Part shown: positions 1 to 64,000 of the stretch, in pieces
Layout of the letters: each line of letters begins with the position of its first letter
Numbering within the stretch: the stretch's first letter is position 1
Source of the DNA: Gaiellaceae bacterium
GTDB lineage: Bacteria > Actinomycetota > Thermoleophilia > Gaiellales > Gaiellaceae
DNA length: 64,000 nucleotides
Assembly: GCA_030446625.1 (NCBI GenBank)
Contig: JAUJMY010000011.1
Coordinates: 1-64,000, forward strand
Direction of reading: 5' to 3'
Notes under the pieces: generated by a model
Seen by the model: only the letters and a program-made list of their open reading frames with translations
Told to the model about the DNA's origin: nothing
Databases searched by the model: none
Position numbers and translations under genes: made by a program

Positions 1-245
1 GGGGGAACCGGGATCGGGTTCCGGTGGTCGACGTTGTAGACGAAGCGCACGGCGACGCCGCGCGCGGCCGCGGCGCGGATCGCGCCGCCGACGACAGCGG
101 CGGCGTCGGCGCCGAGGTGGAAGTCGTAGTGCGCGAGATCGAGCGTCCGCCGTGCCTCGTCGACGAACTCGGCGATCCACGCCGCGACCTCGAGCGCGGT
201 CTGGCCGCCGTCCGTCAGAGTGCGGATCCGGATGTCGTCGCTCAT
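1..245 (-). CDS. Phospholipase D-like protein, N-terminal fragment
   Basis: The window edge cuts this gene; only about 81 N-terminal residues are visible, starting at an ATG at 243-245 (MSDDIRIRTLTDGGQTALE). The stretch continues with a helix (WIAEFVDEARRTLDLAHYDF) followed by an alternating strand and helix ending in VRFVYNVDH. That pattern is the usual first half-domain of cardiolipin synthase/phospholipase D-like proteins, where a secondary structure of this type precedes the HKD motif. The HKD motifs themselves would lie outside the window, so the assignment rests on fold-like pattern only. The start codon lies inside the divergent uracil-DNA glycosylase-like gene, so the two 5' ends overlap by 14 bp. 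Confidence 0.6.
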   Translation of the reverse strand, partial: MSDDIRIRTLTDGGQTALEVAAWIAEFVDEARRTLDLAHYDFHLGADAAAVVGGAIRAAAARGVAVRFVYNVDHRNPIPVP

Positions 246-759
246 CGAGAGGCTCGCAGATGCCCGGATCGGCGACACGTTCAACTTCTATCGCGACGGC
301 GAGCGTGCGCCGCTCCTGCGCGAGCGCCTGCGCGCGTACCTCGAATCGCGCGCGGAGGCGCTTTTCCTGCTCGTCGGGGAGGCGCCCGGCTACCGCGGCG
401 CACGCGTGAGCGGGATCCCGTTCACCTCCGAGCGGCAGATCTCCGGAGCGGGTCCGGCCGAGGCGACCGCCACGATCGTCCAGGCGGCGCTGGCGGAGCT
501 AGAGGTCGCGGGAGACGTCCTGCTGTGGAACGTCGTCCCGACGCACCCGCACGTGGTCGGTGACGCGGCGACGAACCGCCCGCCGACGCCGCTGGAGATA
601 GCGGCCGCGCGGCCGTTCCTCGACGAGCTCGCGCGCGGGCGGCGCGTGATCGGGATCGGGCGCGTCGCGGAGCGCTCGCTCGGGTGCGCGTACGTGCGGC
701 ACCCGTCGCACGGCGGCGCGGCGGCGTTCCGCGCGGCGCTGGTTCAATCGCTGGCGTGA
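232..759 (+). CDS. Uracil-DNA glycosylase superfamily protein
   Basis: A 175-residue protein. Its N-terminal half holds LFLLVGEAPGYRGARVSGIPF, which matches the GEAPG-type active-site loop of the family 4-like/UDG superfamily. A later strand DVLLWNVVP and a C-terminal YVRHPSHGG segment resemble the second conserved loop (HPS). The family excises uracil or related damaged bases from DNA in the cytoplasm. I chose ATG 232 over the GTG at 220 because it gives a compact N-terminus (MSSLIERLADARIG) and less overlap with the divergent gene. It ends four bases into the next gene's start (GTG at 756), so the two are probably cotranscribed. The exact UDG family and substrate are not clear from sequence alone. 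Confidence 0.72.
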   Translation: MSSLIERLADARIGDTFNFYRDGERAPLLRERLRAYLESRAEALFLLVGEAPGYRGARVSGIPFTSERQISGAGPAEATATIVQAALAELEVAGDVLLWNVVPTHPHVVGDAATNRPPTPLEIAAARPFLDELARGRRVIGIGRVAERSLGCAYVRHPSHGGAAAFRAALVQSLA

Positions 760-2000
760 CCGCTCGCACCGGCAGCGTCGTCCGGCGCAACACCGTCCTC
801 CTGGCGGGGGCGCTCGCGTGCCTCTCGGGGATGGTCCAGCTCGTCGTAGCGGTGTCGACGATCACGCTCGTGCTCGTCACCGGCATCGAGTCGATCCTCG
901 GGCTCGCGCCCGCGATCTTCCTCGCCGCCGCCGCGGCCGCGGCATTACCCGCGGGGCGCGCGATGGATCGGTGGGGGCGCGTGCCCGTGCTCGCTGCCGG
1001 GTGCTGCGCGGGGATCGCCGGCTGCACGCTCGCGGCGGCCGGGTGCCGGTGGGACAGCGCGCTGCTCGTCGGCGCCGGCTTCGCGCTCGTCGGCGTCTCG
1101 AGCGGCACCGTCCTCCTTGCGCGGGCGGCTGCGGCCGACCTGTACCCGCCGGAGCGCCGCGCGCGCGGCATCTCGTACGTCCTCTTCGGAGCGCTCTTCG
1201 GCGCGGCGCTCGGGCCGCTCGTCTTCCGCCCGCTCCTCGCGGGCAAGGAGCTCTCGCTCGACGCGCTCGCGCTCCCGTACCTCGCGGCCGCCGGGCTGAT
1301 GGTGGTGGCGCTCGCGCTCGTCCTGCTCGTCCGCCCCGACCCAAAGCGGCTCGCGCAGGAGTGGTGGGGCGACGGGATCGACGAGGCGCCCGCGGTCGAG
1401 TTGCGCGGGATCGTCGCACGCCGCGGCGTGCTCGCAGCCGTCGTGGCCGCCGTCACGAGCTTCGCCGTGATGGTCTCCGTGATGAACCTGACGGGCTACG
1501 TCGTGGTCGGGCACGGCCACCACCAGCGCGACGTCTTCACCGTCATCAGCGCGCACATCGTCGGCATGTACGCACTCGTGCTCGTGATCGGCGGGCTGAT
1601 CGACCGCCTCGGCCGGCGGCCCGCGCTCGTCGGCGGGCTCGCGATCGCAGCGCTCTCGACCGGCGGCCTCGCGTGGATCGAGAGCGTCCCGTGGACGTCC
1701 CTCGCGCTCTTCGGGCTCGGCCTGGGCTGGAACGTTTCGTACGTCGCGGCCGCCGCGGAGCTCTCGGATTCGGCGGCGCCGAACGAGCGCGGGAAGCTCC
1801 TCGGCCTCACGGATCTCCTCTCGGGCGCCGCCGGGGCGGGGCTCGCGCTCGTCGGCGGTGTCGTCTACACCGGCCTCGGAGTGGCCGCGCTCGCGCTCGC
1901 GATCGCCGCGCTCGCGCTCGTCCCGGCGGTCTGGATGAGCGCCCGAACCTTGCTACAATCGCCGCTCGGCGCACGGTGGGTGCGCCGCTTCTCTGTCTGA
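756..2000 (+). CDS. MFS transporter
   Basis: A 414-residue polytopic membrane protein with about 12 hydrophobic segments, beginning at residue 14 ([20 protein letters not shown]). Between segments 2 and 3 it carries the MFS loop signature G-R-A-M-D-R-W-G-R, and the matching second-half loop reads [15 protein letters not shown]. These are the conserved motif A copies of the major facilitator superfamily. The substrate cannot be inferred. The GTG start at 756 overlaps the stop codon of the upstream glycosylase-like gene, so translation may be coupled. The reading frame extends upstream to 684, but that part lies inside the upstream gene and lacks support. Confidence 0.85.
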
Positions 2001-2001
2001 C

Positions 2002-2439
2002 ATGAAGACTTGGAACGCAAAGCCGGGCGAGGTCGATCGCCGCTGGTACGTCGTCGACGCCGACGGGCAGACGCTCGGCCGGCTCGCGACGCAGATCGCC
2101 GACACGCTGCGCGGGAAGACGAAGGCCGAGTACACGCCTCACGTCGACACCGGCGACTTCGTGGTCGTCGTGAACGCGGAGCGGATCGCCGTCACCGGAA
2201 AGAAGATGCAGGACAAGATGTACCACCGGCACTCGGGCTATCCCGGCGGGCTGCGCAGCCGGACGCTGCGCGAGCAGCTCGACCGGCAGCCGACCGAGGT
2301 CCTGCGCAAGGCCGTCAAGGGGATGCTGCCCCGGAACCGTCTCTCGCGGGCGCAACTGACGAAGCTGAAGATCTACGCCGGTCCTGACCATCCGCACGAG
2401 GCGCAGGCGCCGCAGCCGCTACCGCTGGAGGGGCGCTAG
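2002..2439 (+). CDS. rplM: 50S ribosomal protein L13
   Basis: A 145-residue protein starting [20 protein letters not shown], with the L13 signatures LGRLAT near residue 27 and a GYPGG-L-R segment near residue 79. The C-terminal [18 protein letters not shown] segment is also typical. L13 is an early-assembling large-subunit protein that contacts 23S rRNA. It is followed without a gap by rpsI, the usual rplM-rpsI operon. The C-terminal tail ([14 protein letters not shown]) is characteristic of bacterial L13. The length matches the family. Confidence 0.98.
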
Positions 2440-2835
2440 GTGTCGACGCCGGCGCAGTACCTCGGAACCGGGAAGCGGAAGACCTCGGTCGCGCGCGTGA
2501 TCCTGCGCCCGGGCGACGGCGCGACCTGGTTCAACGGGCGGACGATCGACGAGTACTTCCCGCGCGCGACGCACCGCGCGATCGCCCTCGCGCCGCTGAA
2601 GACGGCCGGCGCGGAAGGGACGTACGACATCCGCGTCCGCGTCCACGGCGGCGGCCCGAGCGGACAGGCAGGCGCGGTGCGGCACGGAATCGCGCGGGCA
2701 CTCGTCGAGGCCGACCCGGAGCTTCGCGTCCCGCTCAAGCGCGAGGGCTTCCTCACGCGGGACGCCCGCATCGTCGAGCGCAAGAAGGCCGGCCTGCACA
2801 AGGCGCGCAAGGCGCCGCAGTTCTCGAAGCGGTAG
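2440..2835 (+). CDS. rpsI: 30S ribosomal protein S9
   Basis: A 131-residue protein starting at GTG 2440, immediately after the rplM stop codon. It shows the S9 signatures [12 protein letters not shown] at the N-terminus, [19 protein letters not shown] in the middle and the basic tail [19 protein letters not shown]. The tail reaches the decoding centre and contacts P-site tRNA in characterised ribosomes. It is cotranscribed with rplM. The next 149 bp, before glmM, hold no gene I can recognise. Confidence 0.98.
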
Positions 2836-2984
2836 CGCTCTTCACGACGCCGTGCCGTGCGTACACCTCTCACGTGTCGCAAACGCGTGGGTCGACCGGC
2901 TGCGCGCGTACGAAGTGCCCCCGCACTAACGCTCCAACGCGCGCCCTCGCCCCCGAGTGCGGCGTGTAGGCTCGCCGCCACGCG

Positions 2985-4244
2985 ATGGCGCGCCGCTACT
3001 TCGGCACCGACGGCGTCCGCGGCGTCTTCGGCCGCGACCTCACGCCGGATCTCGTCGAGCGGCTCGGGCGGGCGTACGCGACGTGGAGCGGCGGCGGCGA
3101 GGTGCTGATCGGTCGCGACACGCGCGCGTCGGGGCCCGAGCTCGAGCAGGCGCTCGCGCGCGGGGTCGCCGGCGGTGGGGGGACGGCCGTCTTCGGGGGC
3201 GTGCTGCCGACTCCGGCGGCCGCGCTCCTCGCAGGCGAGGACGCAGCCGCCGTCACCGCGTCGCACAACCCGCCCGAGTACAACGGCGTCAAGTTCTTCG
3301 CCCGCGGCGACAAGCTGACGGACGAGCAGGAGGAGGAGATCGAGGCGCTCCTCGACATCGCCGCAACCGGCGGAGGCGTCGTCCTGAGCGAGGGCGGCCT
3401 GGGCGAGCGCTACCTCGACCGCGTCGTCGAGCGCTTCGGCTCCGACCTGAGCGGGCTCCGCCTCGCGGTCGACTGCGCGAACGGCGCGTACTCGGGTCTC
3501 GCCCCGCGTGCGTTCGAGCGCCTCGGCGCCGAGGTCGTCGCAATCGGCGACGCGCCCGACGGCTCGAACATCAACGTCGGCTGCGGCGCGACGGACGTAG
3601 TGGCTCTTTGCAAGAAAGTCGCGGATGGTGGCTTCGACCTCGGCGTCGCCTTCGACGGCGACGGCGATCGCATTGTCGGGGTCGACGAGCGCGGCGAGCC
3701 GATCGACGGGGACGCGCTGATCGCGCTGCTTGCGCTCCACCTGCGCGTCGACCTCGTGGCGGTGACGACGATGACGAACCTCGCGTTCCACGCGCTGATG
3801 CGCGAGCACGGCATCCGCGTCGTCACGACCGACGTCGGCGACCGCTACGTGCTCGAGGCCCTGCGGCGGGAGGGGGGCGTCCTCGGCGGCGAGCAGTCCG
3901 GCCACGTCGTCTACCTCGACGGCCACGTCACCGGCGACGGCCTCGTCGCCGCGCTCCTGCTCTGCGCCGCGCTCCGCGGCCGAAGAGCGTCCGGCGCAGC
4001 CGCGATCCTGGAGCCGTACCCGCAGGCGAAGGAGAACGTCCACGTCTCGACGAAGGCCTTGCCGCCCGCCGTCCTGGAGGAGGTCGAGCGCACGAACGCC
4101 CAGCTCGACGGCGAGGGGCGCGTGCTCGTCCGGCCGTCGGGAACGGAGCCGGTCGTACGGGTGCTCGCCGAAGCCGAAACGGTTGAAAAGGCACGAAACC
4201 TCTGTGCTAGGATCGCCGCTCTCGTTCGACGAGAGCTCGGCTGA
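2985..4244 (+). CDS. glmM: Phosphoglucosamine mutase
   Basis: A 419-residue enzyme that interconverts glucosamine-6-phosphate and glucosamine-1-phosphate in UDP-GlcNAc synthesis. The N-terminus MARRYFGTDGVRG is diagnostic. The catalytic serine lies in TASHNP (Ser93), the metal-binding loop reads FDGDGDR (about residues 222-228), the sugar loop GGEQSGH follows near residue 304, and the phosphate loop RPSGTEP sits near residue 384. The protein is a little shorter than the usual 440-450 residues but all four domains are represented. glmS follows 83 bp downstream on the same strand, so two steps of the same pathway are adjacent. Confidence 0.97.
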   Translation: MARRYFGTDGVRGVFGRDLTPDLVERLGRAYATWSGGGEVLIGRDTRASGPELEQALARGVAGGGGTAVFGGVLPTPAAALLAGEDAAAVTASHNPPEYNGVKFFARGDKLTDEQEEEIEALLDIAATGGGVVLSEGGLGERYLDRVVERFGSDLSGLRLAVDCANGAYSGLAPRAFERLGAEVVAIGDAPDGSNINVGCGATDVVALCKKVADGGFDLGVAFDGDGDRIVGVDERGEPIDGDALIALLALHLRVDLVAVTTMTNLAFHALMREHGIRVVTTDVGDRYVLEALRREGGVLGGEQSGHVVYLDGHVTGDGLVAALLLCAALRGRRASGAAAILEPYPQAKENVHVSTKALPPAVLEEVERTNAQLDGEGRVLVRPSGTEPVVRVLAEAETVEKARNLCARIAALVRRELG

Positions 4245-4327
4245 CCCGCCCGACGAGGGGCCGGGGACGATCAGCCGGGCTTTGTGCTTTTTCGGAGCCG
4301 TCTTCGACCGCGACTAGGAGCGAGCAA

Positions 4328-6154
4328 GTGTGCGGAATCATCGGATACGTCGGGTCGCGCGCCTGTAAGCCGCTGCTCCTGCAGGGTCTCGAACGGCTCG
4401 AGTACCGCGGCTACGACTCTGCCGGCATCGTGCTCCGCGAGGACGACGCGCTCGACTACGTGCGGGCCGTCGGGAACCTCGCGCGCCTGAAGGAAGCGGC
4501 CGGCTCGAACGGGTCGGACTCGACGCACGGCCTCGGACACACCCGCTGGGCGACGCACGGCGCCGTCACGGAGCGGAACGCGCATCCGTTGACGGGCTGC
4601 GACGACGGCCGCCTCGCGATCGTGCTCAACGGGATCGTCGAGAACTTCCGCGAGCTCAGGCGGGCGCTGGCCGAGGACGGCCACGAGTTCGACTCCGAGA
4701 CGGACGCGGAGGTCGTCGCGCACCTGATCGAGCGGCATTACGGCGGCGATCTCGTCGACGCGGTGCGCGCGGCGTACACGGAGCTCGAAGGGCACTTCAC
4801 GTTCGTCGCCATCCACCACGACCACCCCGACCTGCTGGTCGGCGCGCGCCACGAGACTCCGCTCGTGATCGGCATCGGCGAGAGCGAGATGTTCCTCGCG
4901 TCGAACGCCGCGGCCTTCCTGCGGGAGACGCGCCTCGTCCAGTTCCCGGACGACGGCGACATCGTCGCCGTGACGCCGGAGGGGGCGACGTTCGTCCGCG
5001 CGGACGGACGCGCCGTCGAGCACACGCCGGTCGAGCTGGACTGGGACGACGAGACGGCCGAGAAGGGCGGCTACGAGACGTTCATGCTCAAGGAGATCTA
5101 CGAGCAGCCCGACTCCGTGCGCGAGACGATCGGCGACCGGGCGCGGCACGGGCGGCTCGAGCTCGACGGGATCGGGCTCAGCGAGGACGAGCTGCGCGAC
5201 CTGCGCCGAATCGTCATCCTCGCCTCCGGCACCGCGTACCACGCGGGGGTCGTCGCCCGCTACGCGATCGAGGAGTGGGCGCGTGTTCCGGTGGAGCACG
5301 ACATCGCGAGCGAGTGGATCTACCGGAACCCCGTGCTCGACCCCGCGACGCTCGTCATCGGCATCTCGCAGTCGGGCGAGACGCGCGACACGATCGCTGC
5401 GGTCAAGCTGGCCCGCCGCCGCGGCGCGCGCACGCTCGCGATCACGAACATGATGGGCTCGCAGATCACGCGCGAGGTCGACTCCGTCCTGTACACGCGC
5501 TGCGGGATCGAGATGGCGGTCGCGGCGTCGAAGACGTTCACGGCGCAGGTCTCGCTCCTCTTCCTCGTCGCGCTCAAGCTCGCGCAGCTGCGCGGCACTC
5601 TCCCGGCGGACGAGCTCGAGTTCATCGTCGACCAGATGTACGAGCTGCCGGCGAAGATGGCGGCGTTCCTCGACGGCGACCACCCGATCGACGAGATCGC
5701 GCAGCGCTACTACGACAAGCCGTTCTTCCTCTACCTCGGTCGCAACATCGGCCTCCCCGTCGCACTCGAGGGAGCGCTGAAGCTGAAGGAGATCAGCTAC
5801 ATCCCGACGGAGGCGTACTCGGCCGGCGAGATGAAGCACGGGCCGATCGCGCTCCTCGACGAGGACACGCCGGTCGTCGTCGTCGCGACGCGCATCCACG
5901 TCTACGACAAGATCGTCTCCAACATCCAGGAGGTCCGGGCGCGCGGCGCGCACGTGATCGCGATCGCGACCGACGGCAACGAGGACATCCAGCACCACGC
6001 CGACGACGTCATCTACGTGCCGGAGGCGCCCGCGTTCCTCCAGGCGGTGCTCGCCGTCCTGCCGCTCCAGCTCCTCGCCTACCGCATCGCGCGCCTGCGC
6101 GGGCTGAACGTCGACCAGCCCCGCAATCTGGCGAAGACCGTCACCGTCGAGTAG
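4328..6154 (+). CDS. glmS: Glutamine-fructose-6-phosphate aminotransferase (isomerizing)
   Basis: A 608-residue enzyme that makes glucosamine-6-phosphate from fructose-6-phosphate and glutamine, the entry step to peptidoglycan precursors. The GTG at 4328 is followed directly by TGC, so Cys2 becomes the N-terminal nucleophile after Met removal (CGIIGYVG). The glutaminase domain fills roughly residues 1-220 (HTRWATHG). Two SIS isomerase domains follow, with ASGTAYHAG and SQSGET loops. The terminus LRGLNVDQPRNLAKTVTVE is the conserved GlmS C-tail. The 83-bp leader shows no convincing glmS ribozyme. Confidence 0.98.
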   Translation: MCGIIGYVGSRACKPLLLQGLERLEYRGYDSAGIVLREDDALDYVRAVGNLARLKEAAGSNGSDSTHGLGHTRWATHGAVTERNAHPLTGCDDGRLAIVLNGIVENFRELRRALAEDGHEFDSETDAEVVAHLIERHYGGDLVDAVRAAYTELEGHFTFVAIHHDHPDLLVGARHETPLVIGIGESEMFLASNAAAFLRETRLVQFPDDGDIVAVTPEGATFVRADGRAVEHTPVELDWDDETAEKGGYETFMLKEIYEQPDSVRETIGDRARHGRLELDGIGLSEDELRDLRRIVILASGTAYHAGVVARYAIEEWARVPVEHDIASEWIYRNPVLDPATLVIGISQSGETRDTIAAVKLARRRGARTLAITNMMGSQITREVDSVLYTRCGIEMAVAASKTFTAQVSLLFLVALKLAQLRGTLPADELEFIVDQMYELPAKMAAFLDGDHPIDEIAQRYYDKPFFLYLGRNIGLPVALEGALKLKEISYIPTEAYSAGEMKHGPIALLDEDTPVVVVATRIHVYDKIVSNIQEVRARGAHVIAIATDGNEDIQHHADDVIYVPEAPAFLQAVLAVLPLQLLAYRIARLRGLNVDQPRNLAKTVTVE

Positions 6155-6175
6155 CCGCCGCAGGCTCCGGCGCCG

Positions 6176-6583
6176 TCAGGGCGGCGGCCGGCGGAGTCGC
6201 TTCGTCTCCGAGCGCCGCCTCTTCTGCTCGAGCCGGCGGGCGCGCGCGGCCGCGGTCGGCGCGGTCGCGACACGTGCGCGCTCGACGCGCAGAGCTTCGC
6301 GCAGTGCCGCCACGAGCCGTTCGACCGCGAGCTCGCGGTTGCGCCACTGACTGCGCTCGTCCTGCGCGACCGCCTGCAGCACACGCCCGGCTCGGGCGAG
6401 GACGCGGCGCTTCTGCGCCGGGGAGAGCGCCGTCGACGACTCGACGTCGAGGACGGCCTCGACGCGCGTCTCCGACTTCTGGGCATGCTGCCCGCCGGGC
6501 CCGCTCGAGCGCGAGAAGCGCAGCTCGATCTCGGCGAGCGGCAGGACGACCGAGCGCGTGACCCGAATAGACTCGCGCTCCAT
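6176..6583 (-). CDS. arfB: Peptidyl-tRNA hydrolase ArfB-like, release-factor GGQ domain
   Basis: A 135-residue protein with the class I release factor motif RSSGPGGQHAQKSETRVE at residues 25-42; the GGQ is the catalytic element that hydrolyses peptidyl-tRNA. There is no codon-recognition domain, and the C-terminus is a long basic tail (RARRLEQKRRRSETKRLRRPPP). That architecture matches ArfB/YaeJ, which rescues stalled ribosomes by inserting a basic tail into the mRNA channel. The start ATG (6583-6581) shares the palindrome CATG with the start of the divergent HAD gene. A further ATG nine bases upstream (6592) is possible. Confidence 0.88.
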   Translation of the reverse strand: MERESIRVTRSVVLPLAEIELRFSRSSGPGGQHAQKSETRVEAVLDVESSTALSPAQKRRVLARAGRVLQAVAQDERSQWRNRELAVERLVAALREALRVERARVATAPTAAARARRLEQKRRRSETKRLRRPPP

Positions 6584-7358
6584 GGCGGCCATTCTGCTCG
6601 ACGTGGACGGCGTCCTCCACGTCTCGGGGACGGCGATTCCGGGGGCCGCCGAGGCTGTTCTGCGGCTCCGCGAGTCGGGGCACCGGCTGCGCTTCGTCAC
6701 GAACAACACGACGCGCTCGCGCGCCGACCTCGCCGCCGACCTGCGGAACCTCGGGCTCGAGCTCGACGACGCGGAGGTGCAGACGACACCGCGAGCGGCG
6801 GCACGGGCTCTCCAGGGGAAGCGCGTGCTCGCGCTGATCATGTCCGCGATCGTCCCCGACCTCGAGGGCGTCGATCTCGTCGGCGAGGGTGCGGACGCCG
6901 TCCTCGTGGGCGGCGCCGACGACAGCGCCGAGACGGGCCGCGTCTTCTCGTACATGAATCTCGCGCGCGCGTTCCACGAGCTCGACGCGGGCGCGGAGCT
7001 GTACTGCCTGCACAAGAACCGGTGGTGGCAGACGAGCCACGGCGCGCTGCTCGACGCGGGGGCGTTCGTGGTCGGGCTCGAGTACGCCACGCAGACGGAG
7101 GCGACGGTGCTCGGCAAGCCGAGCGCGACCTACTTCGACGCCGCGCTCGAGACGCTCGACGCGGACGCGTCGATGACGTGGATGGTCGGCGACGACTACG
7201 AAGCCGACATCGTCGGCGCGCAGTCGTGCGGGCTGAAGACGATCCTCGTCCGGACGGGCAAGTTCCGGCCGGACGCCGTGGAGCGGGCGGGGGTGACGCC
7301 CGACGCGATCATCAGCTCGATCGCGCAGCTGCCCGACTGGATCGAGCGCTCGCTCTAG
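6582..7358 (+). CDS. HAD-IIA family hydrolase
   Basis: A 258-residue cytoplasmic phosphatase. Motif I is LLDVDGVLHVSG at residues 5-16 with the nucleophilic first aspartate, motif II is FVTNNTT near residue 46, and motif IV is MVGDDYEADIVGA near residue 205. The cap placement fits subclass IIA (NagD-like and phospholysine phosphohistidine phosphatase relatives). The substrate is not predictable. I start at ATG 6582 because MAAILLDVDGV places motif I at the usual distance from the N-terminus. Its TAG overlaps the GTG of acpS by one base, the head of a four-gene overlapping string. Confidence 0.85.
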   Translation: MAAILLDVDGVLHVSGTAIPGAAEAVLRLRESGHRLRFVTNNTTRSRADLAADLRNLGLELDDAEVQTTPRAAARALQGKRVLALIMSAIVPDLEGVDLVGEGADAVLVGGADDSAETGRVFSYMNLARAFHELDAGAELYCLHKNRWWQTSHGALLDAGAFVVGLEYATQTEATVLGKPSATYFDAALETLDADASMTWMVGDDYEADIVGAQSCGLKTILVRTGKFRPDAVERAGVTPDAIISSIAQLPDWIERSL

Positions 7359-7732
7359 TGTCGCGCGTCGGCCTCGACTTGATCGAGATCGAGCGAATCC
7401 GCCGCGCGCTCGAGCGCTACCCGTCGTTCCGCGAGCGGTGCTTCACGCCCGCGGAGCGCGAGTACTGCGAGTCGCGCCCGAACCCGGCCGAGAGCTACGC
7501 GGGCCGCTTCGCGGGGAAGGAGGCGGTGGGCAAGGCGCTCGGCTTCGGCGTCGCGATGGCGTTCGCGTGGCGCGACATCGAGATCGTCGGCCGGCCGAAG
7601 CCGTCCGTGCGGCTGGCGGGGCGCGTCGCCGCGCGCGCCGAGCATCTGCGCGCGGGGGCGATCGACCTCTCGATGACGCACTCGCGTGAGCTCGCCGCAG
7701 CGATCTGCCTCGTCCGGGAGGCGGATGTTTGA
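7358..7732 (+). CDS. acpS: Holo-[acyl-carrier-protein] synthase
   Basis: A 124-residue enzyme that transfers phosphopantetheine from CoA to the acyl carrier protein. The N-terminal SRVGLDLIEIERIRRAL and the central YAGRFAGKEAVGKALG are the two AcpS signatures, containing the metal-binding Asp and Glu. The C-terminus IDLSMTHSRELAAA is also conserved. Translation starts at a GTG overlapping the upstream stop codon, and the end overlaps the start of nnr by eight bases. The acpS-nnr-alr order is common in actinobacteria. Confidence 0.95.
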   Translation: MSRVGLDLIEIERIRRALERYPSFRERCFTPAEREYCESRPNPAESYAGRFAGKEAVGKALGFGVAMAFAWRDIEIVGRPKPSVRLAGRVAARAEHLRAGAIDLSMTHSRELAAAICLVREADV

Positions 7733-9053
7733 GGCGCTCTACACGTCCGACGAGATGCGGGCGGCGGAGGAGGGGCACGACGTCGAGGCGCTGATGGAGC
7801 GGGCGGGGCGCGCGGTCGCGGAGCACGCGCTCCGGCGCTTCCCGGACGCGCAGCGCTTCGCCGTCGTCTGCGGCGGGGGTGCGAACGGCGGCGACGGCCG
7901 CATCGCTGCGCGCGTGCTTCGGGAGGCGGGTCGTCGGGCGGAGGAGACGGACGAGCTCGTCGGCGCGGACGTCGTCGTGGACGCGCTCTTCGGAACCGGC
8001 TTCCGCGGCACGCCGCGGCCGGACTCGGCCGAGCGGATCCGCACGATGAACGCGAGCGGCGCGCCGATCGTCTCGGTCGACATCGCCTCCGGCGTCGACG
8101 CGTCGACGGGCGAGGTGTGGGGCGACGCGGTCGGGGCCGCGCTCACCGTCAGCTTCCACGGGCGCAAGGTCGGGCACGTCGTCGCGCCGGGCCGCTTCCA
8201 CGCGGGAGAGACCGTCGTCGCGGACATCGGGCTCGGCTCGGCGACCACGCGACACCGGCTCGTCGCCGAGGGGATCCTGAGCGCGGTGCCGCGCAAGGCG
8301 GCCGCGGAGACGAAGTACTCCCGCTCGGTGCTCGTCGTCGGCGGCGCGCCCGGCATCAGGGGCGCCGCGGCTCTCGGGGCGCGCGCCGCCTTCCGCGCCG
8401 ACGCCGGCTACGTCGCGATCGCGGCGCCGGAGGAGTCGCTGCCGGTGCTCGAGACGCTCGTCCTCGAGGCGGTGAAGCGGCCGCTCGCCGACGCCGTCGA
8501 GCTCGTCGGCCGCGCGCGTGCGCTCGCGCTCGGCCCGGGCCTCGGGCGCGACGCGGAGCGGCGGGAGCTCGTCGCCGCGCTCCTGCGGGAGTCGGATCTA
8601 CCCGCGGTCGTGGATGCGGATGCCCTCTACGAGCTCGAGCCGGTGACGCGCAGCGCGCCGACGGTGCTGACGCCGCACGCGGGCGAGCTCGCGCGGCTGC
8701 TCGGGAAGGACTCTGCGTGGGTCGACGCGCACCGCCTCGCGGCGGTCGTGCAGGCGAGCGAACGCTACGCCTGCGTCGTCCTGCTCAAGGGGCCCGACAC
8801 GCTCGTCGCGGCGCCCGACGGCGCGGTGTGGGCGTGCGATGTCGCCGAGCCGGCCCTGGCGACCGCCGGGACCGGCGACGTCCTGACCGGGATCGTCGCG
8901 GCATTCCTCGCGAAGGGCCTCGACGCGCGCACGGCCGCGGCCGCGGCTGCGATCGCGCACGCGCGCGCCGCGCGCGCGGCCGCGAAGCCGTCGGGGCTGA
9001 TCGCGAGCGACGTCGTCGAGGCGCTCCCGCACGCCGTGCATGCCGCGGTCTGA
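7725..9053 (+). CDS. nnr: Bifunctional NAD(P)HX epimerase/dehydratase
   Basis: A 442-residue repair enzyme that restores NAD(P)H from its hydrated forms. The N-terminal epimerase domain (about residues 1-195) carries CGGGANGGDG and VVDALFGTGFRG. The C-terminal dehydratase domain (about 205-440) carries VVGGAPGIRGAAALGARAA, VDADALYEL, TPHAGELARL and the ATP-binding loop ATAGTGDVLTG. I place the start at ATG 7725, inside the end of acpS, because upstream codons in this frame fall within acpS. Its 3' end overlaps alr by 14 bp. Confidence 0.95.
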   Translation: MFEALYTSDEMRAAEEGHDVEALMERAGRAVAEHALRRFPDAQRFAVVCGGGANGGDGRIAARVLREAGRRAEETDELVGADVVVDALFGTGFRGTPRPDSAERIRTMNASGAPIVSVDIASGVDASTGEVWGDAVGAALTVSFHGRKVGHVVAPGRFHAGETVVADIGLGSATTRHRLVAEGILSAVPRKAAAETKYSRSVLVVGGAPGIRGAAALGARAAFRADAGYVAIAAPEESLPVLETLVLEAVKRPLADAVELVGRARALALGPGLGRDAERRELVAALLRESDLPAVVDADALYELEPVTRSAPTVLTPHAGELARLLGKDSAWVDAHRLAAVVQASERYACVVLLKGPDTLVAAPDGAVWACDVAEPALATAGTGDVLTGIVAAFLAKGLDARTAAAAAAIAHARAARAAAKPSGLIASDVVEALPHAVHAAV

Positions 9054-10071
9054 GATCACGATCGACCTCGGAGCCGTCCGGCAGAACGCACGGACGCTCC
9101 TGCGCGCGCTCGACGGCGCGGAGCTGTGGGCCGTCGTGAAGGCGAACGGCTACGGCCACGGGGCGGTCGACGTCGCGCGCGCCGCGCTCGGCGCGGGCGC
9201 GACCGCGCTCTGCGTCGCCACCGTCGGCGAGGCGCTCGTCCTCCGGCGCGAGCTCGCCGGCATCCGCATCGTCGTCATGGGGCCGGCGTCGAGCCGCGAG
9301 ACCGCGCAGGCGCGCGACGCGGCGCTCGAGCTCGTCGTCACGGGCGGCGAGCTGCCGGAGGGCCTGCCGCTGCACGTGAAGCTCGACACGGGGATGGGGC
9401 GCTGGGGCCTTTCCGAGCTGCCGCAGCTCAGCCCCCAGGTCGTGGGGCTGATGACGCACTTCGCGAGTGCGGACTGCGACGCGGCGTTCACCGAGCTGCA
9501 GGTGGAGCGCTTCGCCGCCGCGACCGCGCCGTACTCGCACCTCACCCGGCACGCGGCGAACAGCGCCGGGGCCCTGCGCCACCCGAGCGCGCGCTTCGAC
9601 GCGGCGCGCTGCGGGATCGCGCTCTACGGCCTTTCGCCGTTCGGCGAGGACGCGGCCGCGGACGGGCTCGAGCCGGCGCTCTCGTGGCGCAGCGAGCTCG
9701 CGGCGGTGAAGCTGCTCGAGCCGGGCGAGAGCACGGGCTACGGGCGTCGGTTCGTCGCGGAGCGGCCGACGTGGATCGGCATCGTCCCGGTCGGCTACGC
9801 CGACGGCTTTCGCCGCGGCCTGACGGGGACGGAGGTGCGCGTCGCCGGCGAGCTGCGCCGCGTCGTCGGCACGATCTCCATGGACGCCTTCGCGGTGGAG
9901 CTCGACCGCGAGCTGCCGCCCGGCGCCCCGGTCGTCCTCGTCGGACCCGATGTCCCGCTGGAGTCGCACGCGCGCGTCGCGGGGACGATCACCTATGAGC
10001 TCGCGTGCGGAATCGAGCGCGCGCCGGAGCGCGCGCGACGCGTCGTCGTCGACGCGGACGGTCGCGACTAG
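9040..10071 (+). CDS. alr: Alanine racemase
   Basis: A 343-residue PLP enzyme producing D-alanine for peptidoglycan. The PLP lysine is Lys34 in AVVKANGYGHGA. The central HVKLDTGMGRWGL and the C-terminal GTISMDAFAVEL are conserved family segments, and ESTGYGRRF supplies the region of the catalytic tyrosine. Residues around 135 (GLMTHFASAD) line the barrel. The gene overlaps nnr, consistent with one transcript. The length is slightly below the usual 360-380 residues. Confidence 0.95.
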   Translation: MPRSEITIDLGAVRQNARTLLRALDGAELWAVVKANGYGHGAVDVARAALGAGATALCVATVGEALVLRRELAGIRIVVMGPASSRETAQARDAALELVVTGGELPEGLPLHVKLDTGMGRWGLSELPQLSPQVVGLMTHFASADCDAAFTELQVERFAAATAPYSHLTRHAANSAGALRHPSARFDAARCGIALYGLSPFGEDAAADGLEPALSWRSELAAVKLLEPGESTGYGRRFVAERPTWIGIVPVGYADGFRRGLTGTEVRVAGELRRVVGTISMDAFAVELDRELPPGAPVVLVGPDVPLESHARVAGTITYELACGIERAPERARRVVVDADGRD

Positions 10072-10141
10072 AGCTCGATCCGCACCGCGCGGGTGTACGA
10101 ACGTCGCACGAGCGAATAGAGTCCGGCGGAGAGGAGGGCGC

Positions 10142-10492
10142 GTGAACGCTTGTGCGCGGTGCGGCGGGTCCGTCGAACCGAGGTATCGCTTCTGCCCCTG
10201 GTGCTCGGCGCCGCTGCGGCTGAAACTCGTCGAGTTCTTCAGGCCGCACGGGCTGATCGCGGACGACCGCGGCAAGGCGCTGCGGATCTCGCGCTACTTC
10301 GGCGGCGCCGCAGACGAGTCGCACGTGCGCTTCAGCGTGTGGACCGAGACGGACGGCCGCGCCGAGGCGACGGCTGCGGTATCGCTCGACGAGGACGAGT
10401 CGCGCCGCGTCGCCGCTTTCCTCCTCGAGAGCTGCGCCGAGCCGGCCCGCGCGCCGACGCTCGGCCGGCTCCTCGAGCAGCTGCGCCGCTAG
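10142..10492 (+). CDS. Zinc-ribbon protein of unknown function
   Basis: A 116-residue soluble protein. The N-terminus has two cysteine pairs, C-A-R-C at residues 4-7 and C-P-W-C at residues 18-21, forming a zinc ribbon of the double-CxxC type. The rest is a beta-rich domain (ADESHVRFSVWTETDGRAEATAAVSLDED) ending in a basic helix. I do not recognise a named family. It lies 70 bp after alr on the same strand and converges with the SDR gene, overlapping it by four bases. The GTG start at 10142 follows the purine-rich stretch GGAGAGGAGGGC, a plausible ribosome binding site. Confidence 0.65.
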   Translation: MNACARCGGSVEPRYRFCPWCSAPLRLKLVEFFRPHGLIADDRGKALRISRYFGGAADESHVRFSVWTETDGRAEATAAVSLDEDESRRVAAFLLESCAEPARAPTLGRLLEQLRR

Positions 10493-11235
10493 CCGCGCCG
10501 GCCGAGGACCCGCGCGACCACCCCCGGCGCGAGCGCCTGGGCGACAGCGGCGACGCGGTACCACCCGGGCACGAACGTCTCCGTGCCGCCCCGGTCGAGG
10601 ACGGTGAGGACGTGACGCGCGACCGCGTCGGGGCCGACGACGAGGCGGCGTAGGAGGCGGGGCGCGCGCAGCTCCCGCTGCGGAAATCCCTCCGTGTCGA
10701 CGAAGCCGGGGTTGACGGTGTGGACGCTGATTCCGCGCGACGCGAGCTGCGCGGAGGACGCGCGCGAGAAGGCGAGCTGTGCGTGCTTCGAGGCCGAGTA
10801 CGGCCCCGCAGGCGGGAACGCGACCGTCCCGGCGACGGAGACGACGTTCACGACGTGCGACGGCCGGCCGCGCTCGAGCCCGGGGAGGAACGCGCGCAGG
10901 CACCACACGCCGCCGAGGTAGTTCACGCGCATCACGTGCTCGATGCGCTCCGGGTCGAGCTCGACGAAGCTGCTGCGGCCCGGGATCCCCGCGTTGTTCA
11001 CGAGCAGGCCGAGCGCCCGATGCCGTTCGAGCACGCGCCGCGCCGTCTCCTCCACCGCGATCCTGTCCGCGACGTCGCAGACCTCGACCTCGGCGTCGAG
11101 CTCCGCGGCCAGCGCTTGCAGTCGCTCGCGCCGGCGCGCGAGGAGGACGCACCGCCACCCGCGCGCCGTGAGCGCGCGCGAGACCGCCTCGCCGATCCCG
11201 CTCGACGCGCCCGTGACGACCGCGACGCGCGGCAC
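10489..11235 (-). CDS. Short-chain dehydrogenase/reductase
   Basis: A 248-residue SDR. The Rossmann cofactor loop is TGASSGIGEAVSRAL at residues 8-22, the NNAG motif is near residue 84, and the catalytic Tyr-Lys pair is in PYSASKHAQLAF (Y-x3-K). The C-terminus has the PGFVDTEGFP segment of classical SDRs. The substrate is unknown. The start is set at GTG 11235, which places the cofactor loop at the expected distance. It lies 17 bp downstream of the subtilisin stop codon and may share its transcript. Confidence 0.88.
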   Translation of the reverse strand: MPRVAVVTGASSGIGEAVSRALTARGWRCVLLARRRERLQALAAELDAEVEVCDVADRIAVEETARRVLERHRALGLLVNNAGIPGRSSFVELDPERIEHVMRVNYLGGVWCLRAFLPGLERGRPSHVVNVVSVAGTVAFPPAGPYSASKHAQLAFSRASSAQLASRGISVHTVNPGFVDTEGFPQRELRAPRLLRRLVVGPDAVARHVLTVLDRGGTETFVPGWYRVAAVAQALAPGVVARVLGRRG

Positions 11236-11252
11236 GGGCGGCGCCGAGCTTC

Positions 11253-14200
11253 CTACCGGCAGACGCGCACCGAGCGCGTGGCCGTGGCCACGCGCCCCTT
11301 CGCATCGACGGCCACTGCGCGCAGGACGTGCGTTCCGCGCCGCACGCCCTTCGTCTGCCACCGCGTCGCGTAGAGCCCGCCGCCGCCACGCGTGTCGACG
11401 CCGATCCTGCGCGCGCCGTCGAAGAAGCGAACGGCGCGCACCCGCGACGACGAGCCCGCCGCGACGACGAGCCCGACGCGCCCGCCGACGCACTGCCGGG
11501 CGCCCGGCGAGAGCCACGTGACGGTGGGCCCGGCGACGACTCGCAGCGCGACGCGGCGAAAGCTCGTATTCGGGAGGAGCTCGTCGCTGAGCGAAGCCAC
11601 GTTCTTCGCCTCCTGGTAGTCGGACGCGCGCACGATCAGGCTTCGTCTCCCGGCGGCGAGCGTCGGAGCGTCGCCCGGGAGCGGGAAGATCGCGATCCCC
11701 GACAGCGGGTCGTACAGGGCAGCGCCGACGAGCGCGCGGCCGTAGCCGATGACGAGCGAGAGCGGGTCGACCCCGGAGCCGGGATCGGCGACGCTGCGAC
11801 CGACGTCGATCACGCGCGCGACGATCGTCGGCCGCCCCGCCGAGACGCGCGTCGTGATCGGGAAGATCAGCGGCGGCAGGACGTCGTTGACCCAGGACTG
11901 GAGGACGTAGCGGCCAGCGAGCGAGCGGCCGGTGAACGGGTTGTCGCCCGAGTCCACGGACACGTAGTACGTCCGCGGCCGCGGGAGCGCGAGCCCGGCC
12001 GCGCCGATGTCGAGGCGATAGTCGAACGTCAGCGCGTTGACGTTCACGGGCGTGCCGGCGTATCCCTGCACGTCGTTCTCGTCCTTCGACCCGAGCACCC
12101 ACGGGTCGATCCGCGAGCCGTCGGACGAGACGGGAACGGAGACGCCGAAGTTCGCCACGGGCTCGTTGAGCCGGATCGAGTACAGCTTCTCGGCGCCCGG
12201 CTGGTGCATCGGCGGGCCGAAGTAGTCGGGCGGCGGGCCGAACGGCGCGTCGGGATAGCGGTAGCGATCGACGCGCGAGACGCCGCGGCTCGTGTCGCCG
12301 CTCTGGAACGTCTGCAGCCGCGTCGCGGGCAGGGACTCGAGGGCCGGCCGCGTGACGGCGAAGAAGTACGGGATCCGCCGGGTGACGTCGCCGCGGCGCA
12401 GGACGATGAAGCCGTAGTTGTCGCCGGCGATCGCGTCGGCGGCGGCGCGGAAGACGACGGGCAGCTCCGTGTCGTCGCCGGGCGCGAGCGTGATCGCGGG
12501 CGGAAGCTGCACCGCGGCGCCGCTCGTCGCGGACTGCGGGCGCAGCTCCACCTGCCACGTCCCCGCGCCGTCGCGGGCGTCGAAGATGCGCACGAGTCGT
12601 GCGGAGCTCCGCGCGCCGCTGTTCACGTTCAGGTCCTCCGTGATGACGGAGACAGGGTCGGTGAAGAGCTTCGGGTCGTCCGCGTGCGGGATGCTCGCGA
12701 GCCCGCCGCCGGCGAGGATCACGGGCGCCTCGACGGTCCGCGCCGTGTCGAGGTACGCCGGGCCCGCGGTCGAGACGAGCGCCGACTTGACCTGCCGCGG
12801 CGACCACTCCCGATGTCGCTGCACGAGCAGCGCGGCCGCGCCGGCGACGTGTGGCGCCGACATGCTCGTCCCGTCGAAGACCGCGAACGGGCCGCCGCCG
12901 GGCGGCAGCGTCGCGGAGAGGATCTGACCGCCCGGCGCGGCGACGTCCGGCTTCAGCCTGCGGACGAACGGCGTCGGGCCGGCGGACGAGAACGCCGTCA
13001 CCGTGCCGCCCCGGCCCGTCTCGATGCGCAGCGGCCCGCGGTCGAGCCGGATCGTCGTGCGCCCACCCGTCGTCGCCATGAACTCGCGCAGGCGCCGCCC
13101 GTCCAGGTCGGAGATCATCCCTCCGGGGACCGGCATCCGGACCGGGATCGGATTGGCCTCGCCGGGCCGGTTGTCGACGAGAATCAAGCCGATCGCACCC
13201 GCGGCGCGCGCACGCGCGGCCTTCGAGACGAACGTGCACGTGCCCCGCGACGCCAGCGCGATCACGCCCTGGAGCGATCGCGGCGGGAGGTTGCTCGGCC
13301 CCGCGTCACGGTTGCCGGGCGGGCCGCAGAGCAGCGGGTCGACCGGACGGCCGTCGCTGCCCCGCATCGAGCCGACGTCGACGAGCTGCTGATCCGAGCT
13401 CGTCCACGCGGCCGGGACGTCCCCGCGCGCCCGCTGGGACGGAATCTGCCGCAGCGGATCCGGAGCGCCGGCCGCAGTGACGCGCACCGCGGCCGAGAAG
13501 ACCTGCGCGTTCGAGACGGCGGCGACCGAGATCGCCTCCTGCGCGGTGCCGGGCGAGCCTGCGCTGCCGAGCCCGAACTCGTCGCGGTCGTTGCCCGCGG
13601 AGATCACCGGGACGACGCCGGCGGCGGCGACGTTCCGGACGGCCTCGTTCAGCACGTCGTTGAGGGGCTCGGTCTCCGCCCCGCCGCCCGAGAAGTTGAT
13701 CACGTCCATCCCGTCGGCGACCGCGGCCTCGAACGCGGCCACGATCTCGGGCGAGTTCGCGTTGTGGCCGATCGGCGTCGGGACGTTGAACACGCGGTAG
13801 TTGCCGATGTACGCGCGCGGCGCGACGCCGGTGAGCCCGGCCGTCGGCGGGTGATCCTGCCCGCCGTTCGAGCGCGTCCCCTCGACGCCGGCCGCGATCC
13901 CCGCGACGTGGGTGCCGTGGAAGGAGATCCTCGGCACGACGGGGAGGCGGCCCTGCCGGCCGGAGTTCGGCCCGGGGAACGCGCGCGCCACGATGACCTT
14001 CGGCGTCGTCCACCTCGTTCCGCCGCGTGGATACCCCGCGGGGTAGCTGAAGCCGGTGGGGTCGAAGTACGGGTTCCGCTCGTCGACGCCGTCGTCGACG
14101 ACGGCGATCTTGATTCCCTCCCCGCGCGCGCCGGCGAGCCGCCAGAACTCCTGCGCGCCGATCAGGAACGGGCTTCGGTTCGTCGTCTGCCGGTAGCGGA

Positions 14201-14651
14201 GGCTCGGGTACACCTGCTCCGCGAACGGTTGGCGGACGAGGTCCGGCAGGCGGCGTGCGGGCAGCTCCACCGCGAGCCCGTTCAGGACGATGCGGTAGCG
14301 GCGGAAGACGCTCGCCTCCGGGATCGTCCGCCGCAGCCGCGCGACCGCGGCGCGCTGGGCGGCTGCGAGGCGCGCGAGGTGCGCCCGCGACGACGCGCTC
14401 CCGACGTTCAGCCTCCGGCTCGCGGTCACCGCCGCCAGCGTGCGCCTGTACTGCGCGAGCGGCGGCTGCTGGAGCCGGACGACGACCGTGATGCGACCGC
14501 GGGCCTGCGCGCGCGGGATCGTGATCGTCCCGGTCTGCACGCGCGGAACGTGCACCTCGCCGAACGTGCGCCGCACCGGCTCGAGTCCGGCGGCAGCGGG
14601 GACGGTGACGACGAGCGCCGCGGCGAACGCAAGTGCGAGCGGGCGGCGCAA
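11253..14651 (-). CDS. Secreted S8 family serine peptidase (subtilisin-like)
   Basis: An 1132-residue exported protease. A signal peptide covers residues 1-22 (PLALAFAAALVVTVPAAAG). An inhibitor-like propeptide region follows, then the catalytic domain with Asp in IAVVDDGVDERN, His in SFHGTHVAGIAAG and Ser in DGTSMSAPHVAGAAALL. A PA-type insertion (LLCGPPGN...TCTFVSKAARARAAGAIGLILVDN) lies between His and Ser, as in large C5a-peptidase-like or cucumisin-like enzymes. About 450 residues of beta-rich C-terminal domains follow, ending in an Ig-like segment (GTHVLRAVAVDAKGRVATAT). There is no sortase motif or C-terminal membrane anchor, so it is probably released. Confidence 0.93.
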   Translation of the reverse strand: MRRPLALAFAAALVVTVPAAAGLEPVRRTFGEVHVPRVQTGTITIPRAQARGRITVVVRLQQPPLAQYRRTLAAVTASRRLNVGSASSRAHLARLAAAQRAAVARLRRTIPEASVFRRYRIVLNGLAVELPARRLPDLVRQPFAEQVYPSLRYRQTTNRSPFLIGAQEFWRLAGARGEGIKIAVVDDGVDERNPYFDPTGFSYPAGYPRGGTRWTTPKVIVARAFPGPNSGRQGRLPVVPRISFHGTHVAGIAAGVEGTRSNGGQDHPPTAGLTGVAPRAYIGNYRVFNVPTPIGHNANSPEIVAAFEAAVADGMDVINFSGGGAETEPLNDVLNEAVRNVAAAGVVPVISAGNDRDEFGLGSAGSPGTAQEAISVAAVSNAQVFSAAVRVTAAGAPDPLRQIPSQRARGDVPAAWTSSDQQLVDVGSMRGSDGRPVDPLLCGPPGNRDAGPSNLPPRSLQGVIALASRGTCTFVSKAARARAAGAIGLILVDNRPGEANPIPVRMPVPGGMISDLDGRRLREFMATTGGRTTIRLDRGPLRIETGRGGTVTAFSSAGPTPFVRRLKPDVAAPGGQILSATLPPGGGPFAVFDGTSMSAPHVAGAAALLVQRHREWSPRQVKSALVSTAGPAYLDTARTVEAPVILAGGGLASIPHADDPKLFTDPVSVITEDLNVNSGARSSARLVRIFDARDGAGTWQVELRPQSATSGAAVQLPPAITLAPGDDTELPVVFRAAADAIAGDNYGFIVLRRGDVTRRIPYFFAVTRPALESLPATRLQTFQSGDTSRGVSRVDRYRYPDAPFGPPPDYFGPPMHQPGAEKLYSIRLNEPVANFGVSVPVSSDGSRIDPWVLGSKDENDVQGYAGTPVNVNALTFDYRLDIGAAGLALPRPRTYYVSVDSGDNPFTGRSLAGRYVLQSWVNDVLPPLIFPITTRVSAGRPTIVARVIDVGRSVADPGSGVDPLSLVIGYGRALVGAALYDPLSGIAIFPLPGDAPTLAAGRRSLIVRASDYQEAKNVASLSDELLPNTSFRRVALRVVAGPTVTWLSPGARQCVGGRVGLVVAAGSSSRVRAVRFFDGARRIGVDTRGGGGLYATRWQTKGVRRGTHVLRAVAVDAKGRVATATRSVRVCR

Positions 14652-14701
14652 GAAACCACAGCGTAGCCGATGAAGCGACGCCTCCGGATTAGACTCGCGC
14701 C

Positions 14702-15481
14702 GTGGCCGGACGCTTCGACGGCAAGCGGGGGCTCGTCCTGGGCGTGGCCAACAAGCGCTCGATCGCCTGGGCGATCGCGCGGCGGCTCGCCGACGAAGGA
14801 GCGGAGCTCGCCTTCACCTTCCAGGGCGAGCGGATCGAGAGCAGTGTCCGCGAGCTCGCCGCCGGCGTCTCGAGCCCGCTCGTGACCGCCTGCGACGTCC
14901 GCTCGGACGAGGATGTCGCGCGAGTCTTCACGGACGTCGGCGAGGCGTTCGGCGGCTCCCTCGACCTGCTCGTGCACTCGGTCGCGTTCGCGGCGGCCGA
15001 GGATCTCGAGGGGCGCTTCACGGACACTCCCCGCGACCGCTTCTGGCTCGCGCTCGACGTGAGCGCGTACTCGCTCGTGGCGACCGCGCGCGCGGCGGAG
15101 CCGCTGTTCGAGGCCGCCGGCGGCGGCTCGATCGTGACGATGACGTACCTAGGCGGCGAGCGCGCGGTGCCCCACTACAACGTGATGGGCGTCGCGAAGG
15201 CGGCGCTCGACTCCTCCGTGAAGTACCTCGCGTGGGACCTCGGGCAGAAGAACGTGCGCGTGAACGCGATCTCGGCCGGGCCGGTGCGGACGCTCGCCGC
15301 GCGCTCGATCGCCGGCTTTCCGACGATGGAGGCGATCGTCGAGGAGCGCGCGCCGCTCCACCGCCACATCGACGCGGACGACGTCGGCTCCGCGGCGGGG
15401 TTCCTGCTCTCCGACGACGCGCGGAACGTCACCGGGACGACGCTCTACGTCGACTCCGGCTTTCACGCGATGGGTATGTGA
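14702..15481 (+). CDS. fabI: Enoyl-[acyl-carrier-protein] reductase FabI
   Basis: A 259-residue enzyme catalysing the last reduction of fatty acid elongation with NAD(P)H. The N-terminus GRFDGKRGLVLGVANKRSIAWAIA is the FabI cofactor-binding signature. The catalytic Tyr and Lys are in HYNVMGVAKAAL with the Y-x6-K spacing of ENR enzymes, and AGPVRTLAA follows. Actinobacteria often have this type as InhA. Its last 53 bp lie opposite the 3' end of a minus-strand membrane protein gene, a long convergent overlap. Confidence 0.95.
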   Translation: MAGRFDGKRGLVLGVANKRSIAWAIARRLADEGAELAFTFQGERIESSVRELAAGVSSPLVTACDVRSDEDVARVFTDVGEAFGGSLDLLVHSVAFAAAEDLEGRFTDTPRDRFWLALDVSAYSLVATARAAEPLFEAAGGGSIVTMTYLGGERAVPHYNVMGVAKAALDSSVKYLAWDLGQKNVRVNAISAGPVRTLAARSIAGFPTMEAIVEERAPLHRHIDADDVGSAAGFLLSDDARNVTGTTLYVDSGFHAMGM

Positions 15482-17027
15482 AGAGCGAGAACCGCGCGTC
15501 GCGGTAGACCCGGCGCGCTCCGCAGACGTTCACCGGGTTCTCGCTGAGGTACATGATCGCGCGGACTCGGAGCTCGCGGAGGGCTGTGCACAGGTCGCGG
15601 CGAACGCGGCGCGCGAGCGCGTCGGCTGCGGGCGGAGCGGTCGTCGAGTAGCCGAGCACGCGCTCCCTCGGCGCCTGCATCGCGTAGTAGAGGTATACGC
15701 TCCCCTCCTGCCGGTCCGGCAGCAGCACCGGGATCTCGAGCAGCCGTCCGGGCAGCTGCTCGCGCAGAGCCGCATACGCCGGGTTGTCCTCGTCGGCCGC
15801 CGTCGGCCGGAAGAGCGTCACGTCCCACCGCAAGTCGAGCGCGATCATCGCGACCGCTAGCGGCGCGGCCAGGCGCCACCGCACACGCTCGACCGCGAGT
15901 GCGGCGAGCGCGGCAAGACAGAGGCACGCGATCGGCAGCATCCGCGCGGGCACGCGCGTGTCGCGCAGGCCGGGACCGTGCTCCCAGAGCGGCTCGTACA
16001 GCGGCGTGTTCGATCCGAGCGCGAGCACGACCGGGAAGACGGCGCCCGCTGCGAGCACGAAGGCGAGCCGCCGCGCAGATCCAAGTAACAGAGTGTTACT
16101 TGGGCGGAGCAGCACGGTGAGGCCGGCCACGGCCAGGAGTGGGACGAGCCAGCCGAGGAAGACGAAGCTCTCGATGCCGTGCCGGACGTCGCGCGACACG
16201 AGGTCGGCAGCCTCGGCCGAGTACCGCTCGACCTGCGCGAACGAGCGACCGCGGGCGCCGATCGTCCCGCGGATCGACGCGACGTAGACGAGCGCGCCCG
16301 CCGCGACTGCGAGCGCTCCGCCGGCGACCGCGGCGGCGGCCTGTCGGCGCGCGAGCGCGTACGCGGCGAAGAAGGGAATCGCGGCGAGCGCGAGGTGCAC
16401 CTGCCCCGCGAGCGGGATCGAGGCGACGGCGACCGCGGCTGCCGGCCACCAGCCGCGCTCGAGCAGCCACAGCGCGAGGGGGAGGAGCATCGCCGCGGGC
16501 GCGAGGAGGTGCCCGGCCGCGAGCTGCGCCGCGAGGTAGGGCGCGAGCGCGTAGGCGAGCCCGCCCGCGAGCGCGGCCGGGGCAGCCAGCCCGAGCGCCC
16601 GCAGCCAGAGGAAGACGAACGTGCCCGAGGCGACGTACGAGAGCAGCACGAACGCGTTCCACGCGCCGACCGAGCCGAGCAGCGCGTGCAGCGGCCAGAA
16701 CGCGAGCCCGAACGGCCACGCCGCGAAGTTCTCCTGCCGCTCGGCCGCCGGCTGGAACGAGTACGAGTCGCGCCACGGCGCCTCGCCGCGCTCGAGCTGG
16801 TGGCCCGGAAGCCACAGGCGATCCGTGCTCTGGAGGTGGTCGCCGGGAGCTGCGTATCCCTTCGCCGGCAGCCCCGCGGCCATGAAGGCCGACGGCGCGT
16901 CGCGACGGGCGGGCCACGTCGAGAGCGCGCCGGCTGCGAGGTAGACGACGCCGGCTAGGAGGACAGCGCCTGCGCGGCCCGGAGCAGCTCGTCGACGTCC
17001 GGCACTTCGGCGGGCTCGTAGCGCCAT
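15429..17027 (-). CDS. Polytopic membrane protein, GT-C-like
   Basis: A 532-residue protein with about 10-12 transmembrane segments from residue 17 onward (AVLLAGVVYLAAGALSTW) and a hydrophilic C-terminal domain. The first outer loop contains APGDHLQSTDRLWLPG, an acidic motif in the position used by GT-C fold glycosyltransferases, so it may handle lipid-linked sugars; this is inference. The tail CGARRVYRDARFSLFTYP looks extracytoplasmic. I set the start at ATG 17027, which overlaps the peroxiredoxin gene by 73 bp, because no ATG, GTG or TTG in frame lies between it and the first membrane segment. The 3' end overlaps fabI by 53 bp on the other strand. Confidence 0.7.
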   Translation of the reverse strand: MALRARRSAGRRRAAPGRAGAVLLAGVVYLAAGALSTWPARRDAPSAFMAAGLPAKGYAAPGDHLQSTDRLWLPGHQLERGEAPWRDSYSFQPAAERQENFAAWPFGLAFWPLHALLGSVGAWNAFVLLSYVASGTFVFLWLRALGLAAPAALAGGLAYALAPYLAAQLAAGHLLAPAAMLLPLALWLLERGWWPAAAVAVASIPLAGQVHLALAAIPFFAAYALARRQAAAAVAGGALAVAAGALVYVASIRGTIGARGRSFAQVERYSAEAADLVSRDVRHGIESFVFLGWLVPLLAVAGLTVLLRPSNTLLLGSARRLAFVLAAGAVFPVVLALGSNTPLYEPLWEHGPGLRDTRVPARMLPIACLCLAALAALAVERVRWRLAAPLAVAMIALDLRWDVTLFRPTAADEDNPAYAALREQLPGRLLEIPVLLPDRQEGSVYLYYAMQAPRERVLGYSTTAPPAADALARRVRRDLCTALRELRVRAIMYLSENPVNVCGARRVYRDARFSLFTYPSRESRSRRRASSR

Positions 17028-17422
17028 GCGCCGCGGACCGTACCGCTCGCGTCGATCAGGAACGCGCTCCGCTCCGGAACGCCGCGCATCCCGCGGTAGT
17101 CGGGCTGCTCGACGCCGAATCCGGCGACCGCGTCGCCGTTCCAGTCCGAGAGCAGCGGGAAGTTGAGCTCCAGCACCTGGCTCCACGCCACGTGGGTGTA
17201 CGCCGAGTCGCGCGAGATCCCGAACACGCGCACCCCTAGCTCGTCGAACTCGTCCCTCCTGTCACGCAGGAGGCTCATCTCGTCAGTTCAGGTCGAAGAC
17301 CAGTCGAAGAGGTAGAAGAAGACGAGCAGCGCGCCGTCCGACGTCAGCTCGCGCAGCTCGACGGGCTCGCGCGGCGCCTGCCAGACGGCCGCCTCCGGAA
17401 TAGCGTCGCCGACGCCGAGCAC
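16955..17422 (-). CDS. Selenocysteine-containing peroxiredoxin (TGA read as Sec)
   Basis: Reading through one TGA (17290-17288) gives a 155-residue AhpC/TSA peroxiredoxin. The N-terminal part (GTG 17422, LGVGDAIPEAAVWQAP) leads through LVFFYLFDWSST to the TGA at codon 45, then TDEMSLLRDRRDEF, GISRDSAYTHVAW, PLLSDWNGDAVAGFG, ERSAFLID and a C-terminal helix. Peroxiredoxins have the peroxidatic cysteine in a T-x-x-C-T context exactly there, so Sec replaces Cys. The frame is intact on both sides, and both halves are conserved in type. A perfect 7-bp hairpin follows the TGA as a SECIS candidate. The gene begins 9 bp after a MepA-like gene stop and overlaps the membrane protein downstream. Reading only the post-TGA frame would start at an internal ATG at 17278 and lose the active site. 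A base-call error (TGC to TGA) is the main alternative. Confidence 0.85.
17255..17273 (-). promoter_or_regulatory. Candidate bacterial SECIS hairpin
   Basis: On the minus strand, 14 nt after the TGA, CCTCCTG (17273-17267) pairs perfectly with CAGGAGG (17261-17255) around a five-base loop CGTGA. The loop begins 22 nt after the TGA, with G as its second base followed by T. Bacterial SECIS elements are known as hairpins with the apical loop about 16-37 nt after UGA and a G among the first two loop bases, and this fits. The arms encode Leu-Leu-Arg-Asp-Arg-Arg with CGT, AGG and AGG arginine codons, although the surrounding genes use CGC or CGG almost throughout. That codon choice suggests selection for RNA pairing. 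Confidence 0.8.
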
Positions 17423-17431
17423 GCACGGAGG

Positions 17432-17905
17432 TTAACGGGGCGGCAGCCGGACGTGGAGGTGGTTGTCGTGGTGCGCGAGCACCTGCACCACCGACCGGGG
17501 GCCGCGCAGCCCCGTCCTCGGTCCGACGAAGACCTTGCTGGCACCGGCGGCGACGAGCCGGTCGACGAGCTCCTGCGCGAGCGCGTCGTCAATGTCGCCG
17601 ACGTCGTCGGGCGGTCGCTCGAGGCCGTCGCGCCGGGGGTAGTAGAGATCCGCGTCGAGGCCGTTCTGGTGGGACGCGTGCCCGGGCAGCCCATAGCGCG
17701 GCCCGAAGTCGCCCCCGCGAGGTCGGCTCAGGTCACCGACGCCGATGCGGGGCGCGTCCGGGTGCGCGAGCGCGAACTCGCGCAACACCCGCAGGAGCGT
17801 CCGCACGAGCAGGTCGTTTCCCCAGCGCCGCCACGCGCGGTTCGGCGCCCGCCGCAGCACAGGGTCCCAGGTGAAGAACTCCTCGGCCTCCGCCGGTAGC
17901 CGCAC
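17432..17905 (-). CDS. MepA-like murein endopeptidase (M74-type), N-terminus uncertain
   Basis: A 157-residue reading from GTG 17905. The zinc-site-like segments are PGHASHQNGLDADLYYP near residue 80 and HHDNHLHVRL at the C-terminus, matching penicillin-insensitive murein endopeptidases that cut peptidoglycan cross-links. DLSRPRGGDFGPRYG is also typical. The same frame stays open upstream to 18001 and encodes PLIRWRHSTSEGLPWSGQLVRA, which looks like genuine family sequence, but contains no ATG, GTG or TTG; a CTG at 17968 is the only near-cognate codon before that. No signal peptide is visible, which is odd for a periplasmic enzyme. The gene may be truncated, may use a rare start, or may contain an unseen indel. 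Confidence 0.65.
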   Translation of the reverse strand: MRLPAEAEEFFTWDPVLRRAPNRAWRRWGNDLLVRTLLRVLREFALAHPDAPRIGVGDLSRPRGGDFGPRYGLPGHASHQNGLDADLYYPRRDGLERPPDDVGDIDDALAQELVDRLVAAGASKVFVGPRTGLRGPRSVVQVLAHHDNHLHVRLPPR

Positions 17906-18001
17906 GGCGCGGACCAGCTGCCCCGACCACGGCAGGCCCTCGGACGTCGAGTGCCGCCATCGGATCAGCGGCGCGGCGAGTTGCGGGTGCGGACTACCCC
18001 T

Positions 18002-19132
18002 TCAGGGCGGGCAGCACCAGCCCTCGACGCGCGGGAAGCCCCCGCCGCCGAACTGCGCCGACACGTCCGAGACGGCTCTGATTCGGCGCGCACGGGTGAC
18101 GCGGATGAAGACCCATTGGTCGGCCGCCGGCCACCCGACGAGTAACCAATCCCCGTCAGGCGACCAGGCGAGCTCGCGGAAGGCGCCTGAGCCGGCGAAG
18201 ACCGTACGGCGACCCCGCGGGCGGTGGACGTCGAGCACGAGGACGTCCTGACGGCGCAGGACGGCGATGCGGCGCCCGTCGGGTGAGAACCGCGCTGCGA
18301 CGATTCCCGGCAGTCGCACTCGCCAGACCCGCTGCCCCTGAGCGCCGTACACCGTCAGCGCGTTGCGGCCGACGATCAGCAGCCGCGCGCGGGACGACCA
18401 CTCGAGGCCGAGGACGTCGCCGATCCGACCCGTGCGGAACCGGAGCGCGCCGGCGTCGGCGTCGTAGACCGCGACGCGGCCACGTGTGTCGGCGTACGCC
18501 AGGACGTGCCGGCGCGCGTGCCACCACGCGGGAGCGACACGAGCGGCGGCGGGCATTCCGCCGGCATCGACGTCGCCCGTGCCGTCGCCGGCGACGACGT
18601 GGAGGCGGCTGCCGGCCAGGTACGCGATGCGCGTGTCGAGCTCCCGCCCGCCCCACCTCGGCAAGCGGACGTCGCGGCGGGCGAGCTTCCACCGGACGGT
18701 CCCCTTCGGATCGACCGCCGTGAGTTCGTCGCCGCCGCTCGCGACGACGTACAGTCCCCGCGGCGACCACGACGCCTCGCGGTACGGCCCGAGCAGGCGC
18801 CGCGACCCGTCGCGCTGGACGATCCAGGCGCCGGCGTCGGAGCTGACGAGCAACCGGCCGCCGGTCGGGAGAGAGAAGAGCGCGGGCTCCGCGCGCTCGA
18901 CACCGATCGCTTCGCGGACCGACCCGAGCAGCGCGCGACCCGGCGGGCTCGCAACCGCGGCGATGACGGCCGCGGCCGCTACGAGCGCGAGCAGCGGGCG
19001 CGCCGGCGTGCGGCGGCGGCCGGGCTCGCGCTCGGCGAACGCCCGCTCGACGACCTCCCACGCGCGCACGCGCGTGTCGTGCTCGTCCGGAATCTCGACG
19101 CGCTCGAGCCGCCGGCGGAGGTCGCTCTTCAC
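18002..19132 (-). CDS. Membrane-anchored beta-propeller protein, sigma-factor partner
   Basis: A 376-residue protein. Residues 1-50 are cytoplasmic and charged (KSDLRRRLERVEIPDEHDTRVRAWEVVERAFAE), residues about 57-75 form one membrane segment (LLALVAAAAVIAAVASPPG), and the rest is a TolB/WD40-like propeller with repeats such as RLLGPYREASWSPRGLYVV, GIVAARFSPDGRRIAVL and RELAWSPDGDWLLVG. The C-terminus ends GFPRVEGWCCPP. The GTG start at 19132 overlaps the upstream sigma factor stop (GTGA), so translation is coupled. By position and topology it is a candidate anti-sigma factor sensing an extracellular signal. That role is inferred; no classical zinc anti-sigma motif is visible. Confidence 0.75.
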   Translation of the reverse strand: MKSDLRRRLERVEIPDEHDTRVRAWEVVERAFAEREPGRRRTPARPLLALVAAAAVIAAVASPPGRALLGSVREAIGVERAEPALFSLPTGGRLLVSSDAGAWIVQRDGSRRLLGPYREASWSPRGLYVVASGGDELTAVDPKGTVRWKLARRDVRLPRWGGRELDTRIAYLAGSRLHVVAGDGTGDVDAGGMPAAARVAPAWWHARRHVLAYADTRGRVAVYDADAGALRFRTGRIGDVLGLEWSSRARLLIVGRNALTVYGAQGQRVWRVRLPGIVAARFSPDGRRIAVLRRQDVLVLDVHRPRGRRTVFAGSGAFRELAWSPDGDWLLVGWPAADQWVFIRVTRARRIRAVSDVSAQFGGGGFPRVEGWCCPP

Positions 19133-19644
19133 ACGCGCTCCTTGAGCTGGTCCAGTGCTCGGCGGAGCCGCGAGTTCACGGTTCCGCGCGGCAGCTCGAG
19201 CAGCTCCGCGATCTCTCCCGGCGTGTACTCGAGCAGGTGGCGCAGGACGATCACGGCGCGGTGGTCGGGCGGGAGTGCGGCGAGCGCGCGCAGGACGTCG
19301 TCGCCGGGCGCTGCGGCACGCTCGGCGCCCGCAACGAAACCGTCCTGAAGCTCGACCTCTGCGCGCAACGCTCGCGCGCGGGCCCAGTCGATCGCGCGAT
19401 TGACCACGATCCGGTGCAGCCACGCGCCGAACGGCCGCCGCCGGTCGAACCCGTCGAGGGCGCGCACGGCGGCGAGGAACGACTCCTGCGCGATGTCCTC
19501 GGCGGCGGCGGAGTCGTGCACGACGAGGTAGGCGGCGCGGAACGCGCGCGGCCAGTGCGCGCGGAAGAGCGCCTCGAGATCGGAGGCTGATCCGGCCTGA
19601 GCGCCCCGCACCCAGGCGCGCTCGTCACGGCCGGAGCCAGGCAT
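19129..19644 (-). CDS. RNA polymerase ECF-type sigma factor
   Basis: A 171-residue sigma-70 family factor. Region 2 spans about residues 20-90, with DLEALFRAHWPRAFRAAYLVVHDSAAAEDIAQESFLAAV and FGAWLHRIVVNRAIDWAR. Region 4 spans about 112-165, with LPPDHRAVIVLRHLLEYTPGEIAELLELPRGTVNSRLRRALDQL, whose helix-turn-helix binds the -35 element. ECF factors usually respond to envelope or extracellular signals through an anti-sigma factor. The propeller protein gene overlaps its stop codon and is the likely partner. The gene diverges from the amidohydrolase gene across a 93-bp region that should hold both promoters. Confidence 0.93.
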   Translation of the reverse strand: MPGSGRDERAWVRGAQAGSASDLEALFRAHWPRAFRAAYLVVHDSAAAEDIAQESFLAAVRALDGFDRRRPFGAWLHRIVVNRAIDWARARALRAEVELQDGFVAGAERAAAPGDDVLRALAALPPDHRAVIVLRHLLEYTPGEIAELLELPRGTVNSRLRRALDQLKERV

Positions 19645-19737
19645 CGCGCAACGACTCTACGAAAGGGGCGAGCGAAGAGGTCCATCTCCCAGGACTACGC
19701 GCGGGACCTCCGGCGGGGTCCGTCGCGTAGACGAGGT

Positions 19738-21225
19738 GTGGACGCCGACGACCCCGGGCTCCCGATCAAGTTCGGCCCGTGCTCGAACGGGGAGTTCGTC
19801 CCGGCGCCCCTCACGCCGCTCGAGCGCGAGGCGATCCGCCGCGCGCGCCGCGACTGCGACGAGAACGCGCGCCGGCTCGGGATCTCGCGCGCGACCTTCC
19901 TCCGCTCGGTCTGCGGCGCGGCGACGACGCTGCTCGCGCTCCAGGGCTGCACCCTCGAGGCAGAGCGGCAGCGCGCAGGCACGACGCGAGAGGTCGGAGG
20001 CGAGTGGGGCGTGCATCCGGAGGCGGGGCTCGACGAGGAGGCGGCGCGTGCGGTCCTCGCGGGCGAGGAGTTCGTCTTCGACGTGCAGGGCCACCACCTC
20101 GAGTACGACGAGATGCGGCGCACCGCCGGTGAGCCCTTCTTCGGCTCGGTCTTCCCACAGGTCAGCTGCGGCGCCGACGACCCGCGCGCCTGCTTCTCGC
20201 GCGAGGTCTTCCTGGAGGACTTCTTCCTGCGTAGCGACACGAGCGTGGTGACGCTCTCCGCACTGCCGATCGCGCCGAAGGGGAGCCCGCTCTCGGCGGC
20301 GATCATGGAGGAGACGCGCCACACGGCGGAGCTCGTGACCGGCTGGGACTCGGTCCTCCTGCACGCGCAGGTGCTCCCGAACTACGGACCGCTGCGCGAG
20401 AACCTCGACCTGATGGAGGAGAACGCGCGCCGGTATCCGATCGCGGCGTGGAAGGTCTTCACGAACTTCCCCGATGCGTTCGGCGATCCCGGCAACGCGT
20501 GGCGGCTCGATGACGCCGACAAGCGGCTCCCACAGGTCGGGCACGCCTTCATCGAGAAGGCGCGCGAGCTCGGCGTCAAGATCGTCTGCGCGCACAAGGG
20601 CTTCGGCGGCGGCAGCCGCTATGCGTCCCCGGAGGACGTGCCGCGCGCCGCGAAGGACTTCCGCGACGTCAGCTTCATCGTCTACCACTCGGGCTTCGAG
20701 CGCACGGCGCCGCCGGAAGGGCCGTACACGCGCGCGAGCGCGCACCTCGGCATCAACAGGCTGATCGCCGCGATGCGCCGGCACGGCGTCGGGCCGAACG
20801 AGAACGTCTACGCGGAGCTCGGCTCGACCTGGTGGACCGTGATGCGCGATGCGACGCAGGCCGCGCACGTGCTCGGGAAGCTGCTCAAGTACGTCGGCGA
20901 GGACAACGTCCTCTGGGGGACCGACTGCATCTTCTACGGCTCGCCGCAGGACCAGATCCAGGCGCTGCGCGCCTTTCGGATCTCGAAGGAGCTCCAGGAG
21001 CGCCACGGTTACCCGGAGCTGACGCCGCTGCGCAAGGCGAAGATCCTCGGCCTGAACGGTGCGCGCGTCTACGGCGTCGAGCCGGAGAAGCGCACGTACA
21101 CCTTCACGCGCCGCGACCTCGAGCAGATCCGCAAGACGCTCCCGTTCAAGCACGAGACGTACGGCCCGCGGAACAAGCGCGAGGTCGAACGGCTCCGCAG
21201 GCAGCACCAGGGCTGGCCGGGCTGA
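19738..21225 (+). CDS. Amidohydrolase (Amidohydro_2-like), possibly secreted lipoprotein
   Basis: A 495-residue protein starting at GTG 19738 after a GAGG stretch. Residues 40-66 read ARRLGISRATFLRSVCGAATTLLALQGCTLE, a Tat-like basic stretch before a hydrophobic run that ends in a lipobox-like GC. The rest is a TIM-barrel amidohydrolase fold: FVFDVQGHHLEY near residue 118 supplies the N-terminal metal motif, ICAHKGFG near 281 and VYHSGFE near 315 give histidines, and NVLWGTDCIFYGSPQDQI near 395 gives the late aspartate. The substrate is unknown. It is unusual for the twin-arginine-like region to lie 40 residues from the N-terminus, so the start may be further downstream. Confidence 0.7.
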   Translation: MDADDPGLPIKFGPCSNGEFVPAPLTPLEREAIRRARRDCDENARRLGISRATFLRSVCGAATTLLALQGCTLEAERQRAGTTREVGGEWGVHPEAGLDEEAARAVLAGEEFVFDVQGHHLEYDEMRRTAGEPFFGSVFPQVSCGADDPRACFSREVFLEDFFLRSDTSVVTLSALPIAPKGSPLSAAIMEETRHTAELVTGWDSVLLHAQVLPNYGPLRENLDLMEENARRYPIAAWKVFTNFPDAFGDPGNAWRLDDADKRLPQVGHAFIEKARELGVKIVCAHKGFGGGSRYASPEDVPRAAKDFRDVSFIVYHSGFERTAPPEGPYTRASAHLGINRLIAAMRRHGVGPNENVYAELGSTWWTVMRDATQAAHVLGKLLKYVGEDNVLWGTDCIFYGSPQDQIQALRAFRISKELQERHGYPELTPLRKAKILGLNGARVYGVEPEKRTYTFTRRDLEQIRKTLPFKHETYGPRNKREVERLRRQHQGWPG

Positions 21226-21288
21226 GGACGGACCTCCGAAGCCGCTGCGGCCGTAGACACCGTGGAACCCGACCTCGAGGAGCGGTGT

Positions 21289-22458
21289 ATGAAGACGATG
21301 CTGCTGTCCGTCGCACTCGCAGTCGCCACGCTCGTCCCGTCGTCGGCGGCGCGCGCGGACGGGTGCCCGCTCCCGTGCAGCGGGCAGAGCGCGAGCCCGC
21401 CGAACGCCAAGTACGTGTACGTGCAGCCGTCCGGTGCGCGCGGGCCCATCCATGCGTACGACACGCGGACGAGGCGCCGCGCGTTCGCGCTCCCGCCGGG
21501 GCTCGCGTCGGCCGACGGCCGCTGGCACTTCGCCGCACGCTCCGCGCGCGACGGCACGAAGCTCACGCGCTACTCCGTCCAGACGGGACGCAGCACCGCG
21601 TCCTTCTCCATCCCCGGACGCCGGACGCTCGCAGGAGTCTCGCCGACGGGACAGTGGCTCGCGCTGTCGCGGCGCACCGCGCGCGCGACCCTGATCGCGA
21701 CCGTGGGCGGCGTGCGCGGCGGGCTCGCCCAGGTCGAGCGGCTCGACGGCGAGTTCGAGGTGGAGACGCTCTCCGCCGAGGGCACCCGCCTCTTCCTCAT
21801 CCAGCACCTCGGGAGGCCGAAGCCGCAGCGGTACGTCGTGCGCCTCTACGACGTCTCGAGAAGCACGCTCCGCCCGCAGCCTCTCCGCGACCCGACGATC
21901 AGGGGCCTGATGACGGGGTACGCGTGGAGCGGGATCGCGTCGCCGAACGGCCGCTGGCTACTCACCCTCTACCTCGACACGGCGCGGCGGCACGGGTTCA
22001 TCCACTCGCTCGACCTCGTGCGGAACAGGGCCGTGTGCATCGGTCTTCCCACGCTGCACGGCCGCTTCGAGTCGTTGAAGCAGTACTCGTTGACGCTGTC
22101 GCCGGACGGCAAGACCGTCTTCGCGGCGAATCCCGCGCTCGGAGTCGTCGCCGCCGTCGACCTCGCGAAGCAGCGTGTCGTCCGCACGGCACGCTTCACG
22201 GCGCGCGCGGGCCCGGCTCGGCGTTCCGGCGCGGCGACGAGCGGCGCGATCTCGCGCAACGGGCGCACGCTCTACTTCAGCAACGGTCGCGAGCTCTGGG
22301 CCTACGACGCCGCCTTCGGGCGCGTTCGCGGGCCGTACCGGACGCGCCGCGAGCTCGACGGGTTCGGCTTCGGGCCGCGAGACCGCCAGCTTTACGCGGT
22401 CGGGCGTGACGGCCGCGTGCTCGTGTTCGACGCCGCGACGGGCACGCTCCGCACCTGA
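21289..22458 (+). CDS. Secreted beta-propeller protein of unknown function
   Basis: A 389-residue protein. ATG 21289 gives a clear Sec signal peptide (MKTMLLSVALAVATLVPSSAARA) with an A-x-A cleavage site before DGCPLPC; an upstream codon at 21262 would add nine hydrophilic residues before it. The mature part is a chain of WD40/YVTN-like repeats such as LAGVSPTGQWLALSR, GIASPNGRWLLTLYL, YSLTLSPDGKTVFAANP and AISRNGRTLYFSNG. Such domains bind ligands or partners. Nothing shows enzymatic activity. It follows the amidohydrolase by 63 bp and may be exported together with it. Confidence 0.75.
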   Translation: MKTMLLSVALAVATLVPSSAARADGCPLPCSGQSASPPNAKYVYVQPSGARGPIHAYDTRTRRRAFALPPGLASADGRWHFAARSARDGTKLTRYSVQTGRSTASFSIPGRRTLAGVSPTGQWLALSRRTARATLIATVGGVRGGLAQVERLDGEFEVETLSAEGTRLFLIQHLGRPKPQRYVVRLYDVSRSTLRPQPLRDPTIRGLMTGYAWSGIASPNGRWLLTLYLDTARRHGFIHSLDLVRNRAVCIGLPTLHGRFESLKQYSLTLSPDGKTVFAANPALGVVAAVDLAKQRVVRTARFTARAGPARRSGAATSGAISRNGRTLYFSNGRELWAYDAAFGRVRGPYRTRRELDGFGFGPRDRQLYAVGRDGRVLVFDAATGTLRT

Positions 22459-22611
22459 CGAACGAGGTGAATCCGCGCCGGCGCGCCCCGCGTAGGAAGA
22501 GAGGCCGGGCCGTGGGCTACCCGCTGTAACGGGCTCTGCGGTGGGCTCTCATCCCTCACCTGATCCCGTGCGCCCCGGCGTACCGACTGTAGACAACTCG
22601 CTACAGGACGC
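22459..22611 (+). other. Intergenic space between convergent genes with weak hairpins
   Basis: This 153-bp gap separates the secreted propeller gene from the minus-strand carboxylate-amine ligase gene. It contains a small hairpin CCCG/CGGG around CTGTAA at 22520-22533 and a 6-bp hairpin CTGTAG/CTACAG at 22587-22606. Neither is followed by a T run, so classical intrinsic termination is not evident on either strand. I see no gene in it. A shared bidirectional termination zone is the simplest reading. Confidence 0.4.
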
Positions 22612-23814
22612 CTAGGCGGTGGCGGGCTCGGCCGCGACCTCCGTCGCGTCCGCGATCTCGCGCACGACCTCGACGATGTCGCGGTTCGCGTTGAAGATCC
22701 GCAGCTGCCGGTCGGAGCCGTTCCCGCGCGAGAGGATGTCCCGGACGCCTTCGAGCTCGCGGTCGGAGCCGAGCTCGCGCGCGTGCGGCTCGATCTCCCG
22801 CAGCGTCCGCCGCACGAGCTGCGCCACGGGCACGCGGTTGCGCCGCCCCGTCGCGAGGTCCATCACCGGCGCCTCGAGCCCGTAGCGCGCCGCGAGCCAC
22901 TTGTTCTCGGTCGTGAGGATGCGGTGGTACGACGGGATCTGCTCGCCGCGCTCGTACCGCTCGCAGTAGTGCTTGACGAGCGCCTGGCAGTACGCCGCGA
23001 GGGCGACGGCGTCCTCGACGCGCGTCACCGCGTCGCAGATCCGGATCTCGACCGTGCCCCACTTGGGGTGGAGCCGGACGTCCCACCAGATGTGCGTGTA
23101 GTCGGCGATGCAGCCGGTCTTCTCGAGCTGTCCGACGACCTCGGCGTAGTCCGCGTAGTCCCTGAAGCGCGGGGGCGGCCCCGAGCGCGGGAACGCCGCG
23201 AACACCATCTGCCTGCTCGAAGAGAGCCCCGTCGGCTCCCCGCGCCAGAACGGCGAGCTGCCCGAGAGCGCGAGCAGCGCCGCCAGGTCGGCGAGGAGCC
23301 CGTTCACGACCTGGATCGCCTTCTCCGCGTCGTCGACCGCGACGTGCACGTGCATCCCGAAGATGAGCTCGCGCCGCGCGACGTACTGGAGCTGGTCGAC
23401 CAGGTTGCGGTAGCGGTCGCGCGCGGTGATCCGCTGCCGCTCGAAGAGGCTGAACGGGTGCGTGCCCGCCGACCCGACGCGGAGCCCCTTCTCCTGCGCG
23501 ACGCACGTCACGTACCGCCGCAGCCGGCGCAGCTCGGCGTCGACGTCGGCCGCGTTGCGGCAGATCGGCGTCGCGATCTCGAGCACCGACTGCATGAGTT
23601 CGGCGTTGATCCGGTCCTCGAGCTCGTGCCCGGCGACCGCGGCGAGAACGGTGTCGATGTGCTGGACGAGGTCGAAGGTCTCGCCGTCGAGCAGCATGTA
23701 CTCCTCCTCGACGCCGAGGGTGTACGGCTCGCCCTGCCCGAACTTGTGGTCGAGGACGCTGCCGCCCGCCGCAAATCCGTTGCCCGTGATCGACGGCGGG
23801 TAGATCTGCTTCAC
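22612..23814 (-). CDS. Carboxylate-amine ligase, glutamate-cysteine ligase type 2 (YbdK-like)
   Basis: A 400-residue GCS2 family enzyme. The N-terminal YTLGVEEEYMLLDGETFDL is the signature acidic metal and nucleotide site. HVHVAVDD near residue 155, RQMVFAAFPRSG near 200 and the C-terminal TTENKWLAARYGLEAPV with EIRICDAVTRVEDA are all typical. Members ligate amino acids to carboxylates, and some have weak glutamate-cysteine ligase activity. The true substrate here is not known. The GTG start at 23814 overlaps the RidA stop codon (GTGA), so the two genes are translationally coupled. Confidence 0.9.
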   Translation of the reverse strand: MKQIYPPSITGNGFAAGGSVLDHKFGQGEPYTLGVEEEYMLLDGETFDLVQHIDTVLAAVAGHELEDRINAELMQSVLEIATPICRNAADVDAELRRLRRYVTCVAQEKGLRVGSAGTHPFSLFERQRITARDRYRNLVDQLQYVARRELIFGMHVHVAVDDAEKAIQVVNGLLADLAALLALSGSSPFWRGEPTGLSSSRQMVFAAFPRSGPPPRFRDYADYAEVVGQLEKTGCIADYTHIWWDVRLHPKWGTVEIRICDAVTRVEDAVALAAYCQALVKHYCERYERGEQIPSYHRILTTENKWLAARYGLEAPVMDLATGRRNRVPVAQLVRRTLREIEPHARELGSDRELEGVRDILSRGNGSDRQLRIFNANRDIVEVVREIADATEVAAEPATA

Positions 23815-24218
23815 GTCCGGGATCTTCCCGTTCCGCGGCTCGTAATCACGGCGTCGACGTCGAGCTCGACGAACCAGCGCGGGTCGAGCAGCTGCACGAC
23901 CACGGTCGTGTTGACCGGACGGACGTCGCGGAAGGTCTCGCCGTGGGCGCGCGCGAAACCGTCGAAGTGCTCGGGGCCGGTGATGTAGGCACGCGTGCGG
24001 ACGACGTGCTCGAGGCCGCCGCCGGCCTCGCTCAGCGCCGCGGCGATGATCTCGAGGCACCGCTGGGTCTGCCCGTACGCGTCCGCGGGCGGGTCGGCAT
24101 CGTCCGGCATGATGGGCGCCGTTCCGGCGACGAAGACGCGCTCCCCGACGAGGACGGCGCGGCAGTAGCCGCCGATCGCCTCGTACGGCGAGCCGGAGAA
24201 GATCGAGCGCCGCTCCAC
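23811..24218 (-). CDS. RidA family protein
   Basis: A 135-residue Rid/YER057c/UK114-type protein. The N-terminal GGYCRAVLVGERVFVAGTAPI and the C-terminal PVNTTVVVQLLDPRWFVELDVDAV show the trimer-forming beta strands. RidA proteins deaminate reactive enamine or imine intermediates; this copy lacks the classical N-terminal FSQA-type entry but keeps the PxxVELDV strand. RTRAYITG is in the usual place for the substrate arginine region. It overlaps the downstream carboxylate-amine ligase gene and faces a serine hydrolase gene 20 bp away. Confidence 0.85.
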   Translation of the reverse strand: MERRSIFSGSPYEAIGGYCRAVLVGERVFVAGTAPIMPDDADPPADAYGQTQRCLEIIAAALSEAGGGLEHVVRTRAYITGPEHFDGFARAHGETFRDVRPVNTTVVVQLLDPRWFVELDVDAVITSRGTGRSRT

Positions 24219-24238
24219 CCGACTCCTAGTATCGCCGC

Positions 24239-25048
24239 GTGGAGGCGCTGCGGCACATCGACGAGTGGGGCGCGGCGCACGCAGCCGCGTCGGTGGTTCG
24301 CGCCGACGGAGGTGTCGCCCGGCACGGCGCGCGCGGGCACGTCTTCCGCTGGGCGTCGATCACGAAGCTGCTCACCGCGTACGCGCTCCTCGTCGCCGTC
24401 GAGGAGGGCGCGCTCGACCTCGACGATCCGGCCGGCCCCGAGGGGGCGAGCGTGCGCCACCTCGCGGCGCACGCGTCGGGGCTCCCGTTCGAGTCCGGCG
24501 GAGTCCGGATCAGCCGGGTCGGCGCACGCAGGATCTACTCGAACGCCGGCTACGACGCGCTCGCCGAAGCGCTCGCCGCGGGGGCCGAGATGCCGTTCGA
24601 GGAGTACCTCCGCGCGGCGGTGCTCGAGCCGCTCGGGATGGGCGGGGACCTGCGCGGCTCCGCGGCGTCGGAGTACTTCGGCGCGCTCGACGACCTGGTC
24701 GCGTTCGCGCGCGAGCTGCTCGCGCCGCAGCTGGTCGCACCCGAGACGCTCGCCGAGGCGACGAGCGTGCAGTTCCCGGGCCTCGCCGGCGTGCTCCCGG
24801 ACTTCGGCCGCTTCGAGCCGAACGACTGGGGCATCGGCTTCGAGCTGAAGGACGCGAAGGCGCCGCACTGGACCGGCGCGCGCAACTCGCCGCGCACCTT
24901 CGGCCACTTCGGCGGCAGCGGCACGTTCCTGTGGGTGGATCCGGAGGGCGCCGTTGCACTCGCGTGCCTGACCGATCGCGAGACGGGAGAGTGGATCAAG
25001 GAGGCGTGGCCGCGGCTGAGCGACGCGGTCCTCGGCGACCTGGGCTAG
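24239..25048 (+). CDS. Serine hydrolase, beta-lactamase/transpeptidase-like fold
   Basis: A 269-residue protein. The catalytic S-x-x-K motif is FRWASITKLLTAYA near residue 40, the second motif is IYSNAGYDAL near residue 100 (Y-x-N type) and the third is FGHFGGSGTFLW near residue 220 in place of KTG. This is the class C-like esterase/beta-lactamase-related group. There is no signal peptide, so it is probably a cytoplasmic esterase or peptidase rather than a resistance enzyme. Its 3' end overlaps a convergent glutaredoxin-like gene by four bases. Confidence 0.85.
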   Translation: MEALRHIDEWGAAHAAASVVRADGGVARHGARGHVFRWASITKLLTAYALLVAVEEGALDLDDPAGPEGASVRHLAAHASGLPFESGGVRISRVGARRIYSNAGYDALAEALAAGAEMPFEEYLRAAVLEPLGMGGDLRGSAASEYFGALDDLVAFARELLAPQLVAPETLAEATSVQFPGLAGVLPDFGRFEPNDWGIGFELKDAKAPHWTGARNSPRTFGHFGGSGTFLWVDPEGAVALACLTDRETGEWIKEAWPRLSDAVLGDLG

Positions 25049-25332
25049 AGCCCGTGCGCGCGCGCCTGCGCCCGATGACGCCCGCTTTCGCGCGTCTCCT
25101 CGAAGTGCTCGTCGAGGTACGCGAGGATCGCATCGGCGTCCGGGATCGCCTCGCCGCCCTCCTCCGTCACGAGCACCGGGATCACGTCGTGGCCGGTCGC
25201 CTCCCGCATCGCCTCGCGGTCCTCCGGCACCGCCGCGACCTGCCGCGAGAGGAAGTCGATGCCGAGCTCCGTCAGCCGCGCGCGCACGCGTCCGGAGTAC
25301 GGGCACCACTCGGCCTGGTAGAGCTCGAGCAC
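25045..25332 (-). CDS. Glutaredoxin/GST N-terminal-like thiol protein
   Basis: A 95-residue thioredoxin-fold protein. LYQAEWCPYSGRVRARLTELG places a C-P-Y-S redox motif at residues 10-13, a monothiol form resembling glutaredoxin or the GST N-terminal domain. The conserved cis-proline lies in HDVIPVLVTEEG, and GEAIPDADAILAYLDEHF is the final helix. Its thiol partner is unknown; thioredoxin and a Sec-peroxiredoxin are encoded elsewhere in the window. The GTG start at 25332 gives the shortest family-like N-terminus. Confidence 0.82.
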   Translation of the reverse strand: MLELYQAEWCPYSGRVRARLTELGIDFLSRQVAAVPEDREAMREATGHDVIPVLVTEEGGEAIPDADAILAYLDEHFEETRESGRHRAQARAHGL

Positions 25333-25360
25333 GCAGGTGCCCTACCCGCTCGGACGACGG

Positions 25361-25735
25361 TCAACCGTCGGCGAAGAGCGGGCGCACGAACTCGTCGAAC
25401 GTGTCTCGGTCGCAGCTCGCGACGGTCGACGGCGCGAGAGCGCGGACCGACGCTGTGCGCGGCACGCCCATCGCGAGCGCGACCTCGCCGAAGTGGTCGC
25501 CCGGGCGCAGCAGGCGGCGCGGCCCGAGCGAGCTCTGGCTGACGGCCATCAGCCCGTTCAGGAGGACGTAGAAGCGATCGCCGCCCTCGCCCTCGCGCAC
25601 GACCGAGGAGCCCGCGGCGATCTCTTCGCGCTCCATCCGCGCCGCGAGGCGCGCGAGCGTCTCGCCCGGCAGGGTCGCGAGCAGGCCGACGCGCGAGAGC
25701 TCGTGGACGGTTGCGGAGCTGGCCTGCGGACTCAC
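25361..25735 (-). CDS. Cyclic nucleotide-binding domain protein
   Basis: A 124-residue stand-alone cNMP-binding domain. RVGLLATLPGETLARLAARMEREEIAAGSSVVREGEGGDRFYVLLNGLMAV is the beta-roll, and LLRPGDHFGEVALAMGVPRTASVRAL contains the phosphate-binding cassette with the G-E-x-A-L pattern and an R-T pair that normally contacts the phosphate and base. No helix-turn-helix or kinase domain is attached, so it probably regulates a partner by protein contact. It lies just downstream of the kinase-like gene on the same strand, five bases from its stop. Confidence 0.85.
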   Translation of the reverse strand: MSPQASSATVHELSRVGLLATLPGETLARLAARMEREEIAAGSSVVREGEGGDRFYVLLNGLMAVSQSSLGPRRLLRPGDHFGEVALAMGVPRTASVRALAPSTVASCDRDTFDEFVRPLFADG

Positions 25736-25740
25736 GCGGC

Positions 25741-26553
25741 CTATTGTGCCGCGACGTCGCGCGGCACGAGAACGCGCAGGGCCGCTGGCTCGATCGAGAG
25801 CTCGAGGGGCGTCTCGAGCAGCGCGGGCTCGCCGTCGATCGCCGCGCGCACCCGATGCCGCGCCGCCTCGACCGTGAACGACGGCGCGCAGCGTTCCTCC
25901 CAGTTGCTCCGGCGCAAGCCGTGCGTGATGTACAGGTGGAGGAGGCCGTCGTCGAGGCGCTCGCGCTCGCCGATGTTGAAGAGGTCGAGCGCGTAGGCGT
26001 TGTTCGCGACGAGGACGATGCGCGCGCGGACGGGCGTGCCGTCGATGCGGAAAAGCGGCGGTCGGCCGCGCTCGCGCAGGATGATTGCGAGGGCGCGCAG
26101 CCGCGCGAGCGCCGCGCGCCGCCGCCGGTGCCGCTCGCGCCGGTGGACGAGCCGCGCGTAGTCGCCGAGCGAGACGTTGTTGAGGAAGACGCGGTCGCCG
26201 ACCCGGCCGACGTCGATCCGCCGCTCATCGCCGGCGAACGCGTCGAGCGCCGCGATCGGGTCGCCGCGGTCGAGCCCGAGGTCGCGCGCGAAGTGGTTGC
26301 GCGTCCCGAACGGGATGCACACGAACGGAAGGTTGCGCTCGATCGCGACGCCTGCGACCGCAGCGAGCGACCCGTCGCCGCCCGCGATCCCGAGCACGGT
26401 CGTGTCCGCGTCGCGGGCGATGCGCTCCACGTCCTGCGCCGGAGCGAGCACGCGCGCGTCTATCCCCTGCTCGCGCGCGGCCTCGGCGAGCTCGGCGGGA
26501 CCGGGCGACGCGTTTCCCGAGCGCGCGTTGATGAGCAGCAGCGCGCCCACCAC
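25741..26553 (-). CDS. Diacylglycerol/sphingosine kinase-like lipid kinase
   Basis: A 270-residue DAGK-catalytic family protein. VGALLLINARSGNAS is the N-terminal nucleotide entry, VLGIAGGDGSLAAVAG carries the GGDGS signature, and FVCIPFGTRNHFARDLGL is the usual GTxNDFAR-like segment. The C-terminal part LVANNAYALDLFNIGERERLDDGLLHLYI is the second lobe. Family members phosphorylate lipids at the membrane. GTG 26553 gives the common short N-terminus; an upstream ATG would add an arginine-rich stretch. It diverges from the DUF2231 gene. Confidence 0.85.
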   Translation of the reverse strand: MVGALLLINARSGNASPGPAELAEAAREQGIDARVLAPAQDVERIARDADTTVLGIAGGDGSLAAVAGVAIERNLPFVCIPFGTRNHFARDLGLDRGDPIAALDAFAGDERRIDVGRVGDRVFLNNVSLGDYARLVHRRERHRRRRAALARLRALAIILRERGRPPLFRIDGTPVRARIVLVANNAYALDLFNIGERERLDDGLLHLYITHGLRRSNWEERCAPSFTVEAARHRVRAAIDGEPALLETPLELSIEPAALRVLVPRDVAAQ

Positions 26554-26632
26554 CGAAGCGTAGTAGGTCCCTCGGCGGCGCCCAGCGCGCGCGCGCGTCA
26601 TACTCGCCGCTCCCACTCAGGAGGAGGCGCAC

Positions 26633-27157
26633 GTGAAGCTGAGCTACCTCTGGCGCGGGACGCCGGGGCATCCGATCCATCCTCCGCTCACGGACGCGAC
26701 GATCGGCGCCTGGACGTTCGCGACGGTCGCAGCCGTTCTCAGCAAGGTCGGGATCGCCGAGGACGCGGCCGCGCACGGCTGGTGGCTCGCGCTAGTCGTC
26801 GGCCTCGTCTTCTCGGCGGCGACGATCTTCGCCGGGTTCGTCGACTACTTCACGATCACGCCGGGCACGCCGCTGCGGCGTACAGCGACGGTGCACATGG
26901 TCACGAACCTCGCGGCGACGGCGGCCTTCCTGCTGGCCGCGATCGTCGGGCGCGACGGCTACAACGACGATGCCGTCACGACCGGGGCGCTGATCCTGAC
27001 GCTGGTCGGGTTCGGGCTCCTGACGCTCGGCGGCACGTTCGGCGGCTCGATCGTCTTCGTCCACGGCATGCGCGTGCTCGAGCTCCGCGACGAGCCGGCG
27101 CACCGCGCGCTCTCGCCGCTCGCCGAGCCCGAGAAGCGCGCCGCAGAGGAGTCGTGA
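26633..27157 (+). CDS. DUF2231-like membrane protein
   Basis: A 174-residue protein with four hydrophobic segments. The N-terminus LWRGTPGHPIHPPLTDATIGAWTFATVAAVL matches the DUF2231 pattern, where a G-H-P-x-H-P motif precedes the first helix. Later segments are LALVVGLVFSAATIFAGFVDYF, MVTNLAATAAFLLAAIVG and ILTLVGFGLLTLGGTFGGSIVF. Function in the family is unknown, though some members carry redox centres. GTG 26633 is preceded by GGAGGAGGCGCAC, a strong ribosome binding site. Confidence 0.85.
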   Translation: MKLSYLWRGTPGHPIHPPLTDATIGAWTFATVAAVLSKVGIAEDAAAHGWWLALVVGLVFSAATIFAGFVDYFTITPGTPLRRTATVHMVTNLAATAAFLLAAIVGRDGYNDDAVTTGALILTLVGFGLLTLGGTFGGSIVFVHGMRVLELRDEPAHRALSPLAEPEKRAAEES

Positions 27158-27158
27158 G

Positions 27159-27479
27159 CTAGGCGGCGACGAGGCCGAGGTCGCGCTCGAGCGCGCCCTT
27201 CGGCTTCGCTCCCTGCGCCAGGGCGGCCGGAGCGCCGTCCTTGAACAGGATCATCGTCGGGATCGCCATGATCCCGTACCGCTGCGCGAGCGCCTGCTCC
27301 TCGTCGATGTTCACCTTGACGACCTTGAGCTCGTTCGCGCGCTCCTCGGCGATCTTGTCGAGGATCGGCGAGACCGCGTGGCACGGCCCGCACCACTCGG
27401 CCCAGAAGTCGACGAGCACGGGCTTGTCGCTCTGGAGCACTTCCTGCTCGAAGTTCTGTTCGGTCACCGCATTCGCCAT
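27159..27479 (-). CDS. trxA: Thioredoxin
   Basis: A 106-residue thioredoxin with the redox motif W-C-G-P-C (Cys30 and Cys33) and the cis-Pro segment AIPTMILFKDG. It keeps protein thiols reduced and is the general electron donor for many peroxiredoxins. The ATG at 27479 follows GGAAATCTCC at ribosome-binding distance. The gene ends two bases after the convergent DUF2231 gene and diverges from ileS. It could supply electrons to the Sec-peroxiredoxin, but nothing here links them directly. Confidence 0.97.
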   Translation of the reverse strand: MANAVTEQNFEQEVLQSDKPVLVDFWAEWCGPCHAVSPILDKIAEERANELKVVKVNIDEEQALAQRYGIMAIPTMILFKDGAPAALAQGAKPKGALERDLGLVAA

Positions 27480-27555
27480 GGAGATTTCCTTTCGCAGCTG
27501 ACACGGGTGTAAACGCGCGGGCGGGCGTCCGTCTTCCCGCGCCTAGAATCGCGTG

Positions 27556-30620
<3,065 letters not shown>

Positions 30621-30624
<4 letters not shown>

Positions 30625-31811
30625 GGAGTCTCGGCTCTCGCGCCGGAGTCGCCGAGGGTGAACTCGCCGTAGTAGGTGCGGATGTGGTACGTCCGCACCC
30701 ACCGCTCGAGCAGCGGGTCGACGACGAGCAGCCGGCCGCCCCCGGGCTCGAGCACGTCGCCGAACTCGATCAGCTTGTCGCGCCCCTGCTCCGCGCCGCT
30801 CTTGCTGAGTCCGAACTGGGCGAGGGTCCGCTGGTTGAAGAGCGAGGCGTCGCTCGCGCAGAGCGCCGCGAGGACGCGCGACTCGTTGACACGCAGCCGG
30901 TCCCACATCCGGTCGAAGCTCTCGTGCAGCTCGCGATCCACGGCCTCGAGCACCCCCGCCCACGTGTCGAAGTCGGCCGACGTCCCCGGCGGCGTCTGCT
31001 CCCACAGGTGGTGGGCGAGCAGCATCGCCCGCTGCGGGTGGCCGCGCGCTAGGTCGAGCAGAGCCTCGAGCGCGACGCCGGCCTCCTTGCCGGTCTGCGC
31101 GAAGCGCGAGTCGATGTAGTCCGCGAGCGCGTCGTCCGGGAGCGGCGCGAGGTCGAGCGGCCGGGCCTGGCCGAAGAACGGTCGCTCGCGGTCGCCGAAG
31201 ATCGTCGCAAGGAGCCCCGGGTGCGACCCCGCGAACACGTACGACGCCTCCGCGGCCTGGTGCTGGACGTGGCTGCGGAAGATCCCTTCCACCTCGGCGC
31301 CGACGCGGAGCACGTGCTGGAACTCGTCGAACACGACGAGCGTGCGACGGCCGGTCTTGCGGTGGATGTCGACCGGGAGGTCCAGCATCCGCTCGAGCGT
31401 CCGGCGCGCGTCCGCGTCCGCCGAGGGCGCGATCTCGACGCGCGCGCCCGCGGCGCCGGCCGAGGCCCGCGGCCGTAGCGTCCGCAGCACGTTCACGATG
31501 CTGCGCCGGATCGGTCCCTGGAGCTGGTTCCGGTACGCGGCCTCGACGCGGTCGCTGATGCCCTCGAGCGACACGACGCGATCGAGGTCGACGTAGACGC
31601 TGGCCATGCCCAGCCGATCCGCCTCGACGAGCGTCTTCCGCAGAAGCGTGGTCTTGCCGTACCGGCGCGGCGCGCTGACACGCACCGACTGCCCGGCGTC
31701 GGCGAGCTCGAGCAGCTTCGCCAGCTCGGACTGGCGGTCGATCAGCTCCTCCGGCGGGACGGGGCGGTCGTAGAGAAACGGCGTGGGCGGCCACGGACGC
31801 GGGTCGGCCAT
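30621..31811 (-). CDS. AAA-family ATPase (archaeal-type ATP-binding protein)
   Basis: A 396-residue protein. The N-terminal part has FYDRPVPPEELIDRQSELAKLL followed by Walker A SAPRRYGKTTLLRKTL near residue 47 and Walker B RTLVVFDEFQHVLR near residue 157. FVFAGSHPGLL is the sensor region. The C-terminal third contains a winged-helix-like part (SRVLAALCASDASLFNQRTLAQFGLS). This is the ATPase_2-type layout found in archaea and bacteria, of uncertain function. No toxin or mobile element accompanies it here. Confidence 0.82.
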
Positions 31812-31859
31812 GCCGTCGAGTCTACTAAAGATGGACTACCGGGTCCACCGTTCGAGGAA

Positions 31860-32816
31860 CTAGACCGAACGCGTCTCGGCGAGCGCCAGCTCGCGCCGGA
31901 GCTCGACGGGCAGCTTGAAGGTGACGTCTTCCTCGACCATCCGGTACGGCTCGACCGCCGCGCCGCGCGTCGCGAACCAGTCGCACACGCGCGTCACGAG
32001 CTTCTCCGGTGCAGATGCGCCCGAGGTGACGCCGACGGTCTCGACGCCTGCGAGCCACGCGTCTTCGATCTCGCTCTCGTCGTCGATCAGGTACGCGCTC
32101 ACGCCCGCCGCACGCGCGACGTCGACGAGGCGGTTGGAGTTCGAGCTGTTGCGCGACCCGATCACGAGCAGGAGGTCGACGTGGGCGAGCATCTCCTTCA
32201 CGGCCCACTGCCGGTTCGACGTGGCGTAGCAGATGTCTTCCTTCTTGGGCGCGTGGATCTGCGGGAACCGGCGGCGGAGGACGCCGATGATCTCCGCTGT
32301 CTCGTCGACCGACAGCGTCGTCTGCGTGATGTACGCGAGCTTCGCCGCCGTCGGCAGCTCGAGCGCCTCCGCGTCCTCGACCGACTCCACAAGGACGATC
32401 GAGTCCGGCGCCTCGCCCATCGTCCCGACGACCTCCTCGTGACCCGCGTGCCCGATCAGGACGATCGTGTACCCGGCCGCGGCGTAGCGCCGCGCTTGCA
32501 CGTGCACCTTCGTGACGAGCGGGCACGTCGCGTCGATCGTGTTGTGGCGCAGCCCGGCCGAGGCCGCGTGTACGGACGGTGCCACGCCGTGCGCCGAGAA
32601 GACGATCGTCGCGCCCTCGGGCGCCTCGTCCTCGGCCTCGACGAAGATCGCGCCGCGTTCCTCGAGCTCGCGCACGACGTGCGCGTTGTGGACGATCTGC
32701 TTCCGCACGTAGATCGGCTCGCCGTAGTGCTCGAGCGCCAGCTCGACCGTCTCGACCGCGCGCTCGACGCCCGCGCAGTAGCCGCGCGGCGAGGCGAGGA
32801 GCACGCGCTTCACCAT
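31860..32816 (-). CDS. ispH: 4-hydroxy-3-methylbut-2-enyl diphosphate reductase
   Basis: A 318-residue [4Fe-4S] enzyme that makes IPP and DMAPP in the non-mevalonate pathway. The three cluster cysteines are in PRGYCAGVERAV (Cys14), DATCPLVTKVH and KKEDICYATSNRQ. SAHGVAPSVH, TQTTLS and SGASAPEKLV are conserved substrate-site segments. I start at ATG 32816 (MVKRVLLASPRGYC), which is the usual compact N-terminus. A long structured region lies directly upstream. Confidence 0.97.
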   Translation of the reverse strand: MVKRVLLASPRGYCAGVERAVETVELALEHYGEPIYVRKQIVHNAHVVRELEERGAIFVEAEDEAPEGATIVFSAHGVAPSVHAASAGLRHNTIDATCPLVTKVHVQARRYAAAGYTIVLIGHAGHEEVVGTMGEAPDSIVLVESVEDAEALELPTAAKLAYITQTTLSVDETAEIIGVLRRRFPQIHAPKKEDICYATSNRQWAVKEMLAHVDLLLVIGSRNSSNSNRLVDVARAAGVSAYLIDDESEIEDAWLAGVETVGVTSGASAPEKLVTRVCDWFATRGAAVEPYRMVEEDVTFKLPVELRRELALAETRSV

Positions 32817-33051
32817 GAGCGCATCGTAGTGGGGAGTAGGAAAGGCCCGCCGGTGGGGGGTCGTCACAGCGGGCCTTTCCAGTTGCTTCCCGCAGCGCCC
32901 GTGAGGGTCCTGCTGCGGGTCGCATCGCCCAGTGCCGCAACCGTATCCACGCCGCGCGCGCCGCTCAATAGGCCGAAAGGCCCATCTTTCGCCGCCGTCT
33001 CCGTGGTCGGATCGCCCGGTCCGAAGCGCTTCCTTATGATCACGACGGCTC
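32817..33051 (-). promoter_or_regulatory. Structured divergent leader between ispH and sensor kinase
   Basis: This 235-bp divergent gap has several strong inverted repeats. A 12-bp perfect hairpin GGAAAGGCCCGC/GCGGGCCTTTCC lies at 32839-32850 and 32869-32880, right before ispH. An 8-bp hairpin CCCGCAGC/GCTGCGGG lies at 32889-32896 and 32912-32919. A GGCC-GAAA-GGCC hairpin lies at 32971-32982. On the minus strand it contains the 21-nt motif also found before the second CAP gene (32988-32968). A 59-codon open frame (33043-32864) crosses it on the minus strand, but its start is only eight bases from the divergent kinase start. A regulatory RNA or attenuator for ispH is the most interesting reading; this is inference. 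Confidence 0.45.
32839..32880 (-). terminator. Perfect 12-bp hairpin, terminator or attenuator-like
   Basis: GGAAAGGCCCGC at 32839-32850 is exactly complementary to GCGGGCCTTTCC at 32869-32880, with an 18-nt loop. On the minus strand the hairpin ends with the pyrimidine run CCTTTCCTACTCC, 22 bp before the ispH ATG. The T run is short and interrupted, so intrinsic termination is uncertain. Its placement immediately upstream of ispH suggests attenuation or translational control. Confidence 0.45.
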
Positions 33052-36000
33052 GTGAACCGCCAAGAGCAGGCACTTTTCCTGAACGCGATCCCGCTGCTCG
33101 CGCTCGCAGGCGTCTACCTCGTCGCGACGGCGGCATTCGCTCCGAGCCTGTGGCGCGAACGCGGGCGGATGCGAGGCGCCGACGTCGCGCTCGCGCTCGT
33201 CTGCCCGGCCCTCGCCGTCGCCGGTGCGCTCCTGGGCGTCCTCGTGCTCCGCGAGCGGGAGCCGCTCGCCGGCGACGCGTGGCTCACGCTCGTGGCGATC
33301 GCGGTCGTGCTCGCGCCGGGGATCGTCTTCCTCCTCGGCTGGCGCGACCGCGAGCAGCCTTTCGGTGTCTCGCGGCGCGCGCACGACGCGGAGCGCCGCA
33401 CGACCGAGTCCGAGCGGCGGCGCGACATCGTGAACGCGTTCACGAGCGGCCTCGCGCACGCCCGCGACGAGGCGGCCGTCGGCGACTCGCTCGTCGACGC
33501 GACGCGCGCCGTGCTCGGTCTCGAGTTCGCGGGACTGATGCTGATCGATGACGGCGAGGCGCGCGGCGTGGCGGCCCGGCACGACGAGCGGGACGTGGAC
33601 TGGTTCCTTGAGCTCCGCCTCGACCTCGACGCGGAGCCGTCGGCCGTCGCGAGCGCCGCCTTCGAAGCAGCACCTGTCGCCGTGTACGACGTCGAGTCGT
33701 CGACCCTGACGAACCGCCGCGTCGCCGACGCGATCGGCGCGAAGAGCGCCGTATTCGTGCCCCTCGTCGCCGCGGACCGGGTGGCGGGCGTCCTGACCGC
33801 CGCAACGACGCGCGCGCGGCGCACCTTCGCTGCCGACGAGATGGCGCTGCTCGGCGAGCTCGCGCTGGGGGGCGTCGGGGGCGCTGGAGACGTCACGCTC
33901 CGCTGCCGGGCTCCGCGCCGCGCTGGCGCGAGCGCGGGTCGCCGCGCGGATCGCGCAACTGCTGCGGCGCGCGGCCGACGCCGACGCCGCGATCGCGACG
34001 GCCGTGGCCGAGGCCGGCCACCTGCTCCGCGGGCGCTGCTCGCTCGTGCTCGCCGACGATGCCGACGCCGCGCCGCCCGCGCGGGAGGCGATCCGCACGC
34101 GGACGAGCGTCGCCCCGGCGGATTCGCGAACGGCGGCCGTTCCGGTCTCGACGCTCGACGACGTCGTGGGTGCGCTCGTCGTCGAGCGCGACGAGGCGCT
34201 CGAACCCGAGGACGTCGCACTCGCCGAGGCGGTCGCGCGCGATCTCGGGTCCGCGATCCACGCGCTCCGACTCGCCGAGGAGAACGAGCGGCGGCTGAGG
34301 CAGCAGGCCGCCCTCGTGAAGGCCGCAGAGGCGTTGACGAGCGACCTCCGCGTCGAGGTCGTCCTCCGGCGGCTGGTCGACGAGGTGGCGCAGCTGCTCG
34401 ACGGCGACGCTGCGGATTGCTACCTGCTGGACGAGGACCGCCGGGCGCTGCGCTGCGCGGCGGTGCACGGGCTCCCCGTCGAGCTCGTCGGCTCCGAGCT
34501 GCCCCAGGACGCCGGAGTCGCGGGCGAGGCGATCGAGCGCGGCCGCGCGGTCGCGGCCGCCGATTCGGCGGCGGCGGGTGTCCCGCCCCACCCCGCGTAC
34601 GCCGCTTTCAGGCACGCGATCGTGGCCCCCGTCACGTCGTCCGGGCGGCCGCGTGGCGTGCTCGGGGTCGGCCGCCGCAGCGACCGCGCCTTCGACGACG
34701 CCGACCTCGACGTCCTCGAGGGCTTCGCGACGCTCGCCGCGCTCGCCCTCCGCAACGCCGAGGCGTTCGCGGAGCGTTCGCACCAGGCGCGCGTCCAGCG
34801 CGGCTTCTACCGCATCGCCTCGGTGCTCGGCGAGCCGCTGTCGCTCGGCGCGACGCTGGACGCGGTCGCGCAGGCCGCGAACGACGCGCTCGGCGGGTCG
34901 TTCGCCGCGGTCGTGATGCCGGCCACCGGCCGGACCGCGACCGCGGCGGCGGAAGGCGCGTCCGACGCCGTCGCCGCGCAGCTCGCCGAGGGTGTGACGT
35001 CGAGCGACGGCGTGATCCTCGCCGCCGCTCGCGAGAAGCGTCTGCTCGCCGCGTCGAGGCTCGCGGAGGACGAGCGGTTCGACGCGGCCTGGCGCCAGCG
35101 TGCGGTCGACGCGGGCTGCCGCTCGCTGCTCGCGGTGCCGATCGACGAGGTCGAGCGAGAGGGCGTCGGCATCGTCGCCATCTTCTTCACGCACCCACGC
35201 GTCTTTACCGACGACGACCTCGAGCTCGCGCGCCACCTTGCGGGAACCGCGCGCGCTGCAGTCGACCGGAGCGCGCGCTTCGAAGGCGAGCGAGCGGCCC
35301 GCTCGCGCGCGCAGCAACTCGCTCGCACCGGCCGGCTGCTCGCGACCGAGCTCGAACCGTCCGCGGTGCTCGACGAGGTCGTGCGCGACGCGCCGCGGCT
35401 CGTCGGCGTGGAGGCGTGCGCGATCCGCGTCCTCGAAGACGGCGAGCTCGTCGTCAGCGCCGCGGAGGGCGAGGGCACCGAGCACGTGCTCGGAGCGCGG
35501 TCGTCCGCGACGGGGTGGCTCTCGGGCGACGTCGTCCAGTCGCGCGCGCCGGTCGCGGTCGCGGACGCCGCGGGCGACGAGCGGCTCCTCGCGGCGGATC
35601 CGCTGCTCGAGCGCGGCTACCGCGCGTACCTCGCCGTGCCGCTCGCGGCTCCGGGCGGTGCGCTTCACGGAGTGCTCGGCGTCTACGCGGTCGAGCCGAA
35701 GGCGTGGCGCGAGGAGGAGATCGAGGCGCTGCTCGCCCTCGCCGGGAACGCCTCCGCGGCGCTCTCGAACGCGGAGCTCTACCAGCGCGTGGCGCTGGAG
35801 AAGGAGCGCAGCTTCGCGATCCTCGCGAACATCGCCGACGGGATCGTCGCCGTCGACCGCGACGGCCGCGTCGTGCTCTGGAACAAGGCCGCCGAGCAGA
35901 TCACGGGCGTCCCGAACGAGGAGGCGTTGGGCCGGACGCCGCTCCAGGTGCTCGGCCGCAACCTCGAGGGCAACGGCGAATCCGCGAGCGGCGACAGGCT

Positions 36001-36841
36001 CCTCTCGATCCTCCGCGGCGGCGAGGAGGTCTGGCTCTCGCTGACTGAGGCGATCATGCGCGACCCGCTCGGCGTCGTCTCCGGACGGATCTACGCGTTC
36101 CGCGACATCTCGGCCGACCGGATGGTGGAGCAGATGAAGTCGGACTTCGTCTCGACGGTCTCGCAGGAGCTGCGCCGCCCGCTGACGTCCATCTACGGCT
36201 TCGCGGAGACGCTGCTTCGCCAGGACGTCCTCTTCGGCGAAGAGGAGCGGCGCACGTTCCTGCGCTACATCGCCAGCGAGTCCGGCCGGCTGACGTCGAT
36301 CGTCGACGCGCTCCTGAACGTCGCCCGCCTCGACACCGGCGACCTGCAGGTGAACCTGCGCGCGACGGACGTTTCCTCGGTCGTCTCGGACGTCGTGACC
36401 GCCGTTCACGACGGCACGCACTCGAACGGCCATCGCTTCGTCGTCGACCTTCCCGAGGAGCCGCTCGCGGCCGACGCCGATCCCGAGAAGCTGCGCCAGG
36501 TGCTGACGAACCTCGTCGACAACGCGATCAAGTTCTCGCCCGACGGGGGAACGGTCACGGTCGCGGCTCGCCGGCGTGGCGAGAGCGTCGAGGTGAGCGT
36601 CGTGGACGAGGGGATCGGCATCCCGGCCGGCGAGCAGCAGCGGATCTTCCGGAAGTTCTCTCGCCGCGAGCTCGGTCGCGGCAGCGACGACGCGGTCGGC
36701 GGCGCGGGACTCGGGCTGTTCATCGCGCGCGGGCTGGTGACGGCGATGGGCGGCCGGATCTGGGTGACCTCCAGTGAGGGAGAGGGCTCGAGCTTCACGT
36801 TCGCGCTTCCCGTCGCCCCCCCGGTTAACGGCGCAGCCTGA
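33052..36841 (+). CDS. Multi-GAF/PAS sensor histidine kinase, frameshifted
   Basis: After correcting one indel this is about 1262 residues. GTG 33052 begins a membrane part with three to four helices (FLNAIPLLALAGVYLV), then several GAF domains (about residues 130-290, 300-420, 440-580, 590-720, 760-910), a PAS domain (ILANIADGIVAVDRDGRVVLWNKAAEQITG) and the kinase core. The kinase has N-box VLTNLVDNAIKFSP, G1 VVDEGIGIP and G2 GGAGLGLFIARG. Frame 1 stops making sense at a run of six G (33867-33872), and deleting one G restores frame 2 and family-like sequence (ALGASGALETSRSAAG). The H-box reads VSTVSQELRRPLTS, with Gln (CAG, 36164-36166) where the phosphorylated His belongs. A response regulator gene follows 29 bp later. 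Confidence 0.85.
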
Positions 36842-36870
36842 GCGGGTATGCGGCGGCGGATCGCCCAGCG

Positions 36871-37311
36871 ATGGCAACGCGCGTACTCGTAATCGACGAC
36901 GAGCCGCCGATCCGCCTGCTCTGCCGCGTGAATCTCGAGGCGGAGGGGATGGAGGTGCTCGAAGCCGCGGACGGCCCGACGGGGCTCGAGGTCGCACGGG
37001 CGAACCGGCCCGACGTGATCCTCCTCGACGTCATGATGCCCGGCCTCGACGGGTGGCAGGTCGCGGAAGCGCTGCTGGAAGACGGCGCGACGCGCGAGAT
37101 CCCGATCATCTTCCTCACTGCGCGCGCCGAGTTTCGCGATCGCGCGCGCGGCCTCGACATCGGGGGCGTCGAGTACGTGACGAAGCCGTTCAACCCGATC
37201 GACCTCGCGCCGCTCGTCCGGGACCTGCTCGACCGGATCGCGCGCGGCGAGCGCGACGAGCTCAGGCGAGAGAAGCTCTTGGAGCTGAAGAGCCTGACGG
37301 ACCCCGACTAG
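36871..37311 (+). CDS. Response regulator receiver protein
   Basis: A 146-residue single-domain receiver. The acidic pair is Asp9-Asp10 (VIDDEPP), the phosphorylation site is Asp53 in VILLDVMMPGLDG, and the conserved Lys is in VEYVTKPFNP with Thr in FLTARAE. There is no DNA-binding output domain, so it must act by protein contact or as a phosphate intermediate. It follows the sensor kinase by 29 bp and is presumably its partner, though the kinase lacks a normal His. It ends four bases into the convergent CAP gene. Confidence 0.93.
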   Translation: MATRVLVIDDEPPIRLLCRVNLEAEGMEVLEAADGPTGLEVARANRPDVILLDVMMPGLDGWQVAEALLEDGATREIPIIFLTARAEFRDRARGLDIGGVEYVTKPFNPIDLAPLVRDLLDRIARGERDELRREKLLELKSLTDPD

Positions 37312-37814
37312 GCGCGCGCAACCGCCGCGAGCAGGTGCTGCCGGCTACGTGCCGGCGAAGTCCGCCGTGATGACGCGTGCGCTCGCGAAGCCGGAGAACG
37401 TGCCGCGGAGGACGCGACACCGACCCTCCGGAAGCCCGGCCGGAGGAGGTTCGCGCGGTGCGCGGGGCTCGCGAGCCAGCTCTGGACGACCGTGCGCGCG
37501 TGGCTCTGCGTGCCTACGCCCCACGCGAGGTTCTCGCCCGTGTGCGGGCCGCGGACGCCGAAGCCGCGCAGGCGCGCAGCGAGCGCGCCGTGGCTGAAGT
37601 ACTGGCGCCGGAGCATGTCCGTCGAGTGCGAGCGCGCCGCACGCTGCAACCGCCAGTCCAGCCGGAGGGAGGCGAGTCCATGTGCCGCCCGCGCGCGGTT
37701 CATCTGCTGGAGGAGCGACTGCTCCGCGGAGCTGAACCCGACCGCGGCCGCGCTTCCCGGCAGAAGCAGCGCAAGAGCAGCGAAAACTGTCGCGATATGC
37801 CTTTTAAACAACAT
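37308..37814 (-). CDS. Secreted CAP-domain protein, 3' frameshift
   Basis: The open frame is 168 residues, starting with signal peptide MLFKRHIATVFAALALLLPGSAAA. The CAP/SCP domain shows QMNRARAAHGLASLRLDWRL, HSTDMLRRQYFSH, GENLAWG and SWLASPAHRANLLRPGFRRVGV. After VGVASS it turns into arginine-rich low-complexity sequence. In another frame the expected continuation RGTFSGFASARVITADFAGT ends at a TAG at 37345. Adding one C in the TCCTCC segment near 37407-37413 joins the two frames, so the gene has a one-base deletion. The corrected gene would be 37345-37814. CAP proteins act outside the cell; their bacterial roles are mostly unknown. Confidence 0.8.
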   Translation of the reverse strand: MLFKRHIATVFAALALLLPGSAAAVGFSSAEQSLLQQMNRARAAHGLASLRLDWRLQRAARSHSTDMLRRQYFSHGALAARLRGFGVRGPHTGENLAWGVGTQSHARTVVQSWLASPAHRANLLRPGFRRVGVASSAARSPASRAHASSRRTSPARSRQHLLAAVARA

Positions 37815-37883
37815 TCCTCACGCTTCCGGCGCGTGAAGCTAGCACATCCTTCACCGGAACCGCGACCGCCGTGCGGTGTCGGG

Positions 37884-38810
37884 TCAGCGCGCCGTCTGCG
37901 CGAGCGCGATGCCGAGCAGCACGATCGCGCCGCCCGCGAGCTGCGCCGCGGCGAGCGCCTCGCCCAGCCACGCCCAAGCGACGAGGGCGCCTGCGACGGG
38001 CTCGAGCATCGCGACGATCCCGACGCGGGTCGCGGAGACGTGGCCGAGCGCCGCGACGACGAGCCCGAACGTGACGATCGTGCCGATGACGACGACGAAG
38101 ACGACGAGCAGCCAGACCGGCAACTCGACGCTCGCGAGGTTCCCGAGCAGCGAGACGCCGTCGTCGAGCCGACGGGCAGGAAAGCGCCACAGCGGCTGTA
38201 CGGCCAGCCAGAACACGGCTGCGAAGAGGAAGCCGTAGCACGAGAGCGAGACGGGGTCGCGGCGCCGCAGCCCTCGCTCCGCCATCAGGATGTAGAGCGC
38301 GTACGCGGCCGCGCCGCCGAGTGCCGCGGCGACGCCGATCGCGTCGAGCGCGCGCGCGTCCCCCCACGGCTGCACGATCACCGCGAGCCCCGCGAGCGCG
38401 AGCGCGAGGGCGACCCAGATCCGCCGCCGGACGGGCTCCTCGAGCACGTAGCGCGCGAAGAGCGCCACGAGCAGCGGCGCGAGGTACTGGATCAGGAGCG
38501 CGATCCCGACGGGCAGGCGGTGGATCGCGACGAAGTAGAGCCACTGCACGAACGCGACGCCGGTCACGCCGAAGACTGCGAGGTACGGGAGCTCGCGGAG
38601 CGAGACGCGCAGGCTCCGCGGGCGGACGAGCGCGAGCGCGAGCGCGAAGCCGGCGAACGCGCCGAGCGAGCGGATCTGCGTGAGCTCGAGTGAGGAGATG
38701 CCGGACGCGAGCACGACCTTGGCGACCGTCCCGTTCACCGCGAACAGCGTCGCCGCCGTCCACACCATCGCGTAGCCGAGCAGCGGCCGGCGGGCGACGG
38801 TCTCCGTCAC
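37884..38810 (-). CDS. EamA family transporter (DMT superfamily)
   Basis: A 308-residue protein with ten predicted membrane helices in two EamA repeats. The first begins MVWTAATLFAVNGTVAKVVLASG, the second after residue 150 with AAALGGAAAYALYILMAERGL. The conserved APLLVALFARYVLEEPVRR loop and the C-terminal EPVAGALVAWAWLGEAL are typical. Members export metabolites, but the substrate is unknown. The GTG start at 38810 overlaps the TGA of the LigD-type gene (GTGA), so translation is coupled. Confidence 0.9.
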   Translation of the reverse strand: MTETVARRPLLGYAMVWTAATLFAVNGTVAKVVLASGISSLELTQIRSLGAFAGFALALALVRPRSLRVSLRELPYLAVFGVTGVAFVQWLYFVAIHRLPVGIALLIQYLAPLLVALFARYVLEEPVRRRIWVALALALAGLAVIVQPWGDARALDAIGVAAALGGAAAYALYILMAERGLRRRDPVSLSCYGFLFAAVFWLAVQPLWRFPARRLDDGVSLLGNLASVELPVWLLVVFVVVIGTIVTFGLVVAALGHVSATRVGIVAMLEPVAGALVAWAWLGEALAAAQLAGGAIVLLGIALAQTAR

Positions 38811-39775
38811 GTCACGCGTGCGAGCGCGCGCTCGAGGCGCTGCGGGCGGTGGAGGAGCGGCTCGAGCAGGTCTCCGCGGCGCTCGACGCGCTCGAGCACC
38901 GCGCGCATGCCGAGACGGCGCGGATCGAGGCGCCTCTCGAGCTCCTCCCAGCCGAGCGGCGTCGAGACCGGTGCGCCGGGCCGCGGCCGGACGGAGTAGG
39001 CCGAGGCGATCGTCATCCCGTGGCCGTTCATCTTCGTGTCCACGAAGACGCCGCGCCGTCGCCCCGGGTTGCGCTCGGTCGTCACGAGCCGGGGGTTCGT
39101 CCGCGCGAGCGCATTCGCGACGATCTCGCTGAACTCGCGCGTCTGCGCGTAGGTGTAGCGCCGCGCGACCGGGACCAGCACGTGCAGGCCCTCGCCCCCG
39201 CTCGTCTTGACGAAGCTCTCGAGCTGCAGCGCCTCGAGCGCGTCGCGCACGAGCAGCCCGGCGCGCGCGACGTCGCGGAACGCGGCCCCGGCCGCCGCGT
39301 CGAGGTCGAAGAGGACGTAGTCCGGGTGCTGCGCGCTCCGGCAGCGCGAGTACCAGAGGTGCATGTCGACGCACCCGAAGTCGACCATCCAGAGGAGCGC
39401 GAGTACGTCGTTCACGAGCGGGTAGTCGACCGTCTGTCGCTCCTCGTGCCGCCGCGACTTCGCCGGGAGCGGGCAGATCGGGATCCACCGGGGCAGCGAG
39501 TCGGGCGCGTCCTTGATCCAGAAGCAGGGGCCGCGCGGCCCGTTCGGGTAGCGCTTCAACGTGAACGGGCGGTCTTTCAGGTGGGTCAGGATCACCGGCG
39601 CGATCGCGCGGTAGTAGTCGACGACGTCGCGCTTGCGCAGCCCGGCCTCGCGCCACCACACCTGGTCGAGCCGCGTCAGCTCGACGACGCGGCGGCCGCG
39701 GCGCACGACCGCCTCGCGCGGACCCGTCTCGAGGAGCTCGAGCACGCCCGACAGCTTCCCCGACGCGCCGTACAC
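38807..39775 (-). CDS. LigD-type DNA polymerase/primase domain protein
   Basis: A 322-residue stand-alone archaeo-eukaryotic primase domain like the polymerase part of LigD. DYYRAIAPVILTHLKDRPFTLKRYPNG, FDLD (YVLFDLDA near residue 157), KTSGGEGLHVLVPV near residue 194 and FVDTKMNGHGMTIASAYSVRPRPGAPVSTPL are the family motifs, including the metal-binding acidic pair. No ligase or nuclease domain is attached and no ku or ligD ligase gene is in the window. A role in non-homologous end joining or gap filling is possible, but partners are not visible. tRNA-Pro starts nine bases upstream in the opposite direction. Confidence 0.85.
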   Translation of the reverse strand: MYGASGKLSGVLELLETGPREAVVRRGRRVVELTRLDQVWWREAGLRKRDVVDYYRAIAPVILTHLKDRPFTLKRYPNGPRGPCFWIKDAPDSLPRWIPICPLPAKSRRHEERQTVDYPLVNDVLALLWMVDFGCVDMHLWYSRCRSAQHPDYVLFDLDAAAGAAFRDVARAGLLVRDALEALQLESFVKTSGGEGLHVLVPVARRYTYAQTREFSEIVANALARTNPRLVTTERNPGRRRGVFVDTKMNGHGMTIASAYSVRPRPGAPVSTPLGWEELERRLDPRRLGMRAVLERVERRGDLLEPLLHRPQRLERALARVT

Positions 39776-39783
39776 TGATCGCG

Positions 39784-39857
39784 ACGGGACGTGGCGCAGC
39801 CTGGTAGCGCACTCGCTTTGGGAGCGAGGGGTCGCCAGTTCGAATCTGGCCGTCCCG
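39784..39857 (+). tRNA. tRNA-Pro (anticodon TGG)
   Basis: The acceptor stem is CGGGACG paired with CGTCCCG, with discriminator A at 39857 and no encoded CCA. The anticodon arm CTCGC-TTTGGGA-GCGAG places TGG at positions 34-36. The T arm contains CCAGTTCGAATCTGG. The gene stands alone between two genes on the opposite strand. Confidence 0.95.
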
Positions 39858-39859
39858 AC

Positions 39860-40624
39860 CTACTGGGGCTGCGCCGCCTCGAGCGCGCCCCCCCGCTCCT
39901 CGTTGCGGATGAAGCGCAGGAAGAAGACGAGGAACGCGGCGAAGAAGAGCAGCGCTTCCTCGAAGCTCATCGTGATCCCGGCGATCTGCTGGTCGGCCAG
40001 CGGCGAGAGCGCGAAGGCGCGCGGGCCCTCCGCGTAGTACCCGTACACGGGCTGGGGCAGGAGCGCGAGCAGGAGCCCGAGCGGGCTCGAGAGGACGAAC
40101 GCGCCCACGACGTACACCGAGCGCAGCGCGTCGCCGAGCCGCCACGGCTCGTCGTGCAGCACGGGCCACCAGAGGAGGATCCCGGTCGCGACGTACGACG
40201 CGTGCTCGAGGTGGAGGAGCGCCGGGTTCTCGAGCGCCGCGTCGTAGGCGCGCGGGAGGTGCCAGGCGAAGTAGTTGCCGAGCCAGAGCGGCAGCGCGAC
40301 GAGCGGGAACGTCAGCAAGCGCAGCGGCCGCGGGCGCGCGAGTCGCGCGGCGAGCGCGGGCGGGAGCCCGAGGACGAGGAGCGCCGGCGCCCACTCCGCG
40401 AGGACGACGTTCTGGAGCAGGTGCGCCCAGAGCAGGTGGTACGTCAGCGAGTCGAGGGGCGTGACGGCGGTGCCGACGAGCAGGGCGACGCCGCCTGCGA
40501 AGCACGCCATCCTCCAGCCTGGCGCACGGAAGCGGCGGAGGGCGACGAGGTAGGCGGCGGCGAGGAGCGCGACCGCGGCGAGCACCTCCGGGTGCCCGTT
40601 CCACGCGTACGGGTCGGGACGCAT
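39860..40624 (-). CDS. Cytochrome c oxidase assembly protein CtaG-like
   Basis: A 254-residue protein with about seven membrane segments. The signatures of the CtaG_Cox (caa3) family are seen in SLTYHLLWAHLLQNVVLAEWAPALLVLG near residue 60 and in NYFAWHLPRAYDAALENPALLHLEHASYVATGILLWWPV near residue 115, which carry the conserved histidines. YGYYAEGPRAFALSPLADQQIAG near residue 200 is also conserved. The family helps copper insertion or assembly of terminal oxidases. No oxidase genes are adjacent. Confidence 0.9.
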   Translation of the reverse strand: MRPDPYAWNGHPEVLAAVALLAAAYLVALRRFRAPGWRMACFAGGVALLVGTAVTPLDSLTYHLLWAHLLQNVVLAEWAPALLVLGLPPALAARLARPRPLRLLTFPLVALPLWLGNYFAWHLPRAYDAALENPALLHLEHASYVATGILLWWPVLHDEPWRLGDALRSVYVVGAFVLSSPLGLLLALLPQPVYGYYAEGPRAFALSPLADQQIAGITMSFEEALLFFAAFLVFFLRFIRNEERGGALEAAQPQ

Positions 40625-40645
40625 TCGAGGCTACGCTAGTCGCGC

Positions 40646-40716
40646 GCGGGCGTAGCTCAATGGCAGAGCACCAGGTTTCCACCCTGGGTACGCGAGTTCG
40701 ATTCTCGCCGCCCGCT
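40646..40716 (+). tRNA. tRNA-Gly (anticodon TCC)
   Basis: The acceptor stem GCGGGCG pairs with CGCCCGC, discriminator T at 40716. The anticodon arm CCAGG-TTTCCAC-CCTGG gives TCC. The T arm is GCGAGTTCGATTCTCGC. No CCA is encoded. Confidence 0.95.
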
Positions 40717-40751
40717 CTACCGGCGGCGCCCGGAGTGGCTGGACTGACGCG

Positions 40752-41045
40752 CTAGCGGAGCCGGTCCGCGAACGGCTCGAGATCGCCCGCCGTCGGCGCG
40801 AGGTCTCCAGACTCGAGGCCGGCCACGACCTCGCGCGCGAGCTCCAGCGCCTCGCTCGTCTCGTCCGCGTCGAGCACGGTGTTCAGCGCGGCGGCGACCT
40901 CACCGTCGACGTGCAGCTCGAGCGCGACCGTGTCGAGCTCGCTGCGCTTGATGTACGGGTCGTCGGGGACGCCGACGCGGACGACCGCCTGCCGCCCGTC
41001 CGGCAGCGTCGCGGTCTCCTCGACGGGGCTCGAGCGGAGGCTCAC
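40752..41045 (-). CDS. Small hypothetical protein
   Basis: A 97-residue soluble protein starting at GTG 41045. It has a beta-rich N-terminus (SSPVEETATLPDGRQAVVRVGVPDDPYIKRSELDTVALELHVDGEVAAALNTVLDADETSEALELAREVVAGL) and an acidic helical tail. The family is not recognised. Codon usage matches neighbours, and the frame is well formed. It lies back to back with an AI-2E-type permease gene. Confidence 0.5.
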   Translation of the reverse strand: MSLRSSPVEETATLPDGRQAVVRVGVPDDPYIKRSELDTVALELHVDGEVAAALNTVLDADETSEALELAREVVAGLESGDLAPTAGDLEPFADRLR

Positions 41046-41109
41046 GGCGTGCAGCTTCTCTGGAATCGCCGCCCGTGAAACGTCCTGCCGCGCCCGTATC
41101 GTGGCCGGC

Positions 41110-42207
41110 GTGCCGGAGCGGCTGATCACGATCAGGACGCGCACCGTTCTCAAGATCGTGCTCGCGATCATGGCCGTCTGGGCCGTCCTGCGCGTCGTCT
41201 CGGTCGCGCGCGGCGTGCTGGTGTGGGTCCTGATCGCGCTCTTCCTCGCGCTCGCGCTCAACCCGCTCGTCGACCTCCTCCAGCGGCGGGCGATCCGGAG
41301 TCGCGGCCTCGCGACCGCCGTCACCTTCGCGATCGTGCTCGCGGGCGTCGCGGCGATCGGCGCGACGTTCATCCCGACGCTCGTCGACCAGGTCAACAGC
41401 TTCGTGCGGCAGCTGCCGAACTACGTCGCGCAGCTGACAGCGGGCGAGGGACGGCTCGGCTTCCTCGAGCGCGAGTACCGCGTCGTCGCGCGCGTACGCG
41501 AGGCGGTCGCGGAGCGCGGCGCGGCCGGGCTCCTCGGTTTCTCGGGCGCCGCGCTCGCGGTCACGAAGGGCGTGATCAACGTCATCGTGGCCACCGTGAC
41601 GATCGTCTTCGTCACGTTCTTCATGCTCCTCGAGGGGCGCGCGTGGATCGAGCGCTCCCTGGGGCTGCTCCCCGTGGGCTCGCGCGAGCGGTGGCGCGCC
41701 GTGGGGCGCGACGTCTACCGGACGATCGGCGGCTACGTGACGGGCAACCTGCTGATCAGCCTCGTCGCGGGCGTCGTCTCGACGCTCGTGCTCCTGCTCG
41801 CCGGCGTCCCGTATGCGGTCGCGCTCGGGCTGCTCGTCGCGATCCTCGACCTGATCCCGCTCGCCGGTGCGACGCTCGCGGCGGTGATCGTCACGACGGT
41901 CGCCTTCCTCGACTCGCTCCAGGCCGGGATCATCGTGCTCGTCTTCTTCGTCGTCTACCAGCAGCTCGAGAACCACGTGCTCCAGCCCCTGGTCTACGGG
42001 CGGACGGTGCAGCTGTCGCCGCTCGTCGTGCTCGTGGCCGTCCTCGTCGGCGCAGAGCTGGCCGGCGTGCTCGGCGCGCTCGGGGCAATCCCGATCGCCG
42101 GGACGATCCAGGTCTTCCTGCGCGACTGGCTCGCGCACCGGCGTCCGTCCGCGGAGGACGAGGCGCTCGAGGCGCCGCTCCCGCCGCCCGAGCTCGGCAC
42201 CGCGTAA
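41110..42207 (+). CDS. AI-2E family transporter (PerM-like permease)
   Basis: A 365-residue protein with eight hydrophobic stretches. VWVLIALFLALALNPLVDLLQRRAIRSRGLATAVTFAIVLAG is the N-terminal AI-2E signature. The long soluble loop with FIPTLVDQVNSFVRQLPNYVAQL, then GGYVTGNLLISLVAGVVST, LDLIPLAGATLAAVIVT and PIAGTIQVFLRDWL, is conserved. Members move small molecules or ions; the AI-2 name does not prove a signal role. GTG 41110 or 41101 are both possible; I use the one nearer the first conserved segment. Confidence 0.88.
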   Translation: MPERLITIRTRTVLKIVLAIMAVWAVLRVVSVARGVLVWVLIALFLALALNPLVDLLQRRAIRSRGLATAVTFAIVLAGVAAIGATFIPTLVDQVNSFVRQLPNYVAQLTAGEGRLGFLEREYRVVARVREAVAERGAAGLLGFSGAALAVTKGVINVIVATVTIVFVTFFMLLEGRAWIERSLGLLPVGSRERWRAVGRDVYRTIGGYVTGNLLISLVAGVVSTLVLLLAGVPYAVALGLLVAILDLIPLAGATLAAVIVTTVAFLDSLQAGIIVLVFFVVYQQLENHVLQPLVYGRTVQLSPLVVLVAVLVGAELAGVLGALGAIPIAGTIQVFLRDWLAHRRPSAEDEALEAPLPPPELGTA

Positions 42208-42337
42208 GAACACCGCGTAGCAGGCCTTTTCTCGGCCGGAGGGAGATCCTCTCCAGCTACGCGCTAGGTCTTCCGGTCCCGCAAGATGGGCCGGACGGCC
42301 TATGGCGGCGCCGGCGTTGCGCGCCGATGGATCCAGC
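42208..42337 (+). promoter_or_regulatory. Structured 5' leader of CAP gene with shared 21-nt motif
   Basis: This 130-bp leader contains an 8-bp perfect pairing CGCGTAGC (42214-42221) with GCTACGCG (42256-42263), enclosing two smaller hairpins (GGCC-GGCC and GGAG-CTCC types), so a three-way junction is plausible. A third hairpin can pair TCCGG at 42272-42276 with CCGGA at 42291-42295. AAGATGGGCC-nnn-CGGCCTAT at 42283-42303 is identical in 18 of 21 positions, with exact spacing, to a segment upstream of ispH on the minus strand. A cis-acting RNA is likely; its ligand class is unknown to me. Confidence 0.45.
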
Positions 42338-42874
42338 ATGGTCAGGGGAGCCTCGAAGTTCATCGTCGTCGCCCTCGTCGTCCTCTCGGCGGCCACGCCC
42401 GCCATCGCCGCGCGGTCGCAGCCGGCCGGCGCCACGGTTGCCGTCTCGGCGCTCGAGGCGGGCCTGCTCGCAGAGGTCAACCAGCTGCGCGCGAAGCACG
42501 GCCTCGCGTCGCTGCGCCTCTCGCGCCCGCTCACCGCCGCCGCCGACGCGCACTCGAGGTCGATGACGAGGCGCGGCTTCTTCGCGCACGAGTCGGCGAA
42601 CGGGAGCGCGTTCTGGAAGCGGATCCGGAACTACTACGGATCGAAGGGCTACACGCGCTGGTCGGTCGGCGAGAACCTCGCGTGGCGTTCGCCGTCCACG
42701 GACGCCGCCACGACGCTGCAGATGTGGCTCAACAGCCCGCCGCACCGCAAGGTCCTCCTCACGGCGAAGTGGCGCGAGATCGGCCTCTCGGCGGTCAGCG
42801 TCGCGTCGGCTCCGGGCGTGTACAACGGGCTGCCCGTGACGGTCATCACGGCCGACTTCGGCGTCCGCGGCTAG
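42338..42874 (+). CDS. Secreted CAP-domain protein
   Basis: A 178-residue extracellular protein. ATG 42338 starts a signal peptide (VRGASKFIVVALVVLSAATPAIAARS). The CAP domain carries LLAEVNQLRAKHGLASLRLSRPLTAAADAHSRSMTRRGFFAHES, GENLAWRS and MWLNSPPHRKVLLTAKWREIGLSAVSVA, ending ITADFGVRG. It is paralogous to the frameshifted CAP gene at 37308-37814. A possible ATG at 42302 would put the motif leader inside the coding region and is less likely. Confidence 0.9.
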   Translation: MVRGASKFIVVALVVLSAATPAIAARSQPAGATVAVSALEAGLLAEVNQLRAKHGLASLRLSRPLTAAADAHSRSMTRRGFFAHESANGSAFWKRIRNYYGSKGYTRWSVGENLAWRSPSTDAATTLQMWLNSPPHRKVLLTAKWREIGLSAVSVASAPGVYNGLPVTVITADFGVRG

Positions 42875-42901
42875 CGCCGCCGAGGCTAGCGCCGCCCGAG
42901 G

Positions 42902-42973
42902 CGCGCCCGGCAGGATTCGAACCTGCGACCCACGGCTTAGAAGGCCGTCGCTCTTCCGCTGAGCTACGGGCGC
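42902..42973 (-). tRNA. tRNA-Arg (anticodon TCT)
   Basis: On the minus strand the acceptor stem GCGCCCG pairs with CGGGCGC, discriminator G at 42902. The anticodon arm ACGGC-CTTCTAA-GCCGT gives TCT. The T arm is GCAGGTTCGAATCCTGC. Confidence 0.95.
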
Positions 42974-43034
42974 TCGTCGGCAGCGTATCCGCGCCCGACG
43001 TTTACGTCGTCCGCGCCCGCGGAACCGCGCGCAG

Positions 43035-43732
43035 ATGGCTGTCCCAGCGGCGATCCTCGACGTCGACGGCACGCTCGTCGACACGAACTACCACCACACG
43101 CTGGCGTGGTACCGCGCGTTCCGCGAGCACGAGATCGTCCTTCCGGTCTGGCGCCTGCACCGGCACGTCGGGATGGGCGGTGACAAGTACGTCGTCGCGC
43201 TCGCGGGCGACGACGTGGAGCGCGAGCTGGGCGACGTCCTGCGGGAGCGGTGGACGGAGCTCTTCAACGAGATGATCGACGACGTCGCGCCGCTCGCCGG
43301 CGCGCGCGAGCTGATCGAGGAACTGAAGGAACGCGGCCACAGCGTCGTCCTCGCGAGCTCGTCCGTCGCGGAGCACCTCGACCGCTTCATCGACAAGCTC
43401 GACGTCCGCGAGCTCGCCGACGGCTGGACGATGAAGGACGACGTCGAGGCGAGCAAGCCGGATCCGGATCTCGTCGAGGCGGCGCTGGCGAAGGCGGGGA
43501 CGCGCGACGCGGTCATGGTCGGCGACACGCCGTGGGACTGCGAGGCCGCGGGCCGCGTCGGCATCCAGACGATCACGGTGATCACGGGCGGCTTCTCGGA
43601 GCAGGAGCTGCGGGACGCCGGGGCGGTCGCGGTCTACGAGTCGATGGACGAGCGCGCGAGCGGCTCGACGAGACGCCGCTCGGCCGCGACTCCTGGCCGG
43701 CGCTATCCTCGGTCTCGTCGCGGTGGCGGTAG
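43035..43732 (+). CDS. HAD family hydrolase, C-terminal frameshift
   Basis: The first about 206 residues form a HAD phosphatase: VPAAILDVDGTLVDTNYHH is motif I, SVVLASSSVAEH motif II, and MVGDTPWDCEAAGRVGIQT motif IV. After ESMDE the frame reads arginine-rich junk and then runs through two tRNA genes to 44105, which is not credible. In the alternative frame the sequence continues LRERLDETPLGRDSW and stops at 43732. Restoring one T in GAGC-GCGC near 43651-43655 joins the two frames, so there is a one-base deletion. The corrected C-terminus would overlap tRNA-His by about ten bases, so the natural stop may be slightly different. Confidence 0.75.
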
Positions 43733-43795
43733 CTCAGTCGGTAGAGCCCCGGGTTGTGGTCCCGGTGGTCGGGGGTTCGAGTCCCCTCCGCCACC
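43722..43795 (+). tRNA. tRNA-His (anticodon GTG)
   Basis: The acceptor stem GTGGCGG pairs with CCGCCAC and an extra G at 43722 can pair with discriminator C at 43795, the G-1:C73 identity pair of tRNA-His. The anticodon arm CCGGG-TTGTGGT-CCCGG gives GTG. The T arm is GGGGGTTCGAGTCCCC. Confidence 0.95.
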
Positions 43796-43830
43796 CTTCG
43801 CCGCGCCGACACGAGCCGCGCGCGGCGCGC

Positions 43831-43902
43831 GGCCCCGTAGCTCAGTGGATAGAGCGGCGGACTTCGAATCCGCGTGCGGAGGTTCGATCCCTCCCGGGGC
43901 CA
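43831..43902 (+). tRNA. tRNA-Arg (anticodon TCG)
   Basis: The acceptor stem GGCCCCG pairs with CGGGGCC, discriminator A. The anticodon arm GCGGA-CTTCGAA-TCCGC gives TCG. It follows tRNA-His by 35 bp on the same strand, so they may be one transcript. Confidence 0.94.
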
Positions 43903-43968
43903 CTCGGGCGCGAGAACGGAGACGGGGCGCCGCGCGCCCCGTCGCCGTTCACCGCCTGGTCGCCGAGC

Positions 43969-44211
43969 TCAGGCCCGCGTCGGCTTCGCGCTCCGGAAGA
44001 GCACGAGCGCGAGGGCGAGGCAAAACGCCCCGGCGAGCCCGATCTGCCACGCGTCCAGGCCGGTCTGCGCGAGGCCGGTGGTGCCCTCGCCGCCTCCGCG
44101 GATGACGTCCTCCTCCGGCCCCTGCGCGAGCGCGAGCGCCGGCAGCGTCAGCGCGACCGTGATGAACGCTGTGACCGCGCCGAGCGTCCGGCGCCGCGAG
44201 ACTCCGATCAT
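43969..44211 (-). CDS. Small LAxTG sortase-anchored surface protein
   Basis: An 80-residue protein made almost only of targeting signals. Residues 1-29 are a signal peptide (MIGVSRRRTLGAVTAFITVA...ALAQ), then about 18 residues (GPEEDVIRGGGEGTTG), the sorting motif LAQTG, a membrane helix (WQIGLAGAFCLALALVLF) and a basic tail RSAKPTRA. LAxTG is the motif used by class E sortases in actinobacteria. A class E-like sortase gene lies 106 bp away in the opposite direction. The mature surface part would be only about 20 residues. Confidence 0.8.
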   Translation of the reverse strand: MIGVSRRRTLGAVTAFITVALTLPALALAQGPEEDVIRGGGEGTTGLAQTGLDAWQIGLAGAFCLALALVLFRSAKPTRA

Positions 44212-44317
44212 GATGTCTCCCTTCTCGAAAACGCGAGCACGCAGGCGTTCCCCGCGTCCGCGCCTCTAAACTCAGCCGTCTGCGCGATGGGCGACGAGCG
44301 GTGATGGCAGGCACTCG

Positions 44318-44989
44318 ATGATGCGGCGCCGCCTCGCCGCGCTGCTAGCGGTCGTCGGCGTCCTGTTGATCGTCGAGGCCGCCCTCGCCATCGTGTGGCA
44401 GGAGCCGTTCTCGGCGCTCTACACGAAGCGCGAGCAGGCCGCGCTCGAGGGGGAGCTGGCGCGGCTGGAGCGCGCGGCGCGCGCGGCGCGCGCGGCGCGC
44501 GCAAGCGTCGAGCCGCGGCGGGTCGCTCTCGGCGAGACCGCGACGAAGCGTCTCGGCGCGCTGGCGCGCTCGCTCCGGCGGGGCGCCGCTCGGGGCCAGC
44601 CCGTCGGGCGCCTCGCGATCCCGAAGGTCGGGGCGAGGTTCGTCGTCGTCGCTGGCGTCGATGCGGCGAGCCTCCGCCGCGCGCCCGGCCACTACCGCTT
44701 CACCGGGCTCCCCGGCGAGAACCGCACCGTCGGCATCGCCGGGCACCGGACGACCTACCTCGCGCCGTTCCGCGACCTCGACGAGCTCAGGCGCGGCGAC
44801 ACGATCACGCTCTCGATGCCGTACGGCCGTTTCCGCTACGCGGTCGAGCGGACGCGAATCGTCTCGCCCGATGCCGTGTCGGTGCTGCGCACCGTCGGCT
44901 ACGAGCGCCTCGTGCTGACGGCGTGCCACCCGCCGTTCAGCGACGCCCAGCGCATCGTCGTCTTCGCGCGCCTCGTCGACCGCACCTGA
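44318..44989 (+). CDS. Class E sortase
   Basis: A 223-residue membrane-anchored transpeptidase. One N-terminal helix (LAALLAVVGVLLIVEAALAIVW) is followed by a coiled, alanine- and arginine-rich stalk (ARLERAARAARAARAS) and the sortase barrel. Catalytic residues are His143 (IAGHRTTYLAP), Cys203 (LTACHPPFSD) and Arg212 (QRIVVFARL). The T-x-C-H-P-P context fits class E. It would anchor LAxTG proteins to the cell wall, most obviously the small LAQTG protein encoded next to it. Confidence 0.9.
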   Translation: MMRRRLAALLAVVGVLLIVEAALAIVWQEPFSALYTKREQAALEGELARLERAARAARAARASVEPRRVALGETATKRLGALARSLRRGAARGQPVGRLAIPKVGARFVVVAGVDAASLRRAPGHYRFTGLPGENRTVGIAGHRTTYLAPFRDLDELRRGDTITLSMPYGRFRYAVERTRIVSPDAVSVLRTVGYERLVLTACHPPFSDAQRIVVFARLVDRT

Positions 44990-45041
44990 TTCCTTACGGA
45001 TTCCTCAGCCGACGCGAACGAGGCCGGCGCATGCTCGCGCG

Positions 45042-46787
45042 ATGACGAGGCGCGCAACGGTCGCGGCAGTGGCGGGCGCGGCGGCCCTCGTGGGCGCTCT
45101 CGCGGGCGGCGCGAGTGACGCCTCGCACGCCGCGCAACAGCAGCAGCAGACGCGCCCGAACGTCCTCCTCATCGAGACCGACGACCAGACGGTCGAGTCG
45201 CTGCGCGTGATGCAGAACGTCCAGCGCCTGCTCGCGGCTCAGGGGACGACGTTCGTGAACAGCTTCGCGTCGTTCGCGCTCTGCTGCCCGTCGCGCGCGA
45301 CGGCGATCACCGGCCAGTACGCCCACACGAACGGCGTGCTCGGGAACCGGCTCCCCGAGGGCGGGTACTACAAGCTCGACAACACGAACACGCTCCCGGT
45401 GTGGCTCCAGCGCGCGGGGTACTACACGGCCCACATCGGGAAGTACCTGAACGAGTACGGGACGCGGAACCCGAACGAGGTGCCGCCGGGCTGGACGGAG
45501 TGGCACGGCTCCGTCGACCCGTCGACGTACCGGTTCTACGACTACACGCTGAACGAGGGCGGCAAGCTCGTGAACTACGGCGAGCGGCCGCAGGACTACC
45601 AGGCAGACGTCTACGCCGCGAAGGCGGTCGACCTCGTCCGCCGCCGCGCGCCGCAGGCGCAGCCGTTCTTCCTCTGGCTCGCGTTCCTCGCGCCGCACAG
45701 CGGCGGGCCGCGCGAGCCGGACGACCCGCGCACCGGAGGAGCGCGCCGCGGAGCGGGTCTCGCGACACCGGTCCCGGCCCCGCGCCACCGGAACCGCTTC
45801 GCGTCGGAGCCGCTCCCGCAGTCGCCCGCGTTCAACGAAGCCGACGTCTCCGACAAGCCCGTCGCGATCCGCAACCGCCGCGTGCTCCCGCCCGCGCAGA
45901 TCGCGGCGATCCGCGAGAACTACCAGCAGCGCCTCGAGTCGCTGCTCGCGGTCGACGAGGCGGTCGGGCGGCTCGTCGCCGAGCTCGAGCGGCTCGACGA
46001 GCTCGAGCGCACGCTGATCGTCTTCACGTCCGACAACGGCTTCTTCCACGGCGAGCACCGCGTCCCGGCGGGCAAGGTGCTCCTCTACGAGCCGTCGATC
46101 CGCGTGCCGCTGATCGTGCGCGGGCTCGGGTTCCCGCGCGGGCGGCGCCTGGCGCAGCCGGTCGCGAACATCGACCTCGCGCCCACGATCGTCGACGTCG
46201 CGGAGGCAAGGGCGGGTCGCCGGATGGACGGTCGCTCGCTCGTGCCGCTCCTGCGCGATCCAGGTCTCTCGTGGGGGCGCGACATTCTCATCGAGAACGG
46301 TCCCGGAGCCGGCAACTTCGCCGCGGTGCGGTCGCCGCGCTACCTCTACGCCGAGTACGCGAGCGGCGACCGCGAGCTCTACGACCTCGCCGCGGATCCG
46401 TACGAGCTGACGAGCCGGCACGGCGACCGTGCGCTGGCGCGCCTCCGCGGCGACCTCGCGCGGCGCGTGGCATTGCTGCGGCGGTGCGCGGGCGACGCGT
46501 GCCGTCGCGGCCCGCGTCTCGCCGCCACGTTCCGCACGGACGGTCGCGGCTGCGTCGCCTCGCGCTTCGGGGCTGCCCTCGGCGGGACGGACGCGTGGCT
46601 CCTCACGCGTGTCGAGTTCTTCGTGGGCGGCAAGCGCCGCGCGGCGGACATGCGACGGCCGTTCGCGGCGAGCCTGCCGCGCCGGCTCCTGCTCGCGCCG
46701 CGCTTCCGCACGAAGCTCCGCCTGCGCGCCTTCCTGCGCGACGGCCGCGTCGTCACCTACGACCGGCTGCTGCGCGCCTGCGGCTAG
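45042..46787 (+). CDS. Secreted sulfatase family protein
   Basis: A 581-residue protein with an N-terminal signal sequence (RRATVAAVAGAAALVGALAGGASDASHA). The sulfatase core begins RPNVLLIETDDQT, with the formylglycine motif C-C-P-S-R at residues 81-85 (Cys81 is the modified residue), AHIGKYLNEYG, and FTSDNGFFHGEHR. The C-terminal 120 residues form an Ig-like domain (RVEFFVGGKRRAADMRRPF). Members cleave sulfate or phosphate esters outside the cell. A formylglycine-generating enzyme would be needed and is not in this window. Confidence 0.9.
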   Translation: MTRRATVAAVAGAAALVGALAGGASDASHAAQQQQQTRPNVLLIETDDQTVESLRVMQNVQRLLAAQGTTFVNSFASFALCCPSRATAITGQYAHTNGVLGNRLPEGGYYKLDNTNTLPVWLQRAGYYTAHIGKYLNEYGTRNPNEVPPGWTEWHGSVDPSTYRFYDYTLNEGGKLVNYGERPQDYQADVYAAKAVDLVRRRAPQAQPFFLWLAFLAPHSGGPREPDDPRTGGARRGAGLATPVPAPRHRNRFASEPLPQSPAFNEADVSDKPVAIRNRRVLPPAQIAAIRENYQQRLESLLAVDEAVGRLVAELERLDELERTLIVFTSDNGFFHGEHRVPAGKVLLYEPSIRVPLIVRGLGFPRGRRLAQPVANIDLAPTIVDVAEARAGRRMDGRSLVPLLRDPGLSWGRDILIENGPGAGNFAAVRSPRYLYAEYASGDRELYDLAADPYELTSRHGDRALARLRGDLARRVALLRRCAGDACRRGPRLAATFRTDGRGCVASRFGAALGGTDAWLLTRVEFFVGGKRRAADMRRPFAASLPRRLLLAPRFRTKLRLRAFLRDGRVVTYDRLLRACG

Positions 46788-46816
46788 ACGGCGAGGCGCC
46801 GCGCGCTCGCCCGAGG

Positions 46817-46902
46817 TGCGGGCGAGAGGGGTCGAACCTCCAAGGGGCGCAAGCCCCACCGGGACCTAAACCCGGCGCGTCTGCCAGTTCCGCCACGCCC
46901 GC
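46817..46902 (-). tRNA. tRNA-Leu (anticodon TAG)
   Basis: On the minus strand the acceptor stem GCGGGCG pairs with CGCCCGC, discriminator A at 46817. The anticodon arm CCGGG-TTTAGGT-CCCGG gives TAG, and a long variable arm (GGGGCTTGCGCCCC) marks a class II leucine tRNA. Confidence 0.95.
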
Positions 46903-46929
46903 GCTGGCGGAAGGATAGGCCGCGGCGCG

Positions 46930-47139
46930 CTACGGCTCGTCCGACGGCGTCGGCGTTCCGGTCTCGGGCTCGCGCGGCTGCGGCGGGCCGCTCGGCTCGG
47001 GACGCTCCTCGGAGCCGAGCCCGACCTGTTCGCGAACGGCGTCGGGGTCGTCGTGGCCGGGGTACGTCATCGCCTCCTCCTCCGCGCGGCGCTCGGGAGG
47101 GGCGTCGCGCTCCTCCGGCTCCGGAACGTACTCGCCCAC
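46930..47139 (-). CDS. Small acidic, proline-rich hypothetical protein
   Basis: A 69-residue hydrophilic protein (EYVPEPEERDAPPERRAEEE...GSEERPEPSGPPQPREPETGTPTPSDEP). It is almost certainly disordered and has no recognisable motif. The frame is consistent and lies between tRNA-Leu and the DUF4236-like gene on the same strand. Low complexity means a chance frame is possible. Confidence 0.4.
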   Translation of the reverse strand: MGEYVPEPEERDAPPERRAEEEAMTYPGHDDPDAVREQVGLGSEERPEPSGPPQPREPETGTPTPSDEP

Positions 47140-47148
47140 GGCGCGATC

Positions 47149-47337
47149 CTAGCGCCGCTTGCGCCGCCAGACGTACGCGAGCCCGGTGCCGAGCAGCGAG
47201 AGCGTCGCGCCGACGCCGCGCGGGCCCGCGCTCAGCTTGGCGCCGCGCGGGCCGACGCTGATCCCGGGGCCGCGCCTGCCGAGGTTGAGCGTCACGCCCG
47301 GTAGGAGCTTCTTCCGCCGCTGGAAGCGCCAGCCCAC
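47149..47337 (-). CDS. DUF4236-like small protein
   Basis: A 62-residue protein starting at GTG 47337: [61 protein letters not shown]. The G-W-R-F-Q-R-R start, repeated G-P-R/G-A-K turns and GTGL near the end match the DUF4236 family of small proteins of unknown function. The C-terminus is strongly basic. Confidence 0.7.
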
Positions 47338-47410
47338 GACGCGAGTATCGCGGATCGTCGTCGCGTGGAGGGACCGGCCTGCAGCGTGGACGTTCTGATG
47401 AAATGGCCCG

Positions 47411-48763
47411 ATGCAGTCGCAGGTCGAGGAGATCGCCGAGAACCGCGTCCGGCTGACGGTGGACGTGCCGGCGCACGACGTCCACCACGCCGTCGAGCAC
47501 GCGGCCTCGGACCTTGCGGCGAACATCAAGATGCCGGGCTTCCGCAAGGGCAAGGTCCCGATGCCCGTTCTCATCTCGCGCGTCGGCAAGGAGCGGCTCT
47601 ACGCGGAGGCCGTGGAGAGCCACATCGGCAACTGGTTCTGGAACGCCGCCGCCCGCTCGAGGATCCACCCGGTCGCGCAGCCGGACTTCGACTTCGAGCT
47701 GCCGTCGTCCGACCGCGACGACTGGCGCTTCACGGCGACGGTCGACGTCCAGCCGAAGCCGCAGCTCGCGGACTGGACGCAGCTCGATGTCCCGCGCGCC
47801 GAGCCGACCGTCCCGGAAGACCTGATCGAGCACGAGCTGAACGTGCTGCGGAGCAGCGTCGCGGACCTCGCCCCGGTCGACGGGCGGCTGGTGCAGCCCG
47901 GCGACACGGTCGTCCTCGACGTCCTCAACGCTTCGGGCGAGGCGCAGCGCGACTACGTCGTCGAGGTCGGGGCCGGGCGTCTGGTCGAGGAGGTGGAGCA
48001 CGCGCTCGTCGGCGCCGGCGCAGGCGAGACCAAGGAGGTCGAGTTCGAGCTCGGCGACGGCGCCCGCAGCACCGTCAACGTGACGGTCAAGGAGATCCGC
48101 GAGAAGGTGCTGCCCCCGCTCGACGACGAGCTCGCCCGCGCGGCGAGCGAGTTCGAGACGCTCGACGAGCTGCGCGCGGACGTCGAGGCGCGCCTGCGCG
48201 AGCAGCTCGAGCTCGAGGTGGACGCGCAATTTCGCGCGGCCGCCGTCGACGCGCTCGTCGAGGCGTCGCGCGTGGAGGCCTCCGGTCCGCTCGTCGAGGC
48301 GCGGACGCGCGAGCTCGTCAACGGGCTCGTGCGCTCGGTCGAGCGGCGCGGGATCCCCTTCGAGACGTACCTCCAGCTCACCGGCGCGACGCCCGACGCG
48401 CTCGTCGAGCGGCTGCGCGCGGAGGCGCAGCAGTCGGTCGCGCGCGAGCTCGTGCTCGAGGCCGTCGCCGACCAGCTCGGCATCGAGATCTCCGACGAGG
48501 AGATCCGCGCCGTGATCCGCGAGCAGGCGGAGGCGGCCGACGACGACGCCGACGCCGCGATCGAGCAGATCTTCGCCGCCGGCGGCCACGAGCGCCTCCG
48601 CGACGACCTCCGCCTGCGCGCCGCGCTCGACCGCGTGGCGGCCGAGGTGAGGCCGATCGCGCCGGAGCTCGCGTCCGCCCGCGAGAAGCTGTGGACGCCC
48701 GAGCAGGAGAAGGCGCCCTCGGATACGAAACTGTGGACCCCCGGCAGCAAGGAGCCTGCATGA
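47411..48763 (+). CDS. tig: Trigger factor chaperone
   Basis: A 450-residue ribosome-bound chaperone. The ribosome-binding N-domain contains [16 protein letters not shown], the GFRKGK signature. The PPIase-like domain (about residues 155-235) shows [12 protein letters not shown] and [18 protein letters not shown], and the C-domain is helical with long charged stretches ([18 protein letters not shown]). The end of the protein repeats K-L-W-T-P twice ([26 protein letters not shown]). Its TGA overlaps the ATG of clpP by two bases, and clpX follows, so chaperone and protease genes form one operon. Confidence 0.95.
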
Positions 48764-49347
48764 GCCCGTTGATCCCGATGGTGATCGAGCAGACGTCGCG
48801 CGGCGAGCGTTCGTTCGACATCTACTCCCGCCTGCTCAACGACCGGATCATCTTCCTCGGGACGCCGGTCGACGACCAGATCGCGAACCTCCTCGTGGCG
48901 CAGTTGATCCATCTCGAGTCCGAGGATCCCGACAAGGACATCTCGATCTACATCAACTCGCCGGGAGGCTCCGTCTACGCCGGGCTCGCGATCTACGACA
49001 CGATGCAGTTCATCAGGCCGGACGTCCAGACGATCTGCGTCGGGATCGCGATGTCGATGGGCGCGCTGCTCCTCGCGGGCGGCGCACCAGGAAAGAGGAT
49101 GGCGCTGCCGAATGCGAAGATCCTCATCCATCAGGTGTCGAGCGGCTTCCAGGGTCAGGCGACGGACATCGAGATCGCTGCGCGGGAGACGCTCGCGCTC
49201 AAGCGCCGGATGGAGGAGATCCTCGCCAAGCACACCGGACAGGAGCTCGAGAAGGTCTCGAAGGACATGGAGCGCGACTACTTCATGACGGCGCAAGAAT
49301 CCCTCGAGTACGGCATCATCGACAACGTGATCGAGCACCGCCAGTAG
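48760..49347 (+). CDS. clpP: ATP-dependent Clp protease proteolytic subunit
   Basis: A 195-residue serine protease. The catalytic serine is Ser99 in [11 protein letters not shown], with His124 in [11 protein letters not shown], and the N-terminal [13 protein letters not shown] and [14 protein letters not shown] are hallmark segments. It forms the two-ring tetradecamer that works with ClpX. The ATG at 48760 overlaps the tig stop. clpX follows 33 bp downstream. Confidence 0.97.
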
Positions 49348-49380
49348 GCAAGCGGCGGTTTTCGAGCTAGAAGGAGACAC

Positions 49381-50658
<1,278 letters not shown>

Positions 50659-50665
50659 CGGTTCG

Positions 50666-50887
50666 CTAGCGCTCCCTGACGCGCCGGCCGACGACAGCTG
50701 CGTCGGGCCGTCGCCACAGTCCGAGGCTGACCTCGAACCCAGTCACGCGGGGCCGCGTGTAGGGGCGATAGACGCCGTCGATCGCGCGCCGGACCAGCTC
50801 CGCCAGCGAGAGGCCCGACCGTTCGGCTTCGTCGACGAGCAACGCGTGCTGGCGATCCGTGAGCGTGATCTGTGTCCGGCGGCTCAT
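50666..50887 (-). CDS. Ribbon-helix-helix DNA-binding protein
   Basis: A 73-residue protein. The N-terminal RTQITLTDRQHALLVDEAERSGLSLAELVRRAIDGVY has the strand-helix-helix pattern of RHH (CopG/Arc-like) repressors. The C-terminal part (RPRVTGFEVSLGLWRRPDAAV) may be a dimer tail. Such genes often encode antitoxins, but there is no toxin gene next to it; neighbours are clpX and GGT. A perfect palindrome GGTGTACACC lies nine bases before its start (50896-50905). Confidence 0.75.
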   Translation of the reverse strand: MSRRTQITLTDRQHALLVDEAERSGLSLAELVRRAIDGVYRPYTRPRVTGFEVSLGLWRRPDAAVVGRRVRER

Positions 50888-50895
50888 CTGATGTA

Positions 50896-50905
50896 GGTGT
50901 ACACC
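50896..50905. promoter_or_regulatory. Candidate RHH operator palindrome
   Basis: GGTGTACACC is a perfect 10-bp inverted repeat, nine bases upstream of the RHH gene start and about 70 bp upstream of the GGT gene start. RHH repressors usually bind short inverted repeats near their own start, so this is a plausible autoregulatory site that could also control the divergent GGT/LanC-like operon. A single copy is only suggestive. Confidence 0.35.
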
Positions 50906-50976
50906 GTCGTCGCAACGCCTCGTGTCGCGGAAGCGAGCACTGCGTGTGCCGAGAGCGTGCGCACTAGAGTGGCGCG

Positions 50977-52722
50977 GTGTTCACGACGCGCCCCGAGCTC
51001 CGCGGCACCTTCGGCATGGTCGCGTCGACGCACTGGCTCGCCACCGCGGCGGGGATGGCGACCCTCGAGCGCGGCGGGAACGCGTTCGACGCGGCGGTCG
51101 CGACCGGGCTCTCGCTCCAGGTCGTCGAGCCGCACCTCAACGGCCCGGGCGGCGACTTGCCCGCCGTCTTCTACAGCGCCGAGCGCGACGAGGTGCTCGT
51201 GCTGTGCGCACAGGGTCCGGCGCCCGCGGCCGCGACGATTCCGGCATTCCGGGACCTCAGCCTCGATCTGATCCCGGGCACGGGTCTGCTGCCCGCTGTC
51301 GTGCCCGGCGCGTTCGGCGGCTGGATGTTGCTGCTCCGCGAGTTCGGCACGCTCCGCATCGAGGACGTCCTCGAGCACGCGATCGGGTACGCCGAGTCCG
51401 GGTTCCCGCTCGTGCCGGCGATCAGCGCCTCGATCGCGAACGTCGAGCAGGTGTTCCGCGACGAGTGGCCGACCTCGGCCGAGGTCTTCCTCCCGGACGG
51501 CGTCCCGCAGCCGCGGACGCTCTTCCGGAACCGCGATCTCGCCGCGACGTACCGCCGGATCGTCGCCGAGTCGCGCGGCGGCAGCCGCGAACAGGAGATC
51601 GACCGGGCACTCGACGCCTACTACCGCGGCTTCGTCGCGGACGCGATCGCGTCGTTCATCGAGCGCGCGGAGGTGATGGACAGCTCGGGCCGGCGCCATC
51701 GCGGGCTCCTCTCGGGCGACGACCTGGCGTCGTGGCAGGCGACGCTCGAGTCCCCGCTCAGCCTCGACTACCACGACCACACCGTGTTCAAGAGCGACGT
51801 CTGGGCGCAGGCGCCGGTCTTCCTCCAGCAGCTCGCGCTCCTCGAAGGCTTCGACCTGGCGGAGATGGGGCGGGGAAGCGCGGACTTCGTCCACACCGTC
51901 GTCGAATGCGCGAAGCTCGCCTTCGCGGACCGGGAGGCGTGGTACGGCGACCCGGCTTTCGTCGACGTCCCGGTCGCAGAGCTCCTCTCCCGCGCGTACG
52001 CAGAGGAGCGGCGCGCGCTCGTCGGCGAAGAGGCATCGGCGGAGTTGCGGCCCGGCTCACCCGGTGGGCGCGAGCCGCGCCTTCCGGCGCCGGTCGCCGG
52101 GGCTCTCGCCGCGGGCATCGGCGAGCCCACGCGGGCGAGCGGCGACACGTGCCACGTCGACACGGTCGACCGCCACGGGAACATCGTCTCGGCGACGCCG
52201 AGCGGCGGGTGGCTCTGGAGCTCGCCCGTCGTGCCGGGACTCGGGTTCCCGCTCGGGACGCGCGCGCAGATGTTCTGGCTCGAGGAGGGGCTCCCGAACT
52301 CGCTCGAGCCGCGGAAGCGGCCGCGGACGACGCTCTCCCCGTCGCTCGCGTTCCGCGGCGGCGATCCATATCTCGCCTTCGGCACGCCGGGCGGCGACCA
52401 GCAGGACCAGTGGACGCTCGTCTTTTTCCTCCACCACGTGCACTTCGGGATGGATCTGCAGGCGGCGATCGACGCGCCGATGTTCCACACGAACCACTTC
52501 CCGAGCTCGTTCTATCCGCGAGACGCGCACCCGCGGCAGATCGAGGTCGAGGCGCGATTCGAGCCGGGCGTCGTGGAGGAGTTGCGCGCGCGCGGCCACG
52601 ACATCGAGCTCACGGGGGAGTGGTCGCTCGGTCGGATCAGCGCCGCCGCGCGTGATCGCGACGGGCAGCTCACGGCAGCGGCCAACCCGCGCGGGATGCA
52701 GGGGTACGCCGCGGGGCGCTAA
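50977..52722 (+). CDS. Gamma-glutamyltransferase family protein
   Basis: A 581-residue Ntn-hydrolase precursor. The self-cleavage and nucleophile Thr is Thr391 in SGDTCHVDTVDRHGNIVSATPSGGW, with the substrate pocket EPHLNGPGGDLPAVFY and the C-terminal PRTTLSPSLAFRGGDPYLAFGTPGGDQQDQ. Family enzymes cleave gamma-glutamyl bonds of glutathione and similar compounds. No signal peptide is seen after GTG 50977, which suggests a cytoplasmic member. The TAA overlaps the ATG of the LanC-like gene by one base (TAATG), so they are translated together. Confidence 0.9.
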   Translation: MFTTRPELRGTFGMVASTHWLATAAGMATLERGGNAFDAAVATGLSLQVVEPHLNGPGGDLPAVFYSAERDEVLVLCAQGPAPAAATIPAFRDLSLDLIPGTGLLPAVVPGAFGGWMLLLREFGTLRIEDVLEHAIGYAESGFPLVPAISASIANVEQVFRDEWPTSAEVFLPDGVPQPRTLFRNRDLAATYRRIVAESRGGSREQEIDRALDAYYRGFVADAIASFIERAEVMDSSGRRHRGLLSGDDLASWQATLESPLSLDYHDHTVFKSDVWAQAPVFLQQLALLEGFDLAEMGRGSADFVHTVVECAKLAFADREAWYGDPAFVDVPVAELLSRAYAEERRALVGEEASAELRPGSPGGREPRLPAPVAGALAAGIGEPTRASGDTCHVDTVDRHGNIVSATPSGGWLWSSPVVPGLGFPLGTRAQMFWLEEGLPNSLEPRKRPRTTLSPSLAFRGGDPYLAFGTPGGDQQDQWTLVFFLHHVHFGMDLQAAIDAPMFHTNHFPSSFYPRDAHPRQIEVEARFEPGVVEELRARGHDIELTGEWSLGRISAAARDRDGQLTAAANPRGMQGYAAGR

Positions 52723-53933
52723 TGGAGCTGTACAGCCCGGAGGCGCACGAGCCACTCGCGGGCGCGCCGTGGGACGAAGAGCGCGTGCGGGACGCCGTTG
52801 CGGCCATCGTCGCCGACGCCGACGGGGCGTACGACGGCGACGCGTTGTGGCCTGTCGCGGATGAGTGGGACGCCGGCGGCGGCCGAGCGCGGCTCCCGCT
52901 CACGCGGCTCTACTCGGGCGCGTCCGGCGTCGCCTGGGCGCTCGACGCACTCCGTCGTCGCGGGCATGCGGAGACCCGCCTCGATCTCCCGGCCGTCGCG
53001 GCTCGCGCGCTCGAGGCGTGGCGGGCCGACCCCGACACACCCGAGCGCCTCGAGCCGCCGGTCGTAACGCACGCGAGTCTCTACTTCGGCGAGACGGGCG
53101 TGCTGCTCGTCGCGTGGCTCCTCGCGCCGGCTGCGGACGTCGCCGACGCGCTGCACGCGCGCGTGCGCGAGAACCGCGCCAACGAGGCGAACGAGCTCAT
53201 GGTCGGCGCGCCCGGGACGATGGTGGCGGCGCGCGCGATGCTCGAGTGGACGGGGGAGGAGCGCTGGGCCGAGGCTTGGCGCGAGAGCGCCGAGGAGCTG
53301 TGGCGGCGCCGCTACTGGGACGGCTTCTGGACCTACCCGCCCTACGGGAAGTCGCCGGGGGCCTCGCACGGGATCGGGACGAACACAGGCATCCTCCTCG
53401 CCGGCGGCGACCTCCTCCCGCAGGAACGGCACGACGAGCTGCGGCGGGGAACGGCGGAAGCGCTCGCGCGGACGGCGGTGGTCGAGAACGGCCGCGCCAA
53501 CTGGCCGATGGCCGTCGAGGACTGCGGGCAGCTCGTCGCGTGGGACGGCCGGATCCGGCTCCAGTGGTGCCATGGAGGCGCCGGCGTCGTCGCGTCGGCC
53601 GCGCCTTACCTGGAGGAGGAGCTGCTGCTCGCGGGCGCCGAGCTCGTCTGGGAAGCGGGGCCGCCGAGCATGGAGAAGGGGCCGGGCATCTGCCACGGGA
53701 CGGCCGGAAGCGGCTACGCGCTGCTCAAGGTGTTCGAGCGCACGGGCGACGAGCTGTGGCTGGAGCGCGCGAGGCGGTTCGCGATGCACGCGCTCGGACA
53801 GGTCGAGCGCTGGCGCGCGCAGCGCGGACGCGGGCGCTACTCGCTGTGGACGGGCGACCTGGGGGCGGCGCTCTACGCGGCGGACTGCCTCGCCGGCCGC
53901 GCGCAGATCCCGATCGTCGACGCGCTGGCGTGA
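52722..53933 (+). CDS. Stand-alone LanC-like (lanthionine synthetase C family) protein
   Basis: A 403-residue alpha-toroid protein. Repeats include LYSGASGVAWALDAL, YFGETGVLLVAWLL, ELMVGAPGTMVAARAML, GASHGIGTNTGILLAGG and DLGAALYAADCL. Zinc ligands appear as Cys283 (QWCHGGAGVV) and Cys324-His325 (GICHGTAGSGYALL), the conserved C...CH set of LanC and LanCL proteins. No LanB/LanM dehydratase or precursor peptide is nearby. LanC-like proteins may add thiols to dehydroamino acids, and eukaryotic LanCL proteins bind glutathione. Overlap with the GGT gene suggests a joint role; this is inferred. Confidence 0.85.
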   Translation: MELYSPEAHEPLAGAPWDEERVRDAVAAIVADADGAYDGDALWPVADEWDAGGGRARLPLTRLYSGASGVAWALDALRRRGHAETRLDLPAVAARALEAWRADPDTPERLEPPVVTHASLYFGETGVLLVAWLLAPAADVADALHARVRENRANEANELMVGAPGTMVAARAMLEWTGEERWAEAWRESAEELWRRRYWDGFWTYPPYGKSPGASHGIGTNTGILLAGGDLLPQERHDELRRGTAEALARTAVVENGRANWPMAVEDCGQLVAWDGRIRLQWCHGGAGVVASAAPYLEEELLLAGAELVWEAGPPSMEKGPGICHGTAGSGYALLKVFERTGDELWLERARRFAMHALGQVERWRAQRGRGRYSLWTGDLGAALYAADCLAGRAQIPIVDALA

Positions 53934-54086
53934 AGGGCCGCGCGCCGATTTGCGGCGCGAGGCGTGCGCGGCCATACTTGCCGCATAGTCGCTGGCTGAT
54001 CTGATCTGCGGGCCCCGGCGGCCCCACCGCTTCGAGCGCAAGGTCGACGGCGCCTTCCTGCGCAGCGAGGGGACTACGATCGCGTG

Positions 54087-56504
54087 ATGGAGCCGCTGTA
54101 CAAGCCGCAGGGCGTCGAGGAGCGCTGGCAGCGGACGTGGGAGGAGGAGGGGCTGTACAGGCCCGACGTCGCGTCCGACCGCACGCCGTTCGTCGTCGCC
54201 CATCCGCCGCCGAACGTGACGGGCGACCTGCACATGGGCCACGCGCTCCAGCTCTCGCTCGCAGACACGCTCGTGCGCTGGTACCGGATGCGCGGCTTCA
54301 ACACCCTTTTCCAGCCCGGTTACGACCACGCCGGAATCTCGACGCAGAACGCGGTCGAGAAGCACCTGGCGAGGGAGGGGAAGACGCGGCACGACCTCGG
54401 CCGCGAGGCGTTCGAGGCGCGCGTGTGGGAGTGGCTCCACGAGTACGGCGGCAAGATCATGCAGCAGTTCCGGCGCATCGGCGCCTCGCTCGACTACAGC
54501 CGCGAGCGCTTCACGATGGACGAGGACTACGTGCGCGCGGTGACGCGGTTCTTCGTCCACCTGTACCGCAAGGGGTGGATCTACCGCGCGAACCGGATCA
54601 TCAACTGGTGCCCGTTCCACCAGACGTCGCTGTCGGACCTCGAGCTCGAGCACGTCGAGGTCGACGACGCGCTGACGTACGTCCGCTACCCGCTCGTCGA
54701 CGGCTCGGGGCACGTGACGATCGCGACGGCGCGGCCGGCGACGATCGTCGCGGACGTCGCGGTCGCCGTGCACCCGGACGACGAGCGGTACCGCGACGTG
54801 ATCGGGAAGGACGTCGTCGTGCCGTTCGTGGAGCGGCGCGTCCCCGTCATCGCGGACGAGCGCGTCGAGCGCGCGTTCGGCACGGGCGCGCTCAAGGTGA
54901 CGCCGGGACACGACCCGCTCGACTACGAGATCGGCCGCGACAACGCGCTGCCCGAGCTGACGGTGATCGGCGCGGACGGGCGGATGAACGACGACGCCGG
55001 CAAGCTCGCCGGGCTGATGCAGCAGGAGGCGGATGAGCGCATCCTGTCCTGGCTGCGGGAGCGTGGGCAGCTCGAGAAGCGCGAGGCGCACAGGCATGCC
55101 GTCGCACTGTGCGATCGGTGCAAGAGCCGCATCGAGCCCCGGATCTCGCTCCAGTGGTGGTGCTCGATGAAGGAGCTGAAGGAGCCGGCGCTCGAGGCGC
55201 TCCGCTCGGGCCGCGTCCGCTTCCACCCGGAGGCGCAGCACCGCTTCGCGATCGAGTCGCTCGAGGACGCCCCCGACTGGAACATCTCGCGCCAGCTCTG
55301 GTGGGGCCACCAGCTCCCGCTCTGGGAGTGCCCCGGCGGGCACGCGACGGTGGAGGAGACCGAGCCGGCGGCGTGCGCGCAGTGCGGCTCCTCCGAGCTG
55401 ACGCGCTCGACCGACGTCCTCGACACCTGGTTCTCGTCCGCGCTCTGGCCGTTCGCGACGCTCGGCTGGCCCGACGAGACGCCCGAGCTCCGTGCCTTCT
55501 ACCCCGGGAGCCTGAACACGACTGATCGCCAGATCATCCGGCTCTGGGAGAACAGGATGATCTTCGCGGGGCTCGAGTTGCTCGGCGAGGTCCCGTTCCG
55601 CGACGTCGTCATCCACTCGACGCTCAACGCGCCCGACGGCCGGCGGATGTCGAAGAGCCTCGGCACGGGCATCGACCCGCTGGAGGCGATCGACCGGCAC
55701 GGCGCCGACGCGACGCGCTACGGGCTCCTCAAGATGTCGTCGACGCAGGACGTGCGCTTCTCGATCGGTGCGATCGAGGAAGGGCACAAGCTCGCGAACA
55801 AGCTCTGGAACGTCTCGCGGCTGGTCCTCGCGCACGCGGAGGGCGCCGCGCCGGAGTTCCGCCCGCGCGACGTGGAAGAGCGCTGGATCCTCACGCGGAT
55901 GGACGCGACACGCGCAGAGGTCGAGCAGCGGCTCGGGCGGTTCGAGTTCGCGGCCGCGGTGACGGCGCTCTACCACTTCACCTTCGACGACTTCTGCGAC
56001 TGGTACGCCGAGGCGATCAAGCCGCGGCTGAACACGGGCGACGCCGACGCGGTCGCGACGGCGCTCGCCGCGCTCGAGCGCCTGCTCGCGCTGCTGCATC
56101 CGGTGATGCCGCACGTGACGGAGGAGATCTGGACGAACCTGCCGGAGCGCGAGACGCGCCTGATCGTCGCACGCTGGCCGGAGCCCGACGCGTCCTACGC
56201 GGACGCGGTCGCCGCGCTCGACCGCGTGCAGCAGGCAGCAGCGATCTTCCGGCGTAGCGGCGTCCTCGTGACGCTGCACGACGACGAGGAGCGGAGGATC
56301 TTCGACGCCGTCGTACGCCCCGAGCGCGCGAAGGTGAACGGCAACGCTGCGGTCGAGCTCGAGCGCCTGCGCAAGGAGGTCGCGCGGCTGGAGGCGAAGC
56401 TCGCGAACGACCAGTTCGTCGCGAACGCTCCCGCCGAGGTCGTCCAGGCCGAGCGGGAGAAGCTCGCGCGGTACCGATCCGAGCTCGATGCCCTCTCAGG
56501 CTGA
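54087..56504 (+). CDS. valS: Valyl-tRNA synthetase
   Basis: An 805-residue class Ia synthetase charging tRNA-Val. The HIGH motif is PPNVTGDLHMGHAL near residue 44, the KMSKS motif is GRRMSKSLGTG near residue 517, and RPATIVADVAVAV marks the editing domain. The C-terminus is the ValS-specific coiled coil (AAVELERLRKEVARLEAKLANDQFVANAPAEVVQAEREKLARYR). GTG 54084 and ATG 54087 are consecutive in frame, as in ileS. The 3' end overlaps folC by 17 bp. Confidence 0.97.
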   Translation: MEPLYKPQGVEERWQRTWEEEGLYRPDVASDRTPFVVAHPPPNVTGDLHMGHALQLSLADTLVRWYRMRGFNTLFQPGYDHAGISTQNAVEKHLAREGKTRHDLGREAFEARVWEWLHEYGGKIMQQFRRIGASLDYSRERFTMDEDYVRAVTRFFVHLYRKGWIYRANRIINWCPFHQTSLSDLELEHVEVDDALTYVRYPLVDGSGHVTIATARPATIVADVAVAVHPDDERYRDVIGKDVVVPFVERRVPVIADERVERAFGTGALKVTPGHDPLDYEIGRDNALPELTVIGADGRMNDDAGKLAGLMQQEADERILSWLRERGQLEKREAHRHAVALCDRCKSRIEPRISLQWWCSMKELKEPALEALRSGRVRFHPEAQHRFAIESLEDAPDWNISRQLWWGHQLPLWECPGGHATVEETEPAACAQCGSSELTRSTDVLDTWFSSALWPFATLGWPDETPELRAFYPGSLNTTDRQIIRLWENRMIFAGLELLGEVPFRDVVIHSTLNAPDGRRMSKSLGTGIDPLEAIDRHGADATRYGLLKMSSTQDVRFSIGAIEEGHKLANKLWNVSRLVLAHAEGAAPEFRPRDVEERWILTRMDATRAEVEQRLGRFEFAAAVTALYHFTFDDFCDWYAEAIKPRLNTGDADAVATALAALERLLALLHPVMPHVTEEIWTNLPERETRLIVARWPEPDASYADAVAALDRVQQAAAIFRRSGVLVTLHDDEERRIFDAVVRPERAKVNGNAAVELERLRKEVARLEAKLANDQFVANAPAEVVQAEREKLARYRSELDALSG

Positions 56505-57582
56505 CTGGATCGCGAGCCTCTCGCCTTGGCCGGCGGAGTTCGGGCTCGACCGTATGCGCGCGCTGCTCGACGAGCTCGGCAACCCGCAGCGCGCCTACCC
56601 CGCGATCCACGTCGTCGGCACGAACGGGAAGTCGACGGCGACGCGGACGATCGAGGCGCTGCTCGACGCCGAGGGCCTGCGCGTCGGCGCGTACCTGTCG
56701 CCCCACGTGCGCGGCTGGAGCGAGCGCATCCGCGTCGGCGGCGATGAGGCGGACTTCGAGCGGGCGGTCGCGCGCGTGCGCGAGCCGGCGGAGCGGCTCG
56801 GCGCGACGCAATTCGAGACGCTGACCGCCGCCGCGCTCGCCGAGTTCGCGCACGCAGGCGTGGACGTGGCCGTCGTCGAGGCGGGCCTCGGCGGCCGCCT
56901 CGACGCGACGAACGTGCTCGACGCGCCGGTCGTTCTCCTCACGAGCGTCGGGCTGGAGCACACGGACGTGCTCGGCTACACGACGGACGCGATCGCGCGC
57001 GAAAAACTGGCAGTAGCGCATGCGGCAACCGTAGTTGTCCTATCGGACAACACACACGCGCACCTCGTGCCGCACGCCCGCGTCGTGTTCGGCGGCGCGC
57101 GCGAGGCTGCGAGCGCCTTCCTCGGCCGCCCCGCGGCTGCCGACGTCGACGTGCACCTGCCCGGGCGGCTCGACGTCCGCGGCGAGCACCCGTTCGAGCT
57201 GTGGGACGGCGCGCACAACCTCGACGGGGCCCGCCATCTCGTGGAGCGGCTGCGGGAGCGCGACTTCGTCCTCGTCGTCTCGATCCTGACGGACAAGGAC
57301 GCCGACGGAATGCTCGCGACGCTCGCCGAGGTCGCGTCGCGCGCCGTCGTGACCTCGTCGTCCAGCGAGCGCGCCCACGACCCCGACCGGCTGGCGGAGC
57401 TGGCGGCGCTGTACTTCGCCTCCGTCGAGGCCGTGCCCGACTCGCACACGGCGCTCGCGCGGGCGCGCGAGCTCGCGGGCGAGCACGGAGCCGTCCTCGT
57501 CACGGGGTCGCTCTACCTGCTCGCCGACCTCTACCAGGAGCGGGATCAACCCGTACGATGGCGAAGCTTGGTGAGCGGCTGA
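56488..57582 (+). CDS. folC: Bifunctional folylpolyglutamate synthase/dihydrofolate synthase-like
   Basis: A 364-residue Mur-ligase-like enzyme. The ATP loop is IHVVGTNGKSTATRTIEALL near residue 40, SPHVRGWSERIRVGG follows, and VVEAGLGGRLDATNVL near residue 130 is diagnostic. The C-terminal domain begins FELWDGAHNLDGARHLVERL. It adds glutamate to folates. It is shorter than usual FolC proteins of about 420-450 residues, mainly in the central domain. It overlaps valS and the small membrane gene that follows. Confidence 0.9.
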   Translation: MPSQADWIASLSPWPAEFGLDRMRALLDELGNPQRAYPAIHVVGTNGKSTATRTIEALLDAEGLRVGAYLSPHVRGWSERIRVGGDEADFERAVARVREPAERLGATQFETLTAAALAEFAHAGVDVAVVEAGLGGRLDATNVLDAPVVLLTSVGLEHTDVLGYTTDAIAREKLAVAHAATVVVLSDNTHAHLVPHARVVFGGAREAASAFLGRPAAADVDVHLPGRLDVRGEHPFELWDGAHNLDGARHLVERLRERDFVLVVSILTDKDADGMLATLAEVASRAVVTSSSSERAHDPDRLAELAALYFASVEAVPDSHTALARARELAGEHGAVLVTGSLYLLADLYQERDQPVRWRSLVSG

Positions 57583-57671
57583 GCGTTTTCGCGTTCGCCA
57601 CGGTCGCGGTGGGCGCGATCGTGGGGCTCGCGTTTGCCGCAGGCTACGCAATCGGAAAACTGCTGCTGTGA
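57558..57671 (+). CDS. Small single-helix membrane peptide
   Basis: A 37-residue peptide (MAKLGERLSVFAFATVAVGAIVGLAFAAGYAIGKLLL). One hydrophobic helix covers residues 9-34 and glycine residues are spaced G-x3-G, which suggests helix packing. ATG 57558 overlaps the end of folC by 25 bp, and the stop overlaps the start of the zinc-ribbon gene by four bases. The tight placement between two genes argues that it is translated. No function is known. Confidence 0.6.
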   Translation: MAKLGERLSVFAFATVAVGAIVGLAFAAGYAIGKLLL

Positions 57672-58204
57672 CCCCCTCTTTCCCCCTCGCCCAGGTCGGA
57701 GTAGACGACTTCTTCGACTCGACCGCCTGGTTCCTGATCCGGAACCTGGGGCTGCTCTTCGTCGCCGTGTTCTACGTCGCGACCGTCTGGTGGGTCTTCA
57801 AGGACGCGCGGCGGCGCATCGACGATCCGTGGCTCGTCGCGATGGCCGTCGTGCTCGGCGCGGTGCCGCCATTCGTGGGGCCGATCATCTACATGTTCTT
57901 CCGGCCGCCGGAGTACCTCGACGACGTGCGCGAGCGCGAGCTCGAGATCAAGGCGATGGAAGAGCGGCTTGCGCGCCCTGACCTCCACTGCCCGGTCTGC
58001 CGGGCGGAGGTCGAGGGGAGCTTCCTCGTCTGCCCCGTCTGCACGACGAAGCTGAAGCAGGCGTGCGCGAACTGCCGCGCGCCGCTCGAGGCGCTGTGGC
58101 AGATCTGCCCGTACTGCGAGACACCGGTGGACACGCCGACGGTCGTGCAGCACTTCGACCCGTGGGAGAACGAGCCGCGCAGGCAGCGGCAGCGGTCCGA
58201 ATAG
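57668..58204 (+). CDS. Membrane protein with double zinc-ribbon domain
   Basis: A 178-residue protein. Two hydrophobic helices (FLIRNLGLLFVAVFYVATVWWVFKDA and WLVAMAVVLGAVPPFVGPIIYMFF) are followed by a cytoplasmic domain with three cysteine pairs: CPVCRAEVEGSFLVCPVC, CANC and CPYC, a DZR-like zinc ribbon. It probably serves as a protein or nucleic-acid contact platform at the membrane. GTG 57668 overlaps the stop of the small peptide gene. Confidence 0.75.
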   Translation: MTPSFPLAQVGVDDFFDSTAWFLIRNLGLLFVAVFYVATVWWVFKDARRRIDDPWLVAMAVVLGAVPPFVGPIIYMFFRPPEYLDDVRERELEIKAMEERLARPDLHCPVCRAEVEGSFLVCPVCTTKLKQACANCRAPLEALWQICPYCETPVDTPTVVQHFDPWENEPRRQRQRSE

Positions 58205-58216
58205 ACTCCGGCGGCC

Positions 58217-58636
58217 GTGGCCGCGGAACGAACGCTCATCCTCATCAAGCCCGACGCCGTCGAGCGTTCGCTCGCGGGCGAGATCCTCGCGCGGATCGAG
58301 CGCCGGGGGTTCGCCGTCCGGGCGGCCAAGCTGCTCCGCGTCGGCCGCGAGCTCGGCGAAGAGCACTACGGCGAGCACCGCGAGAAGCCGTTCTTCGGCG
58401 AGCTCGTCGACTTCATCACCTCCGCTCCCACGTGGGCGCTCGTCGTCGAGGGCGAGGGCGCGATCGCCACGATGCGCAAGACGATCGGCGCGACGAACCC
58501 GGCAAACGCCGAGCCGGGCACGATCAGGGGAGACCTCGCGACGTCGATGCCGAACAACCTGGTGCACGGCTCCGACTCGCCGGAGTCGGCGGAGCGCGAG
58601 ATCGCGCTCTGGTTCGCCGACGATGAGCTCGTCTGA
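58217..58636 (+). CDS. ndk: Nucleoside diphosphate kinase
   Basis: A 139-residue enzyme transferring gamma-phosphate between nucleotides through a phosphohistidine. The catalytic His117 is in [21 protein letters not shown], and the N-terminal [14 protein letters not shown] and [18 protein letters not shown] are diagnostic. GTG 58217 is 12 bp after the zinc-ribbon gene. Its end overlaps the first methyltransferase gene by 14 bp. Confidence 0.97.
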
Positions 58637-59396
58637 GGCGACCGAGGCCGCTTCGCGCAACCGCGCGCTCTGGACGCGGCTGAACGCCAAGTTCGCGGAC
58701 GCCAACGCGCGTGCGCAGTGGGCACGCGAGGAGATCGGGTGGGGTCTCTGGAGCATCCCGGAGTCGGACGTGCGTGTGCTGCCGGAGCTCGAGGGCCTCG
58801 ATGTCGTCGAGCTCGGGTGTGGAACCGCGTACGTCTCATCCTGGCTCGCCCGCCGCGGTGCGCGACCGGTCGCCCTCGACGTCACCCCGGCGCAGCTCGA
58901 CACCGCGCGCCGGATGCAGGCACAGACGGGGATCGAGTTCGCGCTCGTCGAGGCAGACGCCGTTGCCACGGGCTTGCCGGACGCGAGCTTCGACTTGGCG
59001 ATCTCGGAGTACGGCGCGTCGATCTGGTGCGACCCCGAGCTGTGGATTCGCGAGGCTGCGCGGCTCCTGCGATCGCGTGGAACGCTCCTGTTCCTGTGCG
59101 ACTCGACGCTGCTGACTCTGTGCGGCGCGGACGACGATCATGTGCAGGAACGGCTCGTGCGACCGCAGTTCGGGATGTACCGCTTCGAGGATGCCGAGGG
59201 CGGCGGGGTCGAGTTCCACCTCGCGCACGGCGAGTGGATCCGCATCCTGCGCGACAACGGCTTCGTCGTCGAACAACTGATTGAGGTGCAGGCCCCGGAG
59301 GATGCGGCGACGCACGAGATCTACGACTACGTCACGCCGGAATGGGGCCGGAGGTGGCCGGCAGAGGAGATCTGGAAGGCCCGAAAGTGGAGCTGA
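58623..59396 (+). CDS. Class I SAM-dependent methyltransferase (copy 1)
   Basis: A 257-residue methyltransferase. The SAM-binding motif I is [36 protein letters not shown] near residue 60, and motif II-like [23 protein letters not shown] near residue 122. The N-terminal [33 protein letters not shown] and the C-terminal [23 protein letters not shown] are shared with the next gene. The substrate is unknown. The gene overlaps ndk and the second copy, so all three belong to one string. Confidence 0.88.
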
Positions 59397-60148
59397 CGGG
59401 TTATGTCGCGCGGAACCGCGAGGCGTGGACGCGGTCGAACGCGGCGTACACGGATGCACGCGCCGCCGCGGACTGGGCCGACGCCGAAATCCGCTGGGGA
59501 ATGTGCAACGCGCTCGAGGCGGACGTCCAGGTGCTGCCGGACGTGCGCGGGAAGGAGATCGTCGAGCTCGGCTGCGGCACCGGCTACTTCGGCGCGCGGC
59601 TGAAGCGCGCCGGCGCGAGGCGCGTTGTCGGCGTCGACATCACTCCTGCACAGCTCGCGACGGCGCAGCGGATGAACGAGGAGTTCGGGCTCGGCCTCGA
59701 GTTCGTCGAGGCGAACGCCGAGGAGACAGGGCTGCCGGACGAGTCGTCCGACCTTGCGGTCTCGGAGTACGGCGCGTCGATCTGGTGCGATCCGTACAGG
59801 TGGATCCCGGAGGCGGCGCGACTGTTGCGCCGCGGCGGCGAGCTCGTGTTCCTGCGCAACTCGACGCTCGCCATGCTGTGCGCGACGGAGGACGAGAAGA
59901 CGAGCGCGACGCTCCAGCGACCGCAGCGCGGCCTGCACCGGCTCGACTGGGCCGACGACGGGACGAGCGAGTTCCACCTCGGGCACGGCGACTGGGTTCG
60001 GCTCCTCCGCGGCAGCGGATTCGACATCCTCGACCTCGTCGAGGTCTACGCGGGGCCGCGGACGCCCGACCACACGTACTACTCGTTCTCGCGCGAATGG
60101 GCGGAACGGTGGCCGTGGGAAGAGATCTGGCGGGCGCGGAAGCGATGA
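59387..60148 (+). CDS. Class I SAM-dependent methyltransferase (copy 2, paralog)
   Basis: A 253-residue paralog of the preceding protein. The same blocks appear in the same order: [95 protein letters not shown] and the tail WAERWPWEEIWRARKR. GTG 59387 overlaps the first copy by ten bp. This is a tandem duplication that has diverged, with one copy perhaps acquiring a different substrate. Confidence 0.87.
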   Translation: MELTGYVARNREAWTRSNAAYTDARAAADWADAEIRWGMCNALEADVQVLPDVRGKEIVELGCGTGYFGARLKRAGARRVVGVDITPAQLATAQRMNEEFGLGLEFVEANAEETGLPDESSDLAVSEYGASIWCDPYRWIPEAARLLRRGGELVFLRNSTLAMLCATEDEKTSATLQRPQRGLHRLDWADDGTSEFHLGHGDWVRLLRGSGFDILDLVEVYAGPRTPDHTYYSFSREWAERWPWEEIWRARKR

Positions 60149-60576
60149 CGATCATCCGCATCCCCGAGGTCGACGAGATCCTCGACGGGCCGTGGCCGCT
60201 GCTGCTCCGGTCCGGCGGGACCGGCCTGTGGCTCCTGCGCGGGCTCGCGACGGAGCACGAGGAGGTCGACACGCGCGTCGTCTGCGGCCCCGCCTGCGCG
60301 ACGCGCCGCGACGCGCGCGAGGAGTGGGCGCGGGCGCTCGAGTGCGAGGAGGAGACGCTCGACGAGTGTCTGCGCCGCGACGACCCGCGGCTCGTGCTCG
60401 TCGCGGACGCGGAGCGGCTACTGGACGACGAGCCCGAGCGGCTGCCCGACTTCCTCGACGCGCTGCGCCGGGCCGCCGCAGACACGCAGCTGCGCGTCGT
60501 CTTCCAGTCACGCTTCGAGCACGCTGACGACAAGCTGGCGGTGTTCCAGGAGTTCGGCATCGAGCAGGCGGCCTGA
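60145..60576 (+). CDS. Hypothetical protein, possibly barstar-like
   Basis: A 143-residue soluble protein (ATG 60145 overlapping the previous stop, ATGA). REEWARALECEEETLDECLRRDDPRLVLVADAERLLDDEPERLPDFLDALRRAAADTQLRVVFQSR resembles the helix-strand-helix order of barstar-type RNase inhibitors, but no certain signature residue is present. No RNase toxin is adjacent. I would treat the function as unknown. Confidence 0.5.
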   Translation: MTIIRIPEVDEILDGPWPLLLRSGGTGLWLLRGLATEHEEVDTRVVCGPACATRRDAREEWARALECEEETLDECLRRDDPRLVLVADAERLLDDEPERLPDFLDALRRAAADTQLRVVFQSRFEHADDKLAVFQEFGIEQAA

Positions 60577-60577
60577 G

Positions 60578-61171
60578 GTGAGCGCGTCGCCCGCGCCCCC
60601 TCTTCTGCTCGCGTCCACGTCACCGCAGCGGCGCGCGATCCTGGAGCAGCTCGGGCTTCCCTTCGACGTGGTCGCGCCGAGGTACGAGGAGCACGCCGCG
60701 CCGGAGGCCGACGCGACGGAGCTCGTGCGCGCGCATGCGCGCGGGAAGGCGCAGTCGGTCGCGGACGAGGCGGGCGACCGCCCCGTGCTCGGCGTCGACA
60801 CGGCGGTCGTCCTCGACGGGAAGATCTACGGCAAACCGCGCGACGCGGGCGACGCCGAGCGGATGTTGGACGCGCTCGGGGGGCGGACGCACACGGTCGT
60901 GTCGGGCCTCTGCCTCGTCACGCCCGGGTGGGAGGTGCTGGAAAGCGACGTGACACGCGTCTCGTTCCGCAGCCTCACGCCGCGCGACCTCGCCATGTAC
61001 GTCGCGAGCGGCGAGTGGGAGGGGCGCGCGGGCGGCTACGCGATCCAGGGGTTCGGCGCTGCGCTCGTCGAGCGGATCGAGGGCGACTACCTGAACGTCG
61101 TCGGGCTCCCGGCGGCGCTCCTCGTCCGCCTGTTCGCGACGCGCTTCGCGGGGCTCTATGGGGTCGGCTAG
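60578..61171 (+). CDS. maf: Maf-like nucleotide pyrophosphatase
   Basis: A 197-residue Maf/HAM1-like protein. The N-terminal LLLASTSPQRRAILEQLGLPFDVVAP is the phosphate-binding signature, VLGVDTAVVLDGKIYGKPRDAGDAERMLDALGGRTHTVVSGL is the catalytic region, and GGYAIQGFGAALVERIEGDYLNVVGLP the C-terminal site. These enzymes hydrolyse non-canonical or specific nucleoside triphosphates. The S-P-Q-R entry matches standard Maf. The mre genes come soon after, as is common. Confidence 0.93.
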   Translation: MSASPAPPLLLASTSPQRRAILEQLGLPFDVVAPRYEEHAAPEADATELVRAHARGKAQSVADEAGDRPVLGVDTAVVLDGKIYGKPRDAGDAERMLDALGGRTHTVVSGLCLVTPGWEVLESDVTRVSFRSLTPRDLAMYVASGEWEGRAGGYAIQGFGAALVERIEGDYLNVVGLPAALLVRLFATRFAGLYGVG

Positions 61172-61222
61172 AACGGCGGCCCACTCGCCGTCGCTGCCGC
61201 CAACGTGGTGCCGCGCCCCGCG

Positions 61223-61897
61223 CTAGTGGAAGACGACGGCGGCGCCGCGCTCGACGGAGAGCCGCGCCGCCGCGAGCAGCCGCGCGCAGGTGAACGACTC
61301 GATCCCGTAGCGCTGCCATTGCTCGGGCCCGGCGCCCGGTTCGTCGGCGGCGTCCCACAGCTCCTCGCTCTCGGGGTCGAGGTCCGGGATTCCGAGGGTG
61401 CGCGCGAGCTCCGCGCACTCGTGCGCGAGCGCGTGCGAGGATCCGAGCATCGTCCCGACGATCCTGTCGTCGTAGATCACCGCGCCGAACTCGACGGGGA
61501 CGTAGAAGCCCTCGGCGTCGCTGTGCTTGATCAGGTGCTCGAAGCGGCCGTCGAACTCGTACGACGGGCCGCGCCGGAACAGTCGGCGGAATCCGCGCTC
61601 GCCGTAGTACGCGGCGAGCACCTCGTCGTCGGACGCGTCGTCGTCGCCGGGCGGAGGCAGCGGGCGACCCGCGGCGAGATGGGCGGCGATCCGGCGGAGA
61701 TAGTGCAGTCCGCTGTACCCGTACATCTGGACGGCGAAAGGCTCCCACTCGGCCGCCACGGGCTCCTCGTACGTCGGCAGCCCGTTGTCGGCGAGCACCT
61801 CGTTCACGACGGCGAAGTCCGCCCGAACGTCGTCGACCTCCTCTGGGTCGTGCTCGGCGAGGTCGACGAGGAAGCCCACGGTGATGTCGAGACCCAT
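61223..61897 (-). CDS. Conserved hypothetical protein
   Basis: A 224-residue soluble protein starting MGLDITVGFLVDLAEHDPEEVDDVRADF. The middle has YGYSGLHYLRRIAAHLA and the C-terminal part VPVEFGAVIYDDRIVGTMLGSSHALAHECAELARTLGI. It has no obvious enzyme motif and no membrane segment. It interrupts the forward operon between maf and mreB, and the codon usage is like its neighbours. Confidence 0.65.
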   Translation of the reverse strand: MGLDITVGFLVDLAEHDPEEVDDVRADFAVVNEVLADNGLPTYEEPVAAEWEPFAVQMYGYSGLHYLRRIAAHLAAGRPLPPPGDDDASDDEVLAAYYGERGFRRLFRRGPSYEFDGRFEHLIKHSDAEGFYVPVEFGAVIYDDRIVGTMLGSSHALAHECAELARTLGIPDLDPESEELWDAADEPGAGPEQWQRYGIESFTCARLLAAARLSVERGAAVVFH

Positions 61898-61972
61898 CGG
61901 GTTCGCTCTTTTCCCCGAGCGCGGCGTTTCGGATGCTCGCGCCCGTTCCAGAGGGCGCTACGGTTCGGCTGA

Positions 61973-63059
<1,087 letters not shown>

Positions 63060-63118
63060 TACGTAGGCGCTGCGTTCTCGCCCCACCCGCCGAAATCTCG
63101 TCTAACCTAGGCGACTTC

Positions 63119-64000
63119 GTGCCTCGCGACCGGACCGTACGCGTGGCGGTCCTGGGCTCCCCCGTCCAGCGCGCCGCTCCTCAGAAGTTCCCCTCCCGTA
63201 ACGGCACCGTCCTCAAGCGGCGGGTCGTGGTGGGCGTTCTCGTGCTGCTCTCGCTGCTGATGACGACGCTGTACTTCCGGGATCCGCCGAACGGGGGCAT
63301 GCACGCCGTCCAGGATGCGGGCGCGACCGTCCTGCGCCCGTTCCAGGTCGCGGCCGAGCGCGTCGTGCGCCCGTTCCGCGACGCCTACGGGTACTTCAGC
63401 GGCCTCGTCCACGCGAAGTCCGAGGCCGAGCGGCTGCTCGCCGAGAACGAGCGCCTGCGCCAGGAGGCGACGCAGTACCGGAGCGCGTGGGAGGAGAACA
63501 AGACGCTGCGCGAGTACGTGGACTACCGGGCGCCGAAGGGGTACCCCGCGGACCTCCGTTCGGTCGCGGCGGCCGTCATCACTGCGCCCTTCTCCCAGTA
63601 CGAGCAGCAGCTGGTCATCTCGGCCGGCTCCGGCGCGGGGGTGCGGGTGGGCGACCCCGTCGCCACGCCGGCGGGACTCGTCGGGCGCGTGACCGAAGTC
63701 TCCGAGGGGACGGCGCAGGTGACGCTGCTCACCGACCGCTCGACCGCGGTGTCCGCGGAAGTGCTCGAAGCCGGCGCGGTCGGTCTCGTCAAGAGCGGCC
63801 GCTCGGGCGGCGACACGCTCGTCGTCGACCTCGTGAAGAAGAAGTTCGTGGTCGATCGCGGCGACCGCATCATCACCGCGGGCTCGCGCGTCGGCGAGCT
63901 CCCCTCGATCTACCCGCGCGGGATCCCGATCGGCGAGGTGACGTTCGTGAACCAGAGCGACACCGACGTGCACAAGCGGATCCAGATCGAGCCGTACGTC
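63119..64000 (+). CDS. mreC: Rod shape-determining protein MreC, 3' truncated by window
   Basis: 294 residues are visible and the frame continues out of the window. GTG 63119 begins a basic N-terminus, then one helix (RRVVVGVLVLLSLLMTTLYF), a coiled coil (AKSEAERLLAENERLRQEATQYR) and the beta domain (VISAGSGAGVRVGDPVATPAGLVGRVTEVSEGTAQVTLLTD, ...GSRVGELPSIYPRGIPIGEVTFV). MreC links MreB to peptidoglycan synthases outside the membrane. mreD and penicillin-binding genes would be expected just beyond. Confidence 0.93.
   Translation, partial: MPRDRTVRVAVLGSPVQRAAPQKFPSRNGTVLKRRVVVGVLVLLSLLMTTLYFRDPPNGGMHAVQDAGATVLRPFQVAAERVVRPFRDAYGYFSGLVHAKSEAERLLAENERLRQEATQYRSAWEENKTLREYVDYRAPKGYPADLRSVAAAVITAPFSQYEQQLVISAGSGAGVRVGDPVATPAGLVGRVTEVSEGTAQVTLLTDRSTAVSAEVLEAGAVGLVKSGRSGGDTLVVDLVKKKFVVDRGDRIITAGSRVGELPSIYPRGIPIGEVTFVNQSDTDVHKRIQIEPYV

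What the first reader, a model, noticed from the sequence alone, without database searches (positions are those of the whole stretch)
50977..53933. GGT and stand-alone LanC-like protein translated as a coupled pair
The two genes overlap by one base (TAATG). LanC-like proteins without a dehydratase are poorly understood in bacteria; eukaryotic LanCL proteins bind glutathione and can add it to dehydroamino acids, and GGT cleaves gamma-glutamyl thiols. A thiol-adduct processing or detoxification system is possible.
Basis: inference. Interest (0 to 1): 0.6.

Follow-up and report, generated by a model that had tools for sequence, protein, structure and literature searches.

The report
Unrelated GGT-like hydrolase and LanCL-type neighbour
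The two genes really are adjacent and overlapping, but the pairing is found in no relative searched and the "GGT" is not a glutathione enzyme; the LanC-like gene, however, belongs to a little-noticed group of bacterial proteins that are the closest relatives we found of the human enzymes that disarm damaged, reactive amino acids in proteins.

Summary
In detail: a 581-aa GGT-family gene (50977-52722) and a 403-aa stand-alone LanC-like gene (52722-53933) overlap by one base. The coupled-system reading does not. In 14 relatives the GGT gene sits in the same clpX-to-valS/folC slot without LanC. LanC-like genes of relatives lie elsewhere, beside unrelated genes; none of 80 loci outside this genome adjoins this GGT type. 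The "GGT" is about 60% identical to LmbA2991 of Streptomyces lincolnensis, a GGT homologue that cleaves a C-C bond. It keeps nucleophile Thr391 but lacks the gamma-glutamyl-binding Arg and Asp. No glutathione or mycothiol pathway was found. The LanC-like protein keeps the zinc ligands, acid His and enolate His of LANCL1. Its dehydratase-free family (Gaiellales, Solirubrobacterales, Burkholderiales, Myxococcota) groups with eukaryotic LanCL, apart from class I LanC and LanL (support 100/98-99; LanCL+LanL rejected, p 0.0025). The residues that hold the glutamyl end of glutathione in LANCL1 are replaced throughout. Best reading: an independent bacterial LanCL-type thia-Michael enzyme, probably quenching dehydroamino acids with a thiol other than glutathione, inserted behind an unrelated LmbA-like hydrolase gene. 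The chemistry is inferred, not shown.

The parts
50977..52722 (+). LmbA-like Ntn-hydrolase of the gamma-glutamyltranspeptidase family (PF01019); predicted self-cleavage D390/T391; no evident signal peptide by eye
   Evidence: PF01019 390 bits; best PDB 6J3A/6J3I, E 1e-196; LmbA2991 recognised by TCHLDVVDRW/T421; about 60% identity; T391, Q79, M432, T451, T452 invariant in 15 orthologues
52147..52149 (+). codon of T391, predicted N-terminal nucleophile after autoproteolysis
   Evidence: position; alignment to LmbA2991 T421
52722..53933 (+). stand-alone LanC-like protein of the bacterial LanCL-type clade (PF05147)
   Evidence: LANCL2 E 1e-33, LANCL1 2e-32; Foldseek best hits LanCL1/2, GCR2; tree
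53367..53369 (+). H216 codon, equivalent of LANCL1 His219 (enolate-protonating acid)
   Evidence: invariant, 35 of 35 bacterial homologues
53568..53573 (+). C283 (zinc ligand) and H284 (equivalent of LANCL1 His277) codons
53691..53696 (+). C324 and H325 codons, the other two zinc ligands
52720..52724 (+). TAATG overlap, possible stop-restart translational coupling
49381..50658 (+). clpX, conserved upstream neighbour of the LmbA-like gene (not part of a GGT/LanC system)
54084..56504 (+). valS, conserved downstream neighbour of the LmbA-like gene in relatives

Best explanation
Two functionally independent genes that became neighbours in this lineage. The upstream gene is a vertically kept LmbA-like Ntn-hydrolase in the clpX-to-valS slot. 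It is predicted to cut itself between D390 and T391 and to use Thr391 as nucleophile on a substrate other than a gamma-glutamyl compound (oxalyl-type C-C or amide hydrolysis, by analogy). The downstream gene is a bacterial LanCL-type zinc enzyme that moved in behind it and is probably read by stop-restart from the same transcript. Zinc held by C283, C324 and H325 activates a thiol, H284 steadies the enolate and H216 protonates it, so that the thiol adds to dehydroalanine or dehydrobutyrine in peptides or proteins. The most likely role is quenching such reactive residues with a thiol other than glutathione. Shown: gene anatomy, lack of conserved linkage, residue conservation, kinship to LanCL, no dehydratase and no GSH or mycothiol pathway found by search. 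Inferred: the chemistry, the substrates, the role.
For: LmbA-like orthologues (64-79% identity) occur in about 18 family genomes; 14 fetched stretches show clpX and/or valS/folC beside them, none with LanC inside. Nearest LanC-like relatives (72 to 42% identity) lie on other contigs beside unrelated genes. 80 named loci in several phyla have no LmbA-like GGT nearby and no common neighbour. About 60% identity to LmbA2991; R109 and D445 of the B. licheniformis GGT align with Q79 and M432, invariant in orthologues. Zinc ligands and acid His in 35/35, enolate His in 28/35, K319 in 34/35 bacterial homologues; H274 to Q 35/35, E374 to T 34/35, D367 not kept (residue roles from PMC9934072). AlphaFold pLDDT 90, best fold matches LanCL1/2 and GCR2. 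No GshB, MshB or MshC.
Against: Genomes with LmbA-like GGT more often have the LanC-like gene than expected (10 against 5, Fisher p 0.003, not corrected for kinship). Two other loci (L133, L139, one shared synteny) have a remote GGT (about 30% identity) convergent to the LanC-like gene, and L144 one 3.4 kb away. No biochemistry on this LanC-like clade was found in the papers searched. No second genome of the genus is held, so conservation within the genus could not be tested.
Confidence: 0.7

Rival explanations
1. One reading: a two-enzyme system in which the LanC-like protein adds a gamma-glutamyl thiol to dehydroamino acids and GGT trims the adduct.
For: Overlapping genes; LanCL kinship; weak genome-level co-occurrence; YbdK-type GCS2 genes exist in the genome, one in the window.
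Against: No conserved linkage; GGT of LmbA type without gamma-glutamyl-binding residues; glutathione's glutamyl-end contacts lost in the LanC-like family; no GshB.
Confidence: 0.06
2. The LanC-like protein is a cyclase of an undescribed peptide natural product, with the dehydratase of an unknown type and unlinked.
For: PMC7268733 notes 1392 unclassified LanC-like proteins, some near transporters and proteases; LanC chemistry is retained.
Against: No LanB in the genome or in 19 of 22 carrier genomes tested; no LanM or LanL dehydratase part within the 80 loci apart from one weak kinase hit; neighbours are ordinary housekeeping or metabolic genes; tree places it with LanCL, not with class I LanC or LanL.
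Confidence: 0.12
3. The alpha/alpha-toroid is used for a different zinc-thiol reaction or a binding role (not addition to dehydroamino acids), for example conjugation of small electrophiles together with a neighbouring methyltransferase.
For: SAM methyltransferases flank the gene in 9 of 121 neighbours against at most 2 of 124 controls; peptide-binding contacts of LANCL1 were not tested; 7 of 35 members change the enolate His.
Against: All catalytic residues of the thia-Michael reaction are kept in the window protein.
Confidence: 0.15

Closest known systems
LmbA2991 of Streptomyces lincolnensis (PDB 6J3A/6J3I; PMC5519988)
   Same: About 60% identity over the full length, D-T self-cleavage motif, Gln and Met in place of the gamma-glutamyl-binding Arg and Asp, same TTL[ST]P motif.
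   Different: No lincomycin-type gene cluster was seen around the gene; located between clpX and valS; substrate unknown.
Eukaryotic LanCL1/LanCL2 and plant GCR2
   Same: Stand-alone; zinc ligands, acid His, enolate His, Lys that binds the Gly end of GSH; best PDB matches by profile and fold; same clade.
   Different: H274, D367 and E374 (glutathione contacts) replaced by Q, mostly R, and T; about 19% identity over the aligned model; bacterial, and sporadic among relatives.
Class IV LanL, class II LanM, class I LanC cyclases
   Same: LANC_like fold and zinc site.
   Different: No kinase/lyase or dehydratase partner; outside their clades; NCBIfam LanL 73.5 bits against cut-off 650.
Canonical gamma-glutamyltranspeptidase (E. 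coli, B. licheniformis)
   Same: Family PF01019 and Thr nucleophile.
   Different: Scores 271 bits against the TIGR00066 cut-off of 358; gamma-glutamyl-binding residues replaced.

Membership tests
gamma-glutamyltransferase (TIGR00066 equivalog) | score above curated cut-off | tested here: not met
   271.4 bits, cut-off 357.85
gamma-glutamyltransferase (TIGR00066 equivalog) | Arg and Asp that bind the gamma-glutamyl group | tested here: not met
   R109 and D445 of 4Y23 align with Q and M; Q79 and M432 invariant in orthologues; the roles of R109/D445 are from general knowledge
LmbA-like Ntn-hydrolase | overall homology and D-T autoproteolysis motif | tested here: met
   about 60% identity, D390-T391
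LmbA-like Ntn-hydrolase | C-C bond cleavage activity | not testable with these tools
   needs enzyme assay
LanCL (eukaryotic-type stand-alone LanC-like) | no dehydratase in protein or neighbourhood | tested here: met
   403-aa protein; no LanB in genome; no LanM/LanL part in the window
LanCL (eukaryotic-type stand-alone LanC-like) | zinc ligands C-C-H, acid His, enolate His | tested here: met
   C283, C324, H325, H216, H284
LanCL (eukaryotic-type stand-alone LanC-like) | glutathione-binding residues | tested here: not met
   K317 kept; H274 to Q, D367 to R, E374 to T; R4 and R364 not assessable
LanCL (eukaryotic-type stand-alone LanC-like) | phylogenetic grouping with LanCL | tested here: met
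   100/99 and 100/98 support; LanCL+LanL clade rejected p 0.0025; limited sampling, partial eukaryotic sequences
LanCL (eukaryotic-type stand-alone LanC-like) | thiol addition to Dha/Dhb | not testable with these tools
   needs enzyme assay
class IV LanL synthetase (NF038150) | kinase and lyase domains, score above 650 | tested here: not met
   73.5 bits, cyclase part only
conserved GGT/LanC-like operon | adjacency kept in relatives | tested here: not met

The most novel reading that the evidence does not exclude
The dehydratase-free bacterial LanC-like proteins, of which this gene is one, are the nearest prokaryotic kin of eukaryotic LanCL; scavenging of dehydroamino acids by a zinc-activated thiol then predates eukaryotes and is widespread in bacteria, with a thiol other than glutathione.
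Probability: 0.35. Interest if true: 0.72.

Novelty: new variant of a known kind. Interest (0 to 1): 0.38.

Why it matters
PMC11251773 (2024) reports that eukaryotic LanC-like proteins group apart from all bacterial sequences it used, and that it could not be decided whether damage repair or lanthipeptide synthesis is the older function. A bacterial, dehydratase-free clade that joins LanCL in the tree gives a direct way to test that. It also suggests that bacteria may have a proteome-repair enzyme for dehydrated residues that uses an unidentified thiol. The GGT/LanC pairing itself carries no such weight.

Tried and rejected
GGT-LanC as a conserved operon: rejected by synteny in relatives. GGT as a glutathione enzyme: rejected on curated cut-off, residues and missing GSH pathway. 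MshC hit on contig C11: it is cysteinyl-tRNA synthetase (TIGR00435 above cut-off). GCS2 hits: three YbdK-family proteins, none passing a gshA equivalog cut-off. A common partner of the LanC-like gene across 80 loci: none, apart from a modest excess of SAM methyltransferases. The convergent GGTs in L133/L139 share one synteny, are a different subfamily and lie on the opposite strand, so they were not counted as support. Paper searches for the PDB codes 6J3A/6J3I found nothing; the structure was identified from its sequence motif and residue number in PMC5519988. A first tree with four long LanM/LanL rows was rebuilt without them and with more LanL.

Full report
Observation. The two ORFs are real and placed as stated: 50977-52722 (+), 581 aa, and 52722-53933 (+), 403 aa, with TAA and ATG sharing base 52722. 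They match PF01019 (390 bits) and PF05147 (74.4 bits) and have coding-type base composition. Overlap is not special: 13 of 37 neighbouring co-directional pairs called in the window overlap. In other genomes the LanC-like gene overlaps by 4 to 25 bases with upstream genes for DUF3830, methyltransferases or acyl-CoA dehydrogenase.

What the 'GGT' is. It fails the GGT equivalog cut-off (271 against 358 bits). Its best solved relatives are 6J3A and 6J3I (E 1e-196). The sequence TCHLDVVDRW and nucleophile T421 identify them as LmbA2991 of S. lincolnensis and its Thr-to-Ala form (PMC5519988), about 60% identical. That paper shows LmbA2991 cleaving a C-C bond after autoproteolysis between D420 and T421, and states that actinobacterial homologues are not part of glutathione metabolism. 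Residues that bind the gamma-glutamyl group in the B. licheniformis enzyme (R109, D445; roles from general knowledge) are Q79 and M432 here, as in LmbA2991, and are invariant in 15 orthologues together with T391.

Synteny. In the same family (which includes Gaiella: contig C1 of G043 has the same length as the Gaiella sp. contig behind L122), about 18 of 61 genomes have an LmbA-like gene at 64-79% identity. Fourteen of the fetched stretches keep recognisable neighbours (10 with clpX on one side and valS or folC on the other, 4 with one side before the contig ends or the order changes); none has a LanC gene inside. LanC-like orthologues (42-72% identity) lie on other contigs, next to unrelated genes. 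In G006, the genome of the closest LanC-like relative (72%), both genes exist but on different contigs. Because clpX and valS flank the window's pair as in relatives, an assembly chimera is unlikely. Genome-level co-occurrence is weak: 10 genomes with both, 8 with GGT only, 7 with LanC only, p 0.003, uncorrected for kinship.

The LanC-like protein. Zinc ligands C283, C324, H325 and acid H216 are invariant in 35 bacterial homologues. The enolate-stabilising His (LANCL1 His277, which PMC9934072 says is always His in eukaryotes and mostly Tyr in class I LanC) is His in 28 of 35. The Lys that binds the Gly end of glutathione is kept in 34 of 35. The contacts to the Cys amide and the glutamyl end are not kept: H274 to Gln in 35/35, E374 to Thr in 34/35, D367 to Arg in most (roles from PMC9934072). 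The same pattern in Proteobacteria, many of which make glutathione (general knowledge), suggests that the thiol is another one.

Kinship. A profile of the family matches LANCL2, LANCL1 and GCR2 at E 1e-33 to 4e-27, LanM LicM2 at 3e-7, NisC at 2e-4 and a Ser/Thr-kinase-type synthetase (8car, CuvL) at 0.06. AlphaFold (pLDDT 90, pTM 0.92) with Foldseek ranks LanCL2, LanCL1 and GCR2 first. Maximum-likelihood trees unite eukaryotic LanCL with the bacterial stand-alone clade at 100/99 and 100/98, and the alternative LanCL+LanL is rejected (p 0.0025). Caveats: eukaryotic rows are the PDB-aligned parts only, branches are long, references are mostly actinobacterial. PMC7268733 placed human LanCL with class IV, but left unclassified LanC-like proteins out of its tree.

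Distribution. The search for related loci gave 207 relatives; the 80 kept come from Gaiellales and Solirubrobacterales MAGs, Burkholderiales, Nannocystis, Kofleriaceae, Lysobacter and others. No neighbour is shared widely. LanB is absent from 19 of 22 carrier genomes and from this one; in the complete Nannocystis chromosome (L145) it lies about 6 Mb away. LanM or LanL dehydratase parts are not found in the loci; the one weak hit, in L149, lies in the kinase half of LanL.

Thiols. MshB not found, the MshC hit is CysS, GshB not found, three GCS2 proteins are YbdK-type. The genome is 93% complete, so absence is provisional.

Mechanism. Most likely the LanC-like enzyme uses zinc to make a thiolate that adds to Dha/Dhb; H284 and H216 assist. 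Its likely job is quenching dehydrated residues in proteins, with a thiol other than glutathione. This is inferred from residues and kinship. The LmbA-like enzyme is a separate hydrolase. Co-transcription may tie their expression levels, but nothing found shows a shared pathway.

Noticed in passing
L102, L114, L122, L126, L132, L140, L153, L175, next to the LanC-like gene: Class I SAM methyltransferases (PF08241/PF13649) are immediate neighbours of the LanC-like gene in 9 of 121 neighbours against at most 2 of 124 distant controls, several with 4-base overlap.
   Followed up: partly
L147, L156, L161: In Rubrivivax-type genomes the LanC-like gene lies between a PP2C phosphatase gene and a tagF-like gene of a type VI secretion locus.
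   Followed up: no
L100 (G019), LanC 7250-8404, tig from 6150 down: In another genome of the family a LanC-like gene of a different subclade lies about 1.1 kb upstream of tig-clpP-clpX, the same proteostasis locus as in the window but at its other end; chance is not excluded.
   Followed up: partly
window 22612-23814 (-): YbdK-family carboxylate-amine ligase (GCS2); the genome has three such genes but no GshB match.
   Followed up: partly
window 49381-56504 and loci L084-L098: The LmbA-like hydrolase gene is kept between clpX and valS in many genomes of the family, suggesting a housekeeping role for an LmbA-type enzyme outside antibiotic clusters.
   Followed up: partly
L133 about 6590-6700: A near-perfect inverted repeat with arms of about 37 bases (CCCTTTATTGGGACGGTTCTACAGAACCGGTCTATTC) lies between the LanC-like gene and a convergent remote GGT gene; looks like a MITE or REP-type element.
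   Followed up: no
L003 (G006), L191 and L200 (G144): Class IV LanL lanthionine synthetases above the NCBIfam cut-off in a genome of the window's family (L003) and another actinobacterium (L191), plus a LanL/LanKC-type relative (L200).
   Followed up: no
window 45042-46787: Sulfatase/arylsulfatase-family protein upstream of a tRNA gene and tig.
   Followed up: no
window 58623-60148: Two consecutive overlapping class I methyltransferase genes downstream of folC, part of the gene order conserved in relatives.
   Followed up: no
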